64,000 nt of DNA from Sedimentisphaerales bacterium (GTDB taxonomy: Bacteria; Planctomycetota; Phycisphaerae; Sedimentisphaerales; Anaerobacaceae): assembly GCA_016936075.1 (NCBI GenBank), contig JAFGPS010000115.1:16209-80208 (forward strand). Direction: 5' to 3'. Positions 1 to 64,000 of this stretch are shown here, piece after piece (positions within the stretch are counted from its first letter, which is position 1; every line of letters begins with the position of its first letter). Position numbers and translations under genes: made by a program. A model generated the notes under the pieces. That model did no database searches and had not been told where the DNA came from. It worked only from the letters and a program-made list of their open reading frames with translations.

Positions 1-333
1 AATTTCCCGCTTTGGCTTGCTCCAGAACAGGTTAGAGTGCTACCAATAAGTGAAAAAACCAATGATTATGCTAAAACTATTGAAAGTAAGCTCAAAGATG
101 CAAATCTCAGGTTTAGTTGTGATTTATCCGACGAAAAAATAAACTCGAAGATAGTTAAAGCGTATAATGATAAAGTTCCTTATATGCTTGTTATAGGACC
201 CAGAGAAGCTGAAAGTGGCACTGTTAATGTAAGAATTCGTGGATTAAAAGAAAATCAAACAATAGAAATTGATAAATTTTTGGAAATGATAAATTCTAAA
301 ATAGCCGATAAGATAATTGATTTGGCTTTTTAA
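1..333 (+). CDS. thrS: Threonine--tRNA ligase, C-terminal anticodon-binding part (5' truncated by window)
   Basis: Frame 1 open from base 1: NFPLWLAPEQVRVLPISEK...YMLVIGPREAESGTVNVRIRG, typical ThrRS C-terminus; followed by infC. Confidence 0.9.
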   Translation, partial: NFPLWLAPEQVRVLPISEKTNDYAKTIESKLKDANLRFSCDLSDEKINSKIVKAYNDKVPYMLVIGPREAESGTVNVRIRGLKENQTIEIDKFLEMINSKIADKIIDLAF

Positions 334-422
334 GAATATATTTTTATAATTTACTTTTTAGTATATACTATAAGTAAATGAACAATTTATTGTTATTTTA
401 GAGAAAGGTAAGGTGGCGTACA

Positions 423-956
423 ATAAATAAAAAAGGTTTAAGGATAAATGGAGGGATTCGAGCTAGTTCAGTCAGAGTGATTGATGAATCAAACAATCAG
501 TTAGGAATTATTAGTAGAGAAGAGGCACTTGATAGAGCGAGAGAGATCGGTTTAGACCTCGTGGAAGTGGCTCCTATGAATGATCCTCCAGTATGTAAGA
601 TAATGGATTACGGCAAATGGCTTTATGAACAAAAACGCAAGGATCGTGAGGCGCATAAGAAAAACATTCGTCATTCTGTTACTCTTAAAGAGATCAGGCT
701 AAGGCCGGAAACTGATAAACATGACCTTGGAATAAAACTTAAGCATGGAAGAGAGTTTGTTGAAAAGGGTCATAAGGTACAATTCACAATATTTTTCAGG
801 GGACGTCAGGTATTGCATAGAGATAAGGGATTTGAAATGCTTGAACAAATCACAGAAGATCTCAGTGATATCTCTAAAATCGAACGTCCTTCCCAAATGA
901 ATGGAAAACGCATGACATTATTGCTTGTGCCGAGAAAGAATTTGGTTACCGAGTGA
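423..956 (+). CDS. infC: Translation initiation factor IF-3 (likely AUA start at 423; ORF track begins at GTG 477)
   Basis: LRINGGIRASSVRVIDESNNQLGIISREEALDRAREIGLDLVEVAPMNDPPVCKIMDYGKWLYEQ; conserved RINxxIRA lies upstream of GTG 477. Confidence 0.93.
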   Translation: MNKKGLRINGGIRASSVRVIDESNNQLGIISREEALDRAREIGLDLVEVAPMNDPPVCKIMDYGKWLYEQKRKDREAHKKNIRHSVTLKEIRLRPETDKHDLGIKLKHGREFVEKGHKVQFTIFFRGRQVLHRDKGFEMLEQITEDLSDISKIERPSQMNGKRMTLLLVPRKNLVTE

Positions 957-988
957 AAATGATTCTTTGTAGGTGAGCCGGTAGGTCA

Positions 989-1013
989 TAATATTCTTAT
1001 TTATAGAATATTA
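989..1013. repeat. Inverted repeat/hairpin between infC and rpmI
   Basis: TAATATTCT tatttat AGAATATTA, perfect 9-bp arms. Confidence 0.5.
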
Positions 1014-1178
1014 CTGATTAATATACCGTTAGCTTTTATTGCTTGCGAATTATTCCTGATTTGATTGGAATTGGGTAGCATATTGGCTTTCCTCAGGGCA
1101 GTTATACCCTATATATTCAACTATTGGGGAAAATCTGCATAAAAAGGGATATTTTTTACAAAAATTCAACCTTGGGTG

Positions 1179-1207
1179 TTGACCTGTGCCTTTAAATAGT
1201 ATAGATT
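1179..1207 (+). promoter_or_regulatory. Candidate sigma70-like promoter for rpmI-rplT
   Basis: TTGACC, 17 nt, TAGATT, about 90 bp upstream of rpmI. Confidence 0.4.
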
Positions 1208-1298
1208 AATATTTTTGTATTTTTCACAAGAAGTTAGGATGTACAAAAACAATTTTTTAAAATAAGATTCTTTACAGAGTTTTTTAAGGATTAGCTAA

Positions 1299-1493
1299 AT
1301 GCCAAAGCAAAAAACCCATAAGGGTTTGAAAAAAAGAGTAAAAGTAACCGCCTCCGGTAAAGTCAAACATAAAAAATCCGGAGCAGGTCATCTTATGAGT
1401 AGAAAAAGTTCAAAACTAAGAAAAAGGGTTACCAGCTCAACGACAATGGATCGGGCGAGTGGAGTAAAGGCCCTTATTAAATTAGGTAAATAA
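1299..1493 (+). CDS. rpmI: 50S ribosomal protein L35
   Basis: [37 protein letters not shown]; adjacent to rplT. Confidence 0.97.
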
Positions 1494-1505
1494 AGGAAAG
1501 CTGAT

Positions 1506-1862
1506 ATGCCAAGAGTTAGAAAAGGTGCCGCATCACGTCAGGCAAAGAAACGCGTTCTAAAAGCAGTAAGAGGGCATCGCGGGCAACCGGGCAAACAGTA
1601 TCGGCTGGCCAAAGAAGCATTAGTAAGAGCTGCTGTATATGCGAAAGCTGATCGCAGACGTAAAAAAAGAGATTTTCGTGCTTTATGGATTACTCGCTTA
1701 AGCGCTGCGTGCAGGCAAAGAGGAGTAAGATACAGTCTGTTTATTGACTATTGCATTAAAGCTAACATTGCAATTAACCGCAAGATGCTTAGTGAAATTG
1801 CTATTGCTGATCCGAATGGTTTTGATGCAATTCTCAGTGCAGCGCAGAAAGCCGCTTCATAA
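1506..1862 (+). CDS. rplT: 50S ribosomal protein L20
   Basis: MPRVRKGAASRQAKKRVLKAVRGHRGQPGKQYRLAKEALVRA. Confidence 0.98.
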   Translation: MPRVRKGAASRQAKKRVLKAVRGHRGQPGKQYRLAKEALVRAAVYAKADRRRKKRDFRALWITRLSAACRQRGVRYSLFIDYCIKANIAINRKMLSEIAIADPNGFDAILSAAQKAAS

Positions 1863-1910
1863 TCAAAATTTGTCACGCAGAAATCAGTACGCAGAACGCA
1901 TCACGAAAAA

Positions 1911-2903
1911 ATGCTTGAAGAATTTGAAAAAATCGGCAAAGAAGCACTTTCTGATTTAAAGAAAGTTTCCGACCTCGAGTCCCTGGAGCAATTCCGTATC
2001 AAATACCTGGGCCGTAAAGGTCTTGTTATAGATATGCTCAGTCAAATCGGCAAGCTGCCCAAAGAGCTGAAGCCGCAGGGCGGGCAGCTCGCAAACAAAG
2101 TAAAGAATGAAATCACAAAAGCATTCGATGAGATTAAAGCCGGTCTGTCACTTTCAAAAAAAGATAAACAAAAAGAGCTTGTCGATGTGACTTTGCCAGG
2201 AATCCCTGTTCATATCGGTAAGCCGCACGTAATTACGCAAACGCTCAATGAACTATTGGAAATATTCGGACGCATGGGTTTTGATGTTGCTTACGGCCCG
2301 GAAGTCGAAGATGACTGGCATAATTTCATTGCACTTAATATTCCTCCGGAACATCCGGCCAGAGAACCTTCTGATAATTTCTATGTAGATGACAAAACAT
2401 TATTGCGAAGCCAGACTTCGACAATTCAAATTCGCGTAATGGAGAATAAGAAACCTCCTATCCGCGTAGTCGCACCCGGCAGAGTTTATCGTCCTGACAC
2501 AGTTGACGCGACACATATGTATATGTTCCATCAGCTTGAGGCACTCGTCGTTGACGAAGGTGTCAGCATGGTCGATATGAAAACTACCATCGAGCAATTC
2601 ATTCACACATTCTTCGGTCCCGAAACACAATGGCGATTCAGGCCGAGCTTCTTCCCGTTCACCGAACCAAGCGCAGAAGTTGATTTGCTTCTCTTGGACA
2701 AAGCAGGAAACGAAAACTGGGTCGAAATGGGCGGCTGCGGCATGGTTGATCCAAACGTTTTCGATGCAGTCGGAATAGACAGTGAAAAATACACCGGCTG
2801 GGCTTTCGGTTTCGGTATAGAACGACTTGCAATGCGCAAATACGGTATTACAGATATCCGCCTTCTCTTCGAGAACGACCTCCGTTTCCTTCGCCAATTC
2901 TAA
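1911..2903 (+). CDS. pheS: Phenylalanine--tRNA ligase alpha subunit
   Basis: Class II aaRS motifs (RPDTVDATHMYMFHQLEALVVD, GWAFGFGIERLAMRKYGI). Confidence 0.97.
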   Translation: MLEEFEKIGKEALSDLKKVSDLESLEQFRIKYLGRKGLVIDMLSQIGKLPKELKPQGGQLANKVKNEITKAFDEIKAGLSLSKKDKQKELVDVTLPGIPVHIGKPHVITQTLNELLEIFGRMGFDVAYGPEVEDDWHNFIALNIPPEHPAREPSDNFYVDDKTLLRSQTSTIQIRVMENKKPPIRVVAPGRVYRPDTVDATHMYMFHQLEALVVDEGVSMVDMKTTIEQFIHTFFGPETQWRFRPSFFPFTEPSAEVDLLLLDKAGNENWVEMGGCGMVDPNVFDAVGIDSEKYTGWAFGFGIERLAMRKYGITDIRLLFENDLRFLRQF

Positions 2904-3006
2904 TGCCTGATTAATTTAACAATAGGTCAATATTTTTATCATTTTCTTGATTATTACAAAATGGTTAAATATATTGTACATATATAATTATTAGGGAAAT
3001 CAAAGA

Positions 3007-3435
3007 ATGAGTCAAATAGAGATTTTAGGAAATATTGTTATCCCGGAAGGTGAGTTCATTTTTAAAGCGTCACGAAGTTCAGGTCCGGGAGGACAGAATG
3101 TAAATAAACTCAATACGAGAATTTCATTATTCTTCAATATAAAAGAGTGCGATAGTTTTTCAGACTATCAAAAAAAGCGAATATTAAAATGTTTGTCGAC
3201 ACGAATTGACAAAGAAGGCTGTATCAGAGTTGTATCCCAGAAATTCAGAACTCAAAATGCAAACCGTCAGGCAGCTATAGAGCGGTTGCAAGAGTTATTG
3301 GAAAAGGCACTTAAACCGAAACCAATCCGCAAAAAAACAAAAGTGCCATATAGTGCAAAGCAAAAAAGATTAGATGAAAAGAAACGGCGGGGCAAACTAA
3401 AACAGCAAAGATCAGAAAAGAATTTTGAAAATTAG
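3007..3435 (+). CDS. arfB: Peptide chain release factor-like GGQ protein (ArfB/YaeJ family)
   Basis: Short RF-1 domain with SSGPGGQNVNKLNTRISL and basic C-terminal tail. Confidence 0.85.
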   Translation: MSQIEILGNIVIPEGEFIFKASRSSGPGGQNVNKLNTRISLFFNIKECDSFSDYQKKRILKCLSTRIDKEGCIRVVSQKFRTQNANRQAAIERLQELLEKALKPKPIRKKTKVPYSAKQKRLDEKKRRGKLKQQRSEKNFEN

Positions 3436-3451
3436 TTGTTTACAGTAATTT

Positions 3452-3853
3452 CTATTCGGTAACAATTGTTAATTGACTTCCAGTTTGCGTGATTTCTTTG
3501 ATCTGGATTCCTTTTATATTTTTATGTTCTAAAAGTTGCTGCAAATCTACAAGAACATTTGGCAGGTCGAGTTTTACAAATTCAGGCAGTTTCGATTGAT
3601 ACGAATTTCCGAGCATACCCAAAGCCTGATTGAATTGTGCATTACCGAGACTCACTTCGAAAGTAGCTACGTTGTTTTCATAGCTTATATATTTCAACGA
3701 AACAGGGACCACTGGAAGCATAAACATTTTGGTATCTACAATAAATTCGATACAGTCATTTTTGACTTCAGAACGAACGATTTGTTTATGTAAAAGATTA
3801 TTAGATTTCAGAATTTCCAGTAGTTCTTCAAGAGTAAAAGTTATTGCAGCCAT
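3452..3853 (-). CDS. Hypothetical protein
   Basis: 133-aa ORF with plausible composition; family not recognised. Confidence 0.6.
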   Translation of the reverse strand: MAAITFTLEELLEILKSNNLLHKQIVRSEVKNDCIEFIVDTKMFMLPVVPVSLKYISYENNVATFEVSLGNAQFNQALGMLGNSYQSKLPEFVKLDLPNVLVDLQQLLEHKNIKGIQIKEITQTGSQLTIVTE

Positions 3854-3947
3854 TTTGTTCCTAAAAAAAGAATTAATAATAAATTATGAAGTAATATACA
3901 ATAGCGGCGGGGGGGATGCAAGTATCTTTCTTCGGCGCATAAAAAAT

Positions 3948-3973
3948 GGGTCATAGCATCCTGCTTATGACCC
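3948..3973 (-). terminator. Terminator-like hairpin (minus strand), upstream of the 3452-3853 ORF
   Basis: GGGTCATA gcatcctgct TATGACCC; minus-strand reading continues into CATTTTTTATG. Confidence 0.45.
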
Positions 3974-4636
3974 GTTGGTTAAAAAATGTTGAAGAGAAAT
4001 TTTTCTATACCCACCCTAAGGTGGCGGTCTGACCTTTTCGATATTATAGTTTTTTGTATAAAGACATTTATTTCTATCGTTACAATCTGTATATACGACT
4101 TCAGATATTTTTGTCATACGACAAAACATTGTGGCCAAAAACATCCACATAACTTCAATTTGATAGTTATTTACTTTCATAATCTGGTCCCCCATACACG
4201 ACCATTATTTATCTCTACTATCGTACCATAGTCTTATTTTTCCTTAATATATTATTCAGATTATGAGTAAAATAATATATATGAAATACTGTTTTCATAA
4301 TACGAATTCGTAATATTATATATGGATTTGCATATCATTCGATTAACGGCATATAATATAAAAGATAATAGTATTATTTTGTTTGTTTCGTGAGATGGTT
4401 CAATATTTATTTTCGATAAGTCAAATATAGATATAAAATAGAATGTATCAGAAAAAAATATTATATTTTTAGCCGGAATTTATATTTAATTGCCAATCTT
4501 TTATTTATAATATTCGTTTATAGTAGAGATTACAAAAGGTATATCATTTATAAAATGCTGATTTTTAATGATTTACGCGATAATTGATTGAAAGCAAGGT
4601 ACATTAATCGGGAAAATGAATGCAGGGAGAAAAGAT

Positions 4637-6898
4637 ATGAAACTCAAAGCCGCATTTATAATATTGATAATCGCGTTTTTAACTCAAATAGCATTTTCGG
4701 GCGTTGATAGAGACATTTTATTTGAAAGGTTAATATTCAGGCCGGAAGTGGTTCCGGATCCATTAAAAGGCAAAGAAGTTATTGTACGTTTTTACGATAA
4801 TTGGCATAGTGAGCCGAAAGCTTATAAGAAGATTAATGTTTTATATGATAACCTTTCCAAAATACCCCAGATATTAAATGATACTTATGGTGATATTCAA
4901 GGTTCATCTGTCGTTGTTATTTTCGAACAGGACCAGACAGATGAGCAGGTCAAATCATCGTTTGCCGGTTCAGTTCTCGCTGAAAAACTTGATGTATTAA
5001 AAGAAAGAATTCATTATGTTTCAGCATTCAAAGATAATAAGCAAAATGAAAACATATTTATCGATGATGCTCTCGGTGAAATAATACCAAATGCAAAAGT
5101 AGATATTTATATTAGAGATACATATTTAGAAGGAACGAAGATATTATTAACAAGTATAGAGACAAAAGATGGTTCATTACAGATTCCTCAATTTACCGGT
5201 TCGATAAGATATTTATCATTTGAGATATCAAGTCCGGATTATGGAAGTACAATTACAAGTCGCTTTGGAGATAACTCTCATATCGCAACTCCTCTTGTTC
5301 ATAAAGATTCTCAGGCTTACCAAAGAGCAGTTCGCGGCAAGGTTGTTGATGAGGAAGGTAATCCAATTAAAAACGCAGTACTAAATTGTCGCAATATCAG
5401 AACATTAGGTCAGGGTCTTATTAATTCTTTAAATGGACAGGAATATAAATCTATCACCGATAAAGATGGGAAGTTTTGTTTATATTTACCGAACGAACAA
5501 AATAATGAACGAGGCTTTCTGATTCCTCCCGGTTCGACATACTCTATAAGAGTCGAAGCATCTAAGGAACTGCATTTTCTTCCATTTGATGAGCCTATTG
5601 AAAACGATACTGAAAAAACAATCGTTATGGAAAAAGCCGACTATTTCAGAACTTTTGTTTTCGAAGATGAAGAAGGTGTGATTAATGATTCGAGACTTGA
5701 TTTTATTAGTATAAATATAACTCGTCCGGATAAAAGGTCGTTAAGAATTCCTTATAATGAATTTAGAGAAGGAGGTTATTTCCCGTTAGGAGAATATAGC
5801 GCAAATATGAATATGCCAGGAGATGGCGAATTTGAATTCGAGCAGATAACAGTTGATGAAAATAGTTCCGAAGAGATTGTGTTCAAGTTGCCGGAACGAG
5901 TCATATATTCGGGACAGATTGTTCATGGTATGACGCATCAGCCTATGCCGGGAGCTTTCGTTATTGCGTTTAATAGTTCAAGTGAAGGGAATCTTTCTAT
6001 GATTACAAAGGAACAATGGGCCGCACTTCATGAACTATCTCTTGAGCCTGAAAACGGTGAGCCTGCGATAAAACCGGTAACGGATATTTATGGAATAAAA
6101 CAATTAATCAGAACTGATGAGCAGGGACGTTTTATGATGACTTTCATTCCCGGAGAAGTCTATGGTTTTATTGCGTTCGAAGAAAATTATCTTCCTGTTA
6201 TGCATCGCACGTTTAACCTGAAATTTGATGAGAACAAGATTTCTGAAATCCCTGCGATAAAATTATATCCCGCTGCTTCTGTGTTAATAAACTTAAAGAC
6301 TGAAGAGAGAATATCAGTTAATGCAAAGTGGCTGATAAATGAAAATGATAATCCTTCATGGACACGGGAATTTTTGCGTCAGGATAATAGGAGTGAAAGA
6401 GAATATACAACCTGTAAAAGATGGCTGGAAAATAATAAGCCGCAGAGTTTTTATATCCCGGCTGATTTGAATGTACAGATTAAACTGGAGACTCCCTATG
6501 ATGATCAATGGAGACCTGTTGAAATACCGGAAATGCTGAATCTTGCCCAGGGGCAAACCATTGATTTGGGAAATATTACTTTCGACCAGGCCGTGGAAGT
6601 ATTTGTTCTGGTTGTTGACTCAAAAGGTGAACCGGTCGAGGGAATTCCGGTAAAAACTCTTCTGGATGAAAGAGCATGGGGTCTCCCGCATAATAGTGAC
6701 GAATCCGGTATTTCTTCGTTTTATATTAATCCGGGTTCGAATATTCAAATCGGAGTGGCTTATTATGGTCAAGACGGAAAGTATAAGAGAGAAACAATAT
6801 TATGTGATATTAAAAGTCAGGAAGACAAGGGTAAATTGTTTAAATTACAGCTTTCAGATGAGATTCTCGAAAGAGTTCTTGATAATTCAATGAGATAA
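4637..6898 (+). CDS. Secreted protein with carboxypeptidase-regulatory-like repeats
   Basis: Signal peptide MKLKAAFIILIIAFLTQIAFSG; modules such as VRGKVVDEEGNPIKNAVLNC and IYSGQIVHGMTHQPMPGAFV; ORF open from 4616. Confidence 0.7.
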   Translation: MKLKAAFIILIIAFLTQIAFSGVDRDILFERLIFRPEVVPDPLKGKEVIVRFYDNWHSEPKAYKKINVLYDNLSKIPQILNDTYGDIQGSSVVVIFEQDQTDEQVKSSFAGSVLAEKLDVLKERIHYVSAFKDNKQNENIFIDDALGEIIPNAKVDIYIRDTYLEGTKILLTSIETKDGSLQIPQFTGSIRYLSFEISSPDYGSTITSRFGDNSHIATPLVHKDSQAYQRAVRGKVVDEEGNPIKNAVLNCRNIRTLGQGLINSLNGQEYKSITDKDGKFCLYLPNEQNNERGFLIPPGSTYSIRVEASKELHFLPFDEPIENDTEKTIVMEKADYFRTFVFEDEEGVINDSRLDFISINITRPDKRSLRIPYNEFREGGYFPLGEYSANMNMPGDGEFEFEQITVDENSSEEIVFKLPERVIYSGQIVHGMTHQPMPGAFVIAFNSSSEGNLSMITKEQWAALHELSLEPENGEPAIKPVTDIYGIKQLIRTDEQGRFMMTFIPGEVYGFIAFEENYLPVMHRTFNLKFDENKISEIPAIKLYPAASVLINLKTEERISVNAKWLINENDNPSWTREFLRQDNRSEREYTTCKRWLENNKPQSFYIPADLNVQIKLETPYDDQWRPVEIPEMLNLAQGQTIDLGNITFDQAVEVFVLVVDSKGEPVEGIPVKTLLDERAWGLPHNSDESGISSFYINPGSNIQIGVAYYGQDGKYKRETILCDIKSQEDKGKLFKLQLSDEILERVLDNSMR

Positions 6899-7103
6899 TT
6901 AAGAGCAAAATATATTATTCATACAGTTTTCCGATGATTTGTAGGAAAATCTATTATTGATTTGCGTAAAAGTTCTCCAGAATTGTATTGAGTAAAATAT
7001 TTTTTACATTTTTTCCAAAAATAGTGTAACGAAATCAGAGATGTTACGTCTTAATATATGGAAACCAGTTTTAAATAGTGTAGTGTTAGTGAGTTAGGAA
7101 ATA

Positions 7104-7187
7104 AACCCGCTGGTGTTTTACGGTTCAGCTCATAGCTTGCCCTGAATTGTAATTGAAGACGTTCGATGGATCAGCGGGTTTTTTATT
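7104..7187 (+). terminator. Long-range stem ending in a T-run (terminator or structured RNA) in a convergent intergenic region
   Basis: AACCCGCTG (7104-7112) pairs with CAGCGGGTT (7172-7180), followed by TTTTATT; inner TTCAG/CTGAA hairpin. Confidence 0.45.
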
Positions 7188-7213
7188 AATCTGCTAACTA
7201 ATTTAGCCTATCT

Positions 7214-9736
7214 TTAATCTTTCATAATAGGAACCATCTCATGCTCATTTGGGTCTATCTGCGGCCATTGAGGGGTTGGTTCTTCTGATATCAGAATATG
7301 AGGTGTTATAAAAATTGTTAAAACGCTTTTTTTAACGGTTTTTTCTTCATGTTTAAATAAGTTACCAATGATTGGGATATCGCTTAACAACGGAACCTTA
7401 GTAGTAGCGGTGGTTATTTGCTGCTCACGTAATCCTCCCAATACTAAAGTTTGTCCTTCCTGAACAGTCACCTCTGTTGTGGATTGTCTTGTAGTGAGTT
7501 CAGGCAGGCCTGCATCGGGTGTAAATGTATAGTTACCGACCTTTACATCCACTACAAGATTAATTGTTCCATCAGCCAGTAATGTCGGTACAATACGGCC
7601 TTCGGTATCAGCGGAAATATCACTTTTTCTGACAATAGGTCGTCCTGAAACATCAAAACCCTCGTCATAGAAGTAATTTAATGTTTTACGGATATTAATC
7701 AAAGATTCCTTGCCGCTCATTGCTACTGTTCGAGGATTGGCGAGAATCGTGCCCTGACCTTCTGTTACAAGAGAATTAAGGCGAATAAAAAACTCATTAG
7801 GGAGTTTTCCAACACCCTGATAAAAAGACTGGCCTGTATCGGATAACAAATTAAGTGCATCCTGGGCACCACCGGATTGTTGTATTGCTCTTCCGGCCGG
7901 TTGGTAAAATGCAAACTTGTCTTCAGTATAGGTCCAGTCAAGACCAAGTTTTTGATTTGCTTCTTCAGATAATTCGACTGCAAGCAAATCTACCATAATA
8001 TGCGGTGGCGGCGTATCGACTTTTTCAAGGTCTTTTCTAAACTCGGCAAGAACGCCGGCTGGACCTTTAAATAATATAAGGTTTCTTGCTGTATTAGTTG
8101 TGAAGTATTGGCCATAAGCAGAAGGAAGAGATTTGATAGCTTCTTCAATAGTCATGTGAATTGGCTTCAATGTTACAGTAACATCACCGTTCAGGTCTTT
8201 TTCGCCAACTGGTTCAACAGCTAAATCTGGAGAGGTCTTATTGGATTCTTCTACTAATTCTGCCGCGGCAACCACAGATACAGTTCTACCGATAGGAGGG
8301 CCAATGTGTTTTGCCGCAATCGGCGATATGAAACGGCTTGGAAGATCAAGTCGATACACATCAGGTTTATTTATATTGTCATCCCTGCTTATTATTTCTG
8401 CTATTGTCAATAAGATAGAGCGATTATCAGGGGACCATGATATCCTTCCTGCGGAAAGTCCAAAGGAACTGCCTGTTATTTCAGCTAAGTCGCTTTGTTC
8501 GTTGTATATCAGTATATCTTCGACATTCTTTTTACTGACATCATATATACTTAGAAGCGAGCGGGTGTTTTCATACTGAGCTTGTCGTCCCCAGTTTTTA
8601 ACGCCGTAACGAGTACTCAGGATTAAGATTTTTTGTGAATCATATGACCATTTCACTAAGGAAATAAAATCAATCTCGCCCTTTTTACTGGGATCGGATG
8701 TTATTATTGGTTCATAACCGCCGTTTATGGGATCAATTAAATAGATAGTTCCAATTCCATTACCCTGGTTATCAAATCTGCTTCCTCTGCCTAAAATCCA
8801 TCTGCTGTCCCATGACCACTCGAGTGCGGAAATGCAAAGCTGCTCTTCTGTCGCGGAAGAAGATGCTTTGGTAAGATTGCGTGCTTCGGAACCATCTGGC
8901 CGACTAATCCAGCAGTCACAGCGAGGGTAATATCCGGCTATATCTCTTTCGGTTTGAGTCATATCGATATCACTGGTAAAAGCAATCCACTCACCTGAGG
9001 GGCTCCATCGCGGCGAATCGACATCTATGGACCTGCCTCCGTTGTCTGTTAAAAGATTTAATTCTTTACCGTTATTATTAACTGTAGCTACATCGTATCC
9101 TCCGCCGCCCGCTTCTGTCAAAAGACATAGTTTTGATGAGTTAGCAAGGCTCCATCGTTGTTCCTGGCTCTGACCTCTTTCGACTAATATTCTTTCGTAT
9201 TTGCCGGTTTCTGCATTAGCTACGAATACCTGGTATTTTCCAGAAGTGTCTGGACGAACTTTGTATGCAAGGAATTTATCATCTACGGACCAGAATGGCC
9301 CATCTGTATAATCAATCGAACTCTGAGGATATGGCGCGGAAATTGAAGTTGTTTTTTTTGTGTTTAAATCATATACATAAATGCCGCCCTGACTCTGGCG
9401 ATCACTTGAATTGGAAAACTCAAAGGAGATTTTATTGCTATTCCATGACCACTCTGCGAAGAAGGGATTTCCCATCTGAGAAATTTTTTCTTTTTCGGAA
9501 CCGTCTGATTTCATAATCATAAGCTGACGTTGTGTTCCTGTTTCTGAACAGAGATAAGTTACTAAATCCCCTTGATATGCCCATGATACTGCTGTTGATT
9601 TTCCGTCGGTGGTTAAAGGTGTAAGTACTACTCCTTCTGCAATGAATTCGGAATAAGCTGGTTGAGAGATGATTAATTGAAGCAATAAAAACGTTAAAAA
9701 TAGATAGTATGTACCTCTTCTATGACAAAATCCCAC
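7214..9736 (-). CDS. PD40/TolB-like propeller fused to a secretin C-terminal domain
   Basis: N-terminal TolB-like repeats (SWNSNKISFEFSN, PRWSPSGEWIAFTSD, ISWSPDNRSILLT); C-terminal secretin core TILANPRTVAMSGKESLINI...VQEGQTLVLGGLREQ...VPLLSDIPIIGNLFKHE...LTIFITPHIL. GTG start with AAAGGAG. Confidence 0.88.
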   Translation of the reverse strand: MGFCHRRGTYYLFLTFLLLQLIISQPAYSEFIAEGVVLTPLTTDGKSTAVSWAYQGDLVTYLCSETGTQRQLMIMKSDGSEKEKISQMGNPFFAEWSWNSNKISFEFSNSSDRQSQGGIYVYDLNTKKTTSISAPYPQSSIDYTDGPFWSVDDKFLAYKVRPDTSGKYQVFVANAETGKYERILVERGQSQEQRWSLANSSKLCLLTEAGGGGYDVATVNNNGKELNLLTDNGGRSIDVDSPRWSPSGEWIAFTSDIDMTQTERDIAGYYPRCDCWISRPDGSEARNLTKASSSATEEQLCISALEWSWDSRWILGRGSRFDNQGNGIGTIYLIDPINGGYEPIITSDPSKKGEIDFISLVKWSYDSQKILILSTRYGVKNWGRQAQYENTRSLLSIYDVSKKNVEDILIYNEQSDLAEITGSSFGLSAGRISWSPDNRSILLTIAEIISRDDNINKPDVYRLDLPSRFISPIAAKHIGPPIGRTVSVVAAAELVEESNKTSPDLAVEPVGEKDLNGDVTVTLKPIHMTIEEAIKSLPSAYGQYFTTNTARNLILFKGPAGVLAEFRKDLEKVDTPPPHIMVDLLAVELSEEANQKLGLDWTYTEDKFAFYQPAGRAIQQSGGAQDALNLLSDTGQSFYQGVGKLPNEFFIRLNSLVTEGQGTILANPRTVAMSGKESLINIRKTLNYFYDEGFDVSGRPIVRKSDISADTEGRIVPTLLADGTINLVVDVKVGNYTFTPDAGLPELTTRQSTTEVTVQEGQTLVLGGLREQQITTATTKVPLLSDIPIIGNLFKHEEKTVKKSVLTIFITPHILISEEPTPQWPQIDPNEHEMVPIMKD

Positions 9737-9959
9737 TATATTTTCTCCTTTAAGCTATATTCAGTATTTTTAAAAATCTGTAAATTTACCCCCGTCGTAT
9801 TCACAGATAGAACATCCAACATGTTAAGATAGAATACAGTTTAGGTTGACGAATTGTTCGGATTACATCACTTTTTTATTTATATCATCTCGGAATATAA
9901 TCAAAATTCTCACATTTTGATTATTTGCAGAGTGGATAGTAATAAGAAACAGATATCCT

Positions 9960-10289
9960 TTAAGCCTGGATTTTATCGATAGTAATCTGAAGGTGTTTCT
10001 GGCGATGTCCAATGCGTTTTTTGCTGTTTTTGCGTTTTCTGAAATCCATCGGATAGAGCTTTTTATCTTTTACTATAGCTTCCTCAGCAGTAGTTTTGAA
10101 AGAAGCGATTACTTTTGCGCCTTCCAGATATGGGGTACCTACCTTAACCTCATTGTCATCACTAACCAGCAAGACTTTATCAAGCTCGATTGTCTTAGCA
10201 TCTGGTGCGATATCTGTTAATTCTATCTCTATACAGTCACCTTCGGCGACCTTATATTGTTTCGAACCCTGTTCAATTACTGCATACAT
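9960..10289 (-). CDS. rplU: 50S ribosomal protein L21
   Basis: MYAVIEQGSKQYKVAEGDCIEIE...GAKVIASFK...RKRKNSKKRIGHRQKHLQITIDKI. Confidence 0.97.
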   Translation of the reverse strand: MYAVIEQGSKQYKVAEGDCIEIELTDIAPDAKTIELDKVLLVSDDNEVKVGTPYLEGAKVIASFKTTAEEAIVKDKKLYPMDFRKRKNSKKRIGHRQKHLQITIDKIQA

Positions 10290-10523
10290 TCTTAAAAGCT
10301 CCTATAGCTTCATCGTATTATTTTCAAGACAAAAGAAATATTCTACATATTTTCATTTTTTTGTAAAGGAAATTTTTGTATTCTATTAAACATTAAATAC
10401 TTTGTTATTCATATTAAGTATTTAATTTATATGATATATGAGGCATAAGTTAATAAATACGAGTTTAGTATATGATGTAAGTGGTTGTGTGATAAGGGAT
10501 TATATTTAGCCGGGATTAATTCT

Positions 10524-11360
10524 ATGCAGATAGCAATATTAAATGACAAAATCCTTCCTTATGAAGAGGTTGGGCATGAATATTTAGACCGTGGGCTTTT
10601 TTTTGGTGATGGTGTTTACGAAGTTATACGGAGTTATGACGGCAGGATTTTCGCTCTCGATGAGCATATTGAGCGATTTTCAGCCAGTTTGAAGGCGATT
10701 GAAATCACAAAAGTCGATATAAACCAGGTACGTGATAAGATTATCCTCGCTTTTGCAAAATCAAATATTCCCAACGCTTGTATCTATTTTCATATAACTC
10801 GAGGTTCCGGGCCAAGAAATCACGCAGGAACAGATGATTTAGAGCCGAATTTCTTCCTGACCGTAAAAGAGCTTGAAGATGATACAAAAATGAAAACCGA
10901 GGGTATCAGCGTTATAACTTATCCCGACCAGCGATGGAAACGCTGCGATATAAAATCGCTGAATCTTCTTCCAAACGTTATGGCTAAGCGTGAGGCGGCT
11001 AAAAGAGATGCTTTTGAAGCGATTTTTGTAAACGACGAAGGATTTATAACAGAAGGTTCATCTTCGGCCTTTTTCGCGATACATCAGAAGAAATTGCAAA
11101 CTTCGCCGCTTTCGGCAAATATCCTGCCCTCAATTACTCGCAAATTCGTAGTAAAAGCCGCTGCTAATATTAGCCTGGAAATCGTAGATAATTCCCTTAC
11201 TCCTCAACAGGCTGCTTTATGTGACGAGCTTTTCATCGCGGTAACTACAAAAGACATTGTCCCGGTAGTAAAGTTCGACGACAAAATAATCGGTGACGGC
11301 AACCCCGGCCAATACACAAAAGCACTCGCCGAAGAATTCCGAAAATTCACAATTCTTTAA
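10524..11360 (+). CDS. Class IV aminotransferase (branched-chain / D-amino acid aminotransferase-like)
   Basis: YLDRGLFFGDGVYEVIRSYDGRIFALDEHIERFSASLKAIEI; EGSSSAFFAI; ATG at 10524 fits better than 10485. Confidence 0.9.
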   Translation: MQIAILNDKILPYEEVGHEYLDRGLFFGDGVYEVIRSYDGRIFALDEHIERFSASLKAIEITKVDINQVRDKIILAFAKSNIPNACIYFHITRGSGPRNHAGTDDLEPNFFLTVKELEDDTKMKTEGISVITYPDQRWKRCDIKSLNLLPNVMAKREAAKRDAFEAIFVNDEGFITEGSSSAFFAIHQKKLQTSPLSANILPSITRKFVVKAAANISLEIVDNSLTPQQAALCDELFIAVTTKDIVPVVKFDDKIIGDGNPGQYTKALAEEFRKFTIL

Positions 11361-11620
11361 AAATAAATTCAAGACAATAAACAAAAGACTAAGTATTAAA
11401 AGACTGACGGATTCTCAAGTTTGATGTTCTGAGTCTTTTGCGCATATTTTACATATCTTTTACAATTCATTACTTCTTTTATACTAAGTGGTTATAGCGA
11501 TAACTTAGCAGGTTGAAAAAAAGTTCAAATTATTCGTCAACCAATTGTATTGATTTGCGTCTTAATTATATAGAAGTTATAATTTTGCTTACATAAATAT
11601 AAATATGAAAGGATAGGAAA

Positions 11621-14600
11621 ATGATTAAGAAAGTGGTAGGGATATGTTTAACGATTCTGATTGTTGCACTTTTATCAACTCAATTCAATACCGAAGCGGC
11701 GAATCAGAATTCAAAACAGATTGGCTCGGACATTTCATTATTAGAAGTCACATCAGATTCGATTGAGCTTGAATTTCTCAAGCCTACAGGCGGCAGTGGC
11801 CTGCTCGAAGTCGAATTGCTGAATCTTGAAGGTGATATGTTAGCCAAGGTGACACGCAGGCATAATGGAAGGCCGCTCACAATTATACTCTATGGTCGAA
11901 TAAATCAAAATGAACTTTCTAATTATTATCTGCGTTACAGATATGATACGAACCAGGAGTTCAGGCAAAGGAGTTTACTCTTTGTTGGTGAAGTTCTTGA
12001 AACAATAGTACTCGGCCAGAGAGAATTTGTTTCGGGCACTACTCCTGTAATAAGAATCATAGTAAAAGATAAAGCTTCCGGCGGACTGATTGATAACGCG
12101 GATGTATCCATTGAGTTAACTCAGGATGGAAATGTTTTATCCAAGTACAGCGGCAAAACTAATGAAAATGGAGAAGTAGCCGCACGTCTTACAATGCCTG
12201 AAATGGTAATTAAAAACGCCAGACTTAAAGTAGTTGTAAAAACCGCATCTGCTGAAGATACCGTGGAAGAAATCATCCAGGTACGAAGCGCTTTGCGAAC
12301 ACTTCTGACAACCGATAAACCGCTCTATCAGCCGGGACAAACTATACATATACGCGCTTTAACTTTGTCCCAGCCTGATATGACACCGCTTTCTGATTCT
12401 GATGTTCTTTTCGAAGTGGAAGACGCGAAAGGAAACAAGGTTTTCAAAAAGTCGGCAAAAACTGATAAGTACGGCATATCGTTCGTGGATTTTGTCCTTG
12501 CGACCGAATTGAATATGGGGACATATAAAATTCGTTCGATAGCTGCCGGTATGACTGAGGAAAAAACTGTAACAGTAGAACGCTATGTTCTTCCTAAGTT
12601 CAAAGTTAATTTCAAAAGCGACCAGAGTTTCTATCAGCCGGGACAAAAAGTGGAAGGTGACATTCAGGTCGATTACTTTTTCGGCAAACCTGTATCTTCC
12701 GGTAAGGTTCAGGTCAAATGTTCTAAGTTCGATGTAGCTTATGTTGATTTCCAGGTTATCGAAGGCAAAACAGATGAAAACGGACATTATTCTTTCAGTG
12801 TTACATTGCCTGATAATTTTGTCGGCCAGCCTCTGGAAGCAGGCAAAGCGTCCGCGAAGTTTGAAATATCTGTAACAGATACCGCCGACCATAAAGAGAC
12901 AATTACGAAAAATATCAGTGTCACTGCAACTCCGATTATTATCGCTGCCGTACCTGAAAGCGGCGAGCTTATTCCGGGACTTGAAAATAAAATCTATTTC
13001 GTTTCGACATACGCCGATTCAACTCCGGCTAAAAGCAGAATAATTTGGGCAAATGCGCCGGGTGGAAGAAAAACTATTGATACCGATGATTCGGGTTTTG
13101 GCGAAATTATAATAGAAGCGGAAAACGAAACCATGACAATGTCACTTACCGCGAGAGATTCCAAGGGACAAACGGGAAATGCAAATATCGAGATAAAAAG
13201 CAAGTCACAAAATGATGATGAGTCAATCATTGTCCGAACAAACAAAAGCCTTTATAAGGTCGGTGACAAAGCATCTATCTCAATTATATCAACTCGAAAA
13301 ACAGGTTCAGTTTATATCGACCTGATTAAGGACCGACAGACATATCTCACACGCACAATAGATTTGAAAAATGGCAAGGCATCCGATACTATCTCGTTCG
13401 ATGCGACTCTTTCAGGAACAGTGCAGGTTAATGCGTATATAATCGGCAGGAATGGCGTGATAATCCGCGACAGGAAAATAGTTCTCGTTGACCCGGCGGA
13501 CGATTTGAAAATAGAAGTAGGCAGTGACAATGAAACTTATCTGCCCGGAAGCGAAGCTGAAATTAATTTCAAAGTCACAAACAAATCCGGTAAGGGTACG
13601 GCTTCGGCGCTTGGAGTTATGGTCGTGGATGAAGCTGTATTTGCACTACAGGAAATGCAGCCCGGCCTTGAGAAAGTTTATTTCTATCTTGAAAAAGAAA
13701 TCGCTACGCCGCAGTATGAAATTCATGGTTATGAGATAGATGGAATTCTTACGCCGCAGCCTTTATTGCGAGAAGCTGAAAACCAGAATCGCAGGGAAAA
13801 AGCGGCTCGTGTTCTTTTCGCCTCCGCAAAAGGGACCGGTGATTATGCACTTAATGTAAATACATATAATCAAAATAATAAGAACGCCCAGTTTGATGAA
13901 AGAATGACAAATCTTTTAATGCCGCATTATCGAAAAATTCAAACCGCATTGAATCAATTTAGAAACAGGCATAATAATAGAGGAAATGGGCGTCAGAGAG
14001 TTGAGAATGGTCCTTCTATAGCTGACCTTGTAGAAGCAAATGACCTTGATGAGAAAGACTCCATCGATCCATGGGGTAAAGAGTTAAAAATAACAGGCCA
14101 ATGGATTGTCGATGCTCAAACATATTCTCCTATAATAATTATATCGGCGGGAATAGATGGGAAATGGGATACCATAGACGATGTTTCATTACCATACCCA
14201 TTCGGAATGTGGTCATTTGATGCTGATGGAGAATTTATGTTTGATGGTATGGTAAGAAGAGAAGGAATGTTTTTTGGCGGTTTTGGTGGAGGAGGCGCAA
14301 TGGGTGAAAGAGGCGGTGCTCGCGTTTTAATGAATGCGATTGCACTAGCTGATAGTGCGCCGATGGATATACTGAAAAGTAAATCGGAAGTATCTGGAGC
14401 AGGTCCGATTCGTGTTCGTGAGTATTTCCCTGAAGCGCTTTATTTCAATCCGGCCGTAATTACAGATGGTTCGGGTAAAGCAGTTCTCAATATACCTATC
14501 GCCGATTCGATTACAACATGGCGGCTTAGCTGTATGGCTTCGTCACTAAAGGGACAGCTTGGTTCGACAACCGCGGGTATAAACGTGTTTCAGGATTTCT

Positions 14601-16510
14601 TCGTCGATATAGATTTCCCGGTGTCACTCACTCAAAACGATGAAGTTTCTGTCCCGGTTGCGATATATAATTACTTGAAAACTGACCAGACTATAAACTT
14701 AACAGTTCAGAAAGAAGACTGGTTCGAGTTGAAGGATTTAGGCGAGCGAACAGTCACGCTTGCACCTTCGGAAGTGAGAGCGGTTTATTTCACAATCGTC
14801 GCGAAAAAAATCGGCTTCCAGAAATTTACAGTTTCCGCGCGAGGCACGAAAAAGAGCGATGCAGTTGCACGCTCGGTTGAGATAGTTCCAGATGGTAAGG
14901 AATTTCTCGTAAACGAAAGCGGCAGGCTCAAGGAAACAATTAGTCATACAATAAATATTCCAGATAAGGCAATCGATGACGCGAGCAAGATTTTCGTGAA
15001 AGTCTATCCGGGCGTTCTCTCACAGGTAATCGAGGGACTTGACAGTATGCTTCGTATGCCGGGCGGATGCTTCGAGCAGACTTCTTCTACGACATATCCG
15101 AATATCCTTGTAATGGATTATATGAAAAGTACAGGTAAAATCACACCTGAATTGCAGATGAAAGCAGAAGGATTTATCAACTCAGGTTATCAAAGACTTG
15201 TATCCTTTGAAGTACCGGGCGGCGGTTTCGAATGGTTCGGAAAAACTCCGGCTCATAAAATCCTGACCGCTTACGGCCTGATGGAATTTTACGATATGAG
15301 CAAAGTTTATGAAGTTGACCCGGCGATTATCAGCAGGACGCAGCAATGGCTGGCAAGACAACAGGAAAATGACGGCTCATACAAACCTGCACAGGGCGGT
15401 ATTCAGGAAGGCGCCATCAATAAATTTACAGATGATGTGCTTCGCAATACAGCTTATATCACATGGGCATTAGCATCGACCGGATACGAAGGTCCCGAAG
15501 TTGCAAAGGGTATCAATTACATCAAAAATCATCTTGATGATATGAAGGATGTTTACGCGAGAGTTCTGGTAGTCAATGCACTTGCGACTGTCGCTCCCGA
15601 TGATAAAACAACGCTCGATACTCTTCAGGCTTTGCATGATATGCGAATAGAAAAAGATGATGTAGTCTATTGGGAACTGAAATCCGAAACACCGACACAT
15701 GGAACAGGTGAAGCGGGCAATATCGAAGTGACTGGTCTTGCGGTTCAGGGATTCATCAAGTGCGGCCGCGAGTTGGGAACTGTAAGCAAAGCCGTAACCT
15801 ATCTCGTTCAGAACAAAGACGCGTTCGGAACTTGGCAGTCGACCCAGGCAACGATTCAGGCACTTCGCGCAATGCTAATGGCCGAACGCGGCGCAACAGC
15901 AAGAACGAACGCTGAAATCGCACTTAAGATTAATAACGAAAAAGTTTCTACGATAATTGTTAATCAGGACAATAGTGACGTTATGCAGCTTATTGACTTG
16001 AAGGAATATACAGAAAAAGGCAATAACAATATCGAACTTGCATTCGAAGGTGAAGGCTCATTATTGTACCAGGTTGTAGGTAGATACTATATGCCATATC
16101 CGAAGGAAGAGTTGCAGCGAGAAGAGCCGATGAATATCGACGTGAATTACGACAGGACACAGCTTGCCGCTGATGATATAATCAATGTCACCGCAACTGT
16201 CACTAATAATCGCGCAGGAAAAGCGAAAATGATTATAGTTGATTTGGGATTGCCTCCGGGATTTACATTAATACCGGAAAATCTCAACAAGCTGACCGAG
16301 CAGGGAGTTATCGAGAAATACTCAACAACAGGCAGACAGATTATCATTTACTTAAGAGAAGTTGACCATGCAAAACCTGTAAAGATTGAGTACCAGTTAC
16401 TGGCGAAATATCCATTGAAAGCCAAAACACCGAAATCAGTTGTGTATGAATACTATAATCCGGATATTCGTGTAGAATATGCTCCGATTGAATTGGAAGT
16501 AACTAAATAA
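11621..16510 (+). CDS. Alpha-2-macroglobulin family protein with thioester motif
   Basis: Signal peptide; MG-type domains (LLTTDKPLYQPGQTIHIRAL); GGCFEQTSSTTYPN thioester (codons at 15068-15079); thioester-domain helices. Confidence 0.92.
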   Translation: MIKKVVGICLTILIVALLSTQFNTEAANQNSKQIGSDISLLEVTSDSIELEFLKPTGGSGLLEVELLNLEGDMLAKVTRRHNGRPLTIILYGRINQNELSNYYLRYRYDTNQEFRQRSLLFVGEVLETIVLGQREFVSGTTPVIRIIVKDKASGGLIDNADVSIELTQDGNVLSKYSGKTNENGEVAARLTMPEMVIKNARLKVVVKTASAEDTVEEIIQVRSALRTLLTTDKPLYQPGQTIHIRALTLSQPDMTPLSDSDVLFEVEDAKGNKVFKKSAKTDKYGISFVDFVLATELNMGTYKIRSIAAGMTEEKTVTVERYVLPKFKVNFKSDQSFYQPGQKVEGDIQVDYFFGKPVSSGKVQVKCSKFDVAYVDFQVIEGKTDENGHYSFSVTLPDNFVGQPLEAGKASAKFEISVTDTADHKETITKNISVTATPIIIAAVPESGELIPGLENKIYFVSTYADSTPAKSRIIWANAPGGRKTIDTDDSGFGEIIIEAENETMTMSLTARDSKGQTGNANIEIKSKSQNDDESIIVRTNKSLYKVGDKASISIISTRKTGSVYIDLIKDRQTYLTRTIDLKNGKASDTISFDATLSGTVQVNAYIIGRNGVIIRDRKIVLVDPADDLKIEVGSDNETYLPGSEAEINFKVTNKSGKGTASALGVMVVDEAVFALQEMQPGLEKVYFYLEKEIATPQYEIHGYEIDGILTPQPLLREAENQNRREKAARVLFASAKGTGDYALNVNTYNQNNKNAQFDERMTNLLMPHYRKIQTALNQFRNRHNNRGNGRQRVENGPSIADLVEANDLDEKDSIDPWGKELKITGQWIVDAQTYSPIIIISAGIDGKWDTIDDVSLPYPFGMWSFDADGEFMFDGMVRREGMFFGGFGGGGAMGERGGARVLMNAIALADSAPMDILKSKSEVSGAGPIRVREYFPEALYFNPAVITDGSGKAVLNIPIADSITTWRLSCMASSLKGQLGSTTAGINVFQDFFVDIDFPVSLTQNDEVSVPVAIYNYLKTDQTINLTVQKEDWFELKDLGERTVTLAPSEVRAVYFTIVAKKIGFQKFTVSARGTKKSDAVARSVEIVPDGKEFLVNESGRLKETISHTINIPDKAIDDASKIFVKVYPGVLSQVIEGLDSMLRMPGGCFEQTSSTTYPNILVMDYMKSTGKITPELQMKAEGFINSGYQRLVSFEVPGGGFEWFGKTPAHKILTAYGLMEFYDMSKVYEVDPAIISRTQQWLARQQENDGSYKPAQGGIQEGAINKFTDDVLRNTAYITWALASTGYEGPEVAKGINYIKNHLDDMKDVYARVLVVNALATVAPDDKTTLDTLQALHDMRIEKDDVVYWELKSETPTHGTGEAGNIEVTGLAVQGFIKCGRELGTVSKAVTYLVQNKDAFGTWQSTQATIQALRAMLMAERGATARTNAEIALKINNEKVSTIIVNQDNSDVMQLIDLKEYTEKGNNNIELAFEGEGSLLYQVVGRYYMPYPKEELQREEPMNIDVNYDRTQLAADDIINVTATVTNNRAGKAKMIIVDLGLPPGFTLIPENLNKLTEQGVIEKYSTTGRQIIIYLREVDHAKPVKIEYQLLAKYPLKAKTPKSVVYEYYNPDIRVEYAPIELEVTK

Positions 16511-16531
16511 AAGAATAACAGTTTGTTAGTA

Positions 16532-16577
16532 AATGAGTTGGTGAGCGCATAAAAGCATTCATCAACTCATTTTTTTT
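16532..16577 (+). terminator. Rho-independent terminator after the A2M gene
   Basis: AATGAGTTGGTGA ... TCATCAACTCATT then TTTTTT. Confidence 0.85.
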
Positions 16578-16893
16578 ACACAAGAGCTAAATTGGATACT
16601 TATTACGATTTTACCAAGAATACAAGTATCTATCATCACTACGTATAAGAATTCAAGTTTGTGATAATTGAAGCGAAATGTGTGAAAAAATGAAGCATCT
16701 TGAAACGGTTTTGAAGAATAGTTGGATTGCTGATTTAAGTTTTGTTGAAAATTGTTTAATTTATTAGAAAAAAATTGTTTTTTTGCCTTTTGTATGGTAA
16801 ATGTCAGGTTATTAAAGACACAGACTTTGCAGTTCCATAATATATTAATGAAACAGCACTGTAAAATTTTATCAAATGAAAGGAATGGAGAAA

Positions 16894-18189
16894 ATGAGAG
16901 TATTCAAGAAATTAAGTATCGCTATAGTTATTCTTTCTCTTTGTGCTTCCTGTAGTTCAATTCAATCACAAGAGACATCAGCTAAAAAAGGCTGGATTGC
17001 AGCGTGGGCGAGTTCTCAGCAGTTGACCGAACGTAACAATAATCCGCCGGCGACATTGACTAATAGTACATTGAGGCAGACTGTATATGTCACTCTCGGC
17101 GGAAGTAAAATGCGAATTCAGTTTTCCAATAAATATGGAAACAGTCCCGTAGAAATTAAAGCCGCAAACGTTGCGAAATCAAAAGGCACAGGCTCAAGCG
17201 AAATTGATACTTCAACTGATAAAGCATTATCATTCAACGGCTCGCCTTCAGTGACAATTCCTACAGGCGAAGAAGTTTATTCTGACCCGTTGGATTTTGA
17301 AGTCGAAGCGCTGAGTACTCTTGCTGTTTCAATTTATTTCGGTGAGACATCACCTAATGTCACCGGCCATCCTGGTTCAAGGACAACATCTTATATCAAA
17401 GAAGGTAATTTAGTTAGTGCGGCAAGTATAGAATCCGCTGCCACGACAGAACACTGGTATAATCTGAGCATGATTGATTTGTGGCTCGATGATTCTTATG
17501 CCTGTGTAGTGACACTCGGTGATTCAATTACTGACGGTAGAGGATGCACAACCAATATGGATAACCGCTGGCCAGATTTCCTGGCAAGACGTCTTCAGGC
17601 TAATCCTGAAACCGCAAAAATCGGCCTGTTAAATCATGGCGTTGGCGGCAATACAATGACAACAGGTGGTCTTGGTGTTCCAGTGTCACAGCGTTTTGAG
17701 CATGATGTACTTGACCCATGCGGCGTAAAATGGGTGATAGTTCTTGAAGGTGTTAATGACATTGGAAATTCCGGCGGTTTTGGCGGCTTCGGTGGTTTTG
17801 GTCGTGGTGGTAATCGCGGTGGAATGACTCGTGGCGGTAACGCTGGCGGTGGTAATGTCCCTGATAAAGCCGACCAGGTAATCGCGGTATATGAGCAAAT
17901 CATTGAACAGGCACATGCCAAAGGTATAAAGATTTATGGCTCACCTATCCTGCCGTTCATGGGTTCCCAGTATCGTAATGAGGAAGGGCGACAGAAAATT
18001 AATGAATGGATTCGTACAAGCGGAAAATTCGATGCTGTTATTGATATGGATGCGGCTGTACGTGACCCTGAAGACCCAACACGCTTGAAAGCGGAATATG
18101 ACAGCGGCGACCATTTGCATCTTAATCCGGCTGGATTTCAAAAAATGGTCGAAGCTATTGATTTAAGTCTTTTTAAGATGACAGATTAA
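16894..18189 (+). CDS. SGNH/GDSL hydrolase lipoprotein
   Basis: Lipobox-like LCASC; VTLGDSITDGRGCTTNMDNRWPDFLARRL; EGVNDIG; DHLHLNPAGF. Confidence 0.88.
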   Translation: MRVFKKLSIAIVILSLCASCSSIQSQETSAKKGWIAAWASSQQLTERNNNPPATLTNSTLRQTVYVTLGGSKMRIQFSNKYGNSPVEIKAANVAKSKGTGSSEIDTSTDKALSFNGSPSVTIPTGEEVYSDPLDFEVEALSTLAVSIYFGETSPNVTGHPGSRTTSYIKEGNLVSAASIESAATTEHWYNLSMIDLWLDDSYACVVTLGDSITDGRGCTTNMDNRWPDFLARRLQANPETAKIGLLNHGVGGNTMTTGGLGVPVSQRFEHDVLDPCGVKWVIVLEGVNDIGNSGGFGGFGGFGRGGNRGGMTRGGNAGGGNVPDKADQVIAVYEQIIEQAHAKGIKIYGSPILPFMGSQYRNEEGRQKINEWIRTSGKFDAVIDMDAAVRDPEDPTRLKAEYDSGDHLHLNPAGFQKMVEAIDLSLFKMTD

Positions 18190-18262
18190 AAGGCTATAGA
18201 ATTCATGATAAGAAAGTAAAAGCTTATTTCAGGGAAGTTGAATTATTAATTTTTTAAGGAAA

Positions 18263-19621
18263 ATGATTATGTATCGAAAATTTCTTTTTGTAACTTTGTT
18301 TTTTGTACTATTCGGTTTATCGTGTGCCGCTACTTCTAATAGTACCGCCTCATTGACAGAGAGGGACATGGAGTTGATATCAACAATAGTCGATGATATG
18401 CCTGCACCGTCTGAACTTCCTGTTATTGAGAAACTGCCGGATCCATTTAAATTTCTGGATGGTACGCAGATGACAAGCAAAGCCCAATGGCCGAAACGTA
18501 AATATGAAATAAGTAAGCTTGTACAGAAATATGTTTATGGTCCATTACCTGGCAAACCTGAATCTGTTACTGGAAAATTTACACCTGCTCCTGAAACACC
18601 TGCAACCCCTGCATCTCCAGCAGCACCTCAAGGTGCAAGACGAGGAGGATTTGGCGGCGGAATGATGGGTGGTATGATGGGCGGCGGTGGCGGCCCTCGA
18701 AATACATTAACTGTAACTTGTACAGAAGGCGGCAAAACAATCTCTTTTGATGTCTCGATTACTTATCCGCCTGAAGGTAAAGGTACCGCACCATATCCGG
18801 CAATTATCGGTATTGGTGGAAGTACTCTTCCGAAAAATATACTGGATGATCTCGGTATTGCTGTTATCAATTTCCCAAATAATGAACTTGGCGCACAGGG
18901 TAATGCCGGTGACAGGGGAAAAGGAAAATTTTATGAATTATACGGTAGCGACCATCAGGGAAGTTCAATGATTGCCTGGGCATGGGGAGTCAGCCGAATG
19001 ATTGATGCTCTTGAGATGGTTCCCGAAGCGAAAATTAATCCGGCAAGACTCGGAGTCACTGGCTGTTCACGTAATGGCAAAGGCGCCCTTGTTTGTGGCG
19101 TATTCGATGATAGAATCGCACTGACTATACCGACCGAATCAGGTTCCGGCGGCGCAAGCAGCTGGCGCGTTGCAGACCAGATGTTAGAGGCCGGTGTGAA
19201 TGTTCAAACAGCCAGACAAATTGTAAATGAAAATACATGGTTGGCTCCGATTTTCAGAGAATTCGGTCTTCAGATTACCAAGCTGCCTGTCGATCAGCAT
19301 ATGGTTGCGGCACTTTGTGCGCCACGACCATTATTAATAGTTGAGAATACTTCAATGGAATGGCTTGGTGATAAGCCTTGTTATGTAACCGGCGTTGCTG
19401 CCCACAAAATATGGGAAGCTCTCGGTGTTCCTGATAAGATGGGTTTTGTTCAAACCGGTGGTCATGGCCATTGCCAGTTTGTAGATACAGAAGAATTGAC
19501 AGCTTTCTGCACGAAATTCCTTCTTGACGGCGAAGCTGATACCAATATATTAAAAACGGATGGCGACTTCAAAGATGAGCCTTCAAAATGGATAGAGTGG
19601 GAGACTCCTACTTTGAAGTAA
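18263..19621 (+). CDS. Glucuronoyl esterase-like protein (CE15 type)
   Basis: GVTGCSRNGKGALVCGVFDDRIALTIPTESGSGGASSWR matches the CE15 GCSRxGK nucleophile motif; downstream GGHGHCQF. Confidence 0.85.
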   Translation: MIMYRKFLFVTLFFVLFGLSCAATSNSTASLTERDMELISTIVDDMPAPSELPVIEKLPDPFKFLDGTQMTSKAQWPKRKYEISKLVQKYVYGPLPGKPESVTGKFTPAPETPATPASPAAPQGARRGGFGGGMMGGMMGGGGGPRNTLTVTCTEGGKTISFDVSITYPPEGKGTAPYPAIIGIGGSTLPKNILDDLGIAVINFPNNELGAQGNAGDRGKGKFYELYGSDHQGSSMIAWAWGVSRMIDALEMVPEAKINPARLGVTGCSRNGKGALVCGVFDDRIALTIPTESGSGGASSWRVADQMLEAGVNVQTARQIVNENTWLAPIFREFGLQITKLPVDQHMVAALCAPRPLLIVENTSMEWLGDKPCYVTGVAAHKIWEALGVPDKMGFVQTGGHGHCQFVDTEELTAFCTKFLLDGEADTNILKTDGDFKDEPSKWIEWETPTLK

Positions 19622-19656
19622 AATATCAGTAAAATATATTTTTCTGAGTTAATTAT

Positions 19657-19698
19657 AAATCCCGGAAACGCAGAGGAGTGCGTTTTCGGGATTTTTTT
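19657..19698 (+). terminator. Rho-independent terminator after the CE15 gene
   Basis: AAATCCCGGAAACGCA gaggag TGCGTTTTCGGGATTT + T-run. Confidence 0.9.
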
Positions 19699-20048
19699 AT
19701 TTATTCGCTTTTTTTCAATATATATGCGTAACAAATTTCTCCGTTTTACGTCTTTACTTAAGAACTCAAATAATACTTTGTGAAGAAAACAGGAATTTTG
19801 ATAAATTTTGAAGATTGATGTCAACCGAAATCAGTTTTTAACGTCTATACCTGAAAAGAAGCCGGTAAAAGTGCGCATTTTGAATTAAATCCGCATTTTT
19901 TAGCGATTAAGTGAGGAATAATTGTTAGGGCGTGGGAAATAAAGGAGAGAAAAATGAACTTTCTGTAGCACATACCAGTACAATAAGTTAAATTAGGATT
20001 ATTACAAAGAATTGAAATTTGCAGCTATTGAAGGCAAGGGATTATTAA

Positions 20049-21356
20049 ATGAAAAAACGCCAATATTTTAAAGTAATAATCACAATTGTATTGATTTGTA
20101 GTACAGTTCATGCCGGTGATTGGTCGCATTGGAGGGGGCCTTCTATGGACGGTTCGAGCGAGGAAACTAATTTGCCTTCAAGTTGGAGCAAGACGGAGAA
20201 TGTTGCATGGGTAGTTGATTTGCCCGGGCTCGGTTCGGCTACTCCAATCATTTCAGGAGATAAGGTTTTTATCACATCAGCAGATAAAAGTAATGATGAC
20301 CTTCTTGCTCTTTGTTTCGATGCAAAGACAGGTAACCAAATTTGGAAAAAGACAGTCGCAGAATCTGACAGGCAGGCACCGAGGAATAACCTTGCTACTC
20401 CGTCGCCTGTAACGGATGGAAAATATGTTTACTTCATGTTTGGCAGCGGCGATATAGCCGGATTTGATTTAGATGGTAATTTAATCTGGTCGCGAAATAT
20501 CGAAAATGATTACGGCAACATTTCGCAGAAGTATGGTTATAGTTCAAGTCCTCTGCTTTTCGGAAATAAACTGTACGTACTTGTTCTAAGACGTGATACA
20601 TCATATCGTTCGCCTCAGGGTTCTAATCTTGAATCCTTCCTTCTGGCACTCAACGCAGCTACAGGAAAGGAAATCTGGAAACAGACAAGGCCAGCGGAAG
20701 TTAAAGACGAATCTCTCGATTCTTATACTTCTCCGATATTATTTCAGAACGGCCAGCGAACTGAAATTCTAAATATTGGCGCTTCACTTATCACCGCAAA
20801 CGATCCCGAAACCGGCAATGAGTTATGGCGATATAAATATCCTGAAAATCCGAGAAAGAAAGATATGGACCGCAATATCACGTCACTGACTACCGGCGAA
20901 GGATTAATTTTCGCAATTCCGCCAAGAGGAGCGATGGGGCTTTTAGCGATAAAGAGCAGCAAAGAGGGTGTGCTTTCGGATGAAGATATTGCCTGGAAGT
21001 TCGAAGGTCCTGCACCGGATTGCAGTACGCCGTTGTTTTACAAGGGAAATGTTTATGTTCTTGCGGATAGAACCAGAGGCGTATTGACATGTCTCGATGC
21101 AAAGACCGGCAAACAGAAGTGGCAGGGCGAACTTGGTGGTGGTGACCCGTGGTGGGCCTCTATATCAGGCGCCGATGATAAATTGTACTGTATCAGCGAA
21201 AGTGCAGAAGCGGTAGTTCTCGCTGCGGGCGGTGATGAATTCAAGGTGATTTCCCGAATCGAAATGCAAGACGACCCAGTTCAGGGTTCAATCACGATTG
21301 CAGATGGCTGCTTGTTTATTCATACGGCGAGTAAACTGTATTGTATTACGAAGTAG
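20049..21356 (+). CDS. PQQ-like beta-propeller repeat protein
   Basis: Signal peptide, DWSHWRGPSMDGSS, repeated ALDAKTGKQIWKK-type blades. Confidence 0.88.
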   Translation: MKKRQYFKVIITIVLICSTVHAGDWSHWRGPSMDGSSEETNLPSSWSKTENVAWVVDLPGLGSATPIISGDKVFITSADKSNDDLLALCFDAKTGNQIWKKTVAESDRQAPRNNLATPSPVTDGKYVYFMFGSGDIAGFDLDGNLIWSRNIENDYGNISQKYGYSSSPLLFGNKLYVLVLRRDTSYRSPQGSNLESFLLALNAATGKEIWKQTRPAEVKDESLDSYTSPILFQNGQRTEILNIGASLITANDPETGNELWRYKYPENPRKKDMDRNITSLTTGEGLIFAIPPRGAMGLLAIKSSKEGVLSDEDIAWKFEGPAPDCSTPLFYKGNVYVLADRTRGVLTCLDAKTGKQKWQGELGGGDPWWASISGADDKLYCISESAEAVVLAAGGDEFKVISRIEMQDDPVQGSITIADGCLFIHTASKLYCITK

Positions 21357-21364
21357 TAAAACCA

Positions 21365-21450
21365 TGTCATTTCGAATGAAATGAAGCAATCTTCAATAAA
21401 AGCTTAAATCGAAGATTGCCGCGTCAGCCTACGACTTCCTCGAAATGACA
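21365..21450. repeat. Nested palindromic intergenic repeat between convergent genes
   Basis: Outer arms TGTCATTTCGA/TCGAAATGACA; inner arms GCAATCTTC/GAAGATTGC. Confidence 0.8.
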
Positions 21451-21465
21451 GAGTAGGATTGAAAA

Positions 21466-22704
21466 TTAGTTTGCGGTTTTAATTTTCGCGAACTTTCTCT
21501 TTCCGACCTGTATTATCATTTCGTTTACTGGAGTAATCTGCGAATTCGGGTCAGTGACTTTATTTCCATCGATAGTGACTCCGCCGCCAGCACACAAGCG
21601 TTTTACTTCACCGCCGGAAGCGGCCAACTTGCATGTTTGTAAAAGTTGTTTTACGGAAACCGGCTGAGTATCTAATTCGAATTCCGGCATTTCGTCGGGT
21701 AATTGCTTTTGTGCGAAAACTTTTTCAAAATGAGCTTCCGCAGCGTCTGCCGCTTCCTGGTTATGGAACTGGGCAACGATTGTTTTGCCGAGAAGAACTT
21801 TTGCTTTTTTCGGATGAGTTTTTTCAGAATTTACGAGTTCCGCTATTTTGTCACTTGGTAAATCTGTGAGCAGAGTATAATAATTTTCCATCATATCATC
21901 GGAAATGCTCATAACTTTTCCGAACATATCATTTGGTTCATCAGTTACGCCGATGTAATTGTTTTTGGACTTGCTCATTTTTTCTTTGCCGTCAAGACCG
22001 ACAAGAATAGGCATTGTAATAACAACCTGCTGTTTCTGGCCGTATCCTTTTTGAAGGTCCCGGCCGATAAGATTGTTAAAGGTCTGGTCCGTTCCGCCGA
22101 GCTCGACATCGCTTTCAATCATAACAGAATCGTAACCCTGCATGAGAGGATAGAGAAACTCGTGTGTATAAACATCAATATTTGCCTGAAGTCGTTTTTT
22201 GAAAGTATCGCGTTGGAGCATTTGGGCAACAGTTTTTTTCGCGGCTATTTGAATTAGTTCTATAAGTGTGAGTTTTCCTAACCATTCGCCGTTATATCTC
22301 GTTTCGAGTTTACCTTCTGATGTATCGAGAATTTTCTCTGCCTGCTGGAAATATGTTTTGGCATTTTGCTCAATTTGCTCAGATGAAAGGATCGGCCGGG
22401 TTGAATTCTGTCCGGTTGGGTCGCCAATTCGTGCGGTATAGTCGCCGATTATCAGGACTGCTTTGTGGCCTAAGTCCTGAAACTGCCTCATCTTGCGTAA
22501 AACGACTGTATGGCCGAGATGTATATCAGGCGAAGTCGGGTCAAGGCCAAGTTTTATTCGCAGTTTCTTTCCTGTTTTAGCCGCTTCGGTCAGTTTCTCT
22601 GTCAATTCGGTCTCGTTGAAGATTTCAACTGTGCCGCGTTTGAGCATGCTGATTTGTTCTGCAATTGTCATTGTCATATAAAGTCCTGTAAAAATGTGTT
22701 CCAA
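21466..22704 (-). CDS. tyrS: Tyrosine--tRNA ligase (start may be internal ATG at 22677)
   Basis: KLRIKLGLDPTSPDIHLGHTVVLRKMRQFQDLGH; KMSKSKNNYIGV; C-terminal S4 domain. Confidence 0.96.
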   Translation of the reverse strand: MEHIFTGLYMTMTIAEQISMLKRGTVEIFNETELTEKLTEAAKTGKKLRIKLGLDPTSPDIHLGHTVVLRKMRQFQDLGHKAVLIIGDYTARIGDPTGQNSTRPILSSEQIEQNAKTYFQQAEKILDTSEGKLETRYNGEWLGKLTLIELIQIAAKKTVAQMLQRDTFKKRLQANIDVYTHEFLYPLMQGYDSVMIESDVELGGTDQTFNNLIGRDLQKGYGQKQQVVITMPILVGLDGKEKMSKSKNNYIGVTDEPNDMFGKVMSISDDMMENYYTLLTDLPSDKIAELVNSEKTHPKKAKVLLGKTIVAQFHNQEAADAAEAHFEKVFAQKQLPDEMPEFELDTQPVSVKQLLQTCKLAASGGEVKRLCAGGGVTIDGNKVTDPNSQITPVNEMIIQVGKRKFAKIKTAN

Positions 22705-22953
22705 AACAATGGATTATATTGAATTATTGCTAAATTAGCAAGAAAACCTGTATAGAAGAAAAAAATGAATAGGAATTTTTCTTTCCGGAAAAGTTTCTTA
22801 TACTTTATGTGGTTTTGAGAAGTGGAGCATTTTCAATTAATTCAATTCGTGTGTCCGGGAAGTCCAAAAAGATAACAGTTCAGTCAAATTGTATCAATTA
22901 TAATGAGTTGTCGTGTTATTTTGGCTTTTTCTCCGGAGAAAAAGGGTGGTAAA

Positions 22954-23130
22954 ATGAATACTAAACAAGCAAAAATTCAGGTTAAAGAATTAAAACAGCA
23001 GATTAAAACTAAAAAAATCGAGAATGATTTACTCCTTCTCAAGCTTTTTGTACTGCTAATACTTGTTTCTGTTGTAGCTGGTGTTTATTTTGGCAAGATA
23101 CCGTTGCCAAGTTTGCCCAATCCGTTTTAG
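22954..23130 (+). CDS. Small single-TM hypothetical protein
   Basis: MNTKQAKIQVKELKQQIKTKKIENDLLLLKLFVLLILVSVVAGVYFGKIPLPSLPNPF. Confidence 0.5.
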   Translation: MNTKQAKIQVKELKQQIKTKKIENDLLLLKLFVLLILVSVVAGVYFGKIPLPSLPNPF

Positions 23131-23150
23131 TTGTAAACTCCATTGAAGTT

Positions 23151-23516
23151 TTAGGTTTCGAGTACGATTTCGTCTGATTTCTGCCATGCAGGATCAACTA
23201 TGCAGAGGAACTCTAATTCTGAATTGCCTGTATTCTCAATGGATTGGGTAGCGCCGGGAGGGATATATATAGCACAATTTGCTGCTACATTATGTACCTC
23301 CCGGTCTATATTCATCAGGCCGGAGCCGGAAATGATATAATAAACTTCACTTGTGCGCAACTTGTGGGGCATCGTTTTCTGTCCAATGCCAACTTTTGCA
23401 TGAGCAAGGCTATAGCGAATTTTTATATCAGCTTTGTCTGGATGCAGCAACTCTCGCAGGGTGCATCCATCGCCCGCTATAAATTCAGAACATTCTGTAA
23501 GATGTTTAATAAACAT
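23151..23516 (-). CDS. Cupin domain protein
   Basis: LRTSEVYYIISGSGLMNIDREVHNVAANCAIYIPPGATQSIENTG cupin motifs. Confidence 0.85.
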   Translation of the reverse strand: MFIKHLTECSEFIAGDGCTLRELLHPDKADIKIRYSLAHAKVGIGQKTMPHKLRTSEVYYIISGSGLMNIDREVHNVAANCAIYIPPGATQSIENTGNSELEFLCIVDPAWQKSDEIVLET

Positions 23517-23738
23517 TGTTCTCTACTTTCTGATACAATTTTGTCTTTATTTCATTCCTGAAGTCGTTATATGTCGGATTCATATTTTTAAGCATCAGTA
23601 TCAGGATTTTTCCACGAACTTAATATATTTTCTAAAGGTATATAATACTAAATTATATATAAACAGGAAAATGAATTTAAAGTTTACAGCTTATGTATTT
23701 TATTGATAATACGCTAAGATTCTATAAATAAAACTTAA

Positions 23739-23763
23739 AAAATGTTGCAAAAAACAACATTTT
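23739..23763. repeat. Hairpin upstream of DUF362 gene
   Basis: AAAATGTTG caaaaaa CAACATTTT, perfect 9-bp arms. Confidence 0.5.
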
Positions 23764-23872
23764 ATGATATTCTAAAGATTTTAATGTCTGGTGACGTTTC
23801 CAGCCATTTATTATTAATTAATTGTCCATAAAGGAGTAGGGGATATGGGCAACTAAATGAAAGGTTCGTTCA

Positions 23873-24961
23873 ATGGCAAATCAAGTTATGAAAAAGTTTG
23901 ATCGTAGAAGTTTACTGAAGGGTTTGGGGATTGGTGCTGCTTACATGGCCGTTGGCAAGCAGGCGTTCGCTCCAAAATCAGCTTATGCTTCAGCAAGAAG
24001 TACTTTGCCTAAACAGGATGAGTTGTTCTTTAAACAAGCTGAACCAGCTACAGTCGCTATAAAAAAAGGTAATGACAGACGCGAAATTGTTCGTGCTGTG
24101 CTCGATAATATCAAAGATGATATAATTAAATCCATAGGTAATAAGAAAATTCTTCTTAAGCCGAATTTTGTCACAACCAATAGGCCGCTTTGTGCTACTC
24201 ACATTGATGAATGTCGTGCGATTCTTGATTTTCTTAAAGACAATGGTTATGACCAGCAAATTACTATGGGTGAATCACCTTCTGGCGGCTCAGCAATGAA
24301 CGGATTTCAATATTATGGTTATACGAGTTTAGAGAAAGAATATAATGTAAAGCTTATTGAATTAAATGATACTCCGAGTGTACCTCGTTTTATTATGGGC
24401 AGGGAAAATTCGATTGTGCCCATTCGCGTCATGTCGATGTTCATGGATCCGGACTTATATGTAATTTCCGCCGCGAAAATGAAAACCCACGATAGGGCGT
24501 TGACTACTCTGTCTTTGAAAAATGTTATTATGGCCGCACCTGTTATCATACGCGGCGAAAACAGTAAGCAAAAGATGCATCAGACACAAACACAAACTCC
24601 TTCTTCCATACTTCACTTTAATCTGTTCCAGTTAGCGACACAGGGAATATATCCCGACCTTGGTGTTGTTGACGCTTTTGAATCAATGGAAGGCGATGGA
24701 CCAATCAATGGTACACCAATTGATACAAAACTGGCAATGGCCAGTCTTGATCCGCTTGCACTTGATTGTATTGGTACAAAGATGATGCTCAAAGATTTTA
24801 ATCCGATGAGGATTGGATACCTGGAAGCTCTTACTTATGCCGGCATGGGTCAGGGAGATTTGTCAAAGATTAAAGTTATTGGTGAAAAACTTGAAGATTG
24901 TCAGTTTAATTTCAAACCTCATAAATTTATGGCTCAATGTTATGGGCTTGAATATTCTTAA
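23873..24961 (+). CDS. DUF362 domain protein with twin-arginine signal
   Basis: FDRRSLLKGLGIGAAYMAVGKQAFA; KILLKPNFVTTNRP; KMKTHDRALTTLSLKN. Confidence 0.85.
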   Translation: MANQVMKKFDRRSLLKGLGIGAAYMAVGKQAFAPKSAYASARSTLPKQDELFFKQAEPATVAIKKGNDRREIVRAVLDNIKDDIIKSIGNKKILLKPNFVTTNRPLCATHIDECRAILDFLKDNGYDQQITMGESPSGGSAMNGFQYYGYTSLEKEYNVKLIELNDTPSVPRFIMGRENSIVPIRVMSMFMDPDLYVISAAKMKTHDRALTTLSLKNVIMAAPVIIRGENSKQKMHQTQTQTPSSILHFNLFQLATQGIYPDLGVVDAFESMEGDGPINGTPIDTKLAMASLDPLALDCIGTKMMLKDFNPMRIGYLEALTYAGMGQGDLSKIKVIGEKLEDCQFNFKPHKFMAQCYGLEYS

Positions 24962-24993
24962 TCTTAACATAAGGATTGTAAAAAAATAAGGTG

Positions 24994-25021
24994 AGAGCCC
25001 CTGAATGAAAAGGGGCTCTTC
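24994..25021 (+). terminator. Terminator-like hairpin after DUF362 gene
   Basis: AGAGCCCCT gaatgaaa AGGGGCTCT followed by short T-rich stretch. Confidence 0.65.
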
Positions 25022-25051
25022 TGCCTATAAAAAAAGGAGTAAGGAAAGGCA

Positions 25052-25159
25052 GTGTTAGAGTATTATCTGAATAGCTTTGTAGTTATGAGTCTTTCGATCT
25101 TTCTCTTCATAAATATTCCATATTTTTCTAAAGTTCAATTTCAGGAGATTTCTGCCTAA
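25052..25159 (+). CDS. Possible 35-aa hydrophobic small protein upstream of the cytochrome
   Basis: GTG start after AAGGAAAGG; MLEYYLNSFVVMSLSIFLFINIPYFSKVQFQEISA. Confidence 0.3.
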   Translation: MLEYYLNSFVVMSLSIFLFINIPYFSKVQFQEISA

Positions 25160-25179
25160 TTTATCATCAGGAGTAATTT

Positions 25180-26571
25180 ATGTCGCAAACCGACAATACG
25201 GCTATAAAGGGAGCAGCAATTGGTTTAATAGTACTGTTTGGTATTTTTGTATTGGGTTCATGGTTTTTTGATCATTTTACTGGACGTGGTTTAAATGTTG
25301 AGGAATCCATATTCAGTATTGCGGTGTATGCACCTTCTGTACCAGAATCTCAATGGGGCAATGCAAGTCATGGCTTAAAAGCTAAAGTAAGCTTTACTCG
25401 GCCTGATCCGAGCCAGTTTTTGGAAAATACTGTAAAAGTTCAATACCAGAATATCACAAATGAAGACATTTTGTTTTTGCATGATCCGAATGAAACGTTG
25501 AAATCTATTTCAGCCGTGAACCGGGATAAATGGAAATTAAAGCTTACTCCTGCCGATAAAATTATTTTCATAGATATACACAAATTTACAGAAAATGAAT
25601 ATGAAGAAATGTTCACTCCTTCAGTGCAGGTAATCAAACCAGGTGAAATATTTGAAGCTGAAATAATGTGTAGAATCGTAAATGATGTAAATGATATGGG
25701 ATTTATCGACGGCTTTTTTGATGTTAGTTGTGTTGTAGATATCGACAAAATAGCCGTAGCTCAATATCAGCCTGATTCGGGTCTGGAAATATGGACCGGC
25801 AAAGTAAAAGCAGGGGAATGCAAAATATTTTTAACTATGCCGCACGACGGAGGCTGTAACGATTGTCATGGAGACGCGGATTATCATCATGGTATGTTAG
25901 GAGAGACACGGTATTGCGGTTTTTGTCATGCAGTGGGTAACGATGTTTTGAATGATACCTGTATCAGGTGTCATAAAAGACATGAGCACGAAGAGTATGG
26001 CCGCAGGAGGGTTTTAGGGCCAGATGGCGATTTCGATAATGCATCCAAGCATATCTCAGGAGTAATTAAAGATGCCGATTGCCTTGTATGTCACGATATG
26101 GCCGAACATGGTTACGGCACAATATATTTAAAGGACCCGAATAATCCGGGCACAAGAACTTTCACTGATGAATATACAGAATTCTGCCTGTCCTGTCATA
26201 ATAGTAATCCGCCGGAAGGCGTTGAATTCCCGGAAGTAGTAGTTGAAGAAGATGATTCTGAATCTTATGATAATCCTTTTGCCGGATTTGGTGCATTCTC
26301 GGAGGATGATAATGGTTCTACTGATACTGAAACATCTGAAGATTCATTTGGTTTCGGAGGTATGGATTCGATGTGGGGAGGCACCGCAGGTGACTCTGAG
26401 GAAAAGGCCGATGCTAAATCGAAAACTTCAATTTATGATAAATCAGATTTTATTAATTCCGAGTTGTTTAAGAAAAACGTTAATTGTACAGATTGTCACA
26501 GGTCGCATGGTTCTGATAGGCCATCACTGTTGAAAAATGTACATGGTCCGGATGATAAAGTTAGAATATAA
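25180..26571 (+). CDS. Membrane-anchored multiheme c-type cytochrome (six CxxCH)
   Basis: N-terminal TM; CNDCH, CGFCH, CIRCH, CLVCH, CLSCH, CTDCH. Confidence 0.88.
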   Translation: MSQTDNTAIKGAAIGLIVLFGIFVLGSWFFDHFTGRGLNVEESIFSIAVYAPSVPESQWGNASHGLKAKVSFTRPDPSQFLENTVKVQYQNITNEDILFLHDPNETLKSISAVNRDKWKLKLTPADKIIFIDIHKFTENEYEEMFTPSVQVIKPGEIFEAEIMCRIVNDVNDMGFIDGFFDVSCVVDIDKIAVAQYQPDSGLEIWTGKVKAGECKIFLTMPHDGGCNDCHGDADYHHGMLGETRYCGFCHAVGNDVLNDTCIRCHKRHEHEEYGRRRVLGPDGDFDNASKHISGVIKDADCLVCHDMAEHGYGTIYLKDPNNPGTRTFTDEYTEFCLSCHNSNPPEGVEFPEVVVEEDDSESYDNPFAGFGAFSEDDNGSTDTETSEDSFGFGGMDSMWGGTAGDSEEKADAKSKTSIYDKSDFINSELFKKNVNCTDCHRSHGSDRPSLLKNVHGPDDKVRI

Positions 26572-26580
26572 GCTAAACAG

Positions 26581-27207
26581 ATGAATGAGAGATTGGCAGG
26601 TAAATTTATTGTCATTGACGGCCCTGACGGCTGCGGGAAAAGCTCTCAGGTAAAACTTCTCATTGAATGGCTCAATGCTCAGGGAGTTTCAACCGCTCGA
26701 TTTCGTGACCCGGGAGATACTCCTATCGGTGAAAAAATCAGGGAAATTCTTCTCAATCCAGAACATCTTTCGATGTGTACAGAAACGGAAGTTTTATTGT
26801 ATATGTCCGCAAGAATTCAGCTATGGCTCGAAAAAATAGCTCCAGCATTGAAGGATAACAAGTGTGTAATTCTCGACAGGTGGTTATCGAGTACATATGC
26901 CTATCAGGGTTGGGCCGGCGGATTCGGAGTGGATAAAATTATGAAACTCGCCAACGATTGCCTTGAAAGAGTCTGGCCGGACTTGACAATAATTCTTGAT
27001 GTAGATACTAAGACTGCTTCGAAGAGATTGAACAGGGAACTGGATAGGATGGAAGCTAAGGGTGATATTTATCATAGCAAGGTAAGAGCCGGTTTCCTGA
27101 AATTTGCCGAGGAGCATGAAAATGCTTTCGTCATTGATGCTTCTCAAGAAATCGACAACGTTCACGAAAATGTTTTGCGGATTATCGGGGAAGTGAGTTT
27201 TTCATAA
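26581..27207 (+). CDS. tmk: Thymidylate kinase
   Basis: FIVIDGPDGCGKSSQVKLL; DRWLSSTYAYQG. Confidence 0.95.
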   Translation: MNERLAGKFIVIDGPDGCGKSSQVKLLIEWLNAQGVSTARFRDPGDTPIGEKIREILLNPEHLSMCTETEVLLYMSARIQLWLEKIAPALKDNKCVILDRWLSSTYAYQGWAGGFGVDKIMKLANDCLERVWPDLTIILDVDTKTASKRLNRELDRMEAKGDIYHSKVRAGFLKFAEEHENAFVIDASQEIDNVHENVLRIIGEVSFS

Positions 27208-28319
27208 TGTCTTTCAAGGAAATATTCTGTCAGGATAACGCTATTAATATTTTACAGAGAGCGTTTAAGTCCGACAGAGCATCTCATGCGTATATTTTTG
27301 CAGGTCCCGAAGGAGTAGGGAAATTTTTAACAGCGTCACAATGGGCCAAGCTGCTTTTATGCAATGAACCTGTTATTGAAGCTGGTTTTTCCCAGGCTTG
27401 TGATACTTGTCAATCATGTAAGATATTTGAGCTTGGCACGCATCCTGATTTTATTCACATCTATAAAGAGCTTCGAGAGTTTACAGAAAACGGCAAAGGC
27501 AAAGCCGCTCCTCTGGATATGCCGGTAGATGTGATTCGTGAAATGCTCAATGCCAAAGTTTCCGTTCGACCGAATCTGTCTAAAAGGAAAGTTTTTGTTG
27601 TAAGCGAAACTGAAAAAATGAACGCTTCCTCTCAGAATTGCATGTTAAAAGTTCTCGAAGAGCCTCCAACATATTGCTGTATTATTCTGCTTTGTACTCG
27701 CCTGGAAAAACTGCTTCCGACGACCAAATCGAGGGCGCATATAATACGTTTCGGTCCTGTTAAGCAAGAGATAATAGTTGAAAAGCTCATGAAAAAGGGT
27801 CTTGATGAAAATAAATCGAAATATTTCTCACTTCTGTCGCAGGGCAGTCTTGGCCAGGCCTGTAATTGGGCCGAACTTGAATTGAACAATGCGAATCTCT
27901 ATGAATGCAAAAAAGGACTGATAAACTCCCTTTCGCAATATACATATTCCGATTCACTTGAACTGGCAAATACGATTCTCAGCCAAAAAGGCAAAGTTGC
28001 ATCTCTATGGAGTGATATTGACGATAAAACAAGCAAAACTGACATTAGCAGAAGGGCGGATAAACTGTTTATTCAGATAATCATATCAGCTTTATATGAT
28101 GCAATGAGAATTAAAGTCGCACCCGAAAGCGAGATAATAAATTTCGACCAGTCAAACCTGGTGCAAAAGTTCGCCGGCCGGTTTGATATAGAGATAGCCG
28201 CTGAAAAAATCTCCGAATGCTACAAAATGCTTCAATGGATCGAGTCAAATGTTAATGAAAGGCTTATTTTTGAACACTTGTTGTTATCTCTTGCGGAATA
28301 TGATAAGATAAGCCTTTAA
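27207..28319 (+). CDS. holB: DNA polymerase III delta' subunit
   Basis: SHAYIFAGPEGVGKFLTA; CDTCQSCKIFELGTHPDF; NCMLKVLEEPP. Confidence 0.9.
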   Translation: MSFKEIFCQDNAINILQRAFKSDRASHAYIFAGPEGVGKFLTASQWAKLLLCNEPVIEAGFSQACDTCQSCKIFELGTHPDFIHIYKELREFTENGKGKAAPLDMPVDVIREMLNAKVSVRPNLSKRKVFVVSETEKMNASSQNCMLKVLEEPPTYCCIILLCTRLEKLLPTTKSRAHIIRFGPVKQEIIVEKLMKKGLDENKSKYFSLLSQGSLGQACNWAELELNNANLYECKKGLINSLSQYTYSDSLELANTILSQKGKVASLWSDIDDKTSKTDISRRADKLFIQIIISALYDAMRIKVAPESEIINFDQSNLVQKFAGRFDIEIAAEKISECYKMLQWIESNVNERLIFEHLLLSLAEYDKISL

Positions 28320-28359
28320 TTAGTTTTAACTTGAAGATAGTTTATATCCGGATACTGGA

Positions 28360-29361
28360 ATGCAGAAACCTTCTGAAAATAAATCTCGACCGACAAAGAG
28401 CAAAAAGTACATGCTGGTCCGATACGGACGCATGAGTGCTCTTGGTTTTTTCGAGCATAACGAAAATGAAATACCTAAAGTTCACACCCGTGTTGTAGTC
28501 AAAACAGAAAGGGGGCTTGAATTAGGCCATATTGTTGGACATCTAAATTCCTACAGGGGCGGCCAGTTCAAGCTTAAAGAAGAACAGGTTAAAGAGTATT
28601 TCATTAATAGCGAAATCGATTATTACCCGGAACATGCTGGGAAATTTATTAGATATGCCACAAGTGCCGACATAAGCGAGGAACGCCACCTTAAAAAGAA
28701 TGCGAAAGAAGAAGTCGATTTTTGCAAAAAAATCGTTAGAGAAATGGACCTGCCGATGAAAATCGTGGAAGCAGAGCATCTCTTTGGCGGCGAAAGAATA
28801 GTTTTTTACTTCATGTCAGAGGGACGAGTCGATTTCCGTGAACTCGTAAAAAGAATCGCTCAGGAATACCAGACGCGAATCGAAATGCGTCAGATAGGCT
28901 CACGCGATGAAGCAAAGCTGCTCGGTGACCTCGAAAGCTGCGGCCAGCAATGCTGCTGCCAAAGATTCCTCAAACTTCTAAAACCGGTTAATATGAGAAT
29001 GGCAAAGATGCAGAAGGCTACTCTTGATCCGGCAAAAATATCGGGTTATTGCGGCAGGTTGAAATGCTGCCTGAGGTACGAAGACGAAACTTATACCAGT
29101 CTCAAGAAGAAATTACCAAAAAGAAATTCTTTCGTAAAAACTCCGAAAGGAACGGGCAAGGTAATTGACTCACAAATTTTGACACAGCTCGTTTTAGTTG
29201 AATATGAAAATGGTGATAAAGAAGCAGTGAAAATCGATGAAATTCAGGTCCTAAAGGGTATCCCTACTCCAAAGGACAACAAACCAAATAACGCTAATGA
29301 AAAAAATAATAACAAATCGAACAAAACAAGGCCCAACAATAAAGGAAAGAATGGCCAGTAA
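28360..29361 (+). CDS. ricT: PSP1/RicT (YaaT) family protein
   Basis: RIEMRQIGSRDEAKLLGDLESCGQQCCCQRFL; ISGYCGRLKCCLRYE; tmk-holB-ricT-metG order. Confidence 0.9.
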   Translation: MQKPSENKSRPTKSKKYMLVRYGRMSALGFFEHNENEIPKVHTRVVVKTERGLELGHIVGHLNSYRGGQFKLKEEQVKEYFINSEIDYYPEHAGKFIRYATSADISEERHLKKNAKEEVDFCKKIVREMDLPMKIVEAEHLFGGERIVFYFMSEGRVDFRELVKRIAQEYQTRIEMRQIGSRDEAKLLGDLESCGQQCCCQRFLKLLKPVNMRMAKMQKATLDPAKISGYCGRLKCCLRYEDETYTSLKKKLPKRNSFVKTPKGTGKVIDSQILTQLVLVEYENGDKEAVKIDEIQVLKGIPTPKDNKPNNANEKNNNKSNKTRPNNKGKNGQ

Positions 29362-29376
29362 TATCAGGGAAGAAAT

Positions 29377-31431
29377 ATGTCTCGAAAAATAGTTGTAACT
29401 TCAGCTTTACCTTATGCAAACGGACCGATTCATATAGGTCACCTTGTTGAATATCTCCAGACTGACATATGGGTGCGTTTCCATAAACTTTGCGGCAATG
29501 AGTGCCTGTATTTTTGTGCAGATGATACTCACGGCACGCCGGTAATGATTAGCGCTAAGAAAGCCGGAATTACTCCGGAAGAGATGATTGACAACGTGCA
29601 TAAAGAGCATAAGGCTGATTTTGACGGCTTTCATATCGAATTCGACAATTACTATTCGACACACAGCCCGGAAAATAAAGAATTCAGCGAATTGATTTTT
29701 AATCGGCTCAACGAAAAAGGCTCGATAGTTAAACGTGACGTAGAGCAGGCTTATTGCGAAAATTGCAAAATGTCACTGCCGGACAGGTTCGTTCGCGGCT
29801 CATGCCCGAAATGCAAAGCAGAGAATCAATATGGTGATTCGTGTGAAGTATGCGGCACGACCTATCGACCATCTGACCTCGTTAATCCTTATTGTGCGAC
29901 GTGTAATACGCCGCCTGTTATGAAAACATCGGAGCATTATTTCTTCAGATTAGCTGATTATGAACAGCCGCTAAGAGAGCTTCTTACAAGCGGCCACACA
30001 CAGCAGTCGGTAGCGAATAAACTTGATGAATGGTTCAGTGCTGGTTTGAAGGACTGGGATATTTCGCGTGATGGGCCGTACTTCGGTTTCAAAATTCCAG
30101 GCGAGGAAAACAAGTATTTCTATGTCTGGCTCGATGCGCCTATTGGATATATGGCTTCGGCGAAAAATTATTGCGACAATAACAATCTTGACTTCGATGC
30201 CTTATGGCCCGGAACAAATTCAGGCAAAGGCGGCGAAGGCCAGTATGAATTGTATCATTTCATTGGCAAGGACATAATGTATTTCCATGCCTTGTTCTGG
30301 CCGGCAATGTTGATAGCTTCAGGAATAAAGACTGCCGAAAAGCTTTTTGTTCATGGCTTCTTGACTGTAAACGGCGAGAAGATGAGTAAGTCACGGGGTA
30401 CTTTCATAAAAGCAAGTACGTATCTCAATCATCTTAATCCGGAATACCTGAGATATTACTATGCAAGTAAGTTGAGTGATAGTATCGATGATATTGATTT
30501 GAAGGTCGATGACTTTATCAATAAAATTAATTCGGAAGTAGTTGGCAAAATAGCCAACCTTGCCTCACGTTCTGTGCCAATGCTCACGAAGAATCTCGAT
30601 TCAACACTTGGCAAGCTGGACGAAGAAGGCCAGGACTTGATAAAGAAACTTGTCACTGCGTCCGAGCAGATTGTTAATGATTATGAAAAATTAAAATATG
30701 CTGCGGTTGTAAGAACTATTACAGCTCTTGCCGACGAAGCGAATCGTTTCGTCGAGATAAAACAGCCCTGGGCGACTATAAAAACTGACCCGGAAATTAC
30801 ACGTACGAATCTGACCGCGGTAATAAACGCGATGAGAATATTAACGATTTATTTAAAACCAATTCTGCCGAAATTTGCTGAAAGTGTAGAAAAAATCTTA
30901 AATATCGAGCCGCTGAGGCTTGCTGATTTGGACCAGGTACTTGAAAACTGCAAGATTGGCAAATTTGAAAGATTGGCAGAAAGAATTGATGAAAAACAGG
31001 TAAACGCAATGATAGAAGAATCTAAAATAGAAACACAGAATACAGAAACCGCAACTCAAAACTCAGAACTCAAAACTGAAAACTCGGCATTCGAGCCGAT
31101 CAAGCCCGAATGTACAATAGACGATTTCGCGAAGATTGATTTAAGAGTCGCAAAGGTAAAAACAGCCGAAACGGTCGAGGGAGCAGACAAACTTCTCAAG
31201 TTAGTTTTGGATGTTGGCGGCATAGAGAAAAACGTTTTAGCAGGAATAGCAAAAGCATACAAGCCGGAAGATTTAGTTGGCAAAATGGTAGTTGTATTAG
31301 CGAATTTAAAACCAAGAAAGATGAAGTTCGGCCTATCAGAAGGAATGATTTTAGCCTCCGGCCCCGGCGGCTCAGAAGTCTTCATGCTAACAGTAGATTC
31401 CGGCGCCAAACCCGGCGAATCAATCCATTAA
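29377..31431 (+). CDS. metG: Methionine--tRNA ligase with C-terminal tRNA-binding domain
   Basis: TSALPYANGPIHIGHLVEYLQTDIWVRF; Cys knuckles; GEKMSKSRGTFIKA; C-terminal FAKIDLRVAKVKTAE. Confidence 0.97.
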   Translation: MSRKIVVTSALPYANGPIHIGHLVEYLQTDIWVRFHKLCGNECLYFCADDTHGTPVMISAKKAGITPEEMIDNVHKEHKADFDGFHIEFDNYYSTHSPENKEFSELIFNRLNEKGSIVKRDVEQAYCENCKMSLPDRFVRGSCPKCKAENQYGDSCEVCGTTYRPSDLVNPYCATCNTPPVMKTSEHYFFRLADYEQPLRELLTSGHTQQSVANKLDEWFSAGLKDWDISRDGPYFGFKIPGEENKYFYVWLDAPIGYMASAKNYCDNNNLDFDALWPGTNSGKGGEGQYELYHFIGKDIMYFHALFWPAMLIASGIKTAEKLFVHGFLTVNGEKMSKSRGTFIKASTYLNHLNPEYLRYYYASKLSDSIDDIDLKVDDFINKINSEVVGKIANLASRSVPMLTKNLDSTLGKLDEEGQDLIKKLVTASEQIVNDYEKLKYAAVVRTITALADEANRFVEIKQPWATIKTDPEITRTNLTAVINAMRILTIYLKPILPKFAESVEKILNIEPLRLADLDQVLENCKIGKFERLAERIDEKQVNAMIEESKIETQNTETATQNSELKTENSAFEPIKPECTIDDFAKIDLRVAKVKTAETVEGADKLLKLVLDVGGIEKNVLAGIAKAYKPEDLVGKMVVVLANLKPRKMKFGLSEGMILASGPGGSEVFMLTVDSGAKPGESIH

Positions 31432-31491
31432 AAAAGTTTTAAATTAAAAGTTAAGGAAGTTCGACTTCGTCGAGAGATTATTTTATCGTTT

Positions 31492-31818
31492 TTATAAAAT
31501 CGTAGAAATGAATTTCTTGAGTATAGGAAGGTCATTTTTGCATGTATCCCAGACTATTTTCTCGTTTACACCGAAATATTCGTGAATTAGGAAATTTCTC
31601 ATATCCTTGATTTGTCGCCAGAATATGTCAACATGTTCTTCTCGAAATTCATCACTAAGATTGTTGGATGCCTCTCCAATTATTTCAAGTTCTCGTACAA
31701 CTGCATCCAGTATCATTCTGTTTGATACGAATTTCTCGTATCAAACAGAATGCAGATATTCTTCGATGCTTTCTATAGCTTCATTGATATGCCTGAGATA
31801 TAATTTATCATTTTTCAT
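31492..31818 (-). pseudogene. hepT: HepT-like HEPN toxin interrupted by one in-frame TGA (31743-31741)
   Basis: MKNDKLYLRHINEAIESIEEYLHSV*YEKFVSNRMILDAVVRELEIIGEASNNLS...RNFLIHEYFGV in one frame; RX4HXY motif intact. Confidence 0.75.
31715..31751. repeat. Perfect 16-bp palindrome inside hepT containing the in-frame TGA
   Basis: ATTCTGTTTGATACGA atttc TCGTATCAAACAGAAT. Confidence 0.95.
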
Positions 31819-32113
31819 AAACTGTCTCGGCCTGTCTTAGGACTTCATCGCGGAAATACTTGCTTATGGCTGATGGGGTAAGCAAATCTACTGATTTTTT
31901 TAGAAAAGATTCGAAGTTATTTTTAATATCAGACAATGCGAAAAAACCTATGACAGCCGAAGGCTCGAAATCTATAAGCACATCAATATCACTGTCGGTA
32001 TTTGGTACGCCGTTCACATAAGAGCCGAAAATAGCCACAGACTTAATAGCCTCGAAATGCGGGCTATTTTTCACAGCTTCCAACAATAATTTCTTGATTT
32101 TATTTTTATCCAT
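31808..32113 (-). CDS. mntA: MntA-like nucleotidyltransferase antitoxin
   Basis: VAIFGSYVNGVPNTDSDIDVLIDF (GSX10DXD); stop overlaps hepT ATG; ATG at 32113. Confidence 0.85.
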   Translation of the reverse strand: MDKNKIKKLLLEAVKNSPHFEAIKSVAIFGSYVNGVPNTDSDIDVLIDFEPSAVIGFFALSDIKNNFESFLKKSVDLLTPSAISKYFRDEVLRQAETVYEK

Positions 32114-32204
32114 GGAATTAATATAGCTTCTAATAATTTGATAGTCAAACAGAAAGCAGAATATGTAGGAATTATAACTGACAATCTCCCTTTCCTGTGT
32201 ACTC

Positions 32205-32528
32205 TTACTTTCGAAATGATTGCTTAAGAGCATTTGTGAGACTTAGACCCACGAGATCAGCACCAGGATAATCAAGACTTTTTGAATAGATGCTCATGTT
32301 ACGCAATCGTTCGAGAATTTCGTGTTTCCATGAGGAAGGTATAATAATCCGAGCATATTGAGTTTCATTCTGATCTATATAGTTAGATATGGTTTTGCTG
32401 GTTTTTTTGAAGAAGGACTGGATTTTGCTTAAAATATCGTTGGAATAGATGACACGGGTATCAATCAGCGATGAAGGTTTGCCGCTCACTTTACTTTCCT
32501 TTGAGTCTGATTTTGCTTTTTTTGCCAT
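32205..32528 (-). pseudogene. Probable chimeric remnant: methyltransferase-like N-terminus joined to another C-terminus
   Basis: MAKKAKSDSKESKVSGKPSSLIDTRVIYSND resembles the start of DNA methyltransferases (usual DTRVIYCGDNLEQL); downstream part RIIIPSSWKHEILERLRNMSIYSKSL resembles an FRG-type C-terminus. Confidence 0.4.
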
Positions 32529-32599
32529 AGGTTAATAGTGTATGCGTTAAGTAGTAATTTGCAAGAGGATATTATAACAAAATAAGGAACTAAAAGTTT

Positions 32600-32640
32600 A
32601 AAACTGGATTCCCGCTTTCGCGAGAATGACAAAGTCGTAC
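32600..32640. repeat. Dispersed-type repeat fragment (CTGGATTCCCGCTTTCGCGAGAATGACA)
   Basis: Palindromic core; truncated copy aaaaactggattcctg near 33806. Confidence 0.5.
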
Positions 32641-32665
32641 ATTAGCTTTTAGAAATGAGACTATA

Positions 32666-32851
32666 TTATTTTGAAAGCCATTGTTTTAGACTTTCTTTTA
32701 TATCTTCATGTGGGATGAGTTTACCGGATTTTATATCGTCGAGTCCCTTATCTATAGCCGACAAAAAACGGATACGTTCTTCAATGTCAGTCCAAGTGAC
32801 TGAATCCGGGAGTTCCTGTATTGTTTTAATTGCTATTTCTTTGCTTGTCAT
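32666..32851 (-). CDS. Antitoxin-like small protein without an adjacent toxin
   Basis: MTSKEIAIKTIQELPDSVTWTDIEERIRFLSAIDKGLDDIKSGKLIPHEDIKESLKQWLSK. Confidence 0.55.
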   Translation of the reverse strand: MTSKEIAIKTIQELPDSVTWTDIEERIRFLSAIDKGLDDIKSGKLIPHEDIKESLKQWLSK

Positions 32852-32924
32852 ATTTAAAGTATAGCTATTTAGTGTTAACAAGTAAAATAATTTGAGTTAG
32901 ATTTCCTCATTCAGAATAAATACT

Positions 32925-33018
32925 GGGTGGCAGCCTCAAACGCAGTTTGGGGATGGTTAATTGTTGTGAATGTTCCATCCCCATCCTGATAAAGAAAATC
33001 AGGATGAGGCTGCCACCC
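32925..33018. repeat. Branched (cloverleaf-like) palindromic intergenic repeat
   Basis: Outer arms GGGTGGCAGCCTCA/TGAGGCTGCCACCC; inner AAAC-gca-GTTT, GGGGATGG...CCATCCCC, ATCCTGAT...ATCAGGAT. Confidence 0.9.
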
Positions 33019-33079
33019 ATACATGAAGATTTAATAAATTATATCTCTGCGAACTCTCCGATTTCTGCGGTTAATAATT

Positions 33080-33796
33080 TTAATAATAATCTATATTGAT
33101 TGAGTGGGGGAGTTTGTTTAGGGGGCATTGGTCGCATTTTGGTTTGGGTTTGCAGTATAGATATCCTGCCCGGACAATTAATGCGTGGAACTCGTTATAT
33201 AATTGGCATGTGTTTGTAGCATGGCCATCCTGGCCATGCAAGCATGGGCTGGAAGCCCATGCCACGTTCGATTCGAATAAGTCTCTTAATTGCTCGTAAT
33301 CGGCTTCCGGGTCTGAGAGGTGGTGTCTTTGGGTTATCCGGTTGGTATAAGCGTCTATAACGAAGACAGGGCGTTCTAAAGCGTATAGGAGAATGGAGTC
33401 GGCAGTTTCGCGGCCGACGCCGTTGATGGAAAGCAATTCCTCCCTGAGTCGGTTTGTGTTTACGTCTTCAAGTAATTTGAAATCGCCGGAATAATCGTTT
33501 ATGAACCAGTTTATAAAGTTCTTTAGCCGCTTTGTTTTTATGTTGTAATAGCCTGCCGGCTTGATAAGTTCCGCTAAGCGTTCGTTTGGGAGTTCGAATA
33601 GTTTTTCTGCTGAAAGGCAATCGGCATTTTGCAGGTTGGTTATCGCTTTTTTGACGTTGGACCAGCTTGTGTTTTGTGTGAGAATGGCGCCGACCGCAAT
33701 TTCAATTTGCGTTTCTCCCGGCCACCAGTATTGAGGTCCGAACGCTTCGTATAAAAGCTGGTAGATTTCTAATAATTTTTCACTTGTCTGTGACAT
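33080..33796 (-). CDS. Endonuclease III-like HhH-GPD glycosylase with Fe-S loop
   Basis: AVGAILTQNTSWSNVKKAITNL; LLSINGVGRETADSILLYAL; CKPKPKCDQCPLN. Confidence 0.88.
   Translation of the reverse strand: MSQTSEKLLEIYQLLYEAFGPQYWWPGETQIEIAVGAILTQNTSWSNVKKAITNLQNADCLSAEKLFELPNERLAELIKPAGYYNIKTKRLKNFINWFINDYSGDFKLLEDVNTNRLREELLSINGVGRETADSILLYALERPVFVIDAYTNRITQRHHLSDPEADYEQLRDLFESNVAWASSPCLHGQDGHATNTCQLYNEFHALIVRAGYLYCKPKPKCDQCPLNKLPHSINIDYY
33219..33262. repeat. Tandem hairpin element inside the endonuclease III-like gene
   Basis: GCATGGCCA tcc TGGCCATGC + aa + GCATGGGCT gga AGCCCATGC; translated as VAWASSPCLHGQDGHAT. Confidence 0.92.
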
Positions 33797-33851
33797 AATT
33801 CAAAAAAACTGGATTCCTGTTCATGCAAATTTATTAAATATATTCGGTATA

Positions 33852-34041
33852 GCCATCCCCAAGCGTCGCTTGAGGCTGCCACCCTTGACTATAAAGTTAT
33901 TATTTTTAAAGCGACTCATAATGGTACGAATCTGTCACCCTTGACTATAAGTAAGTAATTATATCGAAAGAAGCTTACTTTGGGAAGAGGCTGCCACCCT
34001 AAACATCAAGTTGATTATATCGAAAGAAGCTCTTGTTGGGA
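33852..34041. repeat. Cluster of partial GGCTGCCACCC repeat copies and a duplicated 3' gene end
   Basis: ccatccccaagcgtcgcttgaggctgccaccc; cacccttgactataa twice; attatatcgaaagaagct...gggaag at about 33959 and 34012. Confidence 0.65.
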
Positions 34042-35724
34042 AGTGGTTTGTTCTGGTGAGAGCCATTCGGGATAAGGTTTTATCTGCTGGTTTGTCAGGT
34101 CGAAGGTGTATGTTATTTGATTGTTATTATCATCTGTTTGCTTGAAATTGTTATTGCTCAGAATCGTGCGCATCTGCTCGTTCTTCGGGCCTTTTTCAAA
34201 TTGCAAAACTGCTTTATCGAAATTGCTATTTTTTGCGTGCTTGAGCAATGAGGTGAGTGTGTAATCTTCGATTCCTCTGCTCATAACGCGGCAACTGAAC
34301 AGCAGGGTGTCTATTTCATAAATATCATTATTGCCAAACGCGATACAAACTCCGACAAGGCCGTAGTCGCCGAATTTGTCCGCAACGTTTACTGTGAAAA
34401 TATCGCAATTCGGCTGATGGCTGAAAGAAATAATCTGCTCTTTAGTGTAGCGTTTAATCGAAGTGTTAAGTTGATTGGTTCGCTGGACAAGCTCAGTGAC
34501 ACGGTCAACATGGTACGGCTGCATCTTGTCTATCTGAATTGCGAAATCGCACTGCTTGAGAAATTCATCTCTCGATTCATTTCCCTGAGCCTGTTTGCGC
34601 TGGTTTTCCTCGATGTAGAAACGTGTGCGTTTTTTGCTTTCGTATGTTATCTGTTCAGGCTGAAATTCCGGCATATAAAGCATGCTCTCGAAAATATTTT
34701 CGTCAAATACTCGTACCTCTGGAAGCATTGCTTTCATCTGCTCTCTTTCGAATTGATTGTCATCTATAAAAACAATCGAATCGAGACCAATATTCAGGTG
34801 CTGCTGGACCTGCTGCAAATTTTGCCATTTGTCATTCCAGTTCAGTACGAAGCATACAAATTCCGTCCCGGAGAGCTGTTCCTTTACAAGTGCGCGAATG
34901 TCATTTTCGAGATACGAATCGTTTTTGCTTATGACACCAACCAGAATTCCCCTCGCGTGCAGAATCGCAAGTACGTTCCAGCGAAATCTTTCCTTGTCTA
35001 TTCGTATCTGAACATTTTCGATTCCAACATTTCTTATAATTCCGTTCCACATTGTGTTATCGAGATCGACGATTACGCATTTGACTTTCTTTGTTCTGTG
35101 CAGGACAAAATCGATGTAGTATTTGAATTCCTGTGCGATGTAATTAGCTGGGAACTGTAAATGGCTGTACCAGGGAGCATCCATAGGTTTCATTGTATTT
35201 TTGAAGCCGTGCATCGCGCAAACGTTTGTCAAATTGAGAACGTAAAAGTTCGGATACTTCGTTGCGAGTTCTTCCAGGGCGGTCAAATAATTTCGCATAA
35301 ACTGGTCTTCATTCATCAGCGGCGAAGGTTGCTTGAAACGATTCAGCATATTCGTTCTGAACCACGGAAAGAACTGCATGAGGATGGGGACATTTAATTG
35401 CGAAAGAGTTATTATCATTAACTCGGCCTGACTGATTAAATTTTGCAACTGGTCTTCCTGCTGCTGTCTCGAAGTGACTCTATTAAGCTGTATTTGCGTA
35501 ATAGGGGACATCATCATGTCGTGCTGTGAAATGATAAATGCGTCGAAATTGCCATGGAGGACTTCGTTTCCGTGTTCGGTTAAGAAATTGTACGGATTTG
35601 TCTGGCCGCGATGCTCGAAAGTGTAAAAATAGTTAAAATCAAAATACTGCCCAGGATTGGACTTGAGTTCATGAATAATATACTCAAATTCACAGCCCCC
35701 CAGAAAACACAAATTTAGTTTCAT
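34015..35724 (-). CDS. HAD-IIIC / FkbH-like protein
   Basis: KCVIVDLDNTMWNGIIRNVGIENVQI; VGVISKNDSYLENDIRAL; SIVFIDDNQFEREQM; C-terminal acetyltransferase-like part. Confidence 0.85.
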   Translation of the reverse strand: MKLNLCFLGGCEFEYIIHELKSNPGQYFDFNYFYTFEHRGQTNPYNFLTEHGNEVLHGNFDAFIISQHDMMMSPITQIQLNRVTSRQQQEDQLQNLISQAELMIITLSQLNVPILMQFFPWFRTNMLNRFKQPSPLMNEDQFMRNYLTALEELATKYPNFYVLNLTNVCAMHGFKNTMKPMDAPWYSHLQFPANYIAQEFKYYIDFVLHRTKKVKCVIVDLDNTMWNGIIRNVGIENVQIRIDKERFRWNVLAILHARGILVGVISKNDSYLENDIRALVKEQLSGTEFVCFVLNWNDKWQNLQQVQQHLNIGLDSIVFIDDNQFEREQMKAMLPEVRVFDENIFESMLYMPEFQPEQITYESKKRTRFYIEENQRKQAQGNESRDEFLKQCDFAIQIDKMQPYHVDRVTELVQRTNQLNTSIKRYTKEQIISFSHQPNCDIFTVNVADKFGDYGLVGVCIAFGNNDIYEIDTLLFSCRVMSRGIEDYTLTSLLKHAKNSNFDKAVLQFEKGPKNEQMRTILSNNNFKQTDDNNNQITYTFDLTNQQIKPYPEWLSPEQTTSQQELLSI

Positions 35725-35857
35725 TAATATACTCCTGTATTTCGATTTTTATTATTTTGACTATTGTATTTTCGGCATAATATAAGTAAACTCTGAAAAA
35801 AATAGGAGTAATAAACCGAAAACCTAAGTTATTACTTTATATAAATTAGGAGTACCT

Positions 35858-36808
35858 ATTAGCAATAAGGAACAAAAATCAGGTTCTGCAAGCAAAGCGG
35901 CGAAAAATTCGATTTTCGGCAATAGCAGTCTGCTTAATTTTGCGCAGGATTCGTACCTGGAAAGAACCTCTCGGCCGATTTATGCTGTATTGTTTCTATT
36001 GCCATTTATCCTGCTTTACGAATACGGTACATTCCGTATCAATACAGATGTTTTGAACCAGTCGCAAATTCGCGTTGTTGCTTTTGTCTGGCTTCAGAAT
36101 TTTCTTGAGTCGGTAGGTTTTCATGGTAAATTCGCCTGGGCGGCTCCTCCTCTGGCCGTGATTGTAATTCTATTGTCTTTGCAAATTACATCTCGTAAGC
36201 AATGGACTTTCTGGACATATGATTATGGACTAATGATAATTGAATGTGTTTTACTTGCGATACCCCTAATAGTATTGACACTTTTATTAAGCACAATAGG
36301 CTCACGCTATTTACCAAAAAATACGGATGGTAATACAGTCGCGGTACAGGCATGGTCCGTGCCGACATGCTCATCAGTGGATGGTAATCAAAATATGGAT
36401 TCATCAAATGGGGCCCGAAATATCTATGGCAATGCTCGCCCCTGGCTGGCGAATATCGTAACTGGGATAGGTGCTGGTATTTATGAGGAGCTTGTTTTCC
36501 GCCTGATATTAATATGTGTTCTGATGGTTCTGTTTCAGGATATATTCAAGATGACTCATATCAACGCGGTTGTGCTTTCGGTTCTTATTTCTGCTGCTCT
36601 TTTCAGTGCGCATCATCATTTTGATTTTTTCAGCGGCAGGCCGAATGAAGTTGATCCTTTCGATATAACAGAATTCGCTTTTCGGACTATCGCTGGTATT
36701 TATTTTGCGATTCTCTATGCAATTCGCGGTTTTGGAATTACAGCAGGCACCCACGCTTTTTACAACATTATCGCTGAAACCATCAGAGTCAGTTTTTCAA
36801 CTCAATGA
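35858..36808 (+). CDS. CPBP-family intramembrane protease (possible AUU start; ORF track begins at TTG 35990)
   Basis: Multiple TMs; GAGIYEELVFRLILICVLM (EExxxR), SALFSAHHHFDF, GTHAFYN. Confidence 0.8.
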   Translation: MSNKEQKSGSASKAAKNSIFGNSSLLNFAQDSYLERTSRPIYAVLFLLPFILLYEYGTFRINTDVLNQSQIRVVAFVWLQNFLESVGFHGKFAWAAPPLAVIVILLSLQITSRKQWTFWTYDYGLMIIECVLLAIPLIVLTLLLSTIGSRYLPKNTDGNTVAVQAWSVPTCSSVDGNQNMDSSNGARNIYGNARPWLANIVTGIGAGIYEELVFRLILICVLMVLFQDIFKMTHINAVVLSVLISAALFSAHHHFDFFSGRPNEVDPFDITEFAFRTIAGIYFAILYAIRGFGITAGTHAFYNIIAETIRVSFSTQ

Positions 36809-37017
36809 AAAAGTTGAAGATTTGAAATTTCAACATTAATTTTTTTCAAGAAATCATCTTCTGTTACTTATTGCGATTTCATGTCTTGTGAAATAACAGT
36901 CCCATAAGCGGCTCGAACAGCGTTATTAATACTGATATAAGGCTTGATTTAGAGAGTTTGTTTTGGTATAATAACAGAAAATGAGAAGAGAATATTTTAT
37001 ATATTGGGAATGATTTA

Positions 37018-37563
37018 ATGGACTCACCGCAAATAAATGTCGCTGTTGAAGAATTAATGTTTAGTCTATTTCAAAGACCATTACATCCAGAGCTTTTTCA
37101 GATATACTCAAGCCGGAAGCTGAATACAGAAAAATATGAAGCTGATATATGGGTAACAGGCTGTACTCATGTTGTAAGTGTCTATGTCGGGGACCTATGT
37201 GTTTCAGAAGTAATAAGCTCGCCCGGACAGATGCTTCCATCAAGAGGTCTGATTGAACGTTTTCAGTTCCGCGGACCAAGGACTCATAAGTGTACTTTGA
37301 GCAAGGGAGTTAGTTATATGACAGACTTCCAGGTTGAAAAAATGAGTCCGAATTTATATCGCCAGAGCCATATGGACCTCGAACGCTTCGCAAGAAACCG
37401 CGGGATTTTTGTGAAATATCCTGAGTTGGAAGTTGATAAGATGCAGCCTTTCTGCTACGTCGATTTCGAAGCAAGACAAACAGAATTGCACATTCATTCA
37501 TTTGCGGCTTATCCGGACCAGGTCACAATGATTAAAACACAATCATTGTTTGATTTTCAATGA
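37018..37563 (+). CDS. DUF2617-like protein
   Basis: 181-aa soluble ORF resembling DUF2617 proteins; family assignment tentative. Confidence 0.5.
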   Translation: MDSPQINVAVEELMFSLFQRPLHPELFQIYSSRKLNTEKYEADIWVTGCTHVVSVYVGDLCVSEVISSPGQMLPSRGLIERFQFRGPRTHKCTLSKGVSYMTDFQVEKMSPNLYRQSHMDLERFARNRGIFVKYPELEVDKMQPFCYVDFEARQTELHIHSFAAYPDQVTMIKTQSLFDFQ

Positions 37564-37607
37564 TTTTAATAGATCTCCTTTAAGATGATAAATATTTTTA
37601 TGAAAGA

Positions 37608-37636
37608 AAACCAGTCAATTTGGCTGGTTTTTTTCA
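37608..37636. terminator. Bidirectional terminator hairpin
   Basis: AAACCAGTCA att TGGCTGGTTT with A-run before and T-run after, between convergent genes. Confidence 0.85.
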
Positions 37637-38623
37637 TATTTTCTGCATATCGACGTTCTGTTTCAAAACATCAAGCTTGGTATATATTTCCTGACACATT
37701 TTACTATTCGGGAAATCCTTTATTATTTTCTGGCCGATATCAAGTGCGTCAGTCCACCTTCTTTCAGAAACCGCCATAGAAAATTGAACACCAAGCGCAT
37801 GGAGTTTTGTCCGGAAAATATCGCTTGCCGCTTCCTGAAGGGCAGTAGCTTCGCTTGGAGTAAGATAAGAATCGAGTTCCTTAAGAATAGCCAGGCTTCT
37901 GTCTGTTTCCTGATTCGTAACGGCATCGTCCCATGCGGCAAGTAGAATTCTTTTGCGCTCCTGCTTTCTCTCATAAAGAACAAGTCTCATATTTCTTGCC
38001 TGTTCACTGTCTGGATGAGCTTTTACCAGACCTTCGATTTGAGCACTTGCCCGTGTCCAATGAGCATCGTCAATCAATTTCTCGATATGAGATATAATCT
38101 GGTTCATTCGCTCCTGTTCAGTTGCGTTTTGGTATTGATCAGTCTGCTCCTTCAATTCTTCCGCTAATTCAACAAATTCAGGGTGTTTTTCAATTTCCTC
38201 GATAATTTCTTTTGCGGCGTTGAACTCTTTTGTCTGGAGTTTCTCAAAAACCACTTCCTTTAAGGATTGTCTGTCCGCGTCTTTGAATGCGATGGATTTA
38301 ACAGTATCGCTTATACGGGTGCTTTTATTGATTTGAGCCAGTCCTATATGGATTTGCTCAAATGCCCGTGTAAGTTCTTCCAGTTTTGTGCTGTTGTCTT
38401 TGAGAGCGTCAAGAATCTTAATTACCCTCGAAAGCATTGTAAGTAGTGCTGCCAGGACAACCAGGGCACCGAGAAGCCATAGAATTTGGGTATAAAAGTT
38501 AGTTTCAGAAGCTTGTAATTTATCGTTGAAAGCTAAAAATAATGCTATAACTACAGAAACTAAGCAGATAGCAACAATGTGCCATTTGTAACGTGCTAAA
38601 AAGTCGTCATTTTCCAAATTCAT
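37634..38623 (-). CDS. Membrane-anchored protein with helical/TPR-like soluble domain
   Basis: Two N-terminal TMs (WHIVAICLVSVVIALFLAF, ILWLLGALVVLAALLTML); ATG at 38623 preferred. Confidence 0.6.
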   Translation of the reverse strand: MNLENDDFLARYKWHIVAICLVSVVIALFLAFNDKLQASETNFYTQILWLLGALVVLAALLTMLSRVIKILDALKDNSTKLEELTRAFEQIHIGLAQINKSTRISDTVKSIAFKDADRQSLKEVVFEKLQTKEFNAAKEIIEEIEKHPEFVELAEELKEQTDQYQNATEQERMNQIISHIEKLIDDAHWTRASAQIEGLVKAHPDSEQARNMRLVLYERKQERKRILLAAWDDAVTNQETDRSLAILKELDSYLTPSEATALQEAASDIFRTKLHALGVQFSMAVSERRWTDALDIGQKIIKDFPNSKMCQEIYTKLDVLKQNVDMQKI

Positions 38624-38722
38624 GGTTTTGCTCCGAATAAGTGCAGTCCATGACTGTATACACACTATTTATGATACATTAAAAAACAAGTTTTGTCAAT
38701 ATCTGTAGAAACATATCTCAAA

Positions 38723-38756
38723 AATAAAGCCGTTATATTGTAATAACGGCCTTATT
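38723..38756 (-). terminator. Terminator downstream of the giant gene
   Basis: AATAAAGCCGTTAT ... ATAACGGCCTTATT followed on the minus strand by T-rich sequence. Confidence 0.7.
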
Positions 38757-38810
38757 TGAATTTTTCTATAATAATTAATGAAAAATCTATATCTGGAAAA
38801 TTTCTATCAA

Positions 38811-41800
38811 TTAGTTTCCTAATATATCATCAAGAGTAAGATCTCCATTTTCCCAGGCAGTTACCTGATTAAGAGTAAGTGCTGGTATTGCTATTGACCA
38901 TCCAGTTGTGTTTCCAAACTCATCTCGTGCTCGAACACGGAACCTATACCTAAAGCCAGTAACTCCTATCTGAACAGTATATGTGTTTTCTGTAATCCAA
39001 CCATCGGTACCCTTGGAGGAGTATCGGTAATCATCAATACACTGGAATTGGTACTCTATTAGACCGCCGCTGTCATCTGTTGCTGTTGTAGCTGTCATTT
39101 CATAAAAAATATTATACTTTGTTTCATCACCTTCGATTTCATGCGGCAAGCCATTAACATCAGCGGTCTCATCCCATGTCATCGGATTTGGTGTTGGCGG
39201 ATTCTCATCTCCAGGCTCTGCCGTGTAGGCAGTAAATTCATCCGACCATATCGTTACATTGTTGTATGCGTCTCTTGCCTGTACTTTATAAATATATTCA
39301 GTACCTGGATCAAGGTTCGGATCAGTGTAGTTTGGATCCGTAATCCAGCCGCTGTTATGTCCGCCCGCTGTAATAGACTCGAAGGAGTATTCTACAAATC
39401 CACTTGCGTCGTAGGAAACGGATGCTACCAGGGAGATACTATTCGTATCAGATGTATAGGAAATAATCGTCGGAACAGGTGCTGGAGGTGTTGTATCTGT
39501 ACCACCTACATAAGCTGTAGAAGACCATTTGGTTTTATTTCCTGTTTCGCCGGTTCCATCGTCAGGAATACCCGGGAATGCGTCACGTACTCTGACACGA
39601 TAAGCGAATTCAGTATTTAGTTCGAGTCCTGAGTCAGTGTAAGATCTGCTTGTAATCCAGCCGCTATCGTGGCAATTGCCATAAACACAATCGAAGTAGT
39701 ATTCGACATCCATACCCCAGTAGTCAAACCACGAATCAAGAGCTTCCTGTGCTGACATACTAACTGATGTTCCTATTATAGAAGGTTCAGCATCCCAAAG
39801 GCTTGGATTCGGATTCGGTGCTATATCATCTTCTGCACCGAGCCACATGTATGCAGTCATAAACGCGGCGTCATTTGCATCGACTTTACCATCGAAGTTG
39901 AAGTCTGCACCATAGCACCATGAATTCGCTGCCGAACATGTTTCACCGACATTTAAGATTTCCATGAAATCATTTACGTCATCGATATCTATTGTACCAT
40001 CTGTATGTATATCAAATATCTTGTCAGGCTGTGCTGTCGGATAGTGGAATCCTATATCCAGCATGCCCATATCCTGTCCTTCATCTGTACGAGTCGTATA
40101 GACAAACCTTGCTATACCAAGCATACTCAAATCATCGCTTCCCGCATCAACGCACGGGCTGTTCTGAAGTTGACCTGAAATAGTCTGGCTCAGATAATAA
40201 TTACCTCTCGGAGTACTAACGAAGAGCGGATTATCATCGATATTATGAGCATTAACTACTCCCGGATTCAGTTGACAACCTGTATCAACCCAGATTGCGC
40301 TTCCAGATGGCTTGATATCGCTGTATGAAATATACAATGTCGAAGGTCTCGGATCATATTCAAATCCAGTACCAACCGCGATTTCAGGTCCATTTGAAGC
40401 GGAATTGTTCCAGAATATACTGTTTGTTACAGTGCAAACTGCATGATACGAGCAGTTCAATCCGCCGCCGTAACCTTTGCCGTTTGAATTTGCATATATA
40501 CCCGGTGCTGTGTTGCTTACGAATGTACAGGATGTAATCAACGGCGAAGACTGCCAGTTCGCAGAAATACCGCCGCCGTCTCTACCTGCCAGGTTAGATT
40601 CAATCAGGTTATTTACAATCATAGGTGAATTAGAATCACCAGAGATATATATGCCACCACCAGAGGTATTGGCAGTATTGTTTCTTATCTTGCAGTCCGT
40701 AATCAAAGCCATCGTAGAGAAATTATAGATACCACCACCCTGGCCAGGAGTCAAAGCATTCGGATCGTTTGGATTGTTTGGATCGTTTGGATCGTTTGAA
40801 TCGATTATTGATCCTGCCATATTATTAAAGAGTGTGCAGTTGCTTATTTCTGTCAATGGAGAATTGCTATACCATAATCCACCGCCTCGAATAGCTGTAT
40901 TCGATTTAATGTTGCAGTTATTGAGTTCAACATTAGCCTTCAGCCAATATCCGGCACCACCTTCAGTGATAGCATAATTGTTGCTCAAGAGGGTGTTGTT
41001 CATCGTGAGCGTAGCAAAATTACTTGCATAAAATCCGCCGCCGAAATTAGCATCGTTGTTGTATATATTACAATCCACAACAGTAATAATACTATATGGA
41101 TTACAGAAGAATCCACCAGCATTTTCGCCTGTATTATTTGTAAATGCACAATCAGTTATTTCTGCCTCGCTGCTTGAACCGAAAAAGACACCGGCACCAA
41201 CTGACGCAACATTATTATTGAACGTACAACTTTCAAAAACAGGTGATGAGTCTATACTGCAATATACAGCACCTCCTTCGGATGATTCACAATCGGTAAT
41301 TGTGCATCCAATGAATGTCGGGCTTGCACTTGCAGAGACATAAATTCCACCGCCATCATTATTTGAAGTACACGAGTTAATTACAACGTTCCTTATTGTC
41401 GGACTACAACCAGTAGCAATAAATATACCGCCACCATTTTCATCTCCGGAACTACCGTTTATTATAGTTATACCGCTAATGATTGCATCCGAATCTTCGC
41501 CGTTTTCGAAGATAAATGCACGGCTCTCCTGATTACAATCAATTATTGTAGCTGCTACTATATCCGAATCATCAGGATTAGTTGAAACTAAAGTTATTTT
41601 TTTACCACCAAAGTTGATATTCGGATCGTATGTTCCTGATGATAAAACAAGGATATCCCCATTGTGAGCAGCATCAATTGCTAATTGAATTGCGTCTCTG
41701 CCGCCAGAAACATTGATTATAGTTCTCGGTTCGAAAATGACAGTAATAACCTTGTCGGAATCCATTATTATAGTCATAGACTTTTCTTCAAATAGCAGTT

Positions 41801-44800
41801 CATTTTGCTCATCATACCATCCTTTAACACGGTAACCTGTATCCGGAACTGCTTTTATTGTTAACTCAGTTCCATCAAAATACGTACCGCTGTTTGGATC
41901 AACTGTACCATGTTCACTGACGTTTACAGTGAGATTGTATTTTGCCAAACCTTTAGGATAGTGATATCCTATATCAACTATTCCAGTATCTGCGACTCCA
42001 TCCATACGTGTTGTATTACCACCAAGGGCAATACCCGGGTCATTAACATCACCGCTTCCGGCATCGATACATGAACTATCAATAGCCTGACCTGATGCGA
42101 TTTGGCTCAGATAATAACCCACTGCGAAATTAGGATCGATAGATATATTGCCAAGACCACTGTCCCATGGTCCGTCCGGATCATTAGGATCCAACGGATT
42201 ATTCGGATCTATCGGATCCCATCCTTCAATTATATTACCAGTTTCAACATCGATAGGACCTCTAACGTTCGATACATCAAGCGCACCAGCCGTTACTGTG
42301 AAGATATAACGTCCTAATAATTTACTCTTGCGGCTGTCATAAATTAAACCTGTTTCTGGATTGGAATTAAGGAATGCACCATTTATACCTGAACCTTCGA
42401 ATTCATAGAATGTATCCGCCTCACCTGTTCCATTAGTGAAACCAACATGGACACTATTACCTCCTAATCCATTCGAACCGCCACTTGCACCACCAGTTTC
42501 CCATTGAATCTGTTCGTAATTGAATTCAATATCAAAATCACCATTGGTACGGTCTGAGCGATCAATCAGAATTAACTGGAAGCTGTTTGTCTTATCCCAT
42601 CTTGATGGGTAATAACCTACACCAACCCAGTTTACACCGAATGCTTTATGTCCACCAACAATACCAGTACCATAAGTTACAACTGGATAAGTGGTACTAT
42701 TTGAATCGCCCGGGTTTGTATCGACATCGGCAAAGAAAGGTGCAATGATAGGACCAGTCTCGCCTAAATCTGTTGTAAGGCCGAATGGTGTATAAGTACC
42801 CATTGGACCATTGAATGTAACATTACCATTATTATTGACATAAAGCTTATCGAATCTGAAACCGAAATAATTAATTGTAAAACCAATATCGACAGCACCA
42901 GTAGAACCATCATCATTTGCTGCCAATGATTCGCTATCAAATCCAGTTCTTATTACAGGTGTGGCATTTGGTAAGACAACTTCTGTAGTTTTTCTTTTAC
43001 TTAAGTCAATATCAGAGTATGTAACTTTAAGTTTAGAAGTTAATGGATAAGGAACATCTCCACTGGAGACTGCAATCTGTGAGCCATTCGTTGACATATT
43101 ACCCCAGATTATACTATCTCTTATTTCGCCAGAGCTTTCATAAGAATTATAGAAACCACCACCTCTTGAATTTAATCCGCTTAATGTATTATTTACAATT
43201 GTACAATTAGCAATCAGTATATCATTTTGCCAGTTGTTTGATATACCACCGCCGTCTCTGCCTGAGGTATTATTGGCTATTAAGCAGTTCTTAATCACAG
43301 TTTGTGAATTTCCGTCTCCTAACAGGTATATTCCACCGCCAGATGTGCTTCCTAAATTGTAAGTAATCTGGCAATCTTTAATAGTGGATGGCCCAACATA
43401 TGACCATATACCGCCACCCTGAGCAATTCCCGAAGTAGATTGGATTTTATTTGTAACCAGGTTCGGATCGTTCAGATTAAAGTTTGGATCGGTCGGGGAA
43501 ATCGGAACGAGCGGAGCGGTTGCATTCGGGTCGTTCGGATCAGGTACCCAGTTCGGGTCAGGAATTTGATAAGAATAAGTTATAACTAAATTGGTTGCTT
43601 CATTGTAGCTTATATTACAACCAATAATTTCAGAATCAGGTGAATTCATAGTGAAAATAGTACCTCTTTTTGAAATGTTTCGAGAGATATCGCAATCAAC
43701 TATAGATACATCGTTAGAATCAATCAGGTATATAGCACTACCATCTTCAGTTGCATTACAGTCGGTAATAGAGCTATTGCTAAGTAAGCCAGAACTATAG
43801 GCACTAAAGTAAATGCCGCCGCCATCTCCGGCTATGTTTCTTGCCATATTACAATCTGTTATATTGAAAGTGCAGTTTTCTGAATAATCTATTGCGCCAC
43901 CGTATGACTCGGCACTGTTTCCAGAAATGTTGCAATCAACAATTCCTGAGTTACAATTTGAACTGAAGAAAATACCACCACCATTGGATGACGCTGTGTT
44001 ATTGAGAATATAACATGCGTTTAGAGTTGATAGTACTCCAGAACTGAGGAAAATACCTGCGCCTCTTGAGGATGTATTTCCACTTATGGTGCAATTATTA
44101 AGTGTTGCAATGCACCCTTGAGCGTAGTAAATACCGCCACCAAGATTTGCGTTGCTATCAAGGAACATGCAGTAATTAAATACAGGTGAGGAATTAGACG
44201 CAACATAAACATCGCCTCCAGAACCTGATGCAGTACAGCCGGTAATGGTTATGTTTGTAAATGTATTGTTTACATTTGAATCAACATAAATACCACCAGC
44301 GTTGCCTCCATTAGCTCTGCAGTTTGTGATTTCAATCTTCGACATAGATGGAATCGCACCATCAGAGATATATATACCACCACCATTTCCATTATTGACG
44401 CTGCAATTATTAATCTTGATACCTGAAATCGAAGGATTGCTGTTTTCTCCTATAAATATTGCACCTCCGTTTTCATTGGAAACAGATGCGTTATTTATTT
44501 TTAAGTTGGCAAGTACTGGATTGGCATTTGAACCTATATATATTCCGCCGCCATTAATAGTAAAGCCATCAATAACTGTTTTAGAAGTTGCGTTGTTACT
44601 TATAGTAAATGCACGGCCGTCGGAAGCATTAATAATTGTCTGAGCGACGTTTTCTGGGTCATCCGGATTTGTGCTTATAATTCTTATGTCTTTTGTAAGC
44701 GCAATATTTCCTGAATAAGTACCTGGAGCAACTACAATTGTGTCTCCGCTGCTTCCCTCTGCATAAGCCAGTGCAAGTGCATCGCCTCCGCCTGAAATCT

Positions 44801-47800
44801 GTTTCAGTACACCGGTACCAAATGTGACCGTAATATTCTTATCTGAATTCATTAACAGGTCCAGTTCTTTTGAGCGTGAGATTAGTTGGCCAATATTATT
44901 ATACCATCCTCTGACGAATAAATTCGGGTCATTTGGTGTTGCTACTATATGAACAATATCTCCGTCGAAGTACATACCGCTCGAAGGTTCGACTGTTCCC
45001 AAACCCTGTGCCTGAACATTCAATGTGTATTGAGGAATCTCCTCGAATCTAACCGTGACAACTCTGGATTCATTTATAGTGATAGTCTGATTTACACTTG
45101 TACTATAATCGCTATCAGTACCAGTCCATTTGGCAACTCGATAGTTCGGATCCGGATAGGCTACAATTGTAACTTTCGATCCCTTCGTATAGCTTCCGAA
45201 AGTCGGATTTACGTGACCATGTGCTTCTTCCGGGCGGAGAATTCTACCATTTTCGTTGACAATGTTGACCGTCAACGATTGTAGATAAGAAATCGTGTAG
45301 TGATAACCCATATCAACCAACCCGGTATCAGAAATACCGTCATTACGCGTTGTATAGATATTTGGCTCATAGCGTTCATCAGCATTAACACTTCCGGAAT
45401 TTACAGCCGGACTATTTGCGCTCTGTCCAGCGGCTGTCTGGCTTAGGAAGTAACCTGTAACAAATAACGGGTCATCAACAATATTGCCGCTCTCAGGATC
45501 CCAACCTGCTGTATCTGCCCATAACTCTTTGTTATATGTATCAAGCGATGACAATGGCTCGACATAAACCGGGTCGCCGACAGACATTTCAGGTGAACCG
45601 TCAAGCATGGCAAAGATGTATCGGCCATTAACACTGCTGTTGCGGCTATCATGTACCAATCCAGTCGGGCTGTCATCAAGGAAATATCCGTTAATTCCTG
45701 AACCGAATAATTCGTAGTATGTACCCACGTCACCGGTACCATTAGAGAAACCGGCATGAGCTGACTGGCCACTATAACCATATTGTCCTTCACTGGCATC
45801 ACCCGTTTCCCAGTTAATTGTTCCGTAGTTAAATTCTATATCGAAGTCACCCGCTTTACGATCAGAACGATCTATAATAATTAGCTGGAATGAGTTCAGT
45901 TTGTCATAATTTTGATTAAAGTAACCCACATCAATCCAGTTAACTCCAAACGCGTTACGGCCTCCGATAGTGCCTGTTCCATATGTAACAATATTTGGTA
46001 CTACATTGTTAGGATCATTAGGATCATTAGGAGCATTAGGATCATCACTCGCGTTGGGATCGATTGTATCGACATCAGCAAAAAACGGTGCGATAATAGA
46101 AGTTGGAATATTACTTGTCAATCCCTCTGGAGTATATTGCCACATTGATTCATCAAATGAGACATTACCATTATTATTGACATAAAGCCGCGAATATTGT
46201 TTTCCATAGAAGTTTATCTCGAAACCTATGTCAACAAGACCTGTTGATCCATCATTATTAGCTGCTAATGAACCGGAATCGAATCCTGAACGGATTACAG
46301 GCTGTGAGTTAGGATTGATTAATGTAAATTCGTTTTTCTCCATGTTATGGATAGTACTGTTGTTTATAAACATTGACGAAGGTCTTGGCTCGTATGGGTC
46401 ACCACCGGCTACCGCAACTTGTGAGCCTTCTTGGGCGAAATTGCTCCAGATAATACTATCGACAATATTCATTGTGCTGTTATATGATGCGTAAACACCA
46501 CCACCATAACCATTAGATACATTGCTTCCTGTAACCGTATTATTGACTATTGTACAGTTCTGTACCAAAGGTGAAGCCAGCCATGTGCTTGAAATACCAC
46601 CACCATCGTGATTGGATGAATTTTGAGTTACCAGGCAGTTTTTAAGCAGCGGATTATCTACCTGTGTCAAGCCGTTACCTGAATAGTATATACCGCCACC
46701 AGAGCCTGATGATATGTTTTTAGTAAAAATACTGTCTGTGACTTCAACGCTCGATCCAAGACTGTGATAGCCGCCGCCGCGTCCGAAGATCAAATCAGTT
46801 TCTGAAGGTATAATAATATTCGGATCATTCGGATCAGTAGAAGGAGGTGCTGTCTCTACCAAAGCTTTGTTATTACTTATAGTTGAATCGAAGATTGAAC
46901 CATCGGAATTAGTTGAATACAGACCGCCGCCGTGGTAAGCATGACTATCGGAAATGATCGAATTAATCATAGTGATAGTTGAATTTGACCAGTAAATACC
47001 ACCGCCGATACATGCTTCGCTGTCGCTGATTTCGCAATCAACGAATTTTAGGCTGCAATCATCTTCGAAAGCTACAGCGCCACCATAGCTTATCATGATA
47101 TCATCAGGTATATTCACATCAGAATCCATATTGGCCGAACTGTTTGTAATGGTACAGTTATAGAATTCCGGATTACTATGTAGAGTTGCGTAAATTGTAC
47201 CACCTAAGTTTTCGATATCCATATTCCTTGTCGGAAATGGATAATCCGGATTACTTGGTCCGGTACCACCAACACCACAAACACCACCAAAAGTGTGATT
47301 GTCTTCGAATACACAATTATAGAATACAGGTGAACTGTAATTTTCACAGAATACAGCACCGCCGTAACCGCTGTACTTCCAATAGTCTTTATAGCGATTT
47401 TCATATGGTGATGAATCATCAGTGGAAGTAGTACCATCCGGACCGTAGTCTCCATACATCCAGCCGTCCCACCATTCAGCTATGTCTTCTTCTTCTGTCG
47501 GAGAGAATATCCAGTTACCACCTCTTCCGCCATATTCGGCATCCTGGCCAGTTGCGTTTCCGCCGTTACCGCCGTTACCACCTTCAGCGGTATTGCCAAC
47601 AAATACGCAGTCTCTGAATGTTGGATTACTGAAGTATCCGGCATATACAGCTCCGCCATAGGCCCATCCGGCCCATCCGCCGTCAAAACCACTTGGGTTT
47701 GCGCTGTCACCATGTCCTCCATTTCCGCCAAATACTGCACAATTTTCGAAGCGGCAATTTTGGATATAAGGTGAACCTTCCTGGATTACTATTGCACCAC

Positions 47801-50800
47801 CGGAAACACTAACTCCGTTTTCACCATCATCTGGATCCTGTGTATCATTGACACCATCAACACCTCGCCAACGGCAATCAATAAATGAACAATTTCTAAT
47901 GGTAGGTGAGCAGGATGTGATAGACATTCTACCGTTTTGGAAAATTATACCATCAATAGTTGCTTCAGTATCAAACGTATTAATAGTAAAGGTATAGCTT
48001 GTTAATATGGTTTGATTAACTACATCCGGATCGTCAGGATTTTCACTGGTAAGAGTGATACCTTTGTCAATAAGTATATTATCGAATGGATCCGGAGGAT
48101 TATATGGACCACCCGGCAAAATTACTGTATCACCGTCTTCGGCTGCTTCGATGGTTCTCTGAATCGTTGTGTATTTCGGATTACTACCAACAACAAAAGT
48201 ATTAGTTTTTTCGAATGTAATGGTTACATCTCTATCCATCCACATGATAACAAAGTTCTCAAGGGCTTTTGATGTATCGTCGAGAGTACCTGTCCAGATT
48301 GACGGCCTATAGCCACCATCAGGTGTAACTGAGACTGTTATTACTGTACCTTCATAGAATGTGCCGCTATTAGGCTGTATAGTACCTCCAGCACCAATAA
48401 CTTTCGTTGTCAGGTTAAATAATTGTAATGTAGTAGCATCACGGAAATGGTATCCGATATCTACAATACCCTCGTCATGGATGTTATCTGTTCGCGTTGT
48501 GTATTGTGCAAGATTGGTGTTTTCAATAAGTGTATCACCTGCATCAATTGCCGGGCTGTTGACATCTTGTCCGGCTGCTCCAGAACTTAGATATACCTTA
48601 CCAAGAGGACCTTCTGTAAATTTCGGGTCAGCAATTATATTTGTGTTGCTAAGGTATGTACCCGAAAACGTTTGAGTTTCCTTGGTAACGGAATCGGAAC
48701 TACCGAAATCACCATCTTCATTACCATAGAACAAGCAGTTTGTATATGTTCCGTCTTTAGTATTGGCTTCGATAATTGCATGCTTGTTATTGTTATAGAA
48801 TATAGAATTTGCTATATTTGCTTTAGAATACAAGTCCAGGAAGAAAGCACCACCTAACTCATTAGTTCTATTGCCACTGAATGTACAGTTTGTGAAATTT
48901 GGAGCTACAAAGAATCTGCCTGATATGACACCACCGTCTCTGTTTGACGAGTTTTCTGTAAACAGACAGTTTTCTATAGTATGATCTATTTGGCCGCCAC
49001 CGCCATAGAATGCGATAGCTCCACCGCTTCCATTGGCTCCACCGGCAGTGTTATCATAGAATGTGCTATTGGAAATATAGGCATCTGATGTTATAAAGAC
49101 AAGTGCACCACCAAGGTCGAGACTATCAGCCATATCAGAAAGATATACTATTCCGAAAGATTCCTCATATTCAGAGCCTGCTGTAAGACCGGTTCCGCCA
49201 ACACACTGGTTGCTGTTTATAGTACAGTTATTCATGGTGACATTGGCTGATACTGCTACTAAAACACCACCGTTTTTAGCATAATTTTTGACAAATGCAG
49301 AATCATTTATAATTGCTTCTACGTCGTTTTTAATGTAGATGGCGCCTCCGCGGCCGTTTAGTCCGCTTATAGCTTTGCTTCCACCGAAGCTGCATGCCTG
49401 GATTTGGAGCAAGATAGGATCGGCATAATCACCGCCATCATAATCGGCAGCGATTGTACCTCCGTTGTCTTCGCTTTCATTTCCTGTGAATATACAGTCA
49501 ATAATATTCGTATTTGAATACAGGTGTATGGCACCGCCGATAGTTGCTGTATTTTTAAGGAAGCGGGATTTTTGTATCATTACGCTTGGACAGTTTTCAC
49601 CAATAAAGATTGCGCCTCCACCATCACTACTAACGGCACTGACTTTAGACGAGTATGTAGCAGACGAAGAGGATGTATATGTTGCCAGAAGTGTGCCATT
49701 TTCTCTTTCGACATAAAGCGTTTCATATTGAGCACGAAGTTCTCCAATTATTTGCTGGACATCACTATCACTAAGATCCATATCATTTGGTATAATTAAA
49801 GTGGCTGTCGATCCGACAATAAAGTCGCCGATGTTGCTGCTGGCTGAATATGCTGCGCCAAGGTTTTCAATAAATGCACATTCGTTAATATCCACAACGC
49901 ATTGACTATTAGCATTAACTGCCTGGTTTGCGTTATCTTCTAAAGTACACTTTTGAAGAGTAATAGTACTGCCCGGATTTGCGAAAATAGCGCCGCCCTG
50001 AGTGAAATAGTAATCATATTCCTGTTCCAGTGCTAAATCAGAGGTCAGTTGTGTTACTTCCTGATAAGCTCTGTTTCCGTTGAATTCGCAATTAATGAAT
50101 GCTGGCGACGAATTATTCTGATATACTGCTCCACCTGCTATTGTACCTGCTGTAGAATATGCGCCTGCACCACCATCTAATGCGTTGTCAGTTTCCTCAT
50201 CACGAGGATATGGATCCTCCAGCGTTCCTCCAGGGCCGCGTACACCTGCTGTACCTGCGATACCCGGAGCTGCGTGGTTATTTGTAAATGTACAGTTTGT
50301 AAAGACTGCATTACTTCCATTTTCACAATATACAGCACCGCCGTGACCGTCACCCTGTGCAATACCGCCGTCACCGCCGGCACCTTGCCAGCCTGTACCA
50401 GCATTTTGCTGGGAACCGTCTCCACCGTCACCTGCCCATGCTCCACGTGCAATGCAGTCAGTAATAGTACAATTTGTGAAGTTTGGTGAACTGCCATCAA
50501 GACATGCGATAGCGCCGCCATAACTGTCACCAGTTGCATTACCACCGTGACCACCCCAGTAGCCATCTACAGTGCTCTGTGCATCTTCTATATCGGTACC
50601 GTCAATACCATCACCGCCGGTTGCGGCTGTGACTGTGCAGTCCTCTATAGTGTTTTTTCTAAATGTCGGCGAACTTGCGTTTTCGCACAAAATTGCTCCG
50701 CCGTATGCGTCGCCTGAGGCATCGGTACCAGAGTCCATTATTGAAGGAGGATCTTCGTCGTTTGGATCATAATCCAATGGACCTCCATCATATAGACCTC

Positions 50801-53800
50801 CGGCTACACCGACGTCACCAATCCATGAAGCATTACGAATAGTGAAACCTTCAATTATACAATCCGCAGTTTCACCGCTATGGAAGTGGAAAGCACGCTG
50901 ACGGGCATATTTTTCAGTGCTTGACAATCCGCAATCGATAATTGTACTTGCTACAATTGAAGGATTATTCGGATCACTGGATTGCATTACTATATTTTTG
51001 CCGCCGAAGTCAATTCCTTCAACGTTGCCTATGGTATAGGTGCCGGGATCGACGATAATTTTAGTATCGCCATAACTGGCTTCTTCGATAGCTCCTTGAA
51101 GAGTATCAACCTGTGAAGGTACCATTATAATACGCGTGACATCTTCTTCGAATTCAACAGTGACAACTTTATTTGCTGTACCTATTGTAACAATATTATC
51201 ATTGATATTCCATGATGGGTCGTTGTCGGAACCTTCCCAGTTTCTTACTCGATAACCCTCGGCCGGATGTGCAGTCAATATGACCCTTGTGTACTCAAAG
51301 TATTTTCCTCCGGCAGGTGTCACTGTAACGGTACCGTTACCTTTGATATTGACAGTTAAATTGTATTGTCCCTGTCCCCAGTAGTGGAAACCAAGATCAA
51401 CTATTCCCGTATCGGGCTCATTATCCACACTTGTCGAAAGCTGGTCCAATCCGAAATTAGCTGCTAAATCGCTTCCGGCATCTATCGCAGGACTGTTTGC
51501 GTTCTGTCCTGTCGAAACCCGGCTGAGGAAGTATCCAGCGACTAATAGCGGGTCAGCTTCGATATTGCCTTCGAGCCAGTTAAGTGTTCTATCTGGTTCG
51601 ACCACGATATTGCTTTGGCCGCCCTGAATAGCACTGTGTGAAACATGAAGCACCGCTGGATAATCCAGTTTGCGAGGATTACTTTCGCTGCCTATGGCAA
51701 TCTGCGTTCCCTGTTGAGCCTGGTTATCCCAGACAATACTATTAACAAGTGTTGTATTGCTTTCATAAGAACAGAACAATCCGCCGCCTTTTCCGCGTCC
51801 AGAAATATCCGGGTCGGATGCGCTATTTTCAACGATAGTACAGTTCTCTATTGTAGGAGTGGCGTTCCACATTGACATAATACCACCACCGCCAATTAGT
51901 GCCGTGTTGCTTTTAACCAGGCAGTTCTTAAGTAACGGTTCTGCTGGAGAACCGCCGAAAGTGATACCGCCGCCGGAGCCCTTAGATGTATTTTCAGCGA
52001 TAATACAATTTTCAATAATTGCATCAGATGACCAGCATACGATACCGCCGCCACCGCCACAGTTCGTTGTAGCCTCCTCAAATAAACTTGGAGGATTGGC
52101 CAGGGAATTTGCATCTCCTGGGACAGGGTAAGTGTTCGGATCATTCGGATCGAAACCTGCCGGCCATGTAGCCTCATTATTCGGATCTATGGGATCCTGC
52201 GGAATTTCTATTGAATATGTTGGCCCTGATGCGATGTTTTCTCTAAACCTGGAATCTTTAATCAGCGGTTTTCCGCCGTTCCAGTACAAAGCACCACCGT
52301 CCTGAGATTCATTGCTTAAGAAAATACAGTTTATTATTTCAATATCGGCTTCATATCCATACCAATTCATAGCACCGCCGTATCGAGCGGTATTTTCAGA
52401 AAATGTACTGTTTGTTATAGATACTGTGCTGCCATTATGGAAGTCGTTTCCGTTGGAGATACCTCCCGCGTAGATTGCACCGCCTTTACTGTCTTGCGAA
52501 CCAAGTTGATGGCCTGTAAATGAGCAATTGTCAATTGTAATTCTTGAATCGTAGTTCCAGTATAGAGCACCTCCCTTGGGATTGCCATATGAGACCGAAG
52601 AATTTCCTCTTGTAACCCTGCCTGATAAATTGCTTGTATATTGTGTTCCTGTAATTGTGACGGTGCAATTTGGATCAAAAGCCTGAGCACCGCCGTAAGC
52701 ACCGGAATTATTACCTGAGAAAACGCAATTTGTAATGGTTGTTGTGCAATTTCTGGAATAGAATTCAGCACCACCATAAGCTCCATCAACTATTGATGTA
52801 CCAAATGTACAGTTTGTCAGTATAACTTTACATCCGGCACTATAGTAGTTTGAACCGCCATAGTTTTTGGTTGAGCTTGAGGAGTATGAACCCTGTGAGC
52901 CTTCACTTGCATCCTGTCCTCCGGCTGCTCCACCTGCACCAGGTTCGTAACCATCACCACCATCGCCACCATTTCCAGGTGTTCCATTTCCTGCAGTACC
53001 TGTACCACCAGCTGCACCTGCTCCTCCATTGCCTCCTGCATATTCTCTATTTACATTTAATATAGCATAGGTCTCGTTTGATTGAAATTGTGAGTTTAGT
53101 ATTTCTACCTGACAATCTTCTCCACAATAAATTGCAGCTCCGAGTGAGTTTTCACCGTTATAACCAGTAGTACCGCCTACACCTCCGTCACCTCCGTTAC
53201 CTGGTGTACCTTCTGCTCCGGCTTGTCCTTCTGCACCTTCAGCTGCACCAGCTCCACCTGCACCGCCCGCGCCTCCGGCTCCGGCTGCACCACCTGTGCC
53301 TCCGGCACCACCAGCACCAGCGATATTGCCAAGACCAAGCACGGTATAGCAATTTTCTACTGTTAAATATTTTATTTCAGGCATGCAGTTCGGGCCAAGA
53401 TAAATAGCACCACCGAGTGCATCACCGCCATTACCGCCGTTACCACCAGTTCCGCCGAGACCGCCGTCACCGCCAAGTCCTCCGTCGCCTCCGTTACCTC
53501 CGTTACCTCCGTTACCTTGATCGCCACCTTCTAGTCCCGGACCACCGTTTTGTCCCTGTTGTCCGGTTTGTCCGGTTCCACCAGCTTGACCATTACCACC
53601 GGCCTGTCCGTCAGCACCTGCACCAGCGTTTCCACCGATAGCACCGCAGTTACGTATTGTTATATTAAGAATAATTGGTGAGCTGTTTGCTTCGAAGTAT
53701 AATGCTCCACCTAAACCGTCACCACCTGTACCGCCATCATTACCAGACACTCCATTAGGACCAGCAACTCCATTTGGTCCGGCTACACCATCTAATCCAT

Positions 53801-56800
53801 CTTCGCCGTCGATACCATTAACAGGCGCATTAGGATCAGCCGAATCTGGCTCAGGCTCAGCAGGATCCGCTGCCTGTGCTTCTGCTTGTGTTTCTCCGGG
53901 CTGCTCCGGTGCTTGTGGTGCCTCTGGAGCTTCGCCATCTACACCTATTTCACCCTGTGCACGACAGTTTTCGATTAAAAGATTCGATAAGGTCGGACTG
54001 CTTCCGTTGAAACATGCTATTGCACCACCATAAGCATTTACGCCATCAGCTCCTGCCGGGGGTGGAGATTGTTCTGTTCTATTTGGGTCAAAAACGGCCA
54101 GACCATTGCGAATTGTTAAACCATCAATTACAGAATCCTGACCTTCACTATTCTCAAATATAAATGCACGTCCGTTCTGGTGTAAATCAATTATCGTCGA
54201 TGCTACACACGTTGGATCATCAGGATATTCGCTTGTTAACGTGATTGCTTTACCCTGGAAATTATAACCTTCAAATCTTGGACTATATATGTCATATGTT
54301 CCGGGAGTTAATATAATTTTATCACCATGTGTATCAACAGCATTAATTGCCGATGATATACTGCTATATTCCGCTGGTACACGTACAACACGTGGTTGAC
54401 GGAATGAAACAGTGACTTCCTTATCAGAATCGATTGTTACTGTATTTGTTTTTGTCCATAAAGTATCGTCGTCAGTACCAATCCATTTATCAACTATATA
54501 ACCTTTTTCAGGTTCAGCCGTTAGGGTAATAACTGTTCCCTCGCGGAAGAATTGGCCTCTCTTATACAGAGGAGTGAGAGTTCCCTGGCCTCCGATGACT
54601 TCTGTTTTCAACTCGTAAAGAGGAATTTCCGCGAATTCGACTTGTACTGTTTTATCGCCTGTCATTGTTATCGTGTTATTCAGGCTGGTAGTAGTGTCAT
54701 CATTGGTTCCGATCCATGTAACGAGCTTGCAGTTCGGATCCGGATATGCTGTGAGTTGAACTACTTCCTGTTTTCTGAATGTACCTTCGTTCGGGTCAAC
54801 ATGTCCCCGCGAATATTCTGCTATATCAGGTGTAATTGGTATTACTTCGCCATCTATTGTTAGTATTTCCTGCACTCCAAGATGTACGAGCGGAGCCGGC
54901 ATAGAGGGATAATGGAAACCCATATCAATAGGACTATTATCGATAATGGCATCCGTAGCTGTTGTATAAGTGCTTGTCTTGAGATAATCGTTTATAGTCG
55001 GATTTCCAGTATTTACGCATGGACTATTGACCAGTTGTCCTGCTGCAATCTGTGTAAGATAGCAGCTTCCAAGCGGTCCATTCAGGAACATTGGATTCGA
55101 TTTGATATTTCCCAGACCTAAGTCACCATCTTCTACGCATGAGAAAGTAGCTACGCAATTTTTCAGTTCATCGCCGTTGTTCCAGAGGATACAGTTGGTA
55201 ATAGTTGGGTTGGAATTAAGGAAAGCGTAAATGCCACCGTCTTGAGTGGCCATTGGCTCGCCTGAATAGATAGTACAGTTTGAAATATTCGGCGACGAAT
55301 ATTCCAGGTGAATACTGCCGCTGTGATATGTTGATGAGTTACTTATTATCTGGCAGTTTGTTATAATAGCATTTGAATGATAACATGCAATTGCACTACC
55401 CATATTTCCAGCGAAATTATACGATATAGTGCAGTTAATAATTTCAGGTGATGCGTATTCACAGTTTATTCCAGCTCCGATACTTGAATAACCGGAAGTT
55501 GTATTATTTATAATGGAACAATCTTTAATTTTAGGCGAAGCATTTAGACAATCAATACCTCCGCCGTAGTTTGTTGCGGTATTATTCGAGATAATGCAAT
55601 CGAGAATGGTCGGAGAAGAATTTTCACAGCTTATACCTCCACCGTATTGTGAAGTACCCCAGCCAATTGTAAAGCCCTGTATTATTGTTTGAGAGTTTTC
55701 ATTATTATGGAACGTTACGACAGAAGAGCCTGGATTATATTCACCTGAAATATAAGTATTTCCAGGACTTGTTTCAGTATTGTTGGGATCGGTTATGTCA
55801 CCACTGCGCAGAGTGATTTTTTTGCCCATGAAATCAATGACTTCTTTATAACTTTTATCAGATTCTACAATAAGAATATCGCCATCGCTGGCGTCATCGA
55901 TAGCGCTTTGTATCGAAGTGTATAAATGCGCAGTATCAGCAGGGGAGTATCTTGTATTCAGGATTTTCCCTGTTCTTGTATTAGGCGCTCCCATAAGAGC
56001 CATTTCCAGATTTACGCTTCCTCCGGATAAATTCGGACGAGGTGACGCGAAAATCGGCTCTACATTAGTAAGCATAAGACTTTTAACTAATTTTGCGGAA
56101 AGAGACGGATTTTGAGCCATAATCACAGCGAATTGTGCCGAAGCATTAGCTGCGGACATCGAAGTGCCGCTTAACATCGCTTCAACAGATGGAATACTGT
56201 CTGAGACCATTGCTGTAGTCAAATAAGTTGGTGTTGCACTTGAAATATTTTTTCCCGGTGCTGCTATATCGACAGAAGAAGGGCCAAAATTTGAAAAACC
56301 AGAAACATTGTTATCTTCATCTACTGACATTACGGAAATAACATTATCCAAATCGAAACTTGCCGGATAAACAGGATTCAGGTCGTTATTATTTCCATAG
56401 CCATTTCCTGCCGCTGCTATTACCAGCAGACCTTTATTTCCGGCGTCTTTGATTGAATCGTAAAGAACCTGAGAATATGTGCCTCCTCCCCAGGAAGCGT
56501 TAATGATTTTTGCGCCGTTATTGGCCGCGTATCCGATGGCTTCTACCGCATCGCTTACAAAAACAGATGGTTCAAGTGAATAATCATCTGCGAAGATTTT
56601 CAAAGCCATCAAATTTATTTTAACGTTTAAATCGGAATTTTCGGTGTTATTGCCGATATTATTTATAATACCCGCGATGTGTGTGCCGTGATAATGTGTG
56701 TCTATTGGGTCACTGTCACTGTCAGTGCGATCAGAAGCAATTGCTCCTGCGAAATCATAACCGTAAATATCATCTATATATCCGTTACCGTCATCATCGA

Positions 56801-57419
56801 TACCGGGTGCACCGTCAAGCTCTGCTTTATTGATCCATATGTTCTGAGCCAGCACAGGATGTCTATAATCAATACCAGTATCAGCTACTGCTACGGTAAC
56901 TTCAGATTGGTTTGTTTGTGTACCTTCTGTTATTTGAGATGCCTGAGCGGCGTTGTAAGTATTTATCAATGTAGTAATACTGTTTGAAGATCCGAGCAGA
57001 CTATACTTATAATTCGGTTCTGCATAGCGAATATTAGCAGAGAGGTTAAACTGAATAAATGCCTCTACAACAGATGTGCCTTTGGGCAGTTTAATGACTG
57101 CCAGACCTTCTTTAACGGAGTCGTATTCCCTGTCAACAACTGAACCGGAAACAATATAATCCGAGACAAGGTTACGAATTGACCGTCTTGTCCTTGGTCC
57201 GGTTATAACAGGTCCGTTTGCAGACTGATCACTCGAAGCAGGATCATTAAAGCATACAAGAAGCTCATCCTGTTTGAAACTTGAGGATTGCCCGTAAGAT
57301 AAATTTTGCAATCCAAAAGTTGGTAAATCAGACGCTGCAGAAAAAACAGCAGTTAACAATACAATCATTATGTCGAATATAATTTTACGTTTCATTTTTT
57401 TGCTTCTAAATAAGTACAT
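38811..57419 (-). CDS. 6202-aa secreted subtilase / multi-beta-helix / nidogen-like / dockerin-like / Fn3-like protein
   Basis: Subtilase D/H/S motifs (VAVADTGIDYRHP, HGTHIAGI, SGTSMSAANAS); six [VLM]D[ILM]G[FY]H[YF] module ends; InlB-like repeats; two NIDO-like domains; dockerin-like DFNFDGKVDANDAAFMTAYM. Confidence 0.93.
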   Translation of the reverse strand: MYLFRSKKMKRKIIFDIMIVLLTAVFSAASDLPTFGLQNLSYGQSSSFKQDELLVCFNDPASSDQSANGPVITGPRTRRSIRNLVSDYIVSGSVVDREYDSVKEGLAVIKLPKGTSVVEAFIQFNLSANIRYAEPNYKYSLLGSSNSITTLINTYNAAQASQITEGTQTNQSEVTVAVADTGIDYRHPVLAQNIWINKAELDGAPGIDDDGNGYIDDIYGYDFAGAIASDRTDSDSDPIDTHYHGTHIAGIINNIGNNTENSDLNVKINLMALKIFADDYSLEPSVFVSDAVEAIGYAANNGAKIINASWGGGTYSQVLYDSIKDAGNKGLLVIAAAGNGYGNNNDLNPVYPASFDLDNVISVMSVDEDNNVSGFSNFGPSSVDIAAPGKNISSATPTYLTTAMVSDSIPSVEAMLSGTSMSAANASAQFAVIMAQNPSLSAKLVKSLMLTNVEPIFASPRPNLSGGSVNLEMALMGAPNTRTGKILNTRYSPADTAHLYTSIQSAIDDASDGDILIVESDKSYKEVIDFMGKKITLRSGDITDPNNTETSPGNTYISGEYNPGSSVVTFHNNENSQTIIQGFTIGWGTSQYGGGISCENSSPTILDCIISNNTATNYGGGIDCLNASPKIKDCSIINNTTSGYSSIGAGINCEYASPEIINCTISYNFAGNMGSAIACYHSNAIITNCQIISNSSTYHSGSIHLEYSSPNISNCTIYSGEPMATQDGGIYAFLNSNPTITNCILWNNGDELKNCVATFSCVEDGDLGLGNIKSNPMFLNGPLGSCYLTQIAAGQLVNSPCVNTGNPTINDYLKTSTYTTATDAIIDNSPIDMGFHYPSMPAPLVHLGVQEILTIDGEVIPITPDIAEYSRGHVDPNEGTFRKQEVVQLTAYPDPNCKLVTWIGTNDDTTTSLNNTITMTGDKTVQVEFAEIPLYELKTEVIGGQGTLTPLYKRGQFFREGTVITLTAEPEKGYIVDKWIGTDDDTLWTKTNTVTIDSDKEVTVSFRQPRVVRVPAEYSSISSAINAVDTHGDKIILTPGTYDIYSPRFEGYNFQGKAITLTSEYPDDPTCVASTIIDLHQNGRAFIFENSEGQDSVIDGLTIRNGLAVFDPNRTEQSPPPAGADGVNAYGGAIACFNGSSPTLSNLLIENCRAQGEIGVDGEAPEAPQAPEQPGETQAEAQAADPAEPEPDSADPNAPVNGIDGEDGLDGVAGPNGVAGPNGVSGNDGGTGGDGLGGALYFEANSSPIILNITIRNCGAIGGNAGAGADGQAGGNGQAGGTGQTGQQGQNGGPGLEGGDQGNGGNGGNGGDGGLGGDGGLGGTGGNGGNGGDALGGAIYLGPNCMPEIKYLTVENCYTVLGLGNIAGAGGAGGTGGAAGAGGAGGAGGAGAAEGAEGQAGAEGTPGNGGDGGVGGTTGYNGENSLGAAIYCGEDCQVEILNSQFQSNETYAILNVNREYAGGNGGAGAAGGTGTAGNGTPGNGGDGGDGYEPGAGGAAGGQDASEGSQGSYSSSSTKNYGGSNYYSAGCKVILTNCTFGTSIVDGAYGGAEFYSRNCTTTITNCVFSGNNSGAYGGAQAFDPNCTVTITGTQYTSNLSGRVTRGNSSVSYGNPKGGALYWNYDSRITIDNCSFTGHQLGSQDSKGGAIYAGGISNGNDFHNGSTVSITNSTFSENTARYGGAMNWYGYEADIEIINCIFLSNESQDGGALYWNGGKPLIKDSRFRENIASGPTYSIEIPQDPIDPNNEATWPAGFDPNDPNTYPVPGDANSLANPPSLFEEATTNCGGGGGIVCWSSDAIIENCIIAENTSKGSGGGITFGGSPAEPLLKNCLVKSNTALIGGGGIMSMWNATPTIENCTIVENSASDPDISGRGKGGGLFCSYESNTTLVNSIVWDNQAQQGTQIAIGSESNPRKLDYPAVLHVSHSAIQGGQSNIVVEPDRTLNWLEGNIEADPLLVAGYFLSRVSTGQNANSPAIDAGSDLAANFGLDQLSTSVDNEPDTGIVDLGFHYWGQGQYNLTVNIKGNGTVTVTPAGGKYFEYTRVILTAHPAEGYRVRNWEGSDNDPSWNINDNIVTIGTANKVVTVEFEEDVTRIIMVPSQVDTLQGAIEEASYGDTKIIVDPGTYTIGNVEGIDFGGKNIVMQSSDPNNPSIVASTIIDCGLSSTEKYARQRAFHFHSGETADCIIEGFTIRNASWIGDVGVAGGLYDGGPLDYDPNDEDPPSIMDSGTDASGDAYGGAILCENASSPTFRKNTIEDCTVTAATGGDGIDGTDIEDAQSTVDGYWGGHGGNATGDSYGGAIACLDGSSPNFTNCTITDCIARGAWAGDGGDGSQQNAGTGWQGAGGDGGIAQGDGHGGAVYCENGSNAVFTNCTFTNNHAAPGIAGTAGVRGPGGTLEDPYPRDEETDNALDGGAGAYSTAGTIAGGAVYQNNSSPAFINCEFNGNRAYQEVTQLTSDLALEQEYDYYFTQGGAIFANPGSTITLQKCTLEDNANQAVNANSQCVVDINECAFIENLGAAYSASSNIGDFIVGSTATLIIPNDMDLSDSDVQQIIGELRAQYETLYVERENGTLLATYTSSSSATYSSKVSAVSSDGGGAIFIGENCPSVMIQKSRFLKNTATIGGAIHLYSNTNIIDCIFTGNESEDNGGTIAADYDGGDYADPILLQIQACSFGGSKAISGLNGRGGAIYIKNDVEAIINDSAFVKNYAKNGGVLVAVSANVTMNNCTINSNQCVGGTGLTAGSEYEESFGIVYLSDMADSLDLGGALVFITSDAYISNSTFYDNTAGGANGSGGAIAFYGGGGQIDHTIENCLFTENSSNRDGGVISGRFFVAPNFTNCTFSGNRTNELGGAFFLDLYSKANIANSIFYNNNKHAIIEANTKDGTYTNCLFYGNEDGDFGSSDSVTKETQTFSGTYLSNTNIIADPKFTEGPLGKVYLSSGAAGQDVNSPAIDAGDTLIENTNLAQYTTRTDNIHDEGIVDIGYHFRDATTLQLFNLTTKVIGAGGTIQPNSGTFYEGTVITVSVTPDGGYRPSIWTGTLDDTSKALENFVIMWMDRDVTITFEKTNTFVVGSNPKYTTIQRTIEAAEDGDTVILPGGPYNPPDPFDNILIDKGITLTSENPDDPDVVNQTILTSYTFTINTFDTEATIDGIIFQNGRMSITSCSPTIRNCSFIDCRWRGVDGVNDTQDPDDGENGVSVSGGAIVIQEGSPYIQNCRFENCAVFGGNGGHGDSANPSGFDGGWAGWAYGGAVYAGYFSNPTFRDCVFVGNTAEGGNGGNGGNATGQDAEYGGRGGNWIFSPTEEEDIAEWWDGWMYGDYGPDGTTSTDDSSPYENRYKDYWKYSGYGGAVFCENYSSPVFYNCVFEDNHTFGGVCGVGGTGPSNPDYPFPTRNMDIENLGGTIYATLHSNPEFYNCTITNSSANMDSDVNIPDDIMISYGGAVAFEDDCSLKFVDCEISDSEACIGGGIYWSNSTITMINSIISDSHAYHGGGLYSTNSDGSIFDSTISNNKALVETAPPSTDPNDPNIIIPSETDLIFGRGGGYHSLGSSVEVTDSIFTKNISSGSGGGIYYSGNGLTQVDNPLLKNCLVTQNSSNHDGGGISSTWLASPLVQNCTIVNNTVTGSNVSNGYGGGVYASYNSTMNIVDSIIWSNFAQEGSQVAVAGGDPYEPRPSSMFINNSTIHNMEKNEFTLINPNSQPVIRSGFDSGSLAANNDGSTGLVDIGFEINFYGKQYSRLYVNNNGNVSFDESMWQYTPEGLTSNIPTSIIAPFFADVDTIDPNASDDPNAPNDPNDPNNVVPNIVTYGTGTIGGRNAFGVNWIDVGYFNQNYDKLNSFQLIIIDRSDRKAGDFDIEFNYGTINWETGDASEGQYGYSGQSAHAGFSNGTGDVGTYYELFGSGINGYFLDDSPTGLVHDSRNSSVNGRYIFAMLDGSPEMSVGDPVYVEPLSSLDTYNKELWADTAGWDPESGNIVDDPLFVTGYFLSQTAAGQSANSPAVNSGSVNADERYEPNIYTTRNDGISDTGLVDMGYHYTISYLQSLTVNIVNENGRILRPEEAHGHVNPTFGSYTKGSKVTIVAYPDPNYRVAKWTGTDSDYSTSVNQTITINESRVVTVRFEEIPQYTLNVQAQGLGTVEPSSGMYFDGDIVHIVATPNDPNLFVRGWYNNIGQLISRSKELDLLMNSDKNITVTFGTGVLKQISGGGDALALAYAEGSSGDTIVVAPGTYSGNIALTKDIRIISTNPDDPENVAQTIINASDGRAFTISNNATSKTVIDGFTINGGGIYIGSNANPVLANLKINNASVSNENGGAIFIGENSNPSISGIKINNCSVNNGNGGGIYISDGAIPSMSKIEITNCRANGGNAGGIYVDSNVNNTFTNITITGCTASGSGGDVYVASNSSPVFNYCMFLDSNANLGGGIYYAQGCIATLNNCTISGNTSSRGAGIFLSSGVLSTLNACYILNNTASSNGGGIFFSSNCNSGIVDCNISGNSAESYGGAIDYSENCTFNITDCNMARNIAGDGGGIYFSAYSSGLLSNSSITDCNATEDGSAIYLIDSNDVSIVDCDISRNISKRGTIFTMNSPDSEIIGCNISYNEATNLVITYSYQIPDPNWVPDPNDPNATAPLVPISPTDPNFNLNDPNLVTNKIQSTSGIAQGGGIWSYVGPSTIKDCQITYNLGSTSGGGIYLLGDGNSQTVIKNCLIANNTSGRDGGGISNNWQNDILIANCTIVNNTLSGLNSRGGGFYNSYESSGEIRDSIIWGNMSTNGSQIAVSSGDVPYPLTSKLKVTYSDIDLSKRKTTEVVLPNATPVIRTGFDSESLAANDDGSTGAVDIGFTINYFGFRFDKLYVNNNGNVTFNGPMGTYTPFGLTTDLGETGPIIAPFFADVDTNPGDSNSTTYPVVTYGTGIVGGHKAFGVNWVGVGYYPSRWDKTNSFQLILIDRSDRTNGDFDIEFNYEQIQWETGGASGGSNGLGGNSVHVGFTNGTGEADTFYEFEGSGINGAFLNSNPETGLIYDSRKSKLLGRYIFTVTAGALDVSNVRGPIDVETGNIIEGWDPIDPNNPLDPNDPDGPWDSGLGNISIDPNFAVGYYLSQIASGQAIDSSCIDAGSGDVNDPGIALGGNTTRMDGVADTGIVDIGYHYPKGLAKYNLTVNVSEHGTVDPNSGTYFDGTELTIKAVPDTGYRVKGWYDEQNELLFEEKSMTIIMDSDKVITVIFEPRTIINVSGGRDAIQLAIDAAHNGDILVLSSGTYDPNINFGGKKITLVSTNPDDSDIVAATIIDCNQESRAFIFENGEDSDAIISGITIINGSSGDENGGGIFIATGCSPTIRNVVINSCTSNNDGGGIYVSASASPTFIGCTITDCESSEGGAVYCSIDSSPVFESCTFNNNVASVGAGVFFGSSSEAEITDCAFTNNTGENAGGFFCNPYSIITVVDCNIYNNDANFGGGFYASNFATLTMNNTLLSNNYAITEGGAGYWLKANVELNNCNIKSNTAIRGGGLWYSNSPLTEISNCTLFNNMAGSIIDSNDPNDPNNPNDPNALTPGQGGGIYNFSTMALITDCKIRNNTANTSGGGIYISGDSNSPMIVNNLIESNLAGRDGGGISANWQSSPLITSCTFVSNTAPGIYANSNGKGYGGGLNCSYHAVCTVTNSIFWNNSASNGPEIAVGTGFEYDPRPSTLYISYSDIKPSGSAIWVDTGCQLNPGVVNAHNIDDNPLFVSTPRGNYYLSQTISGQLQNSPCVDAGSDDLSMLGIARFVYTTRTDEGQDMGMLDIGFHYPTAQPDKIFDIHTDGTIDIDDVNDFMEILNVGETCSAANSWCYGADFNFDGKVDANDAAFMTAYMWLGAEDDIAPNPNPSLWDAEPSIIGTSVSMSAQEALDSWFDYWGMDVEYYFDCVYGNCHDSGWITSRSYTDSGLELNTEFAYRVRVRDAFPGIPDDGTGETGNKTKWSSTAYVGGTDTTPPAPVPTIISYTSDTNSISLVASVSYDASGFVEYSFESITAGGHNSGWITDPNYTDPNLDPGTEYIYKVQARDAYNNVTIWSDEFTAYTAEPGDENPPTPNPMTWDETADVNGLPHEIEGDETKYNIFYEMTATTATDDSGGLIEYQFQCIDDYRYSSKGTDGWITENTYTVQIGVTGFRYRFRVRARDEFGNTTGWSIAIPALTLNQVTAWENGDLTLDDILGN
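52850..54050 (-). repeat. Gly-rich / collagen-like tracts within the giant protein
   Basis: GIDGEDGLDGVAGPNGVAGPNGVSGNDGG; GGNGGNGGDGGLGGDGGLGGTGGNGG; GAGGAGGTGGAAGAGGAGG. Confidence 0.9.
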
Positions 57420-57516
57420 AATTTATTTGAAACCTTAAAATACTTTGTAATAACATTTATTGTTATCCATAATGCACGAAAATGTGCAGTACACCCCAAA
57501 AGACCTTTTTAGTCGA

Positions 57517-60500
57517 TTAATAAAGGCTTTCCATTTCACCTAAAGTTTTAGCTTCGCTCTCTTCCTGTAAAATGATAATTGGCTTAACCAGTACTAATAC
57601 TATTTTCTGGTCCTTGACGTAAGAACGATTGCTGAATAACCTGTTAATAATCGGAATTTTGCTTAAAATAGGTACACCGGCTTCTTTTTCCGCTTCCTGA
57701 CTCATTTTCTGGCCGCCTAATAACAAAGTTCCGCAATCAGGAACACTAACACGAGTTGAAACAGTTGACGTTGAAGTTTCTGGTTGTTCTGCTCTGAATT
57801 CTGAAATGGTACCATCATCAGCAATATAATCAACTGCAAATTTATGAATTCTTAAAAGTTCCACAATTGAAAATTGAATGTTCAGGATAACATACTTCTT
57901 GTCATGTGAAATAATCGGTTGAACACTCAAAGGGGCTTGTGGTGGATCCTCTACTTCTTGTACTTCTACCTCCACACTGGAAGTAGTAGATGAAGAATTG
58001 ATACCGGTTGGAGTAACTGTTGTCGAACGCGAAGGAGGAAGCATATAATATAGTCTTTCGCGCGTTTCAAATGATGCCATTTCTCCGTTTAGAACAGTCA
58101 CTCTTGGTGCATTCAGCGTTTTTATATCAGTACGAGCTTGAGTTGCGCGAACCAGGAACGATACCTGCAAATCGTCGAGAATAGTACCATAACCACCTGC
58201 AACGCCCATGGAAGCACCAATTGTTCCAAGACTACCTGTAATACCTGAAGCTTCGGGTTGAGCTGATACAAAACTACCTTGCTGGGTTTCGATCTGACCC
58301 CACTTTCCGCCTGCATTAAGTGTGAAATCCAAATCAAGTCCGACATCATTGAGCCAGTTCTCGGTTACACTAAGGAATCTTAATTCTATCGATACCTGTT
58401 CCCCAAGTCCCTGTCGCATTGATTCCAGGAATTTTTCGATTTTAGCATGAACTTCAGGTGTATTTGTAACAGCCAGTTTTTTAGGTGAAGCTTGTGGGTA
58501 TGCATACATAGTACCATCTGCTTCTTCGTCCATTTCATACCATGAGTCCGGTTCGATGAGTTCCATAACCAGGTTTATAAGTTCCTGGCTTGTGTTTCCG
58601 CCCATCATACTGCTTCCGCCATATCCGCCCATCATACTGCTTCCACCGTATCCACCCATCATACTGCTTCCACCGTATCCGCCCATCATACTGCTTCCGC
58701 CGTATCCGCCATAGCTGCTTCCGCCATAGCTGCTTCCGCCATAGCTGCTTCCGCCATATCCGCCGCCAAGACCTGTATTACCGTAGCTGCTTCCGCCGTA
58801 GCCACCCATCATACTGCTTCCGCCGTATCCGCCCATCATACTGCTGCCGCCGTAGCCGCCCATCATACTGCTTCCGCCATAACCGCCCATCATGCCGCCC
58901 ATCATACCGCCGCCCATCATACCGCCCATCATACCGCCCATCATGCCTCCTCCTCCCATAGAAGGCATACCAACTAGGTCGGCGATATCGTAAGTACGTT
59001 GAACTAAATTACTTGGAAGTGCGTCTTCTGTAGCTATTAATATAACACCTTCACGGACTACATATCCAATTGGAAGGTCAGTAGTAGAAAGACCTGATAG
59101 TAAAACTTCAAGGGCCGCCTTAAGTTTCACGTTTGTTAAAGGACCCATCTCAGCAGGGGTTGTCGGTTGTATATCGGGTAAATCCGCCAAATCACGCCAG
59201 TTAGGCTGTATTTGCAGAGGAGGTTCTACCGCATTTTTGATTTCATTCAAAACTTCTTCAAAAGACATTAGAGGATCTAAGCTTGATAAATCAACAATTT
59301 CATCCAATTGTTTATAAACAGCTTCTTCTCTTTCATCTATGCCATAAGGCCTTTCCGGTTGTCTTGTTTTCATATTTGATAATTGTCGCCAATTTGTGGG
59401 ATAGGTAACTATATCTGCATATGGAATTCTGGCTTCATCACCCTGTAAAAGGATATCTGCGTGCTGTTTACGCATTTCATTCTCGAGTTCGATTTGTCTC
59501 TTGAAGTATCTCCTGTCTTCAACATCTTGTTTTTTATTCAAAGCCCAGTCATTTCTTGGGTCGATTTCAAGCAGATTTTCCAATTGGCCAAGTGCCGCGT
59601 CATAATTTTCAAGCTTAATATTTTCTGTTGTGCCGGCCTTTAATTCTTTAATTCTTTGATTCTTTTCATCATCCCTTCGTTTTCTTAGAAGCTCCTGCTC
59701 CTTCAATGCCTGGATATTTTGTGTTTCCTGGTCTTGTTGAGACTGTATCTGCTCCTGATTGCTTATATGATCATTAAGAGCCTTCAGTTGTATCTGATAT
59801 TTCGAGTAAACTTCATCTCCAAGTTCCATTTGATACTGGTCGACAAAAATCTGTGTCTTCTGTACTTCAAATTTAGCAAGATCAAATTTTCCCTCGCTAA
59901 TATAACTATTAACTTTAACTACAGACTCAGCATTAAGAGCTTTGATATATTCTCTTATTATATTTCTTTCTTTAACAACTAAGTCGAGATAGCTTTCGTC
60001 CTGTTCTGTTGTTGCACCAGGTTCACTACCCATAACCTGTGGCTGAATAATCCTGTTATCCGCAGATTCAGAAGCAGCCGATGAAAGCAGATTTTGATTG
60101 GTTGTTGAGTATAAACCTTTGGTTTTAGCCAGAATTTTATCAATATCGTCTATTTTGCTTCGTATATATTCCGACATTTCAGATGGGATTGTCCCGCTGT
60201 TCAATACCAGTATATAGCCTTCTTTTGCTTTTTCATATTGACCATTGCTTTCATAAGCTTTGCTCTGCTGAAAAATTGAATTATATATCTCAGCATTATT
60301 ATTATTAGTAACTGTATTCTGGGGAGTCTGTAATGGTGTTGATGATTGTACCGGTTTTACCAGAGATGACGGTTTTGTGGTAGAATCAGATGTTTGCAGG
60401 CTTGGGCCGTTTAAAGTTATGCGAGTATTAATTTCCTTAAGGGAATTGATAGTTTCGGCTCTCTCTATTTGCGGAAGGAACTCGTTCTTTTGAATTGATT

Positions 60501-60900
60501 CGAGCAAAACCTTTGCTTCAGAGAGTTGATTCTTCTTGTATAATGCCTCGGCTGACAAGAAAATGTCCAGAGCCTTCTTCTGTTCGATAACAGCTTTTTG
60601 AGTCTTCTCTATCTTCATCTGCAATTGCTCGCGTTCCTGCTCAGATAGATTTTCCTGGTATTTCTGAGCCATAACGTAAGTACCGGCAGCTTCTTCATAA
60701 AAGCCTTCCTGGTACTGGTTATCTGCGATTTCGATGTAATCGTAAATGATTTGATGAATTGCCTTTTCGGGATCAAAGCTTTCGTCTGCACGTATAGACG
60801 CTGTTATCGTCATAACCAGTACAAATGAAAGAATTGATATTTTAACTAATGAAGAAATACTGCCCCAAAAGATTTTTGTCGAGAAATTTGGCTTGTTCAA
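57517..60900 (-). CDS. Secretin (GspD/PilQ superfamily) protein with Gly/Met-rich insert; TTG start at 60900
   Basis: N-terminal TPR-like/coiled-coil region; secretin core IKTLNAPRVTVLNGEMASFE, VSVPDCGTLLLGGQKM, VPILSKIPIINRLFSNRS; AGGAGG upstream of TTG. Confidence 0.88.
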   Translation of the reverse strand: MNKPNFSTKIFWGSISSLVKISILSFVLVMTITASIRADESFDPEKAIHQIIYDYIEIADNQYQEGFYEEAAGTYVMAQKYQENLSEQEREQLQMKIEKTQKAVIEQKKALDIFLSAEALYKKNQLSEAKVLLESIQKNEFLPQIERAETINSLKEINTRITLNGPSLQTSDSTTKPSSLVKPVQSSTPLQTPQNTVTNNNNAEIYNSIFQQSKAYESNGQYEKAKEGYILVLNSGTIPSEMSEYIRSKIDDIDKILAKTKGLYSTTNQNLLSSAASESADNRIIQPQVMGSEPGATTEQDESYLDLVVKERNIIREYIKALNAESVVKVNSYISEGKFDLAKFEVQKTQIFVDQYQMELGDEVYSKYQIQLKALNDHISNQEQIQSQQDQETQNIQALKEQELLRKRRDDEKNQRIKELKAGTTENIKLENYDAALGQLENLLEIDPRNDWALNKKQDVEDRRYFKRQIELENEMRKQHADILLQGDEARIPYADIVTYPTNWRQLSNMKTRQPERPYGIDEREEAVYKQLDEIVDLSSLDPLMSFEEVLNEIKNAVEPPLQIQPNWRDLADLPDIQPTTPAEMGPLTNVKLKAALEVLLSGLSTTDLPIGYVVREGVILIATEDALPSNLVQRTYDIADLVGMPSMGGGGMMGGMMGGMMGGGMMGGMMGGYGGSSMMGGYGGSSMMGGYGGSSMMGGYGGSSYGNTGLGGGYGGSSYGGSSYGGSSYGGYGGSSMMGGYGGSSMMGGYGGSSMMGGYGGSSMMGGNTSQELINLVMELIEPDSWYEMDEEADGTMYAYPQASPKKLAVTNTPEVHAKIEKFLESMRQGLGEQVSIELRFLSVTENWLNDVGLDLDFTLNAGGKWGQIETQQGSFVSAQPEASGITGSLGTIGASMGVAGGYGTILDDLQVSFLVRATQARTDIKTLNAPRVTVLNGEMASFETRERLYYMLPPSRSTTVTPTGINSSSTTSSVEVEVQEVEDPPQAPLSVQPIISHDKKYVILNIQFSIVELLRIHKFAVDYIADDGTISEFRAEQPETSTSTVSTRVSVPDCGTLLLGGQKMSQEAEKEAGVPILSKIPIINRLFSNRSYVKDQKIVLVLVKPIIILQEESEAKTLGEMESLY
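58600..58958 (-). repeat. 27-bp-type tandem repeat encoding GGYGGSSMM units
   Basis: Repeated cccatcatactgcttccgccgtatccg on the plus strand; protein MMGGYGGSSMMGGYGGSSMM. Confidence 0.92.
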
Positions 60901-61191
60901 AATAAACCTCCTGCCTTCAATAAAAACCACCCTCGTAGGGATAACACCCAACGATTTTAATATGTTTCAACAACCTCCAGTTCCAAGCATTGACCGGACT
61001 TATATTACTTCAGTTTACAAAAATTTTAGATTATTGCAAGAGAAAAATTTGATTTAAGTGTGTTTGGCCGATAATATCTATACCAATAATATTGAAATTA
61101 ATAAGTTGTTTTTCAGCGGCCTGAAAATATAGTAGTATTAAAATGCCTTTTTTTATGGTGAAAATCATGTTTGAAAACGAATTGAGTAATT

Positions 61192-61950
61192 ATGAATAAT
61201 GAACCAGTTATTTTAGCTATAGAAACTTCCAGCAGATTAGGTTCGGTTGCATTGGGTTTTGGTAACAAAATCGTGGCTGAGACATCGTTTTCAGGATTTA
61301 TGAAGCATAGTTCAGAGATTTTTCCATCTGTACAAAGGCTTCTGGAACAATATGACCTGACACCAGATAGAATTGAGCATTTATATATTTCTAATGGCCC
61401 GGGCAGTTTTACTGGTTTGCGTATCGCTGTTTCGTTTGCGAAAATCATGTATTTGGCAAATTCATTAAAAATCGTTGCAGTCGATTCTTTGGATGTAGTT
61501 GCCTTCAATGCGATAGAAATTATTAAAGGGCAGGGGGGCAGTGAAGGGATATCGGACCAGACTTACGGGGATGTAATAAATAAAATCGCGGTAATCATTG
61601 ATGCTAAAAGAGGGCAGTTCTTTATTTCTGAATATAATGTGATACGAAACGGCTCGGACTTGTCTCTCGATAAAATTACTGACGATTCCATATTAAGTGC
61701 AGGGGAGTTTTGTCAAAAAGCATCTGAGCAGGATGATACAGTCTGGCTTCTTGGGGATGGATTGTTATATTACAGTCAGGAGTTTAAGAATGGAAATATA
61801 GATTTTCTTGAAGAAAAATACTGGAGCCCAAAAGCTTCTTGTGTTTATAAAATTGGCTGGGAAATGGCACAAAATAAAAAGTTTAATGATCCGATAACAC
61901 TCAAGCCGAACTATTTATTTCGACCTGAAATTCGCGTAAAGTTACGTTAG
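61192..61950 (+). CDS. tsaB: tRNA threonylcarbamoyladenosine biosynthesis protein TsaB
   Basis: ILAIETSSRLGSVALG; HLYISNGPGSFTGLRIAVSFAK. Confidence 0.93.
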   Translation: MNNEPVILAIETSSRLGSVALGFGNKIVAETSFSGFMKHSSEIFPSVQRLLEQYDLTPDRIEHLYISNGPGSFTGLRIAVSFAKIMYLANSLKIVAVDSLDVVAFNAIEIIKGQGGSEGISDQTYGDVINKIAVIIDAKRGQFFISEYNVIRNGSDLSLDKITDDSILSAGEFCQKASEQDDTVWLLGDGLLYYSQEFKNGNIDFLEEKYWSPKASCVYKIGWEMAQNKKFNDPITLKPNYLFRPEIRVKLR

Positions 61951-62113
61951 GTATCATTTCCTTTATTTGTGATAGGTAGCATATTATCTTTAATTAGAAA
62001 AGGTTTTTATTTATTTTAGAAATGTTTTATAGCTTGTTGGGGATATAAATATCTATGCGAAAAGCCTTTAAGCGTATTTAGTTTTTTTTCATTTCAAAAA
62101 TATAAGATTTATT

Positions 62114-62182
62114 TTGACAAAGACAAATAAAAAATATAGACTTGTGATTTTATTGTTTGTGCATGTGAACGCAATCACAAGT
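62114..62182 (+). promoter_or_regulatory. Candidate promoter plus operator upstream of rex
   Basis: TTGACA at 62114, TATAGA at 62135, then inverted repeat ACTTGTGATT (62140-62149) / AATCACAAGT (62173-62182). Confidence 0.5.
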
Positions 62183-62237
62183 TCGGCGTAATCAATATTA
62201 TAATAATATGTAAAACCATTGAAATAAGAAGAATAAG

Positions 62238-62867
62238 TTGTTTATGAAGCATAAAGGAATTCCTGATGAAACTATCCGCAGATTACCTGTATATTTACGG
62301 GGCCTGATTTTTTTGCAGGAAGGCGGACAGGATAGAATATCCAGCAGCAAGTTAGGGGATTTTGTTGGTGTGCAATCATGGCAGATTAGAAAGGATTTTT
62401 CATATTTCGGGGAATTCGGTGTTCGCGGCGTAGGCTATGAAATTAAAAAGTTAATAGACGGGATAAAAGAAATATTAAAACTTAACAAGGTGCAAAATGC
62501 TGCTTTGGTAGGGGCGGGCAATCTTGGGTCCGCTATTTTGTCTTATCCCGGATTTGAATTATATGGTTTCAATGTAACCATGGCTTTTGATAATAATGCC
62601 AAAAAAATTGGAAAAAAAATAAAAAGTATTGAAATAATGGACGTTTCCAAACTTGATATCCTGAAAAAGAAAAATGTTAGACTGGGTATAATCGCCGTTC
62701 CGAGAAGTGAGGCTCAGGAAATTGCCAACGCTCTCGTAAAAGCTGGCGTAAAAGGAATCCTGAATTTTTCTCCATGCTATATAATGGTACCCAAAAAAGT
62801 AAAGGTAATGACTATTGATATTGCTGGATATCTTGCAAGAATGCCGTATTATACTTTGAATGGATAG
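62238..62867 (+). CDS. rex: Redox-sensing transcriptional repressor Rex
   Basis: IPDETIRRLPVYLRGLIFLQ; VQSWQIRKDFSYFGEFGVRGVGYEI; ALVGAGNLGSAILSYPGF. Confidence 0.95.
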   Translation: MFMKHKGIPDETIRRLPVYLRGLIFLQEGGQDRISSSKLGDFVGVQSWQIRKDFSYFGEFGVRGVGYEIKKLIDGIKEILKLNKVQNAALVGAGNLGSAILSYPGFELYGFNVTMAFDNNAKKIGKKIKSIEIMDVSKLDILKKKNVRLGIIAVPRSEAQEIANALVKAGVKGILNFSPCYIMVPKKVKVMTIDIAGYLARMPYYTLNG

Positions 62868-62929
62868 AAAATATTTGTGAGAAAGTACATAGTTAATCAG
62901 GAATGATTGAAAAATTATAGGGAACACAA

Positions 62930-63967
62930 ATGAGTATTAAGAAAATTGCAAAAAAAGAATTAGGACTTCTTGTGGATGAGTTGATCCGCACGACAAAAGT
63001 CTATGGTGTGAAGGCTAAAGGCGACAGGTTCGATTTTGATCTGCTTGATTCATCAACGGAACTCAAACTTGATTACGATGTTACTTTGCAGCCTCCGAAG
63101 AAATTTTTCCAGCCTCCTTGCGAAACACTCGTAACATATCAGGGCCAGGGCAATTACAAGTCAGAATATGACTGTGAGAAGTTCGTTCTTCTCGGAGTTC
63201 ATCCGTATGATATGATTGCCATTAACCAGATGGATACGCTGTTCAGCCAGGATAATTACGACAGCCATTATTTTGCACGACGCAATAATGCGACAATCGT
63301 AGCATGTGATGTTGTAACACCATCGAAGAATGTATTTGCTTCATCGATGAACACCGCGGTTGTCGAAAAAGGCTTTGACGTTCTTTTGACTGATATCGGT
63401 GATAGCTATGTTGCACAAGCCGCTACAGAAAAAGGCGAACAATTACTTGCAGGTGTAAAAAACGCCGCAGACGCAAGTGATGCTGATTTGAAAAAACGTC
63501 AGGGTGTCTGGGACAAGAACAAGAAAGATTTGAACAAGCATGAATTGAAATGCAGCCCTTCATATTTACCGAAACTGCTCGAACGTGCTTATGATAATCC
63601 GATTTGGGAAGAGAAAGCCAAAACATGTTTTTCATGCGGCTCATGTAATCAGGTCTGCCCGACATGTTATTGTTTTGGTGTTCAGGACGATGTTAACTGG
63701 GATCTTACAAGCGGTAAACGCGAAAGATTCTGGGACGGCTGCCTGCTCGATGGCTTTACAAAGGTCGCCGGCGAACATGAATTCAGAAAAAACAGGGAAG
63801 ACCGTTTCCGTCACAGATTATACAGAAAAGGTAAATACGTTCCGTCAAAAATCGGCGGCGAAATTGCCTGTGTCGGTTGCGGCAGATGTGTCGGTGCTTG
63901 CCTGCCGGACATTGCGAATCCCGTTAATGTTTACAATAAACTAATAGATGATATTGGAATAATTTAA
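62930..63967 (+). CDS. 4Fe-4S dicluster protein, hydrogenase/sulfite reductase beta-subunit-like (HydB/AsrA type)
   Basis: CFSCGSCNQVCPTCYCFGVQDD and CVGCGRCVGACLPDIANPVNVYNK. Confidence 0.85.
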   Translation: MSIKKIAKKELGLLVDELIRTTKVYGVKAKGDRFDFDLLDSSTELKLDYDVTLQPPKKFFQPPCETLVTYQGQGNYKSEYDCEKFVLLGVHPYDMIAINQMDTLFSQDNYDSHYFARRNNATIVACDVVTPSKNVFASSMNTAVVEKGFDVLLTDIGDSYVAQAATEKGEQLLAGVKNAADASDADLKKRQGVWDKNKKDLNKHELKCSPSYLPKLLERAYDNPIWEEKAKTCFSCGSCNQVCPTCYCFGVQDDVNWDLTSGKRERFWDGCLLDGFTKVAGEHEFRKNREDRFRHRLYRKGKYVPSKIGGEIACVGCGRCVGACLPDIANPVNVYNKLIDDIGII

Positions 63968-63983
63968 ATTAGGAGCAATTTTA

Positions 63984-64000
63984 ATGTGTGATTGTTGTGC
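63984..64000 (+). CDS. Start of a further CDS in the same operon (truncated by window)
   Basis: AGGAGCAATTTTA ATG TGT GAT TGT TGT: SD plus ATG, MCDCC. Confidence 0.5.

Follow-up and report, generated by a model that had tools for sequence, protein, structure and literature searches.

A 50 nt segment within a DNA glycosylase gene of this planctomycete is in all likelihood a non-autonomous mobile doublet of REP sequences, of the REPIN type, which was inserted into the gene, is tolerated there in frame as a disordered loop of the protein, and is linked to a RAYT transposase. As an intragenic REP, the glycosylase insertion is one more instance of a known phenomenon; the new part is the RAYT, which lies embedded in the valyl-tRNA synthetase gene (valS) and is read through there, an unusual arrangement. 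We give even chances to the broader proposal that a transposase persists here as an in-frame domain of an essential enzyme, under which a stopless, REP-ended RAYT is translated within the sole valS, has arrived in this region of codons on more than one occasion and provides the activity that spreads translatable REP doublets to further essential genes.

The palindromic element and its host gene

Two perfect 9 bp hairpins with 3 nt loops, at positions 33219–33239 and 33242–33262, lie in frame within the glycosylase ORF (Table 1), and the window has no other perfect 9/3/9 palindrome; by the window we mean the whole 64 kb stretch of DNA that was analysed. On the forward strand of the window the second hairpin reads GCATGGGCT-GGA-AGCCCATGC; AA separates the two hairpins, and the triplets GTA (33216–33218) and CAC (33263–33265) form the outer ends of the element. 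Translation of the minus strand gives VAWASSPCLHGQDGHAT, corresponding to the 17 residues V178–T194 of the 238-residue glycosylase. Folded as ssDNA, either strand forms two separate hairpins (−21.6 kcal/mol; z = −5.5 and −6.0), and an Rfam scan of the whole window matched no family. The initial annotation had described two adjacent hairpins inside an ORF, and their sequence, coordinates and translation were all borne out; the span that it assigned, 33205–33272, covers the element and is a little too wide.

Table 1. Coordinates of the element, its host gene and the valS-embedded RAYT (window positions unless a locus is named)
Feature	Position	Strand	Description or basis
REP doublet (REPIN-type element)	33216–33265, 50 nt	no strand	GTA-hairpin-AA-hairpin-CAC
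Tagged hairpin 1	33216–33239	+	GTA + GCATGGCCA-TCC-TGGCCATGC
Tagged hairpin 2	33242–33265	−	from its tag: GTG + GCATGGGCT-TCC-AGCCCATGC
HhH-GPD DNA glycosylase ORF, MagIII/endonuclease III type, 238 aa	33080–33796	−	family and structure matches
Fe-S type cysteine motif C-X5-C-X2-C (Cys215, Cys221, Cys224)	33125–33154	−	orthologue alignment
valS with in-frame RAYT and flanking REP hairpins	L212:259–4062 (G000 contig C51)	−	open frame, 1267 codons

The top family and structure matches of the glycosylase are MagIII/3-methyladenine glycosylase and endonuclease III, and the best structural match to its AlphaFold model is MagIII 1pu7 (1pu7/1pu6). In the protein the insert is followed by a helix and then by the Fe-S type cysteine motif. 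After Cys-X5-Cys-X2-Cys (window 33104–33154), a conserved LPH stands where the fourth Fe-S cysteine would be expected, a substitution common to most relatives of the glycosylase in the order.

Residues 181–192 of the model have a pLDDT below 50 and are flanked by helices 166–180 and 195–213, and the insert is thus predicted to be a disordered surface loop. The dN/dS ratio of the insert is 0.68 versus 0.03–0.12 in the adjoining flanks, a rough estimate given that it covers 17 codons, and the peptide thus evolves nearly neutrally. The 17 extra amino acids are probably harmless. A tolerated surface loop ahead of the Fe-S motif had been proposed from the sequence, and this agrees with the model, in which the segment is a loop of low confidence joining two helices.

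The window holds other repeats as well. Inverted copies of a second dispersed repeat (GGGTGGCAGCCTC...) lie on either side of the glycosylase gene (32925–32959, 33006–33018, 33850–33884 and 33987–33999), and ten copies of it were present among the loci fetched from the same genome. Between about 40000 and 58900 there are long degenerate short-repeat stretches of the CCGCCGTTACC and GGATCATTAGGATC types, as in large repetitive proteins, and a 27 nt tandem repeat occupies 58556–58941 within this region.

The glycosylase site in relatives

Among named orthologues, drawn from diverse phyla, 15 of 16 lack the insert and show continuous sequence at the site (FESNLPQDTQLFNEYH), and so do nearly all aligned relatives in the order; the site is also empty in the same-genus genome G002. 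The alignment therefore provides the insert-free versions implied by the in-frame insertion that the initial annotation had put forward, and no orthologue was found with the same residues but without the DNA palindrome. Relative to the empty site the net gain is 45 nt, the element itself being 50 nt long; the insert survived because this gain kept the frame and fell in the disordered loop between two helices.

A second same-genus genome, G001, carries an insert of equal length at the same codon. It too is a tagged REP, with the stem TCGCGGGCA, the prevailing REP type of that genome; its first stem is perfect and its second hairpin has decayed. The simplest reading is that the two inserts descend from one ancestral insertion whose stem changed later, and this is not fully distinguishable from two insertions at one spot. 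At the codon position of the REP doublet the orthologue in genome G012 (L099) carries another, unrelated insert that is also in frame (NPVRSVASNGKNQ...AASNG), an observation that supports a tolerant loop.

A dispersed repeat family

In the window's genome (G000, a 4.36 Mb draft) the stems of hairpins 1 and 2 have 11 and 10 exact matches, respectively; with backward-pattern controls there were 2 matches per strand when 3 mismatches were allowed and 0 when 2 were allowed. A 71 nt query found about 34 genomic places, both intergenic and intragenic, as expected of the dispersed repeat that had been predicted and contrary to the possibility, raised with that prediction, that no other copies would exist. 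The usual form is GTR-[21 nt hairpin]-1 or 2 nt-[21 nt hairpin]-YAC, an inverted pair of tagged hairpins 49–50 nt long, and such inverted doublets make up the majority of copies. All 54 tagged hairpins have the GTR tag by design, as it was part of the search pattern; at the fourth position of the tag 33 have G, 17 have T, three have A and one has C. Read from the tags, the loop is TCC or TCT in 52 of the 54, and the element therefore has polarity. Across 294 genomes of the phylum the exact second hairpin occurred in the window's genome only, and REPs were therefore counted across genomes with a degenerate tagged pattern.

By manual count there are roughly 26 doublets, of which eight are read in frame as protein. 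The ORFs concerned encode the glycosylase, MurE, PurL, HypF, AroA, GltD (the small subunit of glutamate synthase), an HAD hydrolase and a protein without a family match; MurE, PurL, HypF, AroA and the glutamate synthase small subunit each exceeded the threshold of one or more NCBIfam models. A subtilase ORF carries a single hairpin. At six of the seven other in-frame doublets the site is empty in the same-genus genomes G001 and G002, and the insert lies between well-aligned blocks. The net DNA gains at these six sites (48, 45, 51, 39, 63 and 54 nt) are all multiples of three, for which selection for the reading frame would be the simple explanation. Stop codons are rare in the element, three to six of the six frames being open across the eight in-frame cases. 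At most sites the net gain differs from the 49–50 nt length of the element, so target bases were lost or gained, either because insertion was not clean or because the sites changed afterwards.

A RAYT embedded in valS

Although the genome has 11 matches to Y1 transposases, hairpins of the element flank just one of them, and this one lies within valS (Table 1). Valyl-tRNA synthetase sequence is present on both sides of the RAYT, with the HIGH-type and KMSKS motifs, and no further locus scored above the valS cut-off among the matches listed, making this the sole valyl-tRNA synthetase of the genome. The inserted part is identified as a RAYT by a match above the cut-off to PF01797 and a match to the TnpA-REP structure 4er8 (E = 3e-7); its NF047646 score, 77.6 bits, is slightly below the cut-off of 80. 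The PNHVH (HUH) and tyrosine motifs are conserved across the aligned embedded RAYT copies. An intein at this position was rejected, as no Hint domain was present and the insert matched just the Y1_Tnp and REP_Tyr_transpos models. In relatives that lack the RAYT the valS site is a short turn (for example VEIDGKETEHVTVATTRPET), equivalent to about residues 205–209 of Thermus ValRS 1gax. Because the reading frame of the RAYT runs on uninterrupted into valS at either end, the RAYT is a predicted inserted domain of ValRS, and we infer that it is made as such. Our search of the open literature, with subscription papers outside its reach, yielded no description of an aminoacyl-tRNA synthetase with a transposase translated within it.

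The arrangement recurs in the order. Of its 161 genomes, 26 had a match in the RAYT search, and in 18 the RAYT occupies one and the same site within valS; some of these copies are cut by contig ends, and none contains an internal stop. Three other close RAYTs also lie in frame within ORFs: L287 (NAD+ synthase-like, by eye), L173 (helicase/methyltransferase-like, by eye) and L280. More distant members, at about 40 % identity, are mostly free-standing ORFs. The dN/dS ratios of the embedded RAYTs are 0.05–0.12, with dS near saturation and one saturated value (−1) excluded, and indicate purifying selection. In genome G001 the valS-RAYT is split over the end of contig C166 and the start of contig C81 at a tandem REP array (ESRGQDARDTDEK repeats), which fits an assembly break since the array is a repeat.

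The relationships of the RAYTs are discordant with those of valS: G000 and G009 are 83 % identical in valS and 60 % in RAYT, and G000 and G012 are 70 % identical in valS and 74 % in RAYT. A single gain in valS followed by vertical descent is not favoured, as it disagrees with these identities and with the four to five changes on the valS tree, although the support of the valS and RAYT trees is weak in places. Repeated precise loss combined with exchange between species might also account for the distribution.

Proposed movement of the element and alternative explanations

We propose that the RAYT acts in trans, where it would cut single-stranded REP hairpins beside the GTR tag and so move doublets, and that selection would afterwards purge copies that break genes. 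The valS-embedded RAYT is the most likely mover, to judge from its flanking hairpins. The strongest competing explanation, which we nevertheless consider unlikely, is that the doublets are REP-like but were spread by another Y1/HUH transposase, by recombination or by replication slippage. The other Y1 matches in the genome offer candidates, the net insert lengths are irregular, and, of the 53 genomes in which no embedded RAYT was detected, seven nonetheless have at least 15 REPs. Against this stand the restriction of the element's hairpins to the valS locus among the 11 and the way in which REP number tracks the embedded RAYT. Where a genome has a RAYT embedded in frame (in valS in seven cases, in another ORF in one), the mean is 43 REPs, compared with 5 in the other genomes (p = 8e-6), and the association is also seen within the family (p = 2e-4), with the kinship of the genomes making both p values too small. 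Furthermore, the hairpins beside the RAYT in G001 belong to the type that makes up most of the REPs there. Among the seven REP-rich genomes that lack a detected embedded RAYT is G032 (L205, contig C93), with 47 REP matches and no RAYT found; a string of N interrupts its valS at the RAYT site, and its RAYT may be hidden in this gap.

Compared with RAYT-driven movement, it is very improbable that the hairpin is kept for a role at the RNA level, such as mRNA stability, pausing or control of termination, with translation as a side effect. The stems do covary: in a set of 22 distinct hairpins, standard pairs fill 99 % of the stem pair cells, and both sides vary at five of the nine pairs. However, template switching in palindromes (palindrome correction) can yield paired changes without selection, and paired changes alone are therefore no proof of it. 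The copies lie in unrelated genes at varied positions, the loop sequence tracks the tagged strand with both orientations present in every doublet, and the second hairpin of the G001 glycosylase insert has decayed, all of which argue against an RNA role, even though such roles have been proposed for REPs elsewhere (PMC3733652).

It is less probable still that a planctomycete acquired a genuine Rickettsia palindromic element (RPE). The initial annotation had likened the segment to RPEs, and the likeness holds for behaviour, both being selfish palindromic repeats that are translated in frame in many conserved proteins. It does not extend to kinship: RPE-4 and RPE-6 are CGTC-tagged, and RPE-1 is longer (PMC3733652), whereas the tags here are GTG and GTA; RPEs have Rickettsia hosts and no known dedicated transposase, whereas the present host is a planctomycete whose nearest named genome is the Sedimentisphaerales MAG JAFGEF01, versions of the element occur in relatives throughout the order, and a matching, hairpin-flanked RAYT is present in the genome. 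A Rickettsia element by tag or host was accordingly rejected, with the two kinds set apart by their described features rather than by their sequences. An ordinary family-specific glycosylase loop with palindromes arising by chance, for which the equal-length insert of G001 might have spoken, can be counted as already refuted, given that first-order Markov simulations produced 0.42 single 9/3/9 palindromes per window and adjacent pairs in 0 of 200 runs, that about 34 places in the genome carry the same DNA, which is also translated in unrelated proteins, and that the G001 insert is itself a tagged REP with a perfect first stem.

Relation to known REP systems

By most of the features tested, the element belongs to the REP/REPIN kind, whose tags are GTAG or GTGG, rather than to the RPEs; it departs from that kind in the less strict fourth base of its tag and in its very short spacer. 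Its 21 nt hairpins and tag fall within the short dispersed palindromes (about 20–40 nt) of REPs, the genome's RAYT has these repeats on either side of it in inverted orientation, and the valS insert shows the Y1 HUH motif together with the catalytic tyrosine that marks REP-associated transposases. REPs of the GTAG superfamily include intragenic copies, dimers spaced by 1–2 bp and a GTGG variant in a PVC bacterium, and often hit DNA repair genes (PMC3733652). The REPs of that bacterium, Opitutus terrae (Di Nocera et al. 2013, PMC3733652), resemble the present family in their tagged hairpins, GTGG variant, inverted dimers 1–2 bp apart and many copies in ORFs, including those of DNA repair genes, and differ in stem and loop sequences and in copy number, the fourth tag base here often being T. 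To that description the present family adds demonstrated empty sites and a matching embedded RAYT.

In Pseudomonas fluorescens, REP doublets form a mobile, RAYT-linked unit whose presence is polymorphic among relatives (Bertels and Rainey 2011, PMC3116915), and the present elements are likewise two inverted REPs that are present or absent as one RAYT-linked unit. The spacer here is 1–2 nt, in contrast to unit spacings of 71 and 110 bp in P. fluorescens, and the REPINs of that species are extragenic, whereas the present family also occurs inside ORFs (PMC3116915). The canonical REPIN fold, a single long hairpin, was not seen in the window copy, which folds as two separate hairpins and is for this reason classed as a REP doublet of the REPIN type, not a canonical REPIN.

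RAYTs flanked by inverted REPs (REPtrons) are known (Nunvar et al. 2010, PMC2817692), and the valS insert, a Y1 HUH transposase between inverted REPs, resembles such RAYT/TnpA-REP units. The Stenotrophomonas RAYT requires the correct loop strand on a perfect 8 bp stem with a 3 nt loop, a REP very similar in form to the hairpin of the window (PMC8266576). The RAYTs of these two studies (PMC2817692, PMC8266576) are separate genes, whereas the RAYT described here is open in frame in valS and has no stop of its own.

The repeat family accounts for recurrent peptides, such as HGQDAHAT and GFQPM, in the protein predictions of this group of bacteria. With one 50 nt mobile element present in eight ORFs and sister species that have empty sites, the system amounts to a clean natural experiment, one that reveals at which positions enzymes bear random loops and how strong the selection on the reading frame is. 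If the proposal for valS is true, a transposase within valyl-tRNA synthetase would represent a new mode of persistence that uses the expression of an indispensable gene, and any decay of the embedded RAYT that broke the frame would hurt the host too.
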